A stretch of 37,943 nt of DNA, from positions 1-37,943 of the forward strand of contig CACYSG010000026.1 in assembly GCA_902776955.1 (NCBI GenBank). The letters are read 5' to 3'. Below are positions 1 through 37,943 of this stretch, piece by piece. Position 1 is the stretch's first letter. Each line of letters starts with the position of its first letter. The stretch is from an uncultured Bacteroidales bacterium (GTDB lineage: Bacteria; Bacteroidota; Bacteroidia; Bacteroidales; Muribaculaceae). The position numbers and the translations under genes were made by a program. The notes beneath the pieces are model-generated. The model was not told the origin of the DNA. It did not search any database and saw only the letters and a list, made by a program, of their open reading frames with translations.

Positions 1-42
1 GTGCGGATGCTCTAACCTGCGAGCGATAGGGAGCATGAAATA

Positions 43-74
43 TTTGTGAATGTGAAGATTTAGTTATATCTTTG
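43..74 (+). promoter_or_regulatory. Bacteroidetes-type promoter for the S-component-like gene
   Basis: TTTG at 43-46 and TATCTTTG at 67-74 are separated by 20 bp, matching the -33/-7 consensus (TTTG, 19-21 bp, TAnnTTTG). The -7 box covers a possible TTG start at 72, which argues for the ATG at 111. Confidence 0.75.
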
Positions 75-110
75 CCACTCGAATTGCAAATATCAAATTC
101 AAGGACCAAA

Positions 111-629
111 ATGGAAAGTAACGCTAGAGCTATCAGATTGTATTCGCTGGGATGGCGCGAGATGCGCACCTGGCTGTTCGCCGGCCTGTTCATCGTCGGC
201 AATATCGTTCTGCCGCAGCTGTGCCACCTCATTCCGCAGGGAGGTCTGATGCTGCTGCCCATCTATTTCTTCACGCTGATTGCGGCCTACAAGTACGGCC
301 TGCGCGTGGGACTGCTGACGGCCCTGCTGTCGCCGCTCATCAACTCGGTATTCTTTGGGATGCCTCCCGCTGCCGCTTTGCCCATCATCACCATCAAGGG
401 CGTGCTGCTGGCCCTGGCCGCAGCTTGGATGGCAAGCCGCAGCAAGGGCGCGTCGCTGCTGGCACTCATCGCCATCGTCCTGGCCTATCAGCTGGTGGGC
501 GGGCTCATCGAGTGGGCCATCACCGGCAGCCTTGCCTGCGCCTTGCAGGACTGGAAAATCGGTTATCCCGGCATGATACTGCAAGCCGTGGGCGGCTGGC
601 TGGTCATCAACCTGCTGCTGCGCAAATAG
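111..629 (+). CDS. ECF transporter S-component-like integral membrane protein
   Basis: The 172-residue protein is almost wholly hydrophobic, with about five membrane segments and short polar loops. The overall plan (hydrophobic N-terminal helix, QGGLMLLP, a long central pair of helices, a glycine-rich last helix) resembles the small substrate-binding S components of energy-coupling factor vitamin or metal transporters in Bacteroidetes. The substrate cannot be read from the sequence, and no ATPase or EcfT gene is nearby, so it would use shared ECF modules encoded elsewhere. I start at ATG 111 because the longer TTG start at 72 lies inside the promoter -7 box. It is a single-gene unit closed by a strong terminator. 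Confidence 0.6.
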   Translation: MESNARAIRLYSLGWREMRTWLFAGLFIVGNIVLPQLCHLIPQGGLMLLPIYFFTLIAAYKYGLRVGLLTALLSPLINSVFFGMPPAAALPIITIKGVLLALAAAWMASRSKGASLLALIAIVLAYQLVGGLIEWAITGSLACALQDWKIGYPGMILQAVGGWLVINLLLRK

Positions 630-653
630 CGACTTAGCAGGTATCAGGATAAG

Positions 654-706
654 TACAAGCCCTATGTGTTGACGTTGACGATCAAACATAGGGCTTGTAT
701 TTTTTT
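654..706 (+). terminator. Rho-independent terminator after the S-component-like gene
   Basis: A perfect 14-bp stem (arms 654-667 and 686-699, starting TACAAGCCC) is followed by a run of seven T on the plus strand. The convergent DUF3667 gene ends 15 bp away and may use the stem in the other direction, though its T tract is weak there. Confidence 0.9.
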
Positions 707-713
707 ATTGCAT

Positions 714-2108
714 TTATCTTATGAACGGAAGTAATGAATGCAAAAGGACGGCGACAAGGAGGGCGCCAATAACCACAGGGATGAAGGCAATGATGGTGGC
801 AAACCTGGTGTTGCGGAATTTCTTATAGAGATAAACCGGCAGGAGGCTCAAGCCGAGTACCACCGCTATATAGGCTGCCAAAATGAGGGAGGACAGTACT
901 GCGCCGACCTCGTGTTTAAACAAATATCTCGCCAAGAAGACCATAAAAATCGACATCAGCATCAACCCCTTGCCACAGTAGATAACCAGTGAACTGACCT
1001 GACCTTCATTCTTGTTGAAGTATTTTCCTGCTATCCAGAAGGCCAACGGCACCAATATGAGTAATGAAAAAGCGAGACAGACAAATTGAATATCTGATTC
1101 TTCTTCCAAGAACGGAATAAGTGCGGCAAAGACAGTCATAAATAATAACCACCACCCCACCAGTACCGCACGCGCCAGCCTGAAAACAGTCGATTTCCAC
1201 TTCAGCCCATAAAACTGCTTGAAATCCAGCAACAGCAACGCCCATGCAAAGTACATGATTACGGTCTCAACCATGCTGAGACCAAACACAATAGTATTGC
1301 CAACGTTTCTCGCTCCTACTGATAACGCATGATTGCTGACGTAATACTCAATTCCGTTCAACAGCATACCTGGAATCCTACATATATACTGTTGTACCAT
1401 GACAAAAATCAGAAAAATGTAGGTTTCCACCGCATTATAGCGGCTGACGGGACGGAAGGCGATAATGATACACACCACCATAAGGGCGCTGAGAAACAAT
1501 GCCTCATAGAGCGGGTTTCGGGCTAAAAAGTCCAAGAGCCATATTGCACCGGCGTAAAACGTGTACCACCAGCTGTTCATTTCCTCGGCGGTGAAATCGT
1601 CATTGTCCAATTGTATTTGACCGGCCAGTGAGTTAAACTCCACTCCCGGCAGCAGACGGATGAAAATGATGAACACGAAGACCAGAGCCAACATCTTGAA
1701 AGGCGGGAAATAGAACTGACGGTGACCAGCCAAGTAGTCACGCGCCATGTAACCCGGGCGCACAAAGAGCTCCCGCAACGTGCGGAACATCGGGCGGTTG
1801 CCTAATCCCCAAATGTCGAGGAAATTAAGTGTTGCCTGCTTGAGCGTGTAGCGTTGCCACGTTCCCGCCTGGCCACATTGCGGGCACAGTCGCCCCGTGT
1901 AGGTGTGGCCGCAGTTGCTGCAGGTGCGTTGCGAATCATCCACCACTCCCACATTAACGACACGTTGCTGCTGGCGGTGGTCAAGGCGCAAGTCAAATGC
2001 ACGCATCTTGCGGTAAAGGGTATTCTTCTTTACCGGTTTCTTGCGTTTGCGTTTGAGTTTCAGTCTGGGTTTGAGTTTATTCCAGACCTGAGGCCATTTG
2101 ATTTTCAT
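714..2108 (-). CDS. DUF3667 membrane protein with N-terminal zinc ribbon
   Basis: A 464-residue protein. The first 40 residues are extremely basic (Lys/Arg runs), followed by a zinc ribbon CxxC-x9-CxxC (CSNCGH ... CPQCGQ) near residues 85-100. A conserved block FRTLRELFVRPGYMARDYL leads into about seven membrane helices. This is the layout of the DUF3667 family, common in Bacteroidetes and of unknown function. I chose ATG 2108; the TTG five codons upstream (2123) sits beside a promoter -7 box. If that box is used, the transcript would start at or next to the ATG. Single gene, convergent with the S-component-like gene. Confidence 0.8.
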   Translation of the reverse strand: MKIKWPQVWNKLKPRLKLKRKRKKPVKKNTLYRKMRAFDLRLDHRQQQRVVNVGVVDDSQRTCSNCGHTYTGRLCPQCGQAGTWQRYTLKQATLNFLDIWGLGNRPMFRTLRELFVRPGYMARDYLAGHRQFYFPPFKMLALVFVFIIFIRLLPGVEFNSLAGQIQLDNDDFTAEEMNSWWYTFYAGAIWLLDFLARNPLYEALFLSALMVVCIIIAFRPVSRYNAVETYIFLIFVMVQQYICRIPGMLLNGIEYYVSNHALSVGARNVGNTIVFGLSMVETVIMYFAWALLLLDFKQFYGLKWKSTVFRLARAVLVGWWLLFMTVFAALIPFLEEESDIQFVCLAFSLLILVPLAFWIAGKYFNKNEGQVSSLVIYCGKGLMLMSIFMVFLARYLFKHEVGAVLSSLILAAYIAVVLGLSLLPVYLYKKFRNTRFATIIAFIPVVIGALLVAVLLHSLLPFIR

Positions 2109-2112
2109 GGCG

Positions 2113-2120
2113 CAAAAATA
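2113..2120 (-). promoter_or_regulatory. -7 promoter box of the DUF3667 gene
   Basis: TATTTTTG on the minus strand lies only four bases (CGCC) before the ATG. I see no clear TTTG 19-21 bp upstream, so the box rests on the -7 match alone. The spacing implies a leaderless or nearly leaderless mRNA. Confidence 0.45.
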
Positions 2121-2170
2121 CAAAAAAATTTTATTTGTGTCCGGTAAAAACTCCGATATATGTTGTAACC

Positions 2171-2316
2171 CACGGGAGGAACGGGAGGAACGGGAGGGAC
2201 GGGGGGGACGGGAATAACTGGAGGGACGGGAGGGACGGGGGCGGCCACGCCAAGGCGAGGCCCTACAGTGAGCCAGCTAACGTCTAACGTCTAATGTCTA
2301 ACGTCTAACGTCTAAT
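2171..2316. repeat. 9-bp and 7-bp word arrays between DUF3667 and tRNA-Ala
   Basis: Bases 2171-2241 are near-perfect 9-bp words (ACGGGAGGA and variants). Bases 2242-2268 hold a GC-rich imperfect palindrome around GGCCACGCC and GGCGAGGCCC, like a REP element. Bases 2277-2316 are 7-bp words (CTAACGT, CTAATGT). The rest of the 355-bp gap holds only the tRNA promoter. Confidence 0.8.
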
Positions 2317-2423
2317 AATTATCGTTGTTCAAGTTGTTTGATAAAATAAGAAATATTGGTATCAGCTGTCATGAGCAATCATGGGTCCTGAATGTGTTGC
2401 AGGCAAGTTTCACCCCAAAAGTG

Positions 2424-2454
2424 TTGGGTCAATCAAATGAAAACAGTAATTTTG
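2424..2454 (+). promoter_or_regulatory. Promoter of tRNA-Ala
   Basis: TTG at 2424-2426 and TAATTTTG at 2447-2454 are 20 bp apart. The tRNA begins 25 bp after the -7 box. Confidence 0.6.
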
Positions 2455-2478
2455 CCGCGTGAACGAAATCGTCACCTT

Positions 2479-2551
2479 GGGGCATTAGCTCATCTGGTAG
2501 AGCGCTACATTCGCATTGTAGAGGTGGGCAGTTCGAGTCTGCTATGCTCCA
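2479..2551 (+). tRNA. tRNA-Ala, anticodon CGC
   Basis: All four arms fold: acceptor GGGGCAT with ATGCTCC, D stem GCTC/GAGC, anticodon stem CTACA/TGTAG with loop TTCGCAT (anticodon CGC), variable AGGTG, and T stem GGCAG/CTGCT with loop TTCGAGT. The acceptor contains the G3:U70 wobble pair, the alanine identity element, agreeing with the anticodon. The discriminator base is A. CCA is not encoded. It has its own promoter and is followed 13 bp later by a long hairpin. Confidence 0.95.
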
Positions 2552-2564
2552 CTCCATTACCTTA

Positions 2565-2605
2565 TTCAAGTTTCTAAAGTGGCGCAGCTACTTTAGAAAC
2601 TTGAA
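2565..2605. repeat. 16-bp perfect inverted repeat downstream of tRNA-Ala
   Basis: Arms 2565-2580 and 2590-2605 are perfect complements (TTCAAGTTTCTAAAGT and its reverse complement). The 9-base loop GGCGCAGCT can add a few more pairs. No T tract follows on the plus strand, so it is not a classical terminator, though it may help end or process the tRNA transcript. A decayed relative lies at 2699-2731. Confidence 0.85.
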
Positions 2606-2731
2606 GTTTAGAGGTTAGTGTTTAGTGTTTAGAGATTAGCCACTGGCTGTTATTCTCTCATTATATGGAAAATTATTCTTCACTAAACCCTAAACCCCAA
2701 GTTTATAAAGTTTTAGAACTTTAGAAAACTT
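2606..2731. repeat. 7-bp words and a second, imperfect hairpin
   Basis: Bases 2606-2640 read as 7-bp words (GTTTAGA, GGTTAGT, GTTTAGT, GATTAGC). After an AT-rich stretch, 2699-2731 forms an imperfect inverted repeat built from the same AAGTTT/TTTAGA text as the hairpin at 2565. Confidence 0.65.
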
Positions 2732-2745
2732 GAATATGAAAACAG

Positions 2746-2780
2746 GCACGCCGTGAATCCTCATTGGGGTCACGGCGTGC
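2746..2780 (-). terminator. Hairpin terminator of the secreted-protein gene
   Basis: An 11-bp perfect stem (GCACGCCGTGA, arms 2746-2756 and 2770-2780) lies 25 bp past the stop codon. On the minus strand it is followed by a moderately T-rich stretch. Confidence 0.75.
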
Positions 2781-2805
2781 TCGTTTCAATTTACGGGAAG
2801 CTTAT

Positions 2806-3660
2806 TTACTTCACCAGGATCTTCTTACCGTTGTGGATGTAGATGCCAGCGGGCAGGTTACCCTCGCTGAACTTCTGACCCATCAGGTTGTAGTAAGCGC
2901 CATCCTCTTGGCTAGCGGCCTTTACCTCCTCGACAGCGGTCGTGCCACCGTACTCATAGTCGATGAGGGTAACGGGGAGCTCAACGTTGGTGCCGCAACC
3001 CAGCATAGCGGTAGCATCGGGGAAGTCATTGCCCTGAGCATACTCCAGGAAGCTGACGGTGTTGTTGGTATAGGTCATGCCCTTGTTCATGATGCCAGAG
3101 GTGTAGAAGGGGATGCAGTCGGTGCCATAGGTGCAGTTGTCATCATCCAGAGCATCGGCAACAAAGGTTACCAGCAGGTTCTTGCCCTCGGGGAGAACGA
3201 ACGGCTCGGTCAACTCGAAATCGAAGTCAACATCGGTGTACAGAAGGCTCAACATGTCGTAATTCTCGTAGCCACCATAAACCATGTTGTCAAAAGCAAA
3301 GAACTGCTTAACGCCCTCGACCACGGCAAACGCGTTGTCGTCAACGGCCTGCATGTAAATCTTGCAGTCACGCATCATCTCTTCATAGCAATCGTCGTTG
3401 CGGAACTTGAACGAGATCTTGGTAATCGTCACGTCGCCCTTGCCCTCGAGCTCGGCCAGCTCGTCGGCGGTGTAAAGCAACTGAGAGCCGGTGTGGGCCA
3501 GATAGAAGTTGGTGGGAGCAACGCTGAAGTAGGAAGCGTTGTAAATCTCGGTCGGGTTGGAATAGTCGCCCACCTCGATAGAACCAGTTTGTACGTTCTG
3601 AGCCTGAGCGCTCATTGACATTGCAGCTACAGCTGCGAGAATCATGTAGAATTTCTTCAT
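2806..3660 (-). CDS. Secreted protein with C-terminal sorting-like domain
   Basis: 284 residues with a typical signal peptide (MKKFYMILAAVAAMSMSAQA, cleavage after AQA). The acidic middle has no domain I recognise. The last about 30 residues (YYNLMGQKF ... GIYIHNGKKILVK) have the pattern of Bacteroidetes C-terminal secretion/sorting domains: NLxGQ, then GIYI, then a lysine-rich end. That suggests export through a type IX-like system and attachment at the cell surface. A full -33/-7 promoter lies about 110 bp upstream, giving a long leader with a small hairpin. Single-gene unit. Confidence 0.7.
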   Translation of the reverse strand: MKKFYMILAAVAAMSMSAQAQNVQTGSIEVGDYSNPTEIYNASYFSVAPTNFYLAHTGSQLLYTADELAELEGKGDVTITKISFKFRNDDCYEEMMRDCKIYMQAVDDNAFAVVEGVKQFFAFDNMVYGGYENYDMLSLLYTDVDFDFELTEPFVLPEGKNLLVTFVADALDDDNCTYGTDCIPFYTSGIMNKGMTYTNNTVSFLEYAQGNDFPDATAMLGCGTNVELPVTLIDYEYGGTTAVEEVKAASQEDGAYYNLMGQKFSEGNLPAGIYIHNGKKILVK

Positions 3661-3715
3661 CTTGAATTAAATGATTAATTGGTTAATAAAACTGTTACTA
3701 TAAAAAACAAATGCT

Positions 3716-3732
3716 TAAGGCTTTTCGGCCTT
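3716..3732 (-). repeat. Small hairpin in the 5' leader of the secreted-protein gene
   Basis: AAGGC and GCCTT flank a short T/C-rich loop inside the roughly 110-base leader. Its role is unknown. The remainder of the 305-bp divergent gap (3661-3965) holds only the two promoters and AT-rich sequence. Confidence 0.4.
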
Positions 3733-3773
3733 TAAACCTGAATAATAGACTTAATCTGGTTATTTTTCCACCA

Positions 3774-3805
3774 CAAAAGTAAATAATTTTCAACAACCCG
3801 CCAAA
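3774..3805 (-). promoter_or_regulatory. Promoter of the secreted-protein gene
   Basis: On the minus strand TTTG (3805-3802), 20 bp, then TACTTTTG (3781-3774): a full match to the Bacteroidetes consensus. Confidence 0.8.
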
Positions 3806-3928
3806 CTTTTTTTGCGATTATTCAAGTCGGTGCCTAAATGGCGCGTTGCCGGAATCGCGTCGCCGGCCTTTTTCACCGACAAGGAGATATTTTTGAAGTC
3901 TTGTGGTGCTTATCTCGATAATTTTTAC

Positions 3929-3936
3929 TAGGTTTG
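3929..3936 (+). promoter_or_regulatory. -7 promoter box for the nhaC-like gene
   Basis: TAGGTTTG lies 29 bp before the chosen ATG. I find no TTTG at the right distance upstream, so support is partial. Confidence 0.5.
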
Positions 3937-3965
3937 CATCCCAGAAACCGTAATCCTTCTTGCCT

Positions 3966-5417
3966 ATGACCGACCGCAAGACTCCTCATCCGCTAGTTGC
4001 CATTATCCCCGTAGTGGTGCTCATCGGCCTGCTCGTGATTGTCATCTCGCTATTCGGCTCCGACGCCCTGAGTGGCGGCAGCCAGATGGCGCTGCTGATG
4101 GGCGTAGCCGTGTGTGTGCTGATTTCGATGACCGTCTATCACATCCCGTGGAAGACGTTTGAGCGGCAGATGACCAGTACCATCGGCGATGTGGCGGTGA
4201 CGCTGCTCATCCTGCTGTCGGTGGGCATGCTTGCCGGTTCGTGGATGATCAGCGGTGTGGTGCCGACGCTCATCTACTATGGCGTGCAGATACTCTCGCC
4301 CCGTTTCTTCCTGCTGAGCGCCTGCGTCATCTGTGCGCTGGTGTCGTTGCTCTCGGGGAGCTCGTGGACCACGGTGGCGACCATCGGTGTGGCCTTGCTG
4401 GGCATAGGCGAAGCGCTGGGCATTTCAGAGGCCTGGACTGCGGGAGCCATCATCTCGGGCTCCTACTTCGGTGACAAAATGTCACCGCTGAGCGACACGA
4501 CCATCCTGGCCTCGTCCTCGGTGAAGGTGGATATCTTTGAGCACATCCGTTATATGGTCATCACCACGGTGCCATCCATCACGATTACTTTGATCATTTT
4601 CCTTATCGCGGGATTGGGCCACAACTCCGACGCCACGCTACAGGTCGACCAATACACCCATGGCCTGGCGGGGACCTTCAACATCTCGCTGTGGACCTTG
4701 CTGGTGCCCATCATCACCGGTGTGCTGATTGCCCGCCGCGTTCCGTCGATTATCGTGCTGTTCACCTCGGCCATCCTGGCGGGCGTGACGGCGCTGATTT
4801 TCCAACCGCATATCCTCGCCCAGATTGCCGGTGACGCGTCGCTGAGCACTCCTGCCGCCCTGTTCAAGGGCCTGGCCATCACCTACTATGGCGCGACAGC
4901 CGTTCAGACGGGCTATGAGGCGCTCAACGAGCTGGTTTCCACGGGAGGTATGGCGGGAATGCTGAATACCATCTGGCTGATTCTGTGTGCGATGTGCTAT
5001 GGGTCGGTGATGGTGGCCAGCGGCATGATCGAAAGCATCACGAGGGTGATCCTCAAGTGGGTACGCTCTAGGTTCAGCCTGGTTACCTCTACCGTGGGCA
5101 CGGGTATCTTCCTGAACCTGACCACCGGCGACCAGTTCATCAGCATCGTGCTGACGGCCGACATTTTCCGCAACGTGTATGACAAGGAGGGCTACGAGGC
5201 GCGGCTGCTGAGCCGCACGACCGAGGATGCCGCGACCGTGACCTCGGTGCTCGTGCCGTGGAACACCTGCGGCATGACCCAGGCAACGGTGCTCGGCGTC
5301 CCCACCCTCACCTACCTGCCCTACTGTTTCTTTAACATCCTGAGTCCGTTGACAACCATGGCCATTGCCGCACTGGGATGGAAAATCAAGCGGCGCAAAA
5401 CGGCTGAAATAAGTTAA
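3966..5417 (+). CDS. nhaC: NhaC-family Na+/H+ antiporter
   Basis: 483 residues with about eleven to twelve membrane helices. The motif GSYFGDKMSPLSDTT near residue 165 is the hallmark of the NhaC family, as are the TTGDQF and EDAATVTSVLVPWNTCG blocks in the C-terminal half. The protein would exchange cytoplasmic Na+ for protons at the inner membrane. Close relatives (MleN-type) couple this to organic acid exchange, so the substrate is not fully certain. I start at ATG 3966; a TTG two codons upstream is the alternative. The last Ser codon and the TAA stop lie inside a 7-bp word array shared with the convergent M1 peptidase gene. Confidence 0.88.
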   Translation: MTDRKTPHPLVAIIPVVVLIGLLVIVISLFGSDALSGGSQMALLMGVAVCVLISMTVYHIPWKTFERQMTSTIGDVAVTLLILLSVGMLAGSWMISGVVPTLIYYGVQILSPRFFLLSACVICALVSLLSGSSWTTVATIGVALLGIGEALGISEAWTAGAIISGSYFGDKMSPLSDTTILASSSVKVDIFEHIRYMVITTVPSITITLIIFLIAGLGHNSDATLQVDQYTHGLAGTFNISLWTLLVPIITGVLIARRVPSIIVLFTSAILAGVTALIFQPHILAQIAGDASLSTPAALFKGLAITYYGATAVQTGYEALNELVSTGGMAGMLNTIWLILCAMCYGSVMVASGMIESITRVILKWVRSRFSLVTSTVGTGIFLNLTTGDQFISIVLTADIFRNVYDKEGYEARLLSRTTEDAATVTSVLVPWNTCGMTQATVLGVPTLTYLPYCFFNILSPLTTMAIAALGWKIKRRKTAEIS

Positions 5418-5493
5418 TAGTTAATAGTTAATAGTTAATGCTTCCTAAGGTCTAAAGTCTAAGGTCTAAGGTCTAAAGTCTAAAATCTAGAAT
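5411..5493. repeat. 7-bp word array joining two convergent stop codons
   Basis: From the nhaC side the words are repeats of TTAATAG; after CTTCC they become TCTAAAG/TCTAAGG. Read from the M1 gene, the phase starts exactly at its TAG stop (TAGATTT, TAGACTT, TAGACCT and so on, then CATTAAC, TATTAAC) and runs about twelve words without a phase break, reaching the nhaC stop. No hairpin terminator is visible between these two genes. Confidence 0.85.
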
Positions 5494-7946
5494 TTTAAAA
5501 TCCAATAGGCGTTTTCTTTGAGTTTGTTCATCAAGGGCGGCATGAGGCCGCTATGAGTGTCAATCCACTGCCTTACAAGGGTTTGGGCCTCATCGCTTTG
5601 GTGGCCGGACAATAAGCCCGAGAGCCAATAGCCAGGGAAGAAGATGTCGCCTGTGCGCTGCACATCCTCGAGGGCATTAAGGCCTGGAACGATATAGCGG
5701 TTGCTGAAGGGTTCCCGCGTCGGGTCGTTGAGCAAGGCCAGCATATCCCGCGCCCAGGGCTCGATGCGGCGGTTCTCGGCCCGTAGCAGCTCGTTGAACA
5801 GTTGCTGTTGAACCTGTGTGTCGGGGTTGCAGGCGCGTGAGATAAAGTCAAACTCACGGCGCTGGTCCTCGTTGTTGAGGCGGCCACGTTGCTCGTCAAG
5901 AATCTGTTGCCACTGCTGCGGGCGCATGATGGCCAGATGATAGGCCATGCGCATATAATCGCGGGGATTAAGGAAAGCGGCGCTTTGCTTTTTCCAGATT
6001 TCGTCCATTTTGTCCACGACTGTGGGCGACACGGCATGGAGCGAGAGTTGACGAAGCAAGGTCTGGCGCACCGATTGCAGGCTGTGGCTCTCCATCAAAT
6101 CCGACAGGCGGCACTCCGTTTCGTCCCGTTCCTTGTCATCAAGGTTTGGCAACAAGTCGCTGATATAACTACAGGTGGTCGAGGCTATCAGTTCGTTTTT
6201 CTCATGGGTGAGGAACTCGATGAGGACCTTTGTCAGGTCCCCTGCCGTGATGTGGCCCTGATGGAAGTTCTCGTAGAGGTTGAGCACGGCGGCATAGCGG
6301 GACAGGTCATTGTCAGCCATCGTTTTCCAGGCTTCGGACATCGTCGAGATGCCCTCACTTCTAAGGTTAAACTGACCATAGCCCTCGGCGTTGCTGTTGA
6401 CAAACACGCCATCGTTATAACCCACGTAGAGTATACAGTCGCGGTCGTCCATATAAATGTGCTGCTGGCAAAATTTTCCGTTTTCATCCACATAGCCGAT
6501 GTCAAAGCCCTGCTTCCACACCAGGTTGCGGTCATAGGGGTCGGTCTGACGCACCCGGAGAATGTCACTCATGCGGTTGGAATTGATGACAGGCATTCCC
6601 TTCTGCTTGACCCACACGTCGCTGAAGGATTGGGCGCTGTGCTCGGGGTTGAAACGGTCGAGTTCGACGATCAGGTCATCCCAACTGGCGTTACCATAGG
6701 CATATCGGCTGAGGTAGGAGCGCAAGCCGTCCCGCAGGTTGTCGGCGCCCTTCTCCTTCTCGAGTTTGCTCATCATGATGGGGGCCTTGTGATAGATGAT
6801 GTTGCCATAAAGCAAGCCCGCCTTGTTCATGTTGTCAAGCGGCTGCTGGATGGGGTGCGTACCCTCGGTCCTGTCGGTACTCATCGCCAGCGGATAGTGG
6901 GACTTGATGAAGGCCAGGTCGTGGTTGATGTCGGGGAAATTCTCCCTGGCGATTTTGTCGGCCATGAAGTTGGCATAGACCTCCTTGGTCCACACGTCGT
7001 CGAACCAGCGCATCGTCACCAGGTCGCCAAACCACATGTGGGCCGTCTCGTGGGCGATGAGGTTAAGGCGTGACAGTTCCTCGTCGGGCGTGGGTTCCGG
7101 TCCAAGAAAAATGCGCTGGTCGTTGAACTGGATACAGCCCGGATGCTCCATGCCGCCGAACTGGTAGCCCGGCAGGACAATAAAGCCATAGTGCTCAAAG
7201 GGGTACGGGATGCCCGTATATTCCTCCATCCATCGCAGCGACAGGGCCACCTGGTCAAAGACGATGGGCAACTGGGCCACCTTCTTGGGGCCGGTCTCGC
7301 GATAGAGCGCCGTCAACTGGCGGCCGTCGCGGGTGGCCGTCTGCACGTTGAAACGGCCTGCCGTGAACGAGAACAAGTAGGTGGGAATGGGCTTTCGGGT
7401 GTCGTTGCTGATGCTTACCCACCCCTCGGGAATGTCCAGTTTCAAGTCAAAAACCGCCTTCAGGTCAGGCTGGTCAAAGCAGGCAAACACGCTGCGGGCA
7501 TGGTCGGGCACAAACAAGGTGTACATATAATCCACATTACGGTTCAAGGCCTTGTCGCCGCTATAACCGCTCAGTGAGACCGAATTCTCGCCCTGTGCAA
7601 GACATCGGGCAGGAATCACGATGTGCTCGTTAAGCATAACCGTCTTTATGGTCTCGTCATTGACAAGCATCTCCTTAGATAATTGGCTGGCATCGCCCTG
7701 GAAATCAATCTGCAAGTCTTCGTCGCCCGTCCAATTGAACGATATCGTCTCCTTGAAATTGACGGGTTTAGCCTTCTCGGCTGGCAACGTAAACGACAGT
7801 TTATAATTCACGTCGCTGACGTGGGCCGAGCGGTAAACGGCCAGTTCGCGTGACACGCCATCGACAACGGGAATGGCCGCTGCCGCCCCAAGAGCCGACA
7901 AGAGCATGGTGAGGGCAAAAAGACAATATAAGACGGGCTGTTTCAT
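5487..7946 (-). CDS. Exported M1-family metallo-aminopeptidase
   Basis: 819 residues from ATG 7946, starting with a signal peptide (MKQPVLYCLFALTMLLSALG). The M1 zinc site is HETAH near residue 299 with the third ligand Glu in KEVYANF about 19 residues later, and the exopeptidase motif reads FGGMEHPG in place of the usual GAMEN. The C-terminal half is a long helical region, as in full-length M1 enzymes. It would cleave N-terminal residues from peptides in the periplasm. The longer reading frame to 8099 crosses the promoter at 8023-8030 and is rejected. Single gene; its stop codon begins a 7-bp array. Confidence 0.9.
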   Translation of the reverse strand: MKQPVLYCLFALTMLLSALGAAAAIPVVDGVSRELAVYRSAHVSDVNYKLSFTLPAEKAKPVNFKETISFNWTGDEDLQIDFQGDASQLSKEMLVNDETIKTVMLNEHIVIPARCLAQGENSVSLSGYSGDKALNRNVDYMYTLFVPDHARSVFACFDQPDLKAVFDLKLDIPEGWVSISNDTRKPIPTYLFSFTAGRFNVQTATRDGRQLTALYRETGPKKVAQLPIVFDQVALSLRWMEEYTGIPYPFEHYGFIVLPGYQFGGMEHPGCIQFNDQRIFLGPEPTPDEELSRLNLIAHETAHMWFGDLVTMRWFDDVWTKEVYANFMADKIARENFPDINHDLAFIKSHYPLAMSTDRTEGTHPIQQPLDNMNKAGLLYGNIIYHKAPIMMSKLEKEKGADNLRDGLRSYLSRYAYGNASWDDLIVELDRFNPEHSAQSFSDVWVKQKGMPVINSNRMSDILRVRQTDPYDRNLVWKQGFDIGYVDENGKFCQQHIYMDDRDCILYVGYNDGVFVNSNAEGYGQFNLRSEGISTMSEAWKTMADNDLSRYAAVLNLYENFHQGHITAGDLTKVLIEFLTHEKNELIASTTCSYISDLLPNLDDKERDETECRLSDLMESHSLQSVRQTLLRQLSLHAVSPTVVDKMDEIWKKQSAAFLNPRDYMRMAYHLAIMRPQQWQQILDEQRGRLNNEDQRREFDFISRACNPDTQVQQQLFNELLRAENRRIEPWARDMLALLNDPTREPFSNRYIVPGLNALEDVQRTGDIFFPGYWLSGLLSGHQSDEAQTLVRQWIDTHSGLMPPLMNKLKENAYWILKF

Positions 7947-8022
7947 GACTGTTTCGTTATAAAGATATCTGACGGAGTGGAACCGATGCGGCATCTGGCG
8001 CCGTACGGTTGTATCACTGCGG

Positions 8023-8030
8023 CAAAGATA
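8023..8030 (-). promoter_or_regulatory. -7 promoter box of the M1 aminopeptidase gene
   Basis: TATCTTTG on the minus strand, about 77 bp before ATG 7946. No clear -33 element. Confidence 0.5.
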
Positions 8031-8071
8031 ATCATTTTCTTGGAAATTGACGACCCTGCCGGGAAGCCCAA

Positions 8072-8106
8072 GAAAAACCCCTGCCTGGCGTTGTGCCAAA
8101 CAGGGG
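8072..8106 (-). terminator. Rho-independent terminator of groES-groEL
   Basis: On the minus strand CCCCTG ... CAGGGG with an inner TGGC/GCCA stem is followed directly by five T. It lies 50 bp past the groEL stop. Confidence 0.85.
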
Positions 8107-8155
8107 CAATCCTATAAACTATATTATTTCTATGAAACAGCCTTTGTCGGGTCGA

Positions 8156-9915
<1,760 letters not shown>

Positions 9916-10188
9916 TTATTCCACGACGATGGCCAAGATGTCGTTCTGGCGCATCATGAGCAGTTTCTCACCGTCGATCTCGATTTCGTTTCCGGCATAC
10001 TTGCCATAGAGAACGGTATCACCGGGCTTGACAATCATTTCCTCGTCCTTGGTGCCGTTACCGGCTGCACGAACTTTGCCCTTGAGAGGTTTTTCTTTAG
10101 CGCTATCGGGGATGATGATGCCGCCGACAACTTCTTCTGCCTTAGCCGGTTCGATAAGAACGCGGTCGTTTAATGGTTTAATAGTCAT
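9916..10188 (-). CDS. groS: Co-chaperonin GroES (10 kDa)
   Basis: 90 residues, the full family length. [10 protein letters not shown] at the N-terminus, the mobile-loop region [15 protein letters not shown] around residues 21-35, and YGKYAGNEI are typical. It caps GroEL. First gene of the operon. No CIRCE element (TTAGCACTC repeat) is visible upstream, and no TAnnTTTG box was found near the start, so its heat-shock control is unclear. Confidence 0.99.
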
Positions 10189-10278
10189 GATTAATTTCTT
10201 GTTAATTAATTGTTGTTATTGTTTTTGAGTTGATTTCACGACCTGCAAGACTGCAACGAGTGTGCCAACGGCGTGAAT

Positions 10279-10293
10279 GTGACAAATTGTCAC
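10279..10293. promoter_or_regulatory. 15-bp perfect palindrome in the groES upstream region
   Basis: GTGACAA and TTGTCAC flank a single A. It lies about 91 bp before groES and 120 bp before the promoter of the divergent gene. It could be an operator, but only the symmetry supports this. Confidence 0.35.
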
Positions 10294-10381
10294 CCGTCCT
10301 GCCAAATCGTGCCATCACGACTAACGGCATGAGATTCCCAACCGTTAAAGAAGAGAAATAAATGTTACACAATCCGATAAT

Positions 10382-10414
10382 ATTGGCAGGAACGCGAAAA
10401 AATGACTAAGTTTG
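10382..10414 (+). promoter_or_regulatory. Promoter of the WG-repeat lipoprotein gene
   Basis: ATTG at 10382-10385 and TAAGTTTG at 10407-10414 are 21 bp apart. The start codon follows 28 bp later. Confidence 0.65.
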
Positions 10415-10442
10415 CAGCCTCAAAGCAACATTGTAATAAAAA

Positions 10443-11960
10443 ATGAGACTATTTTCTAAATTAGCTTTTGCCACAGTGATAGCCGTGCTGCTGTGCGCTT
10501 GTGGCGGCAACGAGACAACCTATCAGTACAAGACGAAGTATATGCCCGTTCAGCTCGTGGGCAGCGAGAAGTGGAGCATCCTCGACGTGAACAGCGGCGA
10601 GGTCGTGGCCAAGGACGCCTTTGACCGGGCGCCGTCGCCCATCGTGGCCGATATGTTCTATGTGATGAACGACGATGGCAGCTATGACTACTATAACGTG
10701 AGTGCCCCCACCCAGCCGGTGGCAGGCCACTTTGGCAGCGTGACGTCCTTCAGCGACGATGGCGTCGCCGTTGCCAGCAAGGTGGGCGGCCCATTGTGCG
10801 TCATCGACCGCAACGGCAACATCGTCAAGCAGCTGCCCAACGAGGTTTCGCAGTGTTCCATGTTCTCGCGCGGCATGGCCGCTATCCAGAACGACAACGG
10901 CCTGTGGGGCTATATCAATGCCAGCGGCGACACCGTCATTTCGCCGATTTATAACAGTGCCAACATGTTCCTCTATGACGATTACGCCATGGTGATTGAC
11001 GAGCATCAGTCCAATGACAGTATTGTCATGTTCTCGGTCATCGACAAGACGGGCAGAGTCATGTTCACCAAGAGCAGCTCGGAATATCAACCCGTACAGC
11101 CCTACTTCATCAACGGCGTACTGCCCACGGTGAAAGGCGACTCGCTGGTGTGCCTGAACGAGAGCGGCAAGGAGGTCGATAACCCCATCAAGGACGACGA
11201 GAAGGTGAGCAAGGGCGGATATGACGATTACTCGCGCACCCCGTCGGGCGACTATGTCGTCATCAAGGGCAAGAAAGTCGGCTTGGTCGACAAGGACGGC
11301 AAGGAGCTGATTGCCATCAAGCATGACAACCTCATCGACATCAACGGCGAGCGCCTGATAGCCGTGGACGGCGACACCTATCACATCGTTGACCGCAACG
11401 GCAATGCCGTGGGCACAGCCAAGTTCAAGGACGCTCACGTGGCCGAGGACAACCCGTTTGCCACACGCGGCTTTATCGATACCGACCTGGCTGCGGCAGC
11501 CATGATGATGATGTTTGACGAGACCAGCGCCTGTGGTGCCGATGCCGAGACCTCCCTGATGGACATGAACCGCATGGTGGGCACCAATGCCGCCCCCTAT
11601 GTGGGCAGCAACAGCCTGATCGTTCCCCAGGGCCCATACATCATCCACTATGTGTTTGACAAAGAGGTCGCCAGCGCTAATGCCGACAGCACCAGCGCCG
11701 AATTCAACTACGACGCCAAGGTGAAATGTGTCATCATCTCGCTCGACGTGAGACACTGTCCCGCCAACACCGAGCCCACCGTTGTCAAGAAGATTGAGAA
11801 TCGCCTGGGTACCAAGGGCTTTGTGTTCGCCAGGGACGGCATCTTCTGCAGTGATCACCTGACAGCCCTGACAACGGGCTATGAGCAGGGCGTCATCAGC
11901 CTCATCTACTATATGCACTTCAACCAATCGGTTCCTCAAGACAAGAAGAAGAGGAGTTAG
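10443..11960 (+). CDS. WG-repeat lipoprotein
   Basis: 505 residues. The N-terminus is a lipoprotein signal (MRLFSKLAFATVIAVLLCAC, Cys20 lipidated). The body holds repeats of the WG/KWG type, clearest at LWGYINASGDTVISPIY (about residues 156-172), with weaker ones at KWSILDVNSGE and KVGLVDKDGKELI. Such proteins form beta-propeller-like folds on the cell surface or in the periplasm; no enzymatic role is known. The last 150 residues are outside the repeats and not recognised. queD lies 178 bp downstream in the same direction across a word-array spacer. Confidence 0.75.
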   Translation: MRLFSKLAFATVIAVLLCACGGNETTYQYKTKYMPVQLVGSEKWSILDVNSGEVVAKDAFDRAPSPIVADMFYVMNDDGSYDYYNVSAPTQPVAGHFGSVTSFSDDGVAVASKVGGPLCVIDRNGNIVKQLPNEVSQCSMFSRGMAAIQNDNGLWGYINASGDTVISPIYNSANMFLYDDYAMVIDEHQSNDSIVMFSVIDKTGRVMFTKSSSEYQPVQPYFINGVLPTVKGDSLVCLNESGKEVDNPIKDDEKVSKGGYDDYSRTPSGDYVVIKGKKVGLVDKDGKELIAIKHDNLIDINGERLIAVDGDTYHIVDRNGNAVGTAKFKDAHVAEDNPFATRGFIDTDLAAAAMMMMFDETSACGADAETSLMDMNRMVGTNAAPYVGSNSLIVPQGPYIIHYVFDKEVASANADSTSAEFNYDAKVKCVIISLDVRHCPANTEPTVVKKIENRLGTKGFVFARDGIFCSDHLTALTTGYEQGVISLIYYMHFNQSVPQDKKKRS

Positions 11961-12138
11961 GAGAGAAGAGAGAAGAGATAAGAGATAAGAGATAATAGTT
12001 AATAGTTAATAGTTAATAGTTGGCATCCGCTTCCTCTGCTTCCTCTGCTTCCTTTGTTTTATCCGTTTTATCCGTGCTTTCCGTTTTATCCGTGAGTGCA
12101 CGACCAACCAAAAAACAAAAACTAAAAAACAACATAAT
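11959..12138 (+). repeat. Spacer element: nine 7-bp words, seven 9-bp words, GTGCACGAC box
   Basis: Starting inside the TAG stop, bases 11959-12021 are nine 7-bp words in unbroken phase (AGGAGAG, AAGAGAG, AAGAGAT x3, AATAGTT x4). After GGCATCCG, bases 12030-12092 are seven 9-bp words (CTTCCTCTG x2, CTTCCTTTG, TTTTATCCG x2, TGCTTTCCG, TTTTATCCG). GTGCACGAC (12096-12104) and an A-rich run lead to the queD ATG. The mlaF-HD spacer has the same plan. Confidence 0.9.
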
Positions 12139-12489
12139 ATGTATTACGTACAAAAGACACTGGAGATTTCGTCGGCCCATATGCTGTTTCTCGACCACAA
12201 CAGCAAGTGCGAGAACCTGCACGGCCACAACTGGATTGTGAACGTCTATTGCAAGGCCAAAGAACTTGACGACAACGGCATGGTCACCGACTTCACCATC
12301 ATCAAGGAGATGGTGCACGGCAAGCTGGACCATAAGAACCTGAACGAAGTGCTGGACTTCAACCCCACAGCCGAGAACATCGCCCGCTGGATTGTCGACA
12401 TCGTGCCCAACTGCTACCGCGCCGACGTTCGCGAGAGCGCCAACAACCTGGCCATCTACGTCAAGGACGAGGACAACAATGTGGAATGA
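12139..12489 (+). CDS. queD: 6-carboxy-5,6,7,8-tetrahydropterin synthase QueD
   Basis: 116 residues, normal for QueD. It converts dihydroneopterin triphosphate to 6-carboxytetrahydropterin in preQ0 synthesis. The zinc ligands His14 (SSAH), His28 and His30 (LHGHN) and the catalytic Cys24 are present, as is the later DHKNLNE segment typical of the family. It precedes queE by 113 bp; the TGA stop lies inside the first 7-bp word of that spacer. No preQ1 riboswitch is visible upstream. Confidence 0.95.
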   Translation: MYYVQKTLEISSAHMLFLDHNSKCENLHGHNWIVNVYCKAKELDDNGMVTDFTIIKEMVHGKLDHKNLNEVLDFNPTAENIARWIVDIVPNCYRADVRESANNLAIYVKDEDNNVE

Positions 12490-12602
12490 GGAATGAGAAA
12501 TTAGGAATGAGGAATGAGGAATGAGAAATTAGGAATTCTAGAATATCTAGATTATCTAGATTATCTAGAGCATCTAGAAACTAGGGACTAAAAACTAAAA
12601 TA
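12483..12602 (+). repeat. queD-queE spacer element: eight 7-bp words, five 9-bp words, A-rich box
   Basis: Words GGAATGA/GAAATTA run in phase from 12483 to 12538; the queD TGA stop is part of the first. Five 9-bp words TCTAGANNN follow (12537-12581), then TAGGGACTAAAAACTAAAA and the queE ATG. The same sequence of parts, with five TCTAGANNN words, is found in the groES-groEL spacer. Confidence 0.9.
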
Positions 12603-13193
12603 ATGTACAAGGTCAACGAAATCTTCCATTCGCTGCAGGGCGAAGGGTTCAATACAGGTACCGCCAGCGTGTTTATCAGGCTGAGCGGCTGTAACCTGCA
12701 TTGTGCCTTCTGCGACACGCGACACGAGGAGGGCACGATGATGTCGCTGCCCGAAATCGTCGAGCAGGTGATGCAGTACCCTGGGGCTCCGCTCATCGTG
12801 CTCACGGGCGGCGAGCCGTCGTTGTGGATTGACGAGGATTTCGTGATGGGGCTCAAGCAGATGACGGGCAAACGCATCGCCATCGAGACCAACGGCACCC
12901 GTCCCCTGCCCCACGGCATCGACTGGGTGACCCTGTCGCCCAAGACGGGCCTTGGCGACAGCGGCGATTTGCCCGTGGTGCTCACCCGCTGCGACGAGCT
13001 CAAGGTGGTCTATCTGGGCCAGGACTTGTCACAATATGACAACATCACAGCCGACCACCGCTACCTGCAACCCTGCTGGGTGAGCAACGAGAGCGACCGC
13101 AAGCGCAACATGCTGACCACCGTCCAGGCCGTACTCGACCACCCCGACTGGCGACTGTCCCTGCAGACCCACCGCATCCTCGACATCCGCTAG
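12603..13193 (+). CDS. queE: 7-carboxy-7-deazaguanine synthase QueE (radical SAM)
   Basis: 196 residues. The cluster motif is Cys30-x3-Cys34-x2-Cys37 (CNLHCAFC), the QueE form of the radical SAM motif, preceded by SLQGEG at residues 10-15. TGGEPSL and ETNGT follow as in the family. It turns 6-carboxytetrahydropterin into 7-carboxy-7-deazaguanine. At 196 residues it belongs to the shorter QueE forms. Co-directional with queD; a terminator follows. Confidence 0.95.
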   Translation: MYKVNEIFHSLQGEGFNTGTASVFIRLSGCNLHCAFCDTRHEEGTMMSLPEIVEQVMQYPGAPLIVLTGGEPSLWIDEDFVMGLKQMTGKRIAIETNGTRPLPHGIDWVTLSPKTGLGDSGDLPVVLTRCDELKVVYLGQDLSQYDNITADHRYLQPCWVSNESDRKRNMLTTVQAVLDHPDWRLSLQTHRILDIR

Positions 13194-13209
13194 CAAACCG
13201 TCACCGTCT

Positions 13210-13228
13210 GTTGCGTTGTCAACGCAAC
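13210..13228. repeat. 8-bp hairpin after queE
   Basis: GTTGCGTT and AACGCAAC flank GTC. No T tract on either side; role unknown. Confidence 0.5.
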
Positions 13229-13249
13229 AAACTGAACTCAAATAACAAG

Positions 13250-13285
13250 CGCCCGCACTCCATTGGCTGGAATGCGGGCGTTTCT
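13250..13285 (+). terminator. Rho-independent terminator of queE
   Basis: CGCCCGCACTCCA pairs with TGGAATGCGGGCG (one C-A mismatch), followed by a T-rich stretch TTTCTCT. Confidence 0.85.
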
Positions 13286-13390
13286 CTAATCTCTAAACAG
13301 CGAGCGCAGCGAGCTTCACTAAACTCTAAACCCTACACGCTAAACTGCGAGCGCAGCGAGTTTCTCTAAACTGCGAGCAGGGCGAGCTTC
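13286..13390. repeat. CTAAAC words with GCGAGCGCAGCGAGC units downstream of fabD
   Basis: Three copies of a GC-rich unit (AGCGAGCGCAGCGAGC, GCGAGCGCAGCGAG, GCGAGCAGGGCGAGC) are separated by CTCTAAAC-type words. In the fabD sense they read as 9-bp steps (CTCGCTGCG, CTCGCAGTT). A similar unit, CTGCGAGCGATAGGGAGC, is at bases 18-35 of the window. Confidence 0.75.
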
Positions 13391-14269
13391 TTACTGGCGA
13401 CCTGACAGGACGACGTCGCGGTTGGTCTTGCCGATAAGGCCCTGGAGGACCTTGCCGGGACCCAGTTCCTCGGCCTCGGTCATGCCGTCGGCAACCATGT
13501 TGGCAACGATGTGGCTCCAGCGAACGGGAGCGGTAAGCTGCTGCAGCAGGTTGGCCTTGATTTCGGCGGGATCGGTGTGGGGCTTAGCGTCCACGTCCTG
13601 GTAGATGGGGCAAACGGGAGCCGAGAAGTCGGCAGCCTCGATAGCCTCGGCCAGTTCGGCGCGGGCAGGCTCCATCAGGGGCGAGTGGAAGGCACCACCC
13701 ACCTTGAGGGGCAAAGCGCGGCGTGCGCCGGCCTCCTTAAATTTCGCACATGCGGCCTCGATAGCGGCAATCTCACCCGAGATGACCACCTGACCGGGGC
13801 AGTTATAGTTGGCGGGGACGCAGATGCCGTCGATGGTGGCACAGATTTCCTCCACCTTGGCGTCGTCCATGCCGATGATGGCAGCCATCGTCGAGGGAGC
13901 GGCCTCGCAAGCCTTCTGCATGGCCAGTGCACGTGCCTCGACCAGTTTCAGACCCTGCTCAAAGGGAAGTGCGCCAGCGGCTACCAGTGCCGAGAACTCG
14001 CCCAGCGAGTGACCGGCAACCATGTCGGGCTTGAACTCGTCGCCCATGGTGAGGGCGAGGATGACCGAGTGCAGGAATACGGCGGGCTGGGTGACCTTGG
14101 TCTGCTTCAGGTCCTCCTCAGTGCCTTCAAACATGAGGTCGGTGATGCGGAAGCCCAGCACCTCATTGGCTTTCTCAAACAATTCTTTGGCCTGGGGATT
14201 GTTGTCATACAGGTCCTTGCCCATACCCACAAACTGTGCACCCTGACCGGGGAATACGAATGCTTTCAT
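13391..14269 (-). CDS. fabD: Malonyl-CoA:ACP transacylase FabD
   Basis: 292 residues. FPGQGAQFVGMG at residues 6-17, the nucleophile Ser88 in GHSLG, Arg113 and the partner His195 (GAFHSPLM) are all in place. It loads malonyl groups onto acyl carrier protein for fatty acid synthesis. No other fab gene is nearby. It lies between the two halves of the queuosine genes, downstream of queC, but has its own -7 box 55 bp upstream. Confidence 0.97.
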   Translation of the reverse strand: MKAFVFPGQGAQFVGMGKDLYDNNPQAKELFEKANEVLGFRITDLMFEGTEEDLKQTKVTQPAVFLHSVILALTMGDEFKPDMVAGHSLGEFSALVAAGALPFEQGLKLVEARALAMQKACEAAPSTMAAIIGMDDAKVEEICATIDGICVPANYNCPGQVVISGEIAAIEAACAKFKEAGARRALPLKVGGAFHSPLMEPARAELAEAIEAADFSAPVCPIYQDVDAKPHTDPAEIKANLLQQLTAPVRWSHIVANMVADGMTEAEELGPGKVLQGLIGKTNRDVVLSGRQ

Positions 14270-14324
14270 TGTCTTGATCTTATTATTTAGTAGTTAATGA
14301 TGTTTCTTTAATCCAAAACGGCTG

Positions 14325-14332
14325 CAAAGGTA
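14325..14332 (-). promoter_or_regulatory. -7 promoter box of fabD
   Basis: TACCTTTG on the minus strand, 55 bp before the fabD ATG. No clear -33 element; the region upstream is 7-bp repeat sequence. Confidence 0.5.
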
Positions 14333-14336
14333 ATTA

Positions 14337-14459
14337 AAAAAGTTTAGAGTTTAGGGTTTAATGTTTAGAGTTTTTTTTGCCGCACTCACCGAGACAACAC
14401 TAAACCGCTAATAATCAACATCTAACTATTATCTATTAACTCTTAACTATTAACTCTCA
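14337..14459 (-). repeat. 7-bp word arrays between queC and fabD
   Basis: In the sense direction the queC stop TAG is followed at once by TGA and by words of the AGTTAATAG type (about five). A unique stretch comes next, then AAACTCT/AAACATT/AAACCCT words (14341-14370) ending next to the fabD promoter. Confidence 0.75.
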
Positions 14460-15119
14460 CTAGGCCAGGTATTCGGTGGGGTCGTCGATGCCGGCTTCCT
14501 TGAGGGCCTGGCGGCGCTCGGTGCAGGTGCCGCAGGTGCCGCAGTGCTTCTCGCCGCCCTTGTAGCAGGAGTAGGTCTCGCTGTAGTCGAGTCCCAGGGC
14601 CGCGCCATGGCGTGCGATGTCGGCCTTGCTCAGGTCGGTGTAAGGGGCATAGACCTTGACGCCCTCGTAGGTGCCCGTCATCATGGCCGTGCTCATGGCC
14701 TCGATAAAGGGTGAGCGGCAGTCAGGGTAGATGCTGTGGTCGCCCGCGTGGTTGGCAATCATCACGCGATGCAGGCCGTTGCTCTCGGCGATGCCGCAGG
14801 CGATGGCGAGCATGATGCCGTTGCGGAACGGCACGACCGTCGATTTCATGTTCTCGTCGTTGTAGTTGCCGTCGGGGATGGCGTCGGGGCTCTCGAGCAG
14901 GGCGCTCTTGAAGTACTTGTGCATGAAGTCCAACGGGATGATCAGGTGCTTGATGCCCAGGCGCTCGCAGTGCATGATGGCGCAGCGGCGCTCACGGCCG
15001 TTCTGTGTGCTGCCGTAGTCAAAGGTGATGGCCATGGCAATCTCGTCCTTGTACTCATAGAGCATGGTCGTCGAGTCCATGCCACCCGAGGTGATGATAA
15101 CCGCGTCTTTCTTTGCCAT
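14460..15119 (-). CDS. queC: 7-cyano-7-deazaguanine (preQ0) synthase QueC
   Basis: 219 residues. The ATP PP-loop SGGMDS is at residues 11-16. The C-terminal zinc site is formed by the Cys cluster CYKGGEKHCGTCGTC around residues 188-202. It uses ATP and ammonia to turn 7-carboxy-7-deazaguanine into preQ0. It follows queF by 7 bp, so the two are surely cotranscribed. With queD and queE nearby, the preQ0 pathway is complete apart from the GTP cyclohydrolase step. Confidence 0.97.
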   Translation of the reverse strand: MAKKDAVIITSGGMDSTTMLYEYKDEIAMAITFDYGSTQNGRERRCAIMHCERLGIKHLIIPLDFMHKYFKSALLESPDAIPDGNYNDENMKSTVVPFRNGIMLAIACGIAESNGLHRVMIANHAGDHSIYPDCRSPFIEAMSTAMMTGTYEGVKVYAPYTDLSKADIARHGAALGLDYSETYSCYKGGEKHCGTCGTCTERRQALKEAGIDDPTEYLA

Positions 15120-15126
15120 AGTCCTA

Positions 15127-15597
15127 TCAATCGTTGTGGAAATTGCTGATCAGGCGGGCACGCACCATGTCCTGGTGCTCACTGTCGCCGTAGTTGGCAA
15201 ACGGCTTGATGCTGATGCCGCCGCGGGGGTTGAACAGGCCGATAACCTCCAGATACTTGGGGTCCATGAGCTTGACCAGGTCCTTCATGATGATGTTCAC
15301 GCAATCCTCATGGAAGTCGCCGTGGTTGCGGAAGCTGAACAGGTACAGCTTCAGGCTCTTGCTCTCGACCATGCGCACGCGCGGGATGTAATTGATGATG
15401 ATGTGGCCGAAGTCGGGCTGACCCGTCTTGGGGCACAACGAGGTGAACTCGGGGCAATCGAGCGTCACCACATATTCGTTCTCGGGGTGCTTGTTCTCGA
15501 AGGTCTCCAGCACGTCGGGACGGTAATCAAACTCATAGGTCGTGCCCTGGTTGCCCAACAGCGTCACACCCTCGAGTTCCTTTTCATTTCTTGACAT
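15127..15597 (-). CDS. queF: NADPH-dependent preQ0 reductase QueF
   Basis: 156 residues, the short (type I) form. The nucleophile Cys55 in [11 protein letters not shown] and Asp62 sit at the same positions as in the Bacillus subtilis enzyme, and the signature [19 protein letters not shown] follows. It reduces the nitrile of preQ0 to preQ1, the base later inserted in tRNA. First gene of queF-queC, with a -7 box 30 bp upstream. Confidence 0.97.
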
Positions 15598-15627
15598 AAA
15601 ATCAACTGTTTAATGCGTTTGGGACTG

Positions 15628-15635
15628 CAAAATTA
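15628..15635 (-). promoter_or_regulatory. -7 promoter box of queF-queC
   Basis: TAATTTTG on the minus strand, 30 bp before the queF ATG. No preQ1 riboswitch fold is evident in the short leader. Confidence 0.6.
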
Positions 15636-15675
15636 GTAAAAAAACACACATGCGAGCCATAAATGGCCGACAACC

Positions 15676-16383
15676 TCACTTGAGCAGCAGGTCCAGCGCA
15701 AAGCGGGCCGCCTCGAGCCCTTGAGGCTCCATCCGGTCAAGGCTCTGCAATGCCGCCAGCCTTACCGGCTCGTCCACGTCATCGCTGCAGCAGGTGAGCA
15801 GGTGGCGGCTATAGGCGACGGTAAACTCGGGATGGCCCTGAAAAGTAATGACCTGATGGCCAATCCTGAACGATTCGTTCTTGCAGAAATCGCTCGTGGC
15901 ACACCGCACGGCATCGGGCGGCAAGGTCATCACCTGGTCATGGTGGCTATAGAGCAGGCGCATCTCCCCGTCGGGGAAATAGTGCCGCATTTCCTCATCA
16001 ATCACACGGGAGGCACGCACTCCGGCGCCAAAACCGCCCTCATAGGGTCTCACCTCCCCACCCAGGGCCCGGGCTATCACCTGATGCCCGAAGCACACGC
16101 CCATCAATCGTGCCCCGCGCTTATAGGCCGATTGGACCCAATGCACGAGGGCCACAATCCAGGGCTTGTCGTCGTAGGCCGAATCGAGGCTACCCGGAAT
16201 CAGATAAAGTTCATCGGTATTGACGTCGCCGGGCAATTCACCTTGCCAGGTCTGGTAAACACGGTAAGAGAACTGCTGGCCGGTGGCGGCAAACAAGTCG
16301 ATGAACAGCGATCCATAATTGGGGATGAAATCCGGCAGCCTACCCGGGAAGGTGTCACACAACAGGATATTGACGTGTGTCAT
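15676..16383 (-). CDS. Class I glutamine amidotransferase-like protein
   Basis: 235 residues. The triad is visible: Cys97 in GVCFGHQ, and His184 and Glu186 in FQGHPE. Stand-alone proteins of this kind resemble GMP-synthase amidotransferase domains; some hydrolyse gamma-glutamyl compounds. The acceptor is unknown. Its ATG overlaps the stop of the upstream HD gene by 4 bp (ATGA), so translation is coupled. Confidence 0.8.
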   Translation of the reverse strand: MTHVNILLCDTFPGRLPDFIPNYGSLFIDLFAATGQQFSYRVYQTWQGELPGDVNTDELYLIPGSLDSAYDDKPWIVALVHWVQSAYKRGARLMGVCFGHQVIARALGGEVRPYEGGFGAGVRASRVIDEEMRHYFPDGEMRLLYSHHDQVMTLPPDAVRCATSDFCKNESFRIGHQVITFQGHPEFTVAYSRHLLTCCSDDVDEPVRLAALQSLDRMEPQGLEAARFALDLLLK

Positions 16384-17012
16384 AGTTCGTCGATTTCCTC
16401 GCCCGTGCGCTCCATGATGCTGGCGGCCAGGCCGTCGGCCGTCTGGATGATGGACACGAGGGGATAGAGCTTGCGTGCCGCGTCATAGTTGCGCACGTCC
16501 TCGTAGCTGTTCTGGTTCACGCCCCAGGCGCCCATGTGCCAGCGTATGGCGAGCATCTCGTCGTCATTCAAGGGCAAGCCGCTGCACAGCAGCAGTGCCA
16601 GCGACTTCTCGCCATGGCCCATCGGGAAATTCTTGTAGGTAATCTTATAGCCCTCGGCGTCCTCCCAGATGCCCAGCGCGTTTTTCTTCTTCTTGACCGA
16701 CCGCTTGTAGATGTCGCACTTGCACACGTCGTGCAGCAGGCTGGCGAGGATGACGCTGTCGCGCTTGACCTCTTGCTGCAAACTGGGTTCAAGGGGCTTC
16801 ATCGCCTCCCAAACGGCCAGAGCGGCCTTGCAGGTGTTGAGCGAGTGGCGAGCCAGTCCCCCCTCGACGTTCAAGTGGTGTCCGGCCGAGGCGGGAGCGG
16901 TAAAAAATCCCCACTCCTCGAGGTCACCTATCACATCCTCGATGCCCTCGCGCTCGGTCGAACGCAACAGCTCGAGTATCTCTTCCTTACAGTTCTTATC
17001 GCTGGTTTTCAT
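16380..17012 (-). CDS. HD-domain phosphohydrolase-like protein
   Basis: 210 residues. An HD domain is indicated by His56 (ARHSLNT), His94-Asp95 (SLLHDVCK) and a later His/Asp in AIRWHMG and QTADGLA. This superfamily hydrolyses phosphoester bonds in nucleotides; the substrate here is unknown. It lies downstream of mlaF across a 141-bp word-array spacer and overlaps the amidotransferase gene by 4 bp. Confidence 0.75.
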   Translation of the reverse strand: MKTSDKNCKEEILELLRSTEREGIEDVIGDLEEWGFFTAPASAGHHLNVEGGLARHSLNTCKAALAVWEAMKPLEPSLQQEVKRDSVILASLLHDVCKCDIYKRSVKKKKNALGIWEDAEGYKITYKNFPMGHGEKSLALLLCSGLPLNDDEMLAIRWHMGAWGVNQNSYEDVRNYDAARKLYPLVSIIQTADGLAASIMERTGEEIDEL

Positions 17013-17158
17013 TATTGAGTGTTATTTTAGTTTTTAGTTGTCGTGCACGCGCGGATGGAACGGATGAAACGGATATAACGGATGAAACGGATATAACGGA
17101 GGAGGCGGTTGCTAACTATTATCTTTTATCTCTTATCTGTTATCTCTTATCTGTTATC
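17013..17158 (-). repeat. mlaF-HD spacer element: 7-bp words, 9-bp words, GTGCACGAC box
   Basis: In the sense direction six 7-bp words (GATAACA, GATAAGA, GATAAAA, GATAATA) run from 17158 to 17117, and the mlaF stop TAA is inside the first. After AACCGCC come five 9-bp words (TCCGTTATA, TCCGTTTCA, TCCGTTCCA), then GTGCACGAC (17048-17040), ACTAAAAACTAAAA and the ATG. The plan and the box match the spacer before queD. Confidence 0.9.
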
Positions 17159-17948
17159 GTCTCGTCGGTTTATAGCCGTGCTCGCGGCGATACTTGCGCA
17201 CGTCGCGGAACAGGTCGGTGGCATAGACGAAGTTGTTCAGGTCGTCGTTGTCCACGTCATAGATTTCGTCCTTGTTGCCAATCCAGCCCACATGGCCCTT
17301 GTTGATGAACACGATGTTCTCGCCGATGCCCATCACCGAGTTCATGTCGTGGGTGTTGATGATGGTGGTAATCCCGAACTCGTGGGTGATGTCGCTCAAG
17401 AGTTCATCAATCACAATCGACGTCTTGGGGTCAAGGCCCGAGTTGGGCTCGTCACAGAAGAGGTACTTGGGGTTCAACGCGATGGCACGTGCGATGGCAC
17501 AGCGCTTCTGCATACCACCCGAGAGCTCGCTTGGGAACTTGTTCTCACTGCCCGTGAGGTTGACGCGGTCGATACAGAACTGGGCACGGTCGCGCATCTC
17601 GCTGTTGCTCATTTTCCCGAACATCACCAGCGGGAACATCACGTTACCCATCACCGTCTCGCTGTCGAATAGCGCCGAGCCCTGGAAGAGCATACCAATC
17701 TCCTTGCGCAGTTCCTTGCGCTGCTTGCGGTTCATCTTGGTGATGTCGCGGCCGTCGTACAGGATTTCGCCCTCGTCGGGGTCAAACAGGCCCACGATAT
17801 TCTTGACGAGGACGGTCTTACCCGAACCCGACTGGCCGATGATGAGGTTGGTCTTGCCGTCATAGAGCTTGCAGCTCACGTTATACAATACCTGACGGAC
17901 GCCCCCTTCTTCCTTAAACGACTTGGATATATTCTTGACTTCAATCAT
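17154..17948 (-). CDS. mlaF: MlaF-type lipid ABC transporter ATPase
   Basis: 264 residues with all ABC motifs: Walker A GQSGSGKT (38-45), signature LSGGMQKR (142-149), Walker B YLFCDEP (162-168) and switch His in NTHDM. The Mla/Ttg2 type is shown by the DEPNSGLDP sequence and by the adjacent MlaE permease. It would power phospholipid movement between the two membranes to keep the outer membrane asymmetric. No MCE (MlaD) gene is next to it in this window. Confidence 0.88.
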   Translation of the reverse strand: MIEVKNISKSFKEEGGVRQVLYNVSCKLYDGKTNLIIGQSGSGKTVLVKNIVGLFDPDEGEILYDGRDITKMNRKQRKELRKEIGMLFQGSALFDSETVMGNVMFPLVMFGKMSNSEMRDRAQFCIDRVNLTGSENKFPSELSGGMQKRCAIARAIALNPKYLFCDEPNSGLDPKTSIVIDELLSDITHEFGITTIINTHDMNSVMGIGENIVFINKGHVGWIGNKDEIYDVDNDDLNNFVYATDLFRDVRKYRREHGYKPTRR

Positions 17949-18058
17949 TTTTTTTGAGACTTTAGACTTTAGACCTTAGACGTTAGACTTTAGACTTTAG
18001 ACTTTAGTGGATGCCAACTGTTCACTATTAACTATTAACTATTAACTATTAACTGTTA
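17949..18058 (-). repeat. mlaE-mlaF spacer: two kinds of 7-bp words
   Basis: In the sense direction the first word, TAACAGT, is the mlaE stop codon plus four bases; four TAATAGT words and GAACAGT follow in phase. After TGGCATCC (the same junction as before queD) come about seven TCTAAAG-type words, then an A run and the mlaF ATG. Confidence 0.9.
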
Positions 18059-18802
18059 GAGGAGCAGGAGGGTTAGAATAACGTCTGCGACAAGAATCAT
18101 GATGTTGCTCATCACAACGGTGTCGGTACTGGCCTGTCCCACCTCTACCGAGCCGCCCTGCACCGAATAGCCGTAGTAGCAGGCGATGGTGGACATCAGG
18201 AAGGCGAAGAACAGCGACTTGATGAGCGCAAACCAGACATACCACGGGATAAACAGCGACTGAATGCCGAAGATGTAGGTGTCCGGATCAACGATTCCCG
18301 TGATAACGCAGATGAGCCAGCCGCCCAACAGGCTGGTTGCCATACAGATGACCACCAGGAAAGGCAGGATGGAAATCAGCGCCAAAATCTTGGGAGCCGC
18401 CAGGAAGTTGGCACTGTTGATGCCCATGATGTCGAGGGCGTCGATTTGCTCGGTCGCCCGCATGGTGCCTATCTCGCTGGCGATGTTTGAACCGATCTTA
18501 CCCGACAGAATCAGGCACAGGATGGTCGAAGAAAACTCCAGCAGGATGATCTCGCGCGTTGTCAGTCCCACCGTGTAACGGGGCAGCAACGGGTTGGAGA
18601 TGTTCAACTTTATCAGGATTGTACACAACGAGCCGATGAACAGCGACACGATGATAATCAGCGGTATCGAGTCGATGCCCAGCTTGTAGATTTCGTTAAA
18701 ATACCGTTTGAAGAACACTTTCCACTTGTCCGGAATGGCAATGACACGCCACATGAACATGCAGTACGCTCCAAACTTATCGAGCATTTTGGTCAATAAC
18801 AT
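18056..18802 (-). CDS. mlaE: MlaE-type ABC transporter permease
   Basis: 248 residues, about five membrane helices. Family features include the conserved GTMRATEQIDALDIMGIN stretch near residue 115, and SLFIGSL and YGYSVQGG. It forms the membrane channel for the MlaF ATPase. First gene of mlaE-mlaF-HD-amidotransferase. The ATG is 23 bp from a -7 box. Confidence 0.9.
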   Translation of the reverse strand: MLLTKMLDKFGAYCMFMWRVIAIPDKWKVFFKRYFNEIYKLGIDSIPLIIIVSLFIGSLCTILIKLNISNPLLPRYTVGLTTREIILLEFSSTILCLILSGKIGSNIASEIGTMRATEQIDALDIMGINSANFLAAPKILALISILPFLVVICMATSLLGGWLICVITGIVDPDTYIFGIQSLFIPWYVWFALIKSLFFAFLMSTIACYYGYSVQGGSVEVGQASTDTVVMSNIMILVADVILTLLLL

Positions 18803-18825
18803 AACTTTCTATTTGTTTCAACCTG

Positions 18826-18833
18826 CAAAGTTA
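18826..18833 (-). promoter_or_regulatory. -7 promoter box of mlaE-mlaF
   Basis: TAACTTTG on the minus strand, 23 bp before mlaE. No clear -33 element. Confidence 0.5.
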
Positions 18834-18889
18834 ATCAAAAGTTTTAAGACCCTGGATTTTTAGGGCTTAAAAAATGGGAAGAATGGGAG

Positions 18890-18945
18890 CTATAGTGGCT
18901 ATAGTAGCTATAGGGACTATAGGGACTATAGGGACTATAGTGGCG
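18890..18945. repeat. 9-bp words with CTATAG core
   Basis: Six words CTATAGNNN (TGG, TAG, GGA x3, TGG) in perfect 9-bp phase, just past the stop of the LuxR-type regulator. Like the TCTAGANNN words, each has a 6-bp palindrome plus three free bases. Confidence 0.85.
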
Positions 18946-18956
18946 GGGAGTCGCCG

Positions 18957-19526
18957 TTACAGTAGGGAGGACTCGTCGATGAGGTTGTTGAGCATGGCGT
19001 AGACCGTGAGGCCCGCAACGCTCTTGATGCCGGTCTTGTGGGTGATGTTCTTGCGGTGAGAAATGACCGTGTGGACGCTCACGTTGAGGGCGTCGGCAAT
19101 CTCCTTGTTGGTCTTGCCCTGGGCAAGCTGGATGAGCACGGCGGTCTCGCGCTTGGTGAGTTCGTAACTGCCCTTGCCCGCATCGGCTTCTCCAGGCGAT
19201 GCCTGGGCCAGCGTCTCGATGATAACCGCCCGGCTGTCGCGGATATCGACCACAGCGTCAAAGTTCTTCAAGGCCTCGCGTTCGACATACTGGTAGACCA
19301 GCGCGACCAGCGCTAAGTGGTGTTCGCCCTGCAATTTGGCAAAATCGACAGGCAGCGTCGGGTTGATGAGCACGATATCGGGCCGTGACGCTAACACGCG
19401 CTTGGCCAGCTGGTCGGCATTCATCTCGGGTTCGAGGACCTTAAAGCGAATTTGGCCCTCGAGAATGGACTTCAGCCCCTCGATGATGAGTTCCGACGGT
19501 TCAACTATCAATAGTCGCTGTTTCAT
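18957..19526 (-). CDS. LuxR/NarL-type regulator with degenerate receiver
   Basis: 189 residues. The C-terminal helix-turn-helix is standard (LTKRETAVLIQLAQGKTNKEIA, VSVHTVISHR). The N-terminal half keeps the receiver pattern but the phospho-acceptor Asp is Asn55 (DIVLINPTLP), and the usual acidic pair near residue 9 is Glu-Pro. It therefore probably works without phosphorylation. Its ATG overlaps the stop of the hemerythrin gene by 4 bp, so the two are likely partners. Confidence 0.85.
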   Translation of the reverse strand: MKQRLLIVEPSELIIEGLKSILEGQIRFKVLEPEMNADQLAKRVLASRPDIVLINPTLPVDFAKLQGEHHLALVALVYQYVEREALKNFDAVVDIRDSRAVIIETLAQASPGEADAGKGSYELTKRETAVLIQLAQGKTNKEIADALNVSVHTVISHRKNITHKTGIKSVAGLTVYAMLNNLIDESSLL

Positions 19527-20230
19527 GAGAGGATGGCTTTTTCGAGGTGACGAACCAGGGGAACCATGATTTTCTCCTCAATGAAAGTGTGTTTCTTGAG
19601 ATCTTCGCTCAGGCGCAGGATATCATCGACCACATCCATCACGTTGTCATCATCGACCTGGGGCGGCAGATACTTGAAGACGATGTTAAGCAGGTCATCG
19701 AGTTTGCCCTCGATATCGCTGTGAGTCTGCAGGAATTCGCCGATGCTGTAGGTCGTGTCCTGCTGGCCCGCCATCAACGCGCGGATATGGGGGAAGACGT
19801 CACGCTCCTCGTGCAGGAAGTGGTCCACGACCTCCTGCTTGTATTCCTTAAAGAAGCCGATGAACACATGCCCGATGCGGCCCCTCAGGTTAGAGGCTAT
19901 CGCGTCGAGGTGGCGCTCGATGTGCGGCAATCGCTTGTCAACATAGTAGCGGTGTGACTTTTCCAGATAAGGCACCAGCCCGGTCATGTCGGTGCCCAGG
20001 ATGGTCGCCGTCGATGGAATATAGTTGTTGAAGGTATAGACGTTGCTGATGAGCAGGAAGAATCCGGTATCCACACCGTTATCTTCACACACCTCGGCTA
20101 TCGAACGGTCGCCGAAGCCCAGGTGGATGCCCAGGCGTGCGGGCAGCGGGAGCAACGACGGGTGAGCCACTATCAGGTCGCTAAGGCGGCTCTCGCCTGC
20201 AAAGAGGCGCGATTTCGCGTTATTTTTCAT
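19523..20230 (-). CDS. Hemerythrin-like, RIC/ScdA-related protein
   Basis: 235 residues. Residues about 14-55 resemble the DUF542 domain of iron-sulfur repair proteins (LIVAHPSLLPLPARLGIHL ... EVCEDNGVD), but the usual Cys-Cys pair is replaced by LGFG. The remainder is a hemerythrin four-helix bundle with His/Glu metal ligands (HFLHEERDVFPHI, KHTFIEEK). The family binds a di-iron centre and responds to NO or oxygen stress. It is translationally coupled to the LuxR-type regulator, and a full promoter lies upstream. Confidence 0.8.
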   Translation of the reverse strand: MKNNAKSRLFAGESRLSDLIVAHPSLLPLPARLGIHLGFGDRSIAEVCEDNGVDTGFFLLISNVYTFNNYIPSTATILGTDMTGLVPYLEKSHRYYVDKRLPHIERHLDAIASNLRGRIGHVFIGFFKEYKQEVVDHFLHEERDVFPHIRALMAGQQDTTYSIGEFLQTHSDIEGKLDDLLNIVFKYLPPQVDDDNVMDVVDDILRLSEDLKKHTFIEEKIMVPLVRHLEKAILS

Positions 20231-20262
20231 TTCTTGTTCACTTTTTTACTGTTTACTGCTGC

Positions 20263-20293
20263 AAATATAGCACTTTTCTCCGATTCCCGCAAA
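20263..20293 (-). promoter_or_regulatory. Promoter of the hemerythrin-regulator pair
   Basis: Minus strand: TTTG (20293-20290), 19 bp, TATATTTG (20270-20263), 33 bp before the ATG. Confidence 0.75.
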
Positions 20294-20312
20294 CGCAGAG
20301 GTCGTCGCACGG

Positions 20313-22070
20313 CTAGAAAGACCAGCCGTCATAAATCATCAGCCTGCTGATGTCCCACGCCTTGAACTGGTGGGGCGTCAAGTCGGTACTGTCGCCGATG
20401 ACCGTCATGTTGCGAGGCTGGACAGCGCCCTTGACGGGATAGCGCAGGATGCTGTAACCCAAGCCCTTCCACGGATAGGCATTCGCGCCCATCACGTCGA
20501 GCAACGTGGGATACACGTCCACCTGGCCGATGATATCATCATATCGCAGGGTTGTGTCACAGCCCAGCACAATGAGCGGAATGCCCCAGTCATCGGGCAC
20601 AAACTCATAGTCGGAGCGTCCCTCGACACGGTTGCGATAGACCTGGGTGTGGTCGCTCACGATGGCCACCACGGTATTTTCCCACAGGCCCAGGCGCCGC
20701 AAGTCGCCAACAAAGGCCCCGATGCAACTGTCGGTCACGTTGACACAATTGAGATAGCCGCGCGCCTCGGCGGTGAGGGTGTCGCTGGCGGTAATCCACG
20801 AGGGGCGCACCTTGCCGTCGGTATAGGGCGTGTGCATCGTCATGGTCACCATCTCCAGGAAGAACGGCTGGCGCAACTGCGGGAGGAGGGCGGCGGCAAA
20901 ATCGGTCATCGCCGCATCGTCCACACCGCCATGCCGCGCGAGCGCCCCCGAAGCCTCCAGATGGTCGCGGGTGTAGAGCGTATCAAATCCATAGGTACGG
21001 GCCGTCACATTCTGGTTCCAGTTCACACCAGGCGTGCAGATGAGTTCACGGCAGTCATAGCCCTTGAGAGCCGCAGCCAGCGTGGGGAAGGGACCTTGAC
21101 CCCAATTCACGGCCACGACACCGTCACGCAGGGGCAGCAGGCCCGTGTTGTAGATGAAATGGGCATCGCTCGAGTGGCCATGGCTCGTCTGGAACAGGAC
21201 ATGGGGCGCATAAATCACGCTGTCGCCGGCAAGCAGGCGGTTCAGCGACGGGGTCACCTCGCGGCCGTCCACCTCCATGCCGATGGGCCAGGTGTGCAGC
21301 GACTCGACGATGATGAGCACGAGGTTGCGACCCCCAGTGAGGGCAAAGCGGTTATCGATATAATGCGGGCATTCCTCGTCCAGGAAACGCTGCACCTCGG
21401 CACGCTCGTCATCGGTCAGGGTGTGGCTGTTGAGCGCCGCCTGGTATAACGAAAAGGCACAATAGGGCAAGAATCCGTTTTGGCCGAAATACTCGCGGTT
21501 GCTGAAGTTGTGGAGAAAACGCCTCTTGTAATTGTCGGTCCCGTCAACATAGCCCACCACGCCGATGACAGCCGAGGCTAGCAGCGTGTACAGGAAAGGC
21601 TTGAGGCGTGAACCATCGCCCCCCTCACGACGGCCAAGCAGGCAGAGCGCCACCAGCAACAGGAAAGGCACGACGATAAGCAGGTCCTGCCACCGCAACA
21701 GCGCCACAGTGCTCGACATGAGGGTGGAATTGACATTATCGGTGAGGGTCAGGCTCTGCCACGGCATCAGGTCGTCATATGCCCGGCAATAGCACGTCTG
21801 CATCAGGCACCACACCGTCAACAGGGCCAGCGGAATCCACACCAGCCAACGCCAGCGGCGGCGAAGCAACCAATAGGGGGATAAGAGCAGCAGCGCGTTA
21901 GCGACCGAAATGGCCACCACATGCCACTCGTGCAGCATGCGCCCCACTCCACCCAACTGGGTGTCGAGCGCCACGATAAAGCATTGCCACGCCACAACGG
22001 CGACACAACAGCCGAAAAACAGCGTTCCGTACCGCTCATTGCGACCCATATGCCTCATCCAGGCCCCCAT
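20313..22070 (-). CDS. LTA-synthase-like membrane sulfatase-fold protein
   Basis: 585 residues. The N-terminal about 200 residues hold four to five membrane helices; the rest is an alkaline-phosphatase-fold domain outside the membrane. Metal-site residues match LtaS: Glu256 (IVESLH) and Asp473-His474 (SDHT). The nucleophile position is Ser300 (HGHSSDA), where LtaS has Thr300. Such proteins transfer phosphoglycerol or phosphoethanolamine to envelope glycans. The start at ATG 22070 lies 9 bp after the umuD stop, so it is the last gene of a long operon. Confidence 0.85.
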   Translation of the reverse strand: MGAWMRHMGRNERYGTLFFGCCVAVVAWQCFIVALDTQLGGVGRMLHEWHVVAISVANALLLLSPYWLLRRRWRWLVWIPLALLTVWCLMQTCYCRAYDDLMPWQSLTLTDNVNSTLMSSTVALLRWQDLLIVVPFLLLVALCLLGRREGGDGSRLKPFLYTLLASAVIGVVGYVDGTDNYKRRFLHNFSNREYFGQNGFLPYCAFSLYQAALNSHTLTDDERAEVQRFLDEECPHYIDNRFALTGGRNLVLIIVESLHTWPIGMEVDGREVTPSLNRLLAGDSVIYAPHVLFQTSHGHSSDAHFIYNTGLLPLRDGVVAVNWGQGPFPTLAAALKGYDCRELICTPGVNWNQNVTARTYGFDTLYTRDHLEASGALARHGGVDDAAMTDFAAALLPQLRQPFFLEMVTMTMHTPYTDGKVRPSWITASDTLTAEARGYLNCVNVTDSCIGAFVGDLRRLGLWENTVVAIVSDHTQVYRNRVEGRSDYEFVPDDWGIPLIVLGCDTTLRYDDIIGQVDVYPTLLDVMGANAYPWKGLGYSILRYPVKGAVQPRNMTVIGDSTDLTPHQFKAWDISRLMIYDGWSF

Positions 22071-22079
22071 CGGCAAATG

Positions 22080-22508
22080 CTAGACTTTCTTGATGATGTG
22101 CGACACCACGCCCCACACCTGGAAATTGCTGTCCTCGCGCACGGGCAGCTCGGGATAATCGGCATTGGCGGGCGTGAGATATACCCCATCGGGCTTGACG
22201 CTTAACTTCTTGACGGTGAAATCCCCGTCGATGAAGCAGACGGCGATATTCCCGTCATGGGGCGTCAACGACCGGTCAATGATGAGCAGGTCGCCCTCGT
22301 TGATGCCGGCATCGACCATAGAGTTGCCGATCACGCGGGCACAGAAGGTCGCCGCCGGATTGGTGATGAGTGCGCGGTTGAGGTCGATGCTGTCGGCATA
22401 TTCCCCCTGGGCGGGACTGGGAAACCCCGCCTGCACCCTTCCCTCAAAGAATTGGAGTCCAAACGACTTCGATTCCGGAGTTATCTGTGAAATCTTGATT
22501 TCGTCCAT
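22080..22508 (-). CDS. umuD: UmuD-like S24 self-cleaving protein
   Basis: 142 residues, UmuD size and lacking a DNA-binding domain. Cleavage site Ala27-Gly28 (VQAGFPSP), nucleophile Ser63 (GNSMVDAGI) and the general-base Lys near residue 100 (FTVKK) are present. After RecA-triggered cleavage it would support the UmuC polymerase in lesion bypass. No umuC is adjacent: the next genes are an LTA-synthase-like protein and a metallo-hydrolase. It sits 5 bp from the upstream gene with no visible promoter or SOS box of its own. Confidence 0.9.
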   Translation of the reverse strand: MDEIKISQITPESKSFGLQFFEGRVQAGFPSPAQGEYADSIDLNRALITNPAATFCARVIGNSMVDAGINEGDLLIIDRSLTPHDGNIAVCFIDGDFTVKKLSVKPDGVYLTPANADYPELPVREDSNFQVWGVVSHIIKKV

Positions 22509-22513
22509 CGTTT

Positions 22514-23284
22514 CTATACCTTCACGATAAGTCCATCATAAGCCAGCTCTACCCCCTCGGGCAGAATTTTGGGAGAATCGGCATGCAAGCCGATGCGGTC
22601 GCTCATGTGGATGAGATAGGCCTTGCCTGGCTTGATGCGGTCTATAACGGCCAGCGTCTCGCTCAGGCACATGTGGGACAGGTGCGGCTCGATGCGCAGG
22701 GCATTGATGACCAGCAACGGCACGCCCTTGAGACGTTCAATCACCTCGTCGGCAATGGTCTTGGCATCGGTGATATAAGCCAACGGGCCGATGCGAAATC
22801 CGCAAATCGGCAGTTTATAGTGCATTACCGGGATGGGCTCCACCCTGACACCCTCGACCAGGAACGGCTCGTCGCCGATGACGTGTTCCTCGAACTGGGC
22901 CACGCCAGGATAGGGGTCAGAGGCAAAGCAGTAGGGAATGCGTTGATGCAGGTCGCGCAGCACGTCGGGGCGGCCATACAGCGGCATGGGCTTCTCGTAG
23001 CAGTAGACCCGCAAGTCGTCAAGGCCTGCCACGTGATCAAAGTGGATGTGGGTGATGAGCACCGCATCCAGGTTATCATCGCTGGCCCGCAGCATCTGGG
23101 TTCGGAAGTCGGGGCCGCAGTCAATGAGTATCCTCGCGCCCTGATAGCGCACGATGGCCGATGTGCGCAGGCGCATGTCGCGCACGTCAGAGCTCGTGCA
23201 AACGGGACAATAGCAACGCAGCATGGGCACACCTGTCGAGGTGCCCGTGCCCAGAAATTCTATCTCCAGTGTAGTCGGTTCCAT
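22514..23284 (-). CDS. PhnP-like MBL-fold metal-dependent hydrolase
   Basis: 256 residues. THIHFDH (residues 78-84) is the metallo-beta-lactamase metal motif. Cys24, Cys26 and Cys29 (CYCPVC) match the extra zinc site of PhnP, a phosphoribosyl cyclic phosphodiesterase. LGTGTSTGVP at the N-terminus fits the same group. No phosphonate genes are nearby, so the true substrate may be another cyclic phosphodiester. Its ATG directly abuts the TAA of the upstream gene. Confidence 0.82.
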   Translation of the reverse strand: MEPTTLEIEFLGTGTSTGVPMLRCYCPVCTSSDVRDMRLRTSAIVRYQGARILIDCGPDFRTQMLRASDDNLDAVLITHIHFDHVAGLDDLRVYCYEKPMPLYGRPDVLRDLHQRIPYCFASDPYPGVAQFEEHVIGDEPFLVEGVRVEPIPVMHYKLPICGFRIGPLAYITDAKTIADEVIERLKGVPLLVINALRIEPHLSHMCLSETLAVIDRIKPGKAYLIHMSDRIGLHADSPKILPEGVELAYDGLIVKV

Positions 23285-24250
23285 TTATCTCCTGAATTGA
23301 TTGAGCAAGCCGTCAACAAAGAACAGATAAGACCCGCCATCATAATACCAATATTCCCTCATGCCGCCCTGATCGGGAATCTCGCTGACACGACGCGGGG
23401 CACCCAACGCAAGCCGGCACTCCTCCTTGGTCATTCCCTCAACCACCTGGCCGCGGGTGATGCGGTCCCAGTTGGCCGTGGAAATCGCAGGATAGGACTC
23501 ATGGGGGTCACGGGCAACAAACAAAGCGTCAAAGTCGCGGCCGTGCATCGTCGAGGCGTTGTCACTCATCCACACCATCGCCCGCTCGCCCAGGTCGGCT
23601 GTCGTAAACAGCAACCGCAAGGGCATCACCGAGTTACCGGGCAAGACACGGTCCACATGCACCTTGATGAAGTGCCGCCCGTTGACCATCTGCTCGCTGT
23701 CGCGGTCATACCAGATGGGGGTGCGGATGTAATAGTCCTTGCCTACCACCTGACGGGCGATGTGGTCCACCATGTCCATGTCGATGAGCAACGGAATCGA
23801 GAATCCCGGCTTGAACGACTCGATGGTCTTACCGGTGCGGTAACAATAGACATTCCCGTTATCGGGATCTCTGAACATCAAGTTGACCGTCGCGCGGTTA
23901 TCATACAAGCCACCCGTGTCATAACCGCCGTATTCCAGCACGCGCCCGGCCAGGGACACCGTGTCGATGTCATAGTCGTTGCTATGGGCGAACAGGAGTC
24001 TCACCTGATTGTCGGCGACCCAAAAGCGCTTGCCCGACTTCCATGCCGGCAACGAGTCCTGATAGGCGTCAATCGTCACGACCGGCTGTCGATTCTCGGA
24101 CTGCTCGATGACACGTCGCACATCCTTGTCGGTCACCGGATTAGACACCTCAATGCCCGTGCCGCATGACGACAAGACCATGAACAAGAGACACCCCGCG
24201 GCCAAAGCCTTGGGGTATCGTTGCGCTATACCTCGCTGGGAACGCGGCAT
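23285..24250 (-). CDS. Lipoprotein with BamE/SmpA-like C-terminal segment
   Basis: 321 residues with a lipobox LSSC (Cys29). The last about 60 residues (ITRGQVVEGMTKEECRLALG, then REYWYYDGG) have the pattern of the SmpA/OmlA (BamE) fold: GMTKEE, ALG.P, then a YYDGG strand. The middle is unrecognised. Function is probably structural in the envelope. It lies 9 bp after another lipoprotein gene and abuts the PhnP-like gene. Confidence 0.6.
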   Translation of the reverse strand: MPRSQRGIAQRYPKALAAGCLLFMVLSSCGTGIEVSNPVTDKDVRRVIEQSENRQPVVTIDAYQDSLPAWKSGKRFWVADNQVRLLFAHSNDYDIDTVSLAGRVLEYGGYDTGGLYDNRATVNLMFRDPDNGNVYCYRTGKTIESFKPGFSIPLLIDMDMVDHIARQVVGKDYYIRTPIWYDRDSEQMVNGRHFIKVHVDRVLPGNSVMPLRLLFTTADLGERAMVWMSDNASTMHGRDFDALFVARDPHESYPAISTANWDRITRGQVVEGMTKEECRLALGAPRRVSEIPDQGGMREYWYYDGGSYLFFVDGLLNQFRR

Positions 24251-24259
24251 CGGGTCTAA

Positions 24260-24712
24260 TTATTTTTTATTGTGCTCTCTCTTTGCGTCTTCGAGCGTCT
24301 TTGCACCGGCTTTATTGATCGAACGGGTAACGGTCGAGATGCTGACATCGCCGTTCAAGCCATCGCTAGCGACCTCTTCAAGAGCCTCTTTCTTGGTTGC
24401 GGTACCCTTTTCGGTCTTCATCACGACCATATCGGCGGCAATGCGCTCGCGAGTTCCCATAAGGGCCTCCTGGAAAGCGGTAAGGGCGGCATCAAAGCCC
24501 GTAGCCTTCACTTCCTCTTCCTTGGCTCGGATGCTGTCATCCATGGCAAAGATGGCTAACGTATCCTGTACTTGCCACAGCGAATCGAGTTGTGCGGCAT
24601 AAAGTTCGCCTTGAGCCTTATACTTAGCCACAGCCTCGGCTTCCTTATTGTCTTTACATCCCATCAGCGACACGGCCAGGATGGCTGCCGCCATCAATAA
24701 TACCTTCTTCAT
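24260..24712 (-). CDS. Small helical lipoprotein
   Basis: 150 residues from ATG 24712. Signal MKKVLLMAAAILAVSLMGC with lipobox LMGC (Cys19). The mature part is charged, mostly helical and rich in Ala, Glu and Lys, with coiled-coil-like stretches. I do not recognise a family. A longer frame to 24805 only extends into the upstream spacer and gene. Confidence 0.7.
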   Translation of the reverse strand: MKKVLLMAAAILAVSLMGCKDNKEAEAVAKYKAQGELYAAQLDSLWQVQDTLAIFAMDDSIRAKEEEVKATGFDAALTAFQEALMGTRERIAADMVVMKTEKGTATKKEALEEVASDGLNGDVSISTVTRSINKAGAKTLEDAKREHNKK

Positions 24713-24767
24713 TTTGTTAAACTTGTTTGAAAGATTTTGACTTATATTGTTACTTAAATTTAATTGA

Positions 24768-25028
24768 TTAACCTTGTTGACGCAAGAGGGCCTCATGCAT
24801 GGCACGGGCCAACTGATCGGGACAGGAGGTGTTCTTGTATCCGCAACGGATACCCTGCAGCTTGCTGATCACTTCATCGGCCCGCATACCTCGCACGAGC
24901 GTCGAAATGCCTTGCAGGTTGCCGTGACAACCTCCCGTGAACTGGACATCCTGTACGATGCCCTGTTCATCGATATCAAAGTCTATCTGGGACGAACACG
25001 TCCCTTGAGGATAATAGGTATATTTCAT
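24768..25028 (-). CDS. TSCPD domain protein
   Basis: 86 residues from ATG 25028 (MKYTYYPQGTCS). It matches the small TIGR03905-type family: GTCSSQIDF near the start, GGCHGNLQGI in the middle, CGYKNTSCPDQLA near the end. TSCPD domains also occur at the end of B12-dependent ribonucleotide reductases. Four conserved Cys suggest metal binding. The function is unknown. It lies 13 bp after the Crp/Fnr gene. Confidence 0.82.
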   Translation of the reverse strand: MKYTYYPQGTCSSQIDFDIDEQGIVQDVQFTGGCHGNLQGISTLVRGMRADEVISKLQGIRCGYKNTSCPDQLARAMHEALLRQQG

Positions 25029-25041
25029 CTTTAATATTTGA

Positions 25042-25716
25042 TTACTTGTTCCACTCCAACAGGCCCCGCACATCAAGCACGCGCAACTCGTTGCTGTCAT
25101 ACTCGATAATGCCGTCTTCCTGGAGCCGATCGAGCGAAGCGACAAGCGTCGTGCGCTGGGTTCCCAGCAGCGAGCACAGGTCCTTCTGCTTATAATTCAT
25201 GATGATGTCGGTGGCTCCCGTTACCGCCAATGAGTCAACCAGCAATCGCAGCCGTTCGGCCACCGAGCCGTCCCTTATCGACATCACCGAGCCGACAACG
25301 CGCTGGCTACCCGATGACAGGTAATTCAGGATATTGAACAGGAACACCTTGTCGCTGTTGACCATCTTGACATAGTCGGACTTGAGCAACTGCAGAATGC
25401 CACAGGGTCCCTCGGCAACCGCCGTGAAGGGATATACCGTCTCGCGGCCGAACAAGCACTCGGCGGCCAGGACATGAGGCGTCGACAGGGTCTGATGGAA
25501 CGAAACCCGCAGGTGGTCACACATCATGCTCAGGCGCACCCGTCCCGACACGATAAACTTGAGGTGGGTGCACGGATCGCCCGCAGCAAACACTTGCTCG
25601 CCGTTGCGGAACTTGAGGAAATGGAACGGCAGCTTCTCCACGAGGGCCGTGATCTTATCAGTGCTCACCCCCTGGAAAAGCGGCAGCTGCATCAACTGTT
25701 GGTACATGCTGTTCAT
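25042..25716 (-). CDS. Crp/Fnr-family transcription regulator
   Basis: 224 residues. The N-terminal cyclic-nucleotide-binding-like barrel (LPLFQGVS, FRNGEQVFAAGDPCTHLKFIVSGRVRLS) is followed by a long dimer helix and a winged helix-turn-helix (KDLCSLLGTQRTTLVASLDRL). No Fnr-type four-Cys iron-sulfur motif is present. Bacteroidetes carry many such regulators; the ligand is unknown. It lies 28 bp after hisS and 13 bp before the TSCPD gene. Confidence 0.88.
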   Translation of the reverse strand: MNSMYQQLMQLPLFQGVSTDKITALVEKLPFHFLKFRNGEQVFAAGDPCTHLKFIVSGRVRLSMMCDHLRVSFHQTLSTPHVLAAECLFGRETVYPFTAVAEGPCGILQLLKSDYVKMVNSDKVFLFNILNYLSSGSQRVVGSVMSIRDGSVAERLRLLVDSLAVTGATDIIMNYKQKDLCSLLGTQRTTLVASLDRLQEDGIIEYDSNELRVLDVRGLLEWNK

Positions 25717-25744
25717 GACACAATGCGGCTATTCCCCGTAGATT

Positions 25745-27112
25745 TCACTTGCGCCCTAACTCATCAATCACCTGCTCGACGGTCAGCGTCTGCTGCTCAC
25801 CGGTGGCCATGTTCTTGAGGGCTATGGTGCCGTTCTCCACCTCATCGGCGCCAACGATGGCGACATAGGGTATCTGCCTGTCGTTGGCATAGTTCATCTG
25901 CTTCTTCATCTTCGCGGCATCGGGATAGAGCTCGGCACTGATGCCAGCCCGACGGAAGGTCATGATATGGCGCAGCGAGGCGCTGGCCTCCTGCTCACCG
26001 AAGTTAACAAACATCACGCGTGCCGTGGCCATGGTGTCGGCCGGATAGAGGTCAAGCGCGTTGAGAACATCATAGATGCGGTCGGCACCGAAGCTGATGC
26101 CCACGCCTGACAAGCCCGGCATGCCGAAGACGCCCGTCAGGTTGTCATAGCGGCCGCCGCCGGTGATACTGCCGATGGCCACGTCGAGGGCCTTGACCTC
26201 GACAATGGTGCCTGTGTAATAGTTCAAGCCACGGGCTAACGACACATCAAGCTCCACACGGGCACGGGTGCCCAGTTGAGCCACATGGTCCAGCACGTAA
26301 CGCATCTCCTCGATACCCTTCATGCCCACCTCGCTAGCGGCCAGCATTCCGGCAAGGGCCGTCAGGCGCTCGTCGTTGGTGCCGTCCAGTGCCAGCAGGG
26401 GCTGCAGGGTGGCGATGGCTTCATCGGTGAGGCCTTTCTCCTTCAACTCGGCATTGACGCCATCAAGCCCGATTTTGTCCAGCTTGTCGATGGCGACGGT
26501 GATATCAATAATCTTGTCGGCTGCGCCGATGACCTCGGCTATACCGCTCAGGATCTTGCGGTTATTGAGCTTGACGGCGACATTGATGTTGAAGCGGTTG
26601 AACACCTCGTCGATCATCGTCACCAGCTCAACCTCATTCCACAACGAGTCACTGCCCACAATGTCGGCGTCACACTGGTAGAACTCACGGTAACGCCCCT
26701 TCTGCGGACGGTCGGCGCGCCAAACGGGCTGCACCTGGTAGCGCTTGAACGGCATCTGCACGTCGTTGCGGTGCTGCACGACATAGCGCGCGAAGGGCAC
26801 CGTCAAATCGTAGCGCAGACCCTTCTCGCTGATGCGGCTCGTCAAGTGCAGCGAGTCGTGTGCAGCGAGCAAATCGTCGGGGGCGTCCTTGAGGTAGTCG
26901 CCGCTGTTCAGAATCTTGAACAGCAGTTTGTCTCCTTCCTCGCCATACTTGCCCATGAGCGTCGAGAGGTTCTCAATGGCGGGAGTCTCTATCTGCTGGA
27001 AGCCGTAGAGCAGGAACACGTCCTTGATGGTATTAAAAATATAGTTGCGGCGCGCCATCTCGATGGGTGAGAAATCGCGCGTCCCCTTGGGAATAGATGG
27101 TTTTTGTGCCAT
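25745..27112 (-). CDS. hisS: Histidyl-tRNA synthetase
   Basis: 455 residues, a normal class II HisRS. It has the N-terminal GTRDFSP, motif 2 around [12 protein letters not shown], the histidine-binding motif ARGLNYYTG, motif 3 FGADRI and a C-terminal anticodon domain. It charges tRNA-His. It sits 52 bp after the YugP-like gene, probably in one operon with the genes downstream. Confidence 0.98.
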
Positions 27113-27164
27113 TATTTTATTGATCTATCGTCTTCTTATTAAATATGTATAATTCTACTGTTGA

Positions 27165-27845
27165 TTATCTCCTTCTTCCGCCCAAGAACATTGCTGCATA
27201 ATAAATTAATGTAGCCAGCGAGCCGACGGCTGCAACGACATAGGTGTAGGCAGCGGCACGCAAGGCATCTTTGGCATAGGTGAGCTGCTCACCGCTGACG
27301 ATACCTGATGTCTCGAGCCACTTGGTTGCCCGGCGGCTGGCATCCACCTCGACGGGCAAGGTCACAAAACTGAACAGCACCGTCATGGCGAATAACGCGA
27401 GGGCAATATACAAGGGGAGCGGTGTCACCTCATATAAAACGATGCCTGCTACCAGCAGCCAATTGATGGTGTTGGAGGCAAGAGACACGATGGGCACCAT
27501 CTTGGTGCGCAACTGCAACATGCTGTATCCCACCTTGTGCTGAACGGCGTGACCGCACTCATGGGCGGCAACGGCGGCAGCGGCTATGCTGTTGGTGGCA
27601 TAAACGGGCTCACTCAGGTTCACCGTCCTGTTGGCAGGGTTGAAGTGGTCGGTCAACTGTCCGCTCACACTGGTCACCTGCACGTCTCCACATCCGTTCT
27701 GCTGCAACATGGCGTTAGCGATGTCGCGTCCTGCCATGGGAACACCCAGAGGGATCTTGCTATACTTGGCAAACTTTGACTTGAGGGAGCTCTGAACAAT
27801 CATGCTCAGAATGGCAATCGCTCCCATTAAAATATAGGCAAACAT
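27165..27845 (-). CDS. YugP-like membrane zinc metallopeptidase
   Basis: 226 residues. The zinc motif HECGHAVQH is at 95-103. An N-terminal membrane helix and two to three C-terminal ones match the YugP/DUF2268-like neutral zinc protease family. The substrate is unknown. First gene of the long minus-strand run, with a -7 box about 105 bp upstream. Confidence 0.88.
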   Translation of the reverse strand: MFAYILMGAIAILSMIVQSSLKSKFAKYSKIPLGVPMAGRDIANAMLQQNGCGDVQVTSVSGQLTDHFNPANRTVNLSEPVYATNSIAAAAVAAHECGHAVQHKVGYSMLQLRTKMVPIVSLASNTINWLLVAGIVLYEVTPLPLYIALALFAMTVLFSFVTLPVEVDASRRATKWLETSGIVSGEQLTYAKDALRAAAYTYVVAAVGSLATLIYYAAMFLGGRRR

Positions 27846-27912
27846 TTCGTCAGTTTTTAGTTGTTAGATGTTAGTATTCAATTTTTTGCCGCAGGGGGCC
27901 CGTTTGGCACGA

Positions 27913-27926
27913 TAGTTGTATAACTA
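27913..27926. repeat. Inverted repeat in the leader of the YugP-like gene
   Basis: TAGTT and AACTA flank GTAT. It sits between the -7 box and the gene; short 7-bp words (GTTGTTA, GATGTTA) lie at about 27855-27878. Confidence 0.4.
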
Positions 27927-27950
27927 CATGCCGGACAAGATTCTGCACCG

Positions 27951-27958
27951 CAAAGTTA
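27951..27958 (-). promoter_or_regulatory. -7 promoter box of the YugP-hisS run
   Basis: TAACTTTG on the minus strand, about 105 bp before the ATG. No -33 element at the standard distance. Confidence 0.5.
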
Positions 27959-28030
27959 TAGTTTTTTGTCCGCAAATCAGCCCAAAAGGGCAATAAAAGT
28001 GCTAAAAAATGAAAATTTCAGACAAAAAAG

Positions 28031-28061
28031 TTTGGTAATTCAAAAATAGCCGTTACTTTTG
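28031..28061 (+). promoter_or_regulatory. Promoter of the LEA-like lipoprotein gene
   Basis: TTTG (28031-28034), 19 bp, TACTTTTG (28054-28061): a full consensus match, 54 bp before the ATG. Confidence 0.85.
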
Positions 28062-28115
28062 CGGCGTTGAAATCAAATGTTTTATTATTAATCTTTTAAT
28101 TTAAGTTGTTTTATT

Positions 28116-28673
28116 ATGAAGAAGTTTTTATTGATGTTTGCAGCTGTTGCTGCTATCGCATTTGTTGGTTGCAAGACCGAGACCAAGCCCGTTGAAGAAG
28201 CTCCCGTTGAGGAACCCGCAGCTGTTGAGTACACCGTTGACGGCGTTGCCGCTGACCTGCTGAACTGCGCTGATGAGGCTGCTGCTGTTAGCCTGCTCGA
28301 TGGTATCAAGGCTAAGGCCCAGGAGCTGCTCGATGGTGGTGACCAGGCTGGTTACTTCAACATCATCAACATCCTGAAGACCGTTTGGGAGAACAACAAG
28401 GATGCCATCCTCGCTAAGATCCCGACTCTGGCCGAGAAGATGACCGGTTACATTGATGTTCCCGAGGAGCTGAAGGCTGGTTTTGCTGATTTCGTAGCAA
28501 AGCAGGCTACCGAGAAGGTTGGTGAGGCTGTTGACGCTGCCGTTGACGCTGCCAAGGAGAAAGGTGCTGAGGCTGTTGACGCCGCTAAGGACGCCGCTGG
28601 CAACGCCGTTGACGCTGCTAAGGAGAAAGGCGCTGAGGCTGCTCAGGCTGTAGCTGACGAGTTGAAGAAGTAA
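28116..28673 (+). CDS. Lipoprotein with LEA-like 11-residue repeats
   Basis: 185 residues. Signal MKKFLLMFAAVAAIAFVGC, Cys19 lipidated, then an acidic Pro/Glu linker (20-38), a helical domain (40-130) and three exact-length 11-residue units at 144-154, 155-165 and 166-176 (DAAKEKGAEAV, DAAKDAAGNAV, DAAKEKGAEAA). These resemble group 3 LEA protein repeats, which form amphipathic helices on drying or at membranes. Codons are strongly biased to GTT, GCT and GGT, unlike neighbours, which suggests very high expression. It has a full promoter and terminator of its own. Confidence 0.85.
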   Translation: MKKFLLMFAAVAAIAFVGCKTETKPVEEAPVEEPAAVEYTVDGVAADLLNCADEAAAVSLLDGIKAKAQELLDGGDQAGYFNIINILKTVWENNKDAILAKIPTLAEKMTGYIDVPEELKAGFADFVAKQATEKVGEAVDAAVDAAKEKGAEAVDAAKDAAGNAVDAAKEKGAEAAQAVADELKK

Positions 28674-28698
28674 ATTACTTTCCGAAACACATAATCAG

Positions 28699-28735
28699 AT
28701 GAGGGCTGGCCATAGGGTCAGCCCTCATTTGTGTT
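28699..28735 (+). terminator. Rho-independent terminator of the LEA-like lipoprotein gene
   Basis: Perfect 10-bp stem ATGAGGGCTG/CAGCCCTCAT followed by TTGTGTTTT. Confidence 0.85.
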
Positions 28736-28767
28736 TTGCCTTTTGTCATTAGCTGTTCATTAGTGGC

Positions 28768-28870
28768 CCCCTTCGGGGCCCAATTAGGATAGCGTCTGTT
28801 TCACCAAGCCACGAGGACCTACGGCCCTCGCGCCATGGTGTTATTACAATTCAAGGCCTACTGGCCTTGT
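28768..28870. repeat. GC-rich palindromic cluster at the 3' end of the GNAT gene
   Basis: Several short palindromes follow one another: GGCCCC/GGGGCC near 28775, a longer imperfect one around CCACGAGG ... CCTCGCGCC (28807-28840), and CAAGGCC/GGCCTTG at 28852-28869, which lies in the last codons of the GNAT gene. It looks like a REP-type insertion. It may also end GNAT transcription. Confidence 0.6.
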
Positions 28871-29365
28871 GCAGACCTTCGGCCTGCATTTCCCGCAGCG
28901 CTCGTCACCGCTGAGGAGGTAGATGATGCCGCAATAGGTGAAACCGTAGCGATCGATGACGTGACGCATGATGACGTTGTCGCGGTGGGTGTCGATGCGC
29001 AGGCAACCTGCCACCCCCATGCAGTAGTCCATCACATCGTTAAACACACCATGGCTTGAGGCCGTACTTGCCAAACGGTGCACGACATAGTACGGCTTGT
29101 TGTCCAGCCACTGTCCCTCATAGATTTCCTTGTAGGTAGGCTCGGGTCCGGGAATAAAGGCAAACGAGGCGACAATCTCCCCATCGGGCTCCACACACAG
29201 GTAACAATGCCCGTTGTTGATGTCCTCGACGATGGTTTCCTCGCTGGGATAACCGCCAATCCACTGATTGACGTTGCCGCACGAGCGCATGATGCCGCGC
29301 GCCTCGTCGATGAGCCGCATGATCACGGGCACATCCTCCATTTGGGCTTTTGTGAACGATCTCAT
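28844..29365 (-). CDS. GNAT-family acetyltransferase
   Basis: 173 residues of GNAT type: an N-terminal MRSFTKAQMEDVPVIMRLI, a core with VVHRLAST in the acetyl-CoA region, and RIDTHRDNVIMRHVIDRYGF, common in small-molecule or protein N-acetyltransferases. The acceptor is unknown. The last about 18 residues hold three Cys and lie in a palindromic repeat, so the native end may have been replaced. It is 27 bp downstream of dcp. Confidence 0.8.
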   Translation of the reverse strand: MRSFTKAQMEDVPVIMRLIDEARGIMRSCGNVNQWIGGYPSEETIVEDINNGHCYLCVEPDGEIVASFAFIPGPEPTYKEIYEGQWLDNKPYYVVHRLASTASSHGVFNDVMDYCMGVAGCLRIDTHRDNVIMRHVIDRYGFTYCGIIYLLSGDERCGKCRPKVCTRPVGLEL

Positions 29366-29392
29366 CCTATAGTTTCTATTATATTTCTTGAA

Positions 29393-31438
29393 TTATGACA
29401 TCTTGATGCCGTCGCGGCTCATCATGGCGTCGATGCGGGGCTCGCGGCCACGAAAACGCTTGTACAGCATCATCGGCGACTCGGTTCCGCCTCGCGAGAG
29501 AACGTTCTCGACCCAACTGCGGGCGGTCTCGCGGTTAAAAATGCCTTCCTCCTTGAACTTGGAGAACGCATCGCACTCGATGACTTCGGCCCACTTGTAG
29601 CCGTAATAGCCCGCGGCATATCCACCCGAGAAGATGTGGGTGAACTGCGGCGACATGATGCAGCCCTCAACGGGCTCAAATGCCTGCACATCCTTGACGG
29701 CATCGTATTCAAACGCATAGTCATCGCCCTCGTAGGTCGCGGTAATGCTGTGCCATGCCATGTCGATGAAGCCGAATCCCAACTGCCGCACGCAGGCATA
29801 GGCAGCGCCATACTGTGACGAGGCTATCAGGTTGTCTATCAGCTCCTGAGGAACAGGTTCGCCCGTCTGGTAATGACATGCGAAGCTGTCCAGGAACTCG
29901 CGCTCATAGACGTAGTTCTCGTTAAACTGTGAAGGCACCTCGACAAAGTCGCGATAGACGTTGGTGCCCGACAGGGCCTGATACTTGCAACGGGTCAAGA
30001 GCTGATGAAGCGCATGGCCGAACTCGTGCATATAGGTCTCGACCTCGCGTATGGTCAGGAGCGAGGGCTTGGTCTCGGTGGGACGCGTGAAATTCATCGT
30101 CAGGGTGACCAGCGGACGCACGTCATTGCCATCCTTGTCGATGTACTGCTCGCGGAAACTCGTCATCCATGCACCACTCTGCTTGGTGGGACGCGGGAAG
30201 AAATCGAGATAAAGCATGCCAACGGCCTTGCCGTTCTCGTCGGTAATGTCATAGACCTCTACCTCGGGGTGGAACACCTGAGCGTCATGGTTGGGGGTAA
30301 AATGCAGGCCATACATCCTTGTGGCAAAGCCAAATACGCCCTTGGTCACACGTCCCAACTCAAAATAGGGCCTTAGGAGTTCGTCATTGATATTGAACAA
30401 CGAGTCTTTCTCCTTGTTGCTGTAGTAACTGTAGTCCCAGGGCATCATCTTCACGGGGTGGCCCTCTAACTTGCCGGCGAACTCCGTCAGTCGCTCCATC
30501 TCGCTACGTTCAACAGGCAGATAGGCCTCGCGCAGCTGGTTCAGCATGTCATACACATTAGCCGGCGTTGCGGCCATCGTGTGTTGCAGCTTGTAGTCGG
30601 CATAGGTGTCGCAACCCATCAGGTTGGCGATGGCCAGGCGGGTGTTGGCGATGTCGCGCAGGACTTCCAGGTTGCAGAATTCGCCGCTGGTGCACTGGCG
30701 GTTATACATCTTGTAGAGCTTCTCACGCAGGTCGCGCCTATCGCTGTACTTCATGAACGGCACATAGCTGGGCGCATCCAGGGTCACCAGCCAGGCGTCG
30801 TCACGACCCTTATCTTTGGCGGCCTGACGTGCGGCGTCGAGGATATTCTCGGGCAGGCCCGCGAGGTCATCGGCCGTGAGCCACAGCTCATAACGCGGCG
30901 TCTCCTTGAGGGCGTTCTGGTCAAACTTCACGGTCAACTCGGTCAAGCGCTTGGCAAGCATGCGATAATGCTCTCGGTCAGCGCCTTGCAGGTTGGCACC
31001 ACTACGCACGAACCCGTCATAGGTCTCCCGCATGAGCATCCTGTCCTCGGCATCATGCGCAGCCTCGTCGAAGTGGTCATGGACGTGTTTCACACGTTGC
31101 CAGAGGCGCTCATTGAGCGTGATGCTGTTGAAGTGTTCACTCAATACCGGCGCCATGCGGTTGCTGATTTCCATCAGCTGATCGTCGGCATTGGCCGACA
31201 ACATGGGATAGAACACACCCAATACCCGATTCAGGGTCGCCCCTGCGCGTTCCAGCGCGACAACGGTGTTTTCAAACGTCGCTTCGGCCTCATTGTCGGT
31301 GATGGCCTGGACCTCAGCGTCATGTTCGGCCATTCCCTGACGAATGGCAGGTTCATAATCGGCTATAGTGATGCGGTCAAAGGGCACAGCCCCGCCCGTG
31401 GTATTAAACGGCCTCAAAAATATATTCTTCTCTATCAT
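29393..31438 (-). CDS. dcp: M3-family peptidyl-dipeptidase Dcp
   Basis: 681 residues, the length of Dcp/oligopeptidase A. The zinc motif HEFGHALHQL is near residue 470, followed by the M3 signature GTNVYRDFVEVPSQ with its Glu. No signal peptide, so it acts in the cytoplasm (some Dcp forms elsewhere are exported), releasing dipeptides from peptide C-termini. It follows mutS2 across a 90-bp array of 7-bp words and has no visible promoter of its own. Confidence 0.92.
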   Translation of the reverse strand: MIEKNIFLRPFNTTGGAVPFDRITIADYEPAIRQGMAEHDAEVQAITDNEAEATFENTVVALERAGATLNRVLGVFYPMLSANADDQLMEISNRMAPVLSEHFNSITLNERLWQRVKHVHDHFDEAAHDAEDRMLMRETYDGFVRSGANLQGADREHYRMLAKRLTELTVKFDQNALKETPRYELWLTADDLAGLPENILDAARQAAKDKGRDDAWLVTLDAPSYVPFMKYSDRRDLREKLYKMYNRQCTSGEFCNLEVLRDIANTRLAIANLMGCDTYADYKLQHTMAATPANVYDMLNQLREAYLPVERSEMERLTEFAGKLEGHPVKMMPWDYSYYSNKEKDSLFNINDELLRPYFELGRVTKGVFGFATRMYGLHFTPNHDAQVFHPEVEVYDITDENGKAVGMLYLDFFPRPTKQSGAWMTSFREQYIDKDGNDVRPLVTLTMNFTRPTETKPSLLTIREVETYMHEFGHALHQLLTRCKYQALSGTNVYRDFVEVPSQFNENYVYEREFLDSFACHYQTGEPVPQELIDNLIASSQYGAAYACVRQLGFGFIDMAWHSITATYEGDDYAFEYDAVKDVQAFEPVEGCIMSPQFTHIFSGGYAAGYYGYKWAEVIECDAFSKFKEEGIFNRETARSWVENVLSRGGTESPMMLYKRFRGREPRIDAMMSRDGIKMS

Positions 31439-31531
31439 AAAGCTCTAACCTTTAAAATTATAACCTTTAACCCTTAACCTTTAACCCTTAAACTTTAACC
31501 CTTAAACTTTAAACTTTAACCTTTAAACTTA
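31439..31531 (-). repeat. mutS2-dcp spacer: ten 7-bp words
   Basis: In the sense direction the mutS2 TAA stop is followed without a gap by GTTTAAA, GGTTAAA, GTTTAAG and similar words, ten in unbroken phase, then a short unique stretch before the dcp ATG. No 9-bp words here. Confidence 0.9.
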
Positions 31532-33985
31532 CTCCAGTTCCACTACCGTGATGCCCGCGCCGCCGAACTGAACGTGCTCGTCGCGGTAGCTCTTCACGCC
31601 GTGCACACCGCTCAGGTACTCGCGGATGGCCACTTTCAAGGCTCCCGTGCCAGTGCCGTGCAGGATGCGCACACGCTGCGCATTGAACTGGATGGCATCA
31701 TCGATAAAGTAGGTAATGGCCTGTAATGCCTCGTCGGCACGCATGCCGCGCACATCGATGTCGGGCTTGAAATTGAGTTGGCGGGTGCGTATCTCGTCGG
31801 TTGTCGAGCGGGTCAACGACTCGGTCTTGGGAAGTTTCTCCTTGCGCATGGTTCGCTCCACCTTGTCGGCCTCGATACGCGTCTTGATGTTGCCAAAGGC
31901 TACCAGGGCATACTTCTCGTCGATGCTGATGAGTGTACCCACCGTTGTGGTCCCCTTGATGACGACATTGTCGCCTGCCTGTAGCGGACGGTCCTTGACA
32001 TCGGCCTTGGCAGCAACTTTTTTCTTGGGCGGCTTGCGGTGCGCCTTGTCCTTGGGCGTGAGTTCCTTGAGGCGGACGGGTTCGTCGGGATCCTCGGAAT
32101 TGAGGCGCTGCTTGAACTCGTCGAGTTGACGGCGGAGCTCCTTGGTGCGCTCCTTCTCGGCCTGCTGGGCGCGTATTTCCTTGATGGTACGCTCAATCTG
32201 CGCATTGCTGCCTTTCAGGATTTCTTGGGCCTCGGCGCGTGCCTCGTGGATAATCTGCCGATGCTCGGTCCTGATGCTTTCCAGCCGCTCGTCATAGTCG
32301 GCAATCATCTGGTCCAGGCGTTTTTCCTTGCCGCGGATGTCCTGCCGCTTATTTTCCCAGTACCGGCGGTCGCGCACGATGTCGAGCAGGTATTTGTCCA
32401 TGTTGATGTAGTCGCTGCCCACAATCTCGCTTGCCTTGTCGATGACCTGCTGCGGGAGTCCCGTCTTTCGGGCAATCTCGATGGCAAACGAGCTGCCGGG
32501 ATAGCCCATCGACAGCTGGAACAACGGCTGCATGCGCTGGCGGTCGTAGAGCATGGCGCCGTTGACGACACCCTCGGCCTCGTCGGCATAATGCTTCAGG
32601 TTCTGGTAATGGGTCGTCACCACGCCCATGACCTGGTGCTCATTGAGCTGCTCAAGGATGGACTGGGCTATGGCGCCGCCAATCTGCGGCTCAGTGCCAC
32701 TTCCCATCTCATCGATGAGAATCAAGGTCTCCTTGCCGCCCTTGGACAAGAAAAGCTTCATGTTCTGCAGGTGGCTGCTATAGGTACTCAAGTCGTTCTC
32801 GATGCTCTGCTGGTCGCCGATGTCGATGAAGATGTCACGGAATAGTCCCATGTGCGAGTTGTCGCGCAGCGTGGGCAGCAGTCCGCACTGCATCATGTAT
32901 TGCACCACACCTACGGTCTTGAGACACACCGACTTGCCGCCAGCGTTAGGTCCCGAGATGACCAGGATGCGGTCTTGCTTGTTCAAGGTGATATTGAGGG
33001 GAACCACTTCCTTGCCCTGGGCACGCAACGACAGCAAGAGGGCGGGATGGATGGCAGTGTACCATTCGACCACGGGTTTGCGGTCCACATGGCACATCTG
33101 TGCGCCCACATCTCTTGCAAACAGCGCCTTGGCACGGATAAAATCCAACTGGCCCAATGTTTCAAGCACACCCGCCAACTCGTCGAGGTGGGGGCGTATC
33201 TGGTCGGTCAGTTCGGTGAGGATGCGGATGATCTCGCGGGCAATCTCGGCCTCGGTCTCGCGGATGCGGTTGTTGGCCTCGACAATGGCATCGGGCTCGA
33301 TGAACACGGTCTTTCCCGTAGCGCTCTCGTCATGGACGATACCGTGGAGCTTGCGCTTGTTCATGGCACTCACGGGCAGCACCAGACGGCCGTCACGCAG
33401 CGAGGGCTGCACGTCGTTATCGAGGATGCCGTCCTGCTTACCCTGGGCGATGATTCGCCTCAACGTGCCGTTGATGCTGCTGGTCACGCGGGCTATCGAC
33501 ACGCGCAGCTCGTGCAGATGAGGAGAAGCGGTATCCTTGATGTTGCCGGCCTTGTCGAGCACATGGCCGATGGCGGCGCTCAACTCGGGGAACGACTGCA
33601 TGCCGCTCGTCAACTCTCGCAGGCGAGGATAAGGCGAATTGCCGTCACCATCGGCAGCAAAGAAGCGAACCACCTGTCCCACAGTAGTCAACAAGCGTTG
33701 CAGGTCGAACAACCGCTCAGCCGACAAGAAGGTGCCGGGAGTTGCCACTTCCTTGAGCACCACGCGCAAATCGAAGTAATAACTCAGCGGGAACTCTTTA
33801 CCCGTCTGAACGATCGAGAGGAACTCGTTGGTCTCTTCGAGCCACCGCAACACCTCGTCACGACGCGTCGAGAAACGAAGACGTGGCACATTGGCGGCGC
33901 CCAATGCGCTCACGCAATGTCGCTCCAGTTCGCGCCTCACAGCATCAAAGCCAATCTTAGTCTCAAAGTTTGAGGGATAAATCAT
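31529..33985 (-). CDS. mutS2: Endonuclease MutS2
   Basis: 818 residues. Walker A GPNAGGKS (about 345-352), Walker B LILIDEMGSGTE, a long coiled-coil region (about 510-640) and a C-terminal Smr nuclease domain (DVRGMRADEAL, LHGTGTGAL, GGAGITVVEL) from about 735. It lacks the mismatch-recognition domain of MutS. MutS2 acts on recombination intermediates and, in some bacteria, on collided ribosomes. The ATG lies four bases after the first of two tandem promoters. Confidence 0.97.
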   Translation of the reverse strand: MIYPSNFETKIGFDAVRRELERHCVSALGAANVPRLRFSTRRDEVLRWLEETNEFLSIVQTGKEFPLSYYFDLRVVLKEVATPGTFLSAERLFDLQRLLTTVGQVVRFFAADGDGNSPYPRLRELTSGMQSFPELSAAIGHVLDKAGNIKDTASPHLHELRVSIARVTSSINGTLRRIIAQGKQDGILDNDVQPSLRDGRLVLPVSAMNKRKLHGIVHDESATGKTVFIEPDAIVEANNRIRETEAEIAREIIRILTELTDQIRPHLDELAGVLETLGQLDFIRAKALFARDVGAQMCHVDRKPVVEWYTAIHPALLLSLRAQGKEVVPLNITLNKQDRILVISGPNAGGKSVCLKTVGVVQYMMQCGLLPTLRDNSHMGLFRDIFIDIGDQQSIENDLSTYSSHLQNMKLFLSKGGKETLILIDEMGSGTEPQIGGAIAQSILEQLNEHQVMGVVTTHYQNLKHYADEAEGVVNGAMLYDRQRMQPLFQLSMGYPGSSFAIEIARKTGLPQQVIDKASEIVGSDYINMDKYLLDIVRDRRYWENKRQDIRGKEKRLDQMIADYDERLESIRTEHRQIIHEARAEAQEILKGSNAQIERTIKEIRAQQAEKERTKELRRQLDEFKQRLNSEDPDEPVRLKELTPKDKAHRKPPKKKVAAKADVKDRPLQAGDNVVIKGTTTVGTLISIDEKYALVAFGNIKTRIEADKVERTMRKEKLPKTESLTRSTTDEIRTRQLNFKPDIDVRGMRADEALQAITYFIDDAIQFNAQRVRILHGTGTGALKVAIREYLSGVHGVKSYRDEHVQFGGAGITVVELE

Positions 33986-33989
33986 AGTA

Positions 33990-34021
33990 CAAAATTAGTG
34001 CAAGTTGAGCGAAATGCCAAA
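33990..34021 (-). promoter_or_regulatory. Proximal mutS2 promoter (repeat copy 1)
   Basis: Minus strand: TTTG (34021-34018), 20 bp, TAATTTTG (33997-33990), then TACT and the ATG. The start site would fall at about the ATG, giving leaderless mRNA. Confidence 0.75.
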
Positions 34022-34058
34022 TTTATTTGGCCTTTTCCGAAACGCAGCCTAATTTATC

Positions 34059-34090
34059 CAAAATTAGTGCAAGTTGAGCGAAACGCCAAA
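34059..34090 (-). promoter_or_regulatory. Distal mutS2 promoter (repeat copy 2)
   Basis: Minus strand: TTTG (34090-34087), 20 bp, TAATTTTG (34066-34059). Its transcript would have a leader of about 70 bases. Confidence 0.7.
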
Positions 34091-34230
34091 TTTATTTGAG
34101 CATTTCCGAAACGCAGCCCGATTTCTGCATCTCTCGTCAAGTCCGACATCCATCAGCCTAATGGCGGGGAACTTTTAGGGCCATAAAGCAATTATTTCTC
34201 AAAAAAACCGTGGAATCCAAAAAAAATGAC

Positions 34231-34238
34231 TACATTTG
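34231..34238 (+). promoter_or_regulatory. -7 promoter box of the C1B peptidase gene
   Basis: TACATTTG, 57 bp before the ATG; -33 element weak. Confidence 0.55.
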
Positions 34239-34295
34239 CAAGTTACAACCCGATAATTACAATTAACCTATACATTTATAAACTAACTCAACTGT

Positions 34296-35501
34296 ATGAA
34301 GAAATTATTTTTAGCTATGCTCGCATCGGTCATCGCCATTAACGTCATGGCCGACGACAAGGTTGTCGTACCCGACAGCACCGGTTTCAAGTTCACCGAC
34401 ACCAAGGTTATCCGCCACACGCCCGTTAAGGACCAGAACAAGTCCGGAACGTGCTGGTGCTACTCGACCAACTCCTTCTTTGAGAACGAGATTCTGCGCC
34501 TCACCGGCAAGGAGGTTCACCTGAGCGAGGGCTTCGTGGTTAACCACTGCTACTATGACAAGGCCATCAAGTACATCCGCATGGATGGCACGATCAACTT
34601 CGCCGAGGGTGGCGCTGCCGAGGACGTGCCCTACGTATGGCGCAAATACGGTATGGTGCCCAATGAGGTGTACACCGGCATGACCTACGGTGACAAGAAG
34701 TTCGACACCAGCGAGTTGACCGCTCTGCTGAAAGGCTATGTTGGCACCATCAACAAGAACAGCCGCGGCAAGCTCTCTCCCGCTTGGATGGACGGCCTGA
34801 AGGGCATCCTCGACGGTTACATGGGCAAGATGCCCGAGACCTTCGTCTATGAGGGCAAGACCTATACCCCGCAGACCTGGGCTGCCAGCCTGGGCCTGAA
34901 CATGGATGACTATGTGCCCATCGCATCGTTCACCCACCACCCCTACTATCAGCCCTTCGTCCTTGAGGTGGCCGACAACTGGTTGTGGTCGACCTATCAG
35001 AACGTGCCCATCGACGAGCTGCTCGAGATTGCCAACTATGCTATCGACAACGGCTACAGCATCGCTTGGGGTTCGGACGTGAGCGAGAAGGGATTCAAGT
35101 GGCGCAATGGCTATGCCATCCTGCCCGTCAAGAAGGACGTTCCCGATGCAGCAGGTACCGACATGGCACGTTGGGCACAGCTCAGCGACAAGGACCGCGA
35201 GGCCGAGCTCTGGGACATCAAGGGCCCGGTTAAGGAGCAGTGGGTAACCCCCGAGGAGCGTCAGGAGATGTTCGACAACAAGGAGACCACCGACGACCAT
35301 GGTATGGTTATCATGGGTAAGGCCGTTGACCAGGAAGGCAACAAGTACTTTAAGGTACAGAACAGCTGGGACACCAACCAGCTGTATGAGGGCTACTTCT
35401 ATTGCAGCGAGGCCTTCTTCCGCGCCAAGACGTTGAACATCCTCGTTCACAAGGATGCCATCCCCGCCAAGATTGCCAAGAAGATGGGTATCAAGAAGTA
35501 A
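34296..35501 (+). CDS. Exported C1B (bleomycin hydrolase/PepC-like) cysteine peptidase
   Basis: 401 residues with a signal peptide (MKKLFLAMLASVIAINVMA). The papain-fold triad is visible: Cys53 in QNKSGTCW, His in DDHGMVIMG near residue 335 and Asn in VQNSWD near 357. The C-terminal end IPAKIAKKMGIKK is basic; C1B enzymes often use the C-terminus to trim peptides. It would act in the periplasm as an aminopeptidase. A terminator built from 7-bp words follows, then ridA. Confidence 0.9.
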   Translation: MKKLFLAMLASVIAINVMADDKVVVPDSTGFKFTDTKVIRHTPVKDQNKSGTCWCYSTNSFFENEILRLTGKEVHLSEGFVVNHCYYDKAIKYIRMDGTINFAEGGAAEDVPYVWRKYGMVPNEVYTGMTYGDKKFDTSELTALLKGYVGTINKNSRGKLSPAWMDGLKGILDGYMGKMPETFVYEGKTYTPQTWAASLGLNMDDYVPIASFTHHPYYQPFVLEVADNWLWSTYQNVPIDELLEIANYAIDNGYSIAWGSDVSEKGFKWRNGYAILPVKKDVPDAAGTDMARWAQLSDKDREAELWDIKGPVKEQWVTPEERQEMFDNKETTDDHGMVIMGKAVDQEGNKYFKVQNSWDTNQLYEGYFYCSEAFFRAKTLNILVHKDAIPAKIAKKMGIKK

Positions 35502-35522
35502 TTAATAGACATTAAAACTTAG

Positions 35523-35580
35523 ATTTTAGACCTTAGATTTCGGTTTTCTATCACTTATCTCTAAGGTCTAAAATTTTTTA
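35523..35580 (+). terminator. Terminator between the C1B peptidase gene and ridA
   Basis: A 15-bp perfect stem (35523-35537 and 35560-35574, ATTTTAGACCTTAGA and its complement) with a 22-base loop, followed by TTTTTT. The stem text (TCTAAGG, TCTAAAA) is that of the 7-bp words found in other spacers. Confidence 0.8.
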
Positions 35581-35605
35581 CATTAACCATAAACATCTAA
35601 ACAAA

Positions 35606-35983
35606 ATGAAAGCATTAAACACCGACAAGGCACCCGCTGCCATTGGTCCTTACAGCCAAGCAATCCGCACTGGAAATCTCGTATTCGTTTCTGGCCAACT
35701 GCCTATCATCCCTGAGACCGGAGCCTTCCCCGAGGGAGGTGTCCAGGAGCAGACCCACCAGAGCCTCAAGAATGCCCGTGCCATCCTGCAAAGCGAGGGC
35801 CTCGACCTCAACAACGTGGTTAAGACCACCGTTTTCCTCAGTGACATCGCCAACTTCGGTCCCATGAACGAAGTTTACGCCGAGTATTTCACTGCCCCCT
35901 ACCCCGCACGTTGCGCATTCGCCGTCAAGGACCTGCCCAAGGGCGCCCTCGTCGAGATCGAACTGATTGCCGAAGCACAATAA
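35606..35983 (+). CDS. ridA: RidA-family enamine/imine deaminase
   Basis: 125 residues, full length. Family motifs: PAAIGPYSQAI (10-20), FVSGQLPI, the substrate Arg in PARCAF near residue 105 and the final VEIELIAEA. It hydrolyses reactive enamines made by PLP enzymes such as threonine dehydratase. No TAnnTTTG box is seen between the upstream terminator and the ATG, so its promoter is not clear. Confidence 0.96.
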   Translation: MKALNTDKAPAAIGPYSQAIRTGNLVFVSGQLPIIPETGAFPEGGVQEQTHQSLKNARAILQSEGLDLNNVVKTTVFLSDIANFGPMNEVYAEYFTAPYPARCAFAVKDLPKGALVEIELIAEAQ

Positions 35984-35998
35984 AAACCGACAACTCAC

Positions 35999-36016
35999 GG
36001 CGGTTTCCACTCCGCC
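35999..36016. repeat. Small hairpin after ridA
   Basis: GGCGG and CCGCC around TTTCCACT, just before the main terminator. Confidence 0.4.
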
Positions 36017-36037
36017 AAGATAAGAGGACATACCAAT

Positions 36038-36087
36038 AAAGTGAACGCCAAAAGCAGTTTATCCAACTTTTGGCGTTCACTTTTTTT
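36038..36087. terminator. Bidirectional terminator between ridA and the LRR gene
   Basis: A perfect 17-bp stem (AAAGTGAACGCCAAAAG, 36038-36054 and 36067-36083) followed by T on the plus side; the minus side also has a short T stretch. Both convergent genes can use it. Confidence 0.9.
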
Positions 36088-36104
36088 GATATGACTTACT
36101 TGAA

Positions 36105-37817
36105 TTACTCCTCGTTCAGCAGTTTGTTGATCAGCATGGTCACATCAGCGACGTTAATGACGCCGTCAAGGTTAACGTCGGCCAGGGGCATCTCCATGTG
36201 GTCAACACCATCAGAATTGAGCAACTGGCCAAGCAGAGCCGTCACGTCACTGACTTTTATCATCCCATCGCCGTCGACATCACCCAAATCCTCGATGGAT
36301 GCGATGGTCTTGAAGTTCTTCCAATCACCAGTCGTGCGATAGGCTTCAAGCGAGGCCTTCGGCACATACAGCACCGCATTCATGTTTTGGGGTGCGGGGT
36401 CAAAACTGCGGTTGTTACCATCAGTGCCAGGCGGCACCGTCGCCCAGCAAATAACCCTCTTAAGATTATTCAAACCATTCAGTGCATAAGTCTCCAGCGA
36501 GTCGATATTGGCCCCGAACTCGAGGTACTCAACCTGTTGGCACAACGCCACACATGCATATCCAAGGATTGTTGACCCAGGCGTGCCATCTTTGCTGCCG
36601 AATGTGACTTTCTTCATCGCAGGGCAGTTGAAAAAGACTCCTCTAATTTTGGGCACGTTACCGGGAATTTCGCCTTCGAGCAACGAGGAACAATTCCAGA
36701 AGACTGATTCACCTATCTCCTGGAGGTTCCTGCTCATGTGTACCGACCTCAACGAGCGGCAATCATAGAAACAGCCGTTGCCAATCGAGGTGACGCTGTC
36801 CTGCATGTCAAAGTACTCGAGCGAGCGACAGTCACGGAACGCATACGGCCCAATCTTCTTGAGACGGCTCCCTTCTTCAACTGTGATGGTCTTAAGATTA
36901 TCGGCATTGATAAACCCCTGTTCATCAATGTAGGACACGTTGCGGGGAATGGTGATTTCGGTCAATTTATCGCAGTCCGAGAATGTGCTGTTCATGATCG
37001 AGTCGAGGCTGGCTGGCAAGTGAACCCTCTCCAAATTGCTGCAGCCGCCGAACACCGTCACGCCCATATAGGTCACGCCATCGGGGATATCGACCTCGAC
37101 AAGTCCCTTGCACTCTCTGAAGATATTCATGCCTATCCACGTCAACGATTCGGGAAAGTTGACGGTAACCAGGTTGCTGCTGCTGCAGAAACAGTACTCG
37201 TGAACCCGCGTCACCGTGTTAGGCACATCAAACGTCGTTGCGGGGGCTGCAGGCGGATAAGCAACGATAGTGGTCATGTCCTTGCTGTACAGCACACCGT
37301 CAACGACCTTGAAGTACTTGTTCAAAGTGCTGCAGGTGTAATAAGCCAAATTAGTCAGATAACAGAACGTATCATATTCCACACTGGCAAGATTGCGGGG
37401 AATATGGAACGACGTGAACGAGTAACATCCCGAAAAAGCGTCCTTACCCAACGAAATCATCGAATTTGGTAAATCAATGTTCTGCAGATTACGGCAATAA
37501 CCGAAACTATAGTCTCCAATCTCGGTAACCCCTTCAGGAATCTCAACAAGTGTCAATTCCGTGTTGTTAGAAAACGCACTGTTACCGATGCGCGTCACCT
37601 GATAGGTCGTTCCCTCGTGGGTCACTGTTGCCGGGATAATCACCTCACCGGCATATCGGACAGAATCCCTTTTGGTGACTTCCACCTGATTCTCGCCAAT
37701 CACATTGTAGGCAATCTCATCCACCTCAAAGTCGGCGGCCGTGGCAGGCAGCACTGCGGCCACTAACATCACGGCCACAAGAAATAGCATTTTAGTTGGT
37801 CTCATGATCTCTTTCAT
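36105..37817 (-). CDS. BspA-type leucine-rich repeat protein with dockerin-like end
   Basis: 570 residues from ATG 37817 (an ATG four codons later is possible; one ten codons upstream, at 37847, less likely). A signal peptide (FLVAVMLVAAVLPATAA) leads into about fifteen LRR_5 repeats of the Treponema/BspA type (such as VTEIGDYSFGYCRNLQNIDLP), residues about 60-470. The last 65 residues hold two EF-hand-like calcium loops (DVDGDGMIKVSDV, DVNLDGVINVADV), a dockerin-like pair. Such proteins lie on the cell surface and bind host or partner proteins. Confidence 0.88.
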   Translation of the reverse strand: MKEIMRPTKMLFLVAVMLVAAVLPATAADFEVDEIAYNVIGENQVEVTKRDSVRYAGEVIIPATVTHEGTTYQVTRIGNSAFSNNTELTLVEIPEGVTEIGDYSFGYCRNLQNIDLPNSMISLGKDAFSGCYSFTSFHIPRNLASVEYDTFCYLTNLAYYTCSTLNKYFKVVDGVLYSKDMTTIVAYPPAAPATTFDVPNTVTRVHEYCFCSSSNLVTVNFPESLTWIGMNIFRECKGLVEVDIPDGVTYMGVTVFGGCSNLERVHLPASLDSIMNSTFSDCDKLTEITIPRNVSYIDEQGFINADNLKTITVEEGSRLKKIGPYAFRDCRSLEYFDMQDSVTSIGNGCFYDCRSLRSVHMSRNLQEIGESVFWNCSSLLEGEIPGNVPKIRGVFFNCPAMKKVTFGSKDGTPGSTILGYACVALCQQVEYLEFGANIDSLETYALNGLNNLKRVICWATVPPGTDGNNRSFDPAPQNMNAVLYVPKASLEAYRTTGDWKNFKTIASIEDLGDVDGDGMIKVSDVTALLGQLLNSDGVDHMEMPLADVNLDGVINVADVTMLINKLLNEE

Positions 37818-37851
37818 AATTTTCGGGTAATTTAAAATTTTACACATTGCT

Positions 37852-37871
37852 GTCCACTAAAAATTGTGGAC
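37852..37871. promoter_or_regulatory. Inverted repeat upstream of the LRR gene
   Basis: GTCCAC and GTGGAC flank an 8-base AT loop, 35 bp before the chosen ATG. It could be a leader hairpin or operator. Confidence 0.4.
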
Positions 37872-37901
37872 GGTTAATAAATAAAATTTTCAAACAAACT
37901 C

Positions 37902-37943
37902 GGTTCACTTGAACCATTGAGCTCTTTGACATTTTTGAAATTC
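37902..37943 (+). promoter_or_regulatory. boxA-like antitermination leader at the window end
   Basis: GAGCTCTTTGACA (37919-37931) closely matches the boxA consensus TGCTCTTTAACA and the GTTCTTTGACA sequences found in leaders of Bacteroidetes 16S rRNA. A GGTTCA/TGAACC palindrome (37902-37915) precedes it. This suggests an rRNA operon on the plus strand just beyond the window. Confidence 0.45.

Follow-up and report, generated by a model that had tools for sequence, protein, structure and literature searches.

Spacers between genes in the genome of an uncultured Bacteroidales bacterium hold many tandem arrays of short degenerate words, which have two nearly exclusive periods (7 and 9 bp), often run in phase with the upstream stop codon, use different vocabularies on the two sides of a spacer and turn over between species. 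We regard it as probable, with some reserve, that these are fast-evolving, lineage-specific tandem arrays (long simple sequence repeats of 7- or 9-bp words) whose layout is set mainly by what the neighbouring genes tolerate. A required function would then be absent, and the arrays look like fast-changing filler shaped by the bordering genes rather than an essential signal.

Layout of four spacers

The window, that is, the whole stretch of DNA analysed, is a 37,943-nt contig (C26) of a genome of 3.23 Mb in 123 contigs (G000). The original prediction held that four co-directional spacers share an order of 7-bp words, 9-bp words and an A-rich box. Autocorrelation recovered this layout in all four, as a lag-7 block, a lag-9 block and last an A-rich stretch ahead of the start codon, always in the sense of transcription, and a further repeat search of the window recovered these arrays too; the best local match was 0.86–0.94 in the lag-7 blocks and 0.79–0.82 in the lag-9 blocks. 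The gene names proposed for the flanks also fit: a WG-repeat protein, a PTPS family protein (queD), a radical SAM protein (queE), Cpn10, Cpn60, an HD domain protein and an ABC ATPase adjoining an MlaE permease. The parts of these spacers and other arrays of the window are as follows.

11958..11960, plus strand: TAG stop of the WG-repeat protein gene (10443–11960), in phase with the heptamers
11959..12021, plus strand: nine 7-bp words of the WG–queD spacer (AGGAGAG ... AAGAGAT ... AATAGTT)
12022..12093, plus strand: 9-bp words of the WG–queD spacer, GGCATCCGC and seven more (TTCCTCTGC ... TTTATCCGT), family B
12094..12138, plus strand: GTGCACGAC segment and A-rich leader before queD
12487..12489, plus strand: TGA stop of queD, sharing the phase of the GGAATGA heptamers
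12483..12537, plus strand: 7-bp words GGAATGA/GAAATTA of the queD–queE spacer, queD stop included, with a higher-order repeat of 28 bp
12537..12578, plus strand: 9-bp words TCTAGANNA of the queD–queE spacer, family A
12573..12602, plus strand: A-rich heptamers ACTAGGG ACTAAAA before queE
9872..9913, minus strand: 7-bp words AATTAGR after groES
9831..9879, minus strand: 9-bp words TCTAGANNN of the groES–groEL spacer, family A
9797..9830, minus strand: A-rich heptamers before groEL
17113..17152, minus strand: 7-bp words AGATAAG/AGATAAC of the ABC–HD spacer, next to the mlaF-like ABC ATPase gene
17052..17100, minus strand: 9-bp words TCCGTTWYA of the ABC–HD spacer, family B
17013..17051, minus strand: GTGCACGAC segment and A-rich leader before the HD gene
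5418..5484, no strand: convergent spacer with two heptamer arrays, period 7 only
17954..18054, minus strand: spacer between the MlaE and ABC genes, two heptamer arrays (7–7 without 9)
18870..18940, minus strand: lone 9-bp array CTATAGNNN, upstream of a promoter-like site TAACTTTG
31461..31526, minus strand: heptamer array GTTAAAG, period 7 only

One of the four spacer edges first given was right and three were slightly off. The WG stop lies at 11958–11960 and its spacer at 11961–12138; queD ends at 12489, with a spacer at 12490–12602; and the ABC gene, on the minus strand, ends at 17154, with a spacer at 17013–17153. The probable source of these slips is the stop codon, which keeps step with the heptamers. 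The WG–queD spacer had been described as 63 bp of heptamers followed by 63 bp of nonamers. Nine heptamers do fill 11959–12021, but the description skipped GGCATCCGC ahead of the seven nonamers; judged by eye it is in phase with them, and the second block would then be eight words, or 72 bp. Since the arrays of the other three spacers measure 42/49, 46/42 and 40/49 bp (7-bp/9-bp), 63/63 has no general meaning. The A-rich box of queD–queE and groES–groEL is itself heptameric (ACTAGGG ACTAAAA). The four spacers fall into two sequence families, A (TCTAGANNN) and B (CATCCG/TATCCG nonamers), and are therefore not four independent inventions. Other repeats of the window are a degenerate 26-bp tandem repeat holding GCGAGC (13290–13391) and a 69-bp repeat in 1.9 copies (33990–34118).

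Periods in the genome and in the order

Periods were scanned in 60 stretches of 20 kb and the window, together 1.24 of the 3.23 Mb. The 881 genes of this sample were taken from a home-made caller with a simple dicodon model, so that start choices are approximate. The best lag-k segment was scored in each spacer of 30–1500 nt, excluding 14 longer spacers and all shorter ones; scores of at least 18 defined a strong array, at least 14 a looser cut and 11 a weak cut.

Strong arrays had period 7 in 51, period 9 in 38 and period 10 in one of the 488 co-directional spacers, and none of these spacers had one at periods 4, 5, 6, 8, 11, 12 or 13. Dinucleotide shuffles of the co-directional spacers never reached the threshold (three shuffles per spacer and period), nor did any in a five-shuffle run at periods 7–9. 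Coding regions (n = 881) had period 7 in none, 6 in three, 9 in three and 12 in two. Even at the weak cut, lags 7 and 9 (72 and 61 of 459 co-directional spacers) stood out from lags 8, 10 and 11 (8, 4 and 5). The enrichment of periods 7 and 9 in co-directional spacers, on which the original prediction was staked, was thus present in the sampled genome. The units lie head to tail more often than by chance, and they are intergenic and nearly absent from coding DNA, two of the traits that mark heptamer-class long simple sequence repeats.

A restriction to co-directional spacers was not borne out. Strong arrays occurred in convergent spacers (n = 77; period 7 in seven, 9 in two, 10 in three) and in divergent ones (n = 84; period 7 in two, 9 in two, 12 in one). 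Heptamers were as frequent in convergent as in co-directional spacers (7/77 vs 51/488, p = 0.84) and were rarer in divergent ones (2/84 vs 51/488, p = 0.014), while period 9 was more frequent in co-directional spacers than in the other two classes pooled (p = 0.016), neither class being significant alone (p = 0.10 and 0.15).

At the looser cut, 100 of the 488 co-directional spacers, about one in five, carried an array, which agrees with the view that the element belongs to spacers and not to a pathway. A fixed 7-then-9 design does not hold: 51 of the 100 had heptamers only, 34 nonamers only and 15 both, so that 85 had a single period. The 7-bp block came first in 13 of the 15 two-period spacers (binomial p = 0.007) and in 15 of 19 over seven sampled genomes, counts that are not fully independent because the arrays of one genome share words.

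Six further genomes had period 7 in 10/70 (G094), 6/71 (G082), 4/61 (G081), 4/72 (G061), 2/36 (G051) and 0/71 (G004) co-directional spacers; period 9 was found in 0, 2, 0, 1, 3 and 0 of the same spacers, and period 8 once, in G051. Across 79 named Bacteroidota loci (~1.32 Mb; one of 80, L114, was left out as every period scored there), strong arrays had period 7 in 19 cases, 9 in 10, 8 in four, 11 in three, 6 in two and 12 in two, and none had period 10. Four TAGs at lag 7, 8 or 9 were found in 164, 99 and 143 of 295 Bacteroidales genomes, in a scan that detects only TAG words, whose same-lag GAT counterpart is often non-zero and so gives no chance control, and many of whose lag-9 genomes have a single match that could lie in a gene. 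By hand count, about 49, 22 and 9 genomes had at least 20 such matches. The numbers at lags 7/8/9 were 630/0/265 in G000, 13/227/9 in G158, 288/203/0 in G185 and 0/0/204 in G330. The period is lineage-specific across these 295 genomes, with 8 common in some, and the pair of 7 and 9 is a trait of the G000 lineage and a few others (G308, G288 and G324 by hand count). A universal 7/9 step of polymerase or ribosome was rejected, as other Bacteroidales use 8.

Several related patterns occur in these genomes. TAG arrays of 8 bp, instead of or beside 7 bp, are numerous in G158, G185, G365, G289 and G382. GATC at lag 7, the reversed control pattern, gave 70, 45 and 32 matches in G051, G049 and G030, that is, heptamers with a GATC core replacing CTAG. 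A locus of 21.6 kb from a MAG labelled Tidjanibacter (L157) has four 7-bp arrays (e.g. AATTGAG) and four 9-bp arrays (e.g. CCCTTAAAG) between 365 and 16920, with no other period in the range 5–12 represented, which places the 7-plus-9 pair in another genus.

Placement and vocabulary of the arrays

Arrays had been expected to be placed non-randomly with respect to both stop and start codons; this proved true of the stop codon and untrue of the start codon. In G000, 45 of 84 heptamer arrays began within 5 nt of the stop, where uniform placement would give 10.9. The effect was weaker in the other six genomes (9/42, 4.5 expected), and nonamer arrays began there in 8 of 50 cases (5.0 expected). Ends within 5 nt of the start were found for 11 of 84 heptamer arrays (10.9 expected) and for two nonamer arrays (5.0 expected). 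With heptamers at the stop and nonamers in mid-spacer, the 7-then-9 order largely follows. The stop codon takes part in the phase: in the 45 cases the lag-7 match at its three bases was 0.58, 0.71 and 0.73, where 388 control spacers gave 0.24–0.32; the three preceding bases had 0.38–0.47, against 0.27–0.27 in the controls. Genes with an array at the stop also ended in TAG more often (17/45 vs 52/388 controls, p = 0.0001).

On the other side of the spacer, the last 20 nt before the start were 45% A with an array and 34% without. Shine–Dalgarno-like words were rare there (3% and 1% respectively), in accord with a report on Bacteroidetes (Baez 2019, PMC6847099). Because A-richness is seen also without arrays and Shine–Dalgarno-like words are scarce, the A-rich box is probably the ordinary initiation region. 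In 26 of the 27 spacers holding both, the motif TAnnTTTG, which we take to be the Bacteroidota promoter motif, lay on the 3′ side of the array. It was found in the last 70 nt of none of 49 spacers whose array ends within 40 nt of the start, where the array also occupies room, and of 71 of 360 arrayless ones.

Heptamer arrays in the first half of a spacer were mostly of TTAR type (55 TTAR, 17 CTAR, 6 ties) and those in the second half of CTAR type (37 CTAR, 9 TTAR, 2 ties) over seven genomes. Of the heptamer arrays of five genomes, 67/70 first-half and 42/43 second-half ones carried stops in every sense frame (shuffles 35.2 and 22.0). It is conceivable, if unlikely, that the arrays are translational insulators, in which heptamers after the stop catch read-through or frameshifted ribosomes, the A-rich heptamers form the initiation region and operon neighbours are thereby uncoupled. 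The sense stops, the in-phase stop codon with its excess of TAG and the A-rich leaders all fit, as does the overlap of queD and queE in 7 of 28 relatives at a junction where G000 has an array. But the antisense strand is nearly as stop-rich (57/70 and 39/43; shuffles 23.8 and 21.7): stop enrichment beyond the primary stop extends to all frames and both strands and is not frame-specific, and the words are thus generally rich in stops. Capture of ribosomes as a sufficient explanation is weakened accordingly. Further, two heptamer arrays of G051 (GGGGATC type) hold no stop in the letters inspected, no further frame is gained with period 9, the array is missing in many relatives, and Ho and Hurst (2019, PMC6764699) report that selection for additional in-frame 3′ stops is without evidence in bacteria.

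A further candidate is an RNA hairpin or terminator made by complementary heptamer arms (TTAG ... CTAA), which we hold to be highly improbable. Three of 29 arm pairs do match at 12 or more of 14 positions (e.g. L070 4859 and L087 11326, 14 of 14), yet arms swapped between spacers did at least as well (17% at this level vs 10% for true pairs), and hairpin arms were rejected on this ground. Median fold z in G000 was −2.17 with arrays (n = 60) and −1.37 without (n = 40), but it was not lower with arrays in G094 (−0.48 vs −1.96) or G082 (−2.46 vs −2.89; 7 and 6 array spacers), and fold z was not taken as evidence. Rfam at gathering scores returned no RNA family in the window besides a tRNA. A palindromic core with a three-base loop was also considered as the source of odd periods; on inspection it fits the TCTAGA, CTATAG and CTTAAG nonamers, but only about half of the common heptamers hold a 4-bp palindrome, and the idea was dropped.

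The resemblance between loci could instead be due to common descent, if whole 7-9-7 units had been copied between spacers as a dispersed composite module, by ectopic gene conversion or some unknown mobile process; this too seems doubtful to us. In family A (AATTAG words – TTCTAGA – ACTAGRR), at least 81 of the 120 bases of the queD–queE spacer can be aligned at eight further places in G000, with 83–87% identity. Family B (heptamers, core GTTGGCATCCG, 9-mers and a GTGCA...CGAC segment) is found at WG–queD and at C62:29609–29727 (80% over query positions 15–142), with a variant form in the ABC–HD spacer. In the sampled G000 spacers GGCATCCGC was counted 55 times, and 19 of these copies directly follow a heptamer array (23/71 with G082 added). 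Against copying of whole units, unrelated 9-mers also follow 7-mers (6 of 8 cases classed as 'other'), inspection by eye showed neither shared ends nor target duplications, and alignment of tandem words can mimic homology. Inverted arms scored no better than swapped ones (9.66 vs 9.70); in these 29 pairs the heptamer arms thus gave no sign of the terminal inverted repeats of a MITE. A second dispersed spacer module may be formed by AATT-phased 9-mers around GGCATCCGC (e.g. CGAATTACGCGAATTAAACAAATTGGCATCCGCGTTCAATTAAGCC), seen in G000 spacers such as L064, L075, L076, L090 and L223.

STRR heptamers of heterocystous cyanobacteria comprise several tandem heptamers per genome, as in G000, and we know of no 9-bp partner to them. 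Long simple sequence repeats with units of 5–11 nt occur sporadically among bacteria, heptamers being the commonest long unit in most genomes (Mrazek 2007, as cited in PMC4679880 and PMC4692102). Compared with that description, the words of G000 are degenerate and period 9 is a frequent second period, and screens for exact repeats would probably undercount them. In MacGregor 2015 (PMC4679880), TAACTGA direct repeats are described from spacers of Beggiatoaceae, Cyanobacteria and some Bacteroidetes, some spacers of the last also holding other heptamers. Like the G000 arrays, these are tandem heptamers between functionally unrelated genes, and in forward orientation they have stops in three frames and may extend across the upstream gene's end, so that all-frame stops and stop overlap have already been noted there for one heptamer. 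They are built, however, from a single word, found in the main genome mostly directly upstream of starts, whereas G000 has many words, two periods and heptamers preferentially at the stop; its arrays share the stop overlap and three-frame stops and differ in the word and in their chance-level ends at starts (11/84 within 5 nt, 10.9 expected). Neither the window nor the 331 loci compared contain two exact tandem copies of TAACTGA. The GGGAATC / GGGGA(C/T)T heptamers of Xanthomonas and Nostoc (Rehm 2015, PMC4692102), with 2–26 units in one species, resemble those of G000 in being degenerate, with conserved and variable positions, and over-represented between genes; unlike them they form G-quadruplexes from one core word. 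The same paper mentions three heptamers in Calothrix and describes short tandem repeats of such unit length in spacers as little studied in bacteria. Among the titles and abstract openings listed from the open-access literature, none gave paired 7- and 9-bp arrays. The G000 arrays are best read as a variant of the known heptamer arrays, bounded by the stop codon and by an initiation region or promoter.

Turnover at orthologous junctions

Among the named matches listed, the nearest GroEL relatives were Bacteroidales MAGs, the first five including labels uncultured Bacteroidales, Prevotellaceae and Paramuribaculum. Junctions were compared within the genus in the best 30 of 82 genomes with a GroES match and the best 30 of 94 with a QueD match, G000 included in each. 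In the 29 groES–groEL relatives (GroES 97–100% identical) the spacer varied from 18 to 150 nt, with an array in 4 at score 14 and 8 at score 12; over Bacteroidota relatives 8 of 104 such spacers had one. At queD–queE, an array was present in 13 of 28 relatives, and in the seven with overlapping genes (L287, L289, L293, L296, L298, L305, L307) the overlap was 14–17 nt. At WG–queD, 9 of 29 had an array. The 7-then-9 design is therefore not obligatory: the same junctions often show other words, no array or overlapping genes. The end of queD in G000 keeps ATGTGGAA just before the array, a sequence that seems to resemble the overlapping queE start of L287 and L289.

Words at these junctions change as well. 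TCTAGA words at queD–queE are common to G000, G015 and G047 (5, 3 and 6 copies), and other relatives have GTTAGGA, GTTAACA, CTAAAGT or GGCTTTA; many of them repeat the layout stop – TTAG words – CTAA words – start. Array copy number differs between species at the same junctions. The WG–queD nonamers look like an expansion of a core, GGCATCCG, of which G015 has one copy and G047 a shorter array. For 20 array-bearing gene pairs of G000 the median own spacer was 108 nt, against 63.75 in relatives, and for 20 arrayless control pairs with own spacers of 60 nt or more it was 101 against 101.25, a comparison in which three junctions supply 161 of the 180 array comparisons and the other 17 pairs one or two each.

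Word cores such as TCTAGA are fixed, and other positions variable, at many loci. Such cores (TCTAGANNA; ACTARRR) would be expected if each word were one site for a DNA- or RNA-binding protein. Words and periods vary, however, between species of one genus and one order, and the same junctions may lack an array, and we judge binding arrays to be quite improbable.

It had been argued that slippage must give identical words, an argument that finds no support here. Neighbouring words are more alike than distant ones, the match declining mildly from 0.86 to 0.79 at period 7 and from 0.83 to 0.75 at period 9 between neighbours and words five apart; together with the 28-bp repeat at queD–queE, this is the pattern that local duplication plus mutation would leave. 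Exact words were shared more often by array pairs of one genome than by pairs from different genomes (period 7, 0.184 vs 0.101; period 9, 0.107 vs 0.084).

The near confinement of periods 7 and 9 to spacers, the slope in word likeness, the turnover at junctions and the lineage-bound periods and words favour repeats of fast turnover. Such arrays would arise by short tandem duplication; their words would drift by point mutation with the phase kept, and whole words would be gained and lost and may be exchanged or spread between loci of one genome. Selection would set both edges. At the 5′ edge an array may start at the stop codon, often itself the first in-phase triplet, and nearly all heptamer arrays carry stop triplets; at the 3′ edge the promoter or A-rich initiation region must stay intact. 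By itself this neutral model leaves unexplained that heptamers start at the stop four times above uniform expectation in G000 (more weakly in six other genomes), the TTAR words on the 5′ and CTAR words on the 3′ side, the fixed cores such as TCTAGA, and the near absence of period 8 in G000 when it is common elsewhere. Array starts at the stop, the fixed cores and the pair of near-exclusive periods in one genome keep a functional reading alive, above all that of a translational insulator. We give only a low probability to a more general form of it, a spacer grammar free of vocabulary, in which lineages invent words and period and remake one layout: in-phase stop, stop-bearing words, words of a second period, A-rich words, and start or promoter. 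If true, this grammar would be a swappable translational insulator that parts neighbouring, sometimes formerly overlapping genes in organisms without Shine–Dalgarno sites.

In this genome a fifth of the sampled co-directional spacers are arrayed, the pair of periods being specific to the genome and the stop codon forming a boundary. The genus offers a hundred genomes for comparison, and in those examined a given junction may have an array, lack one or carry a different one. This variation among relatives makes the origin of heptamer arrays, their preferred unit lengths and the opening of spacers between overlapping genes testable by comparison.
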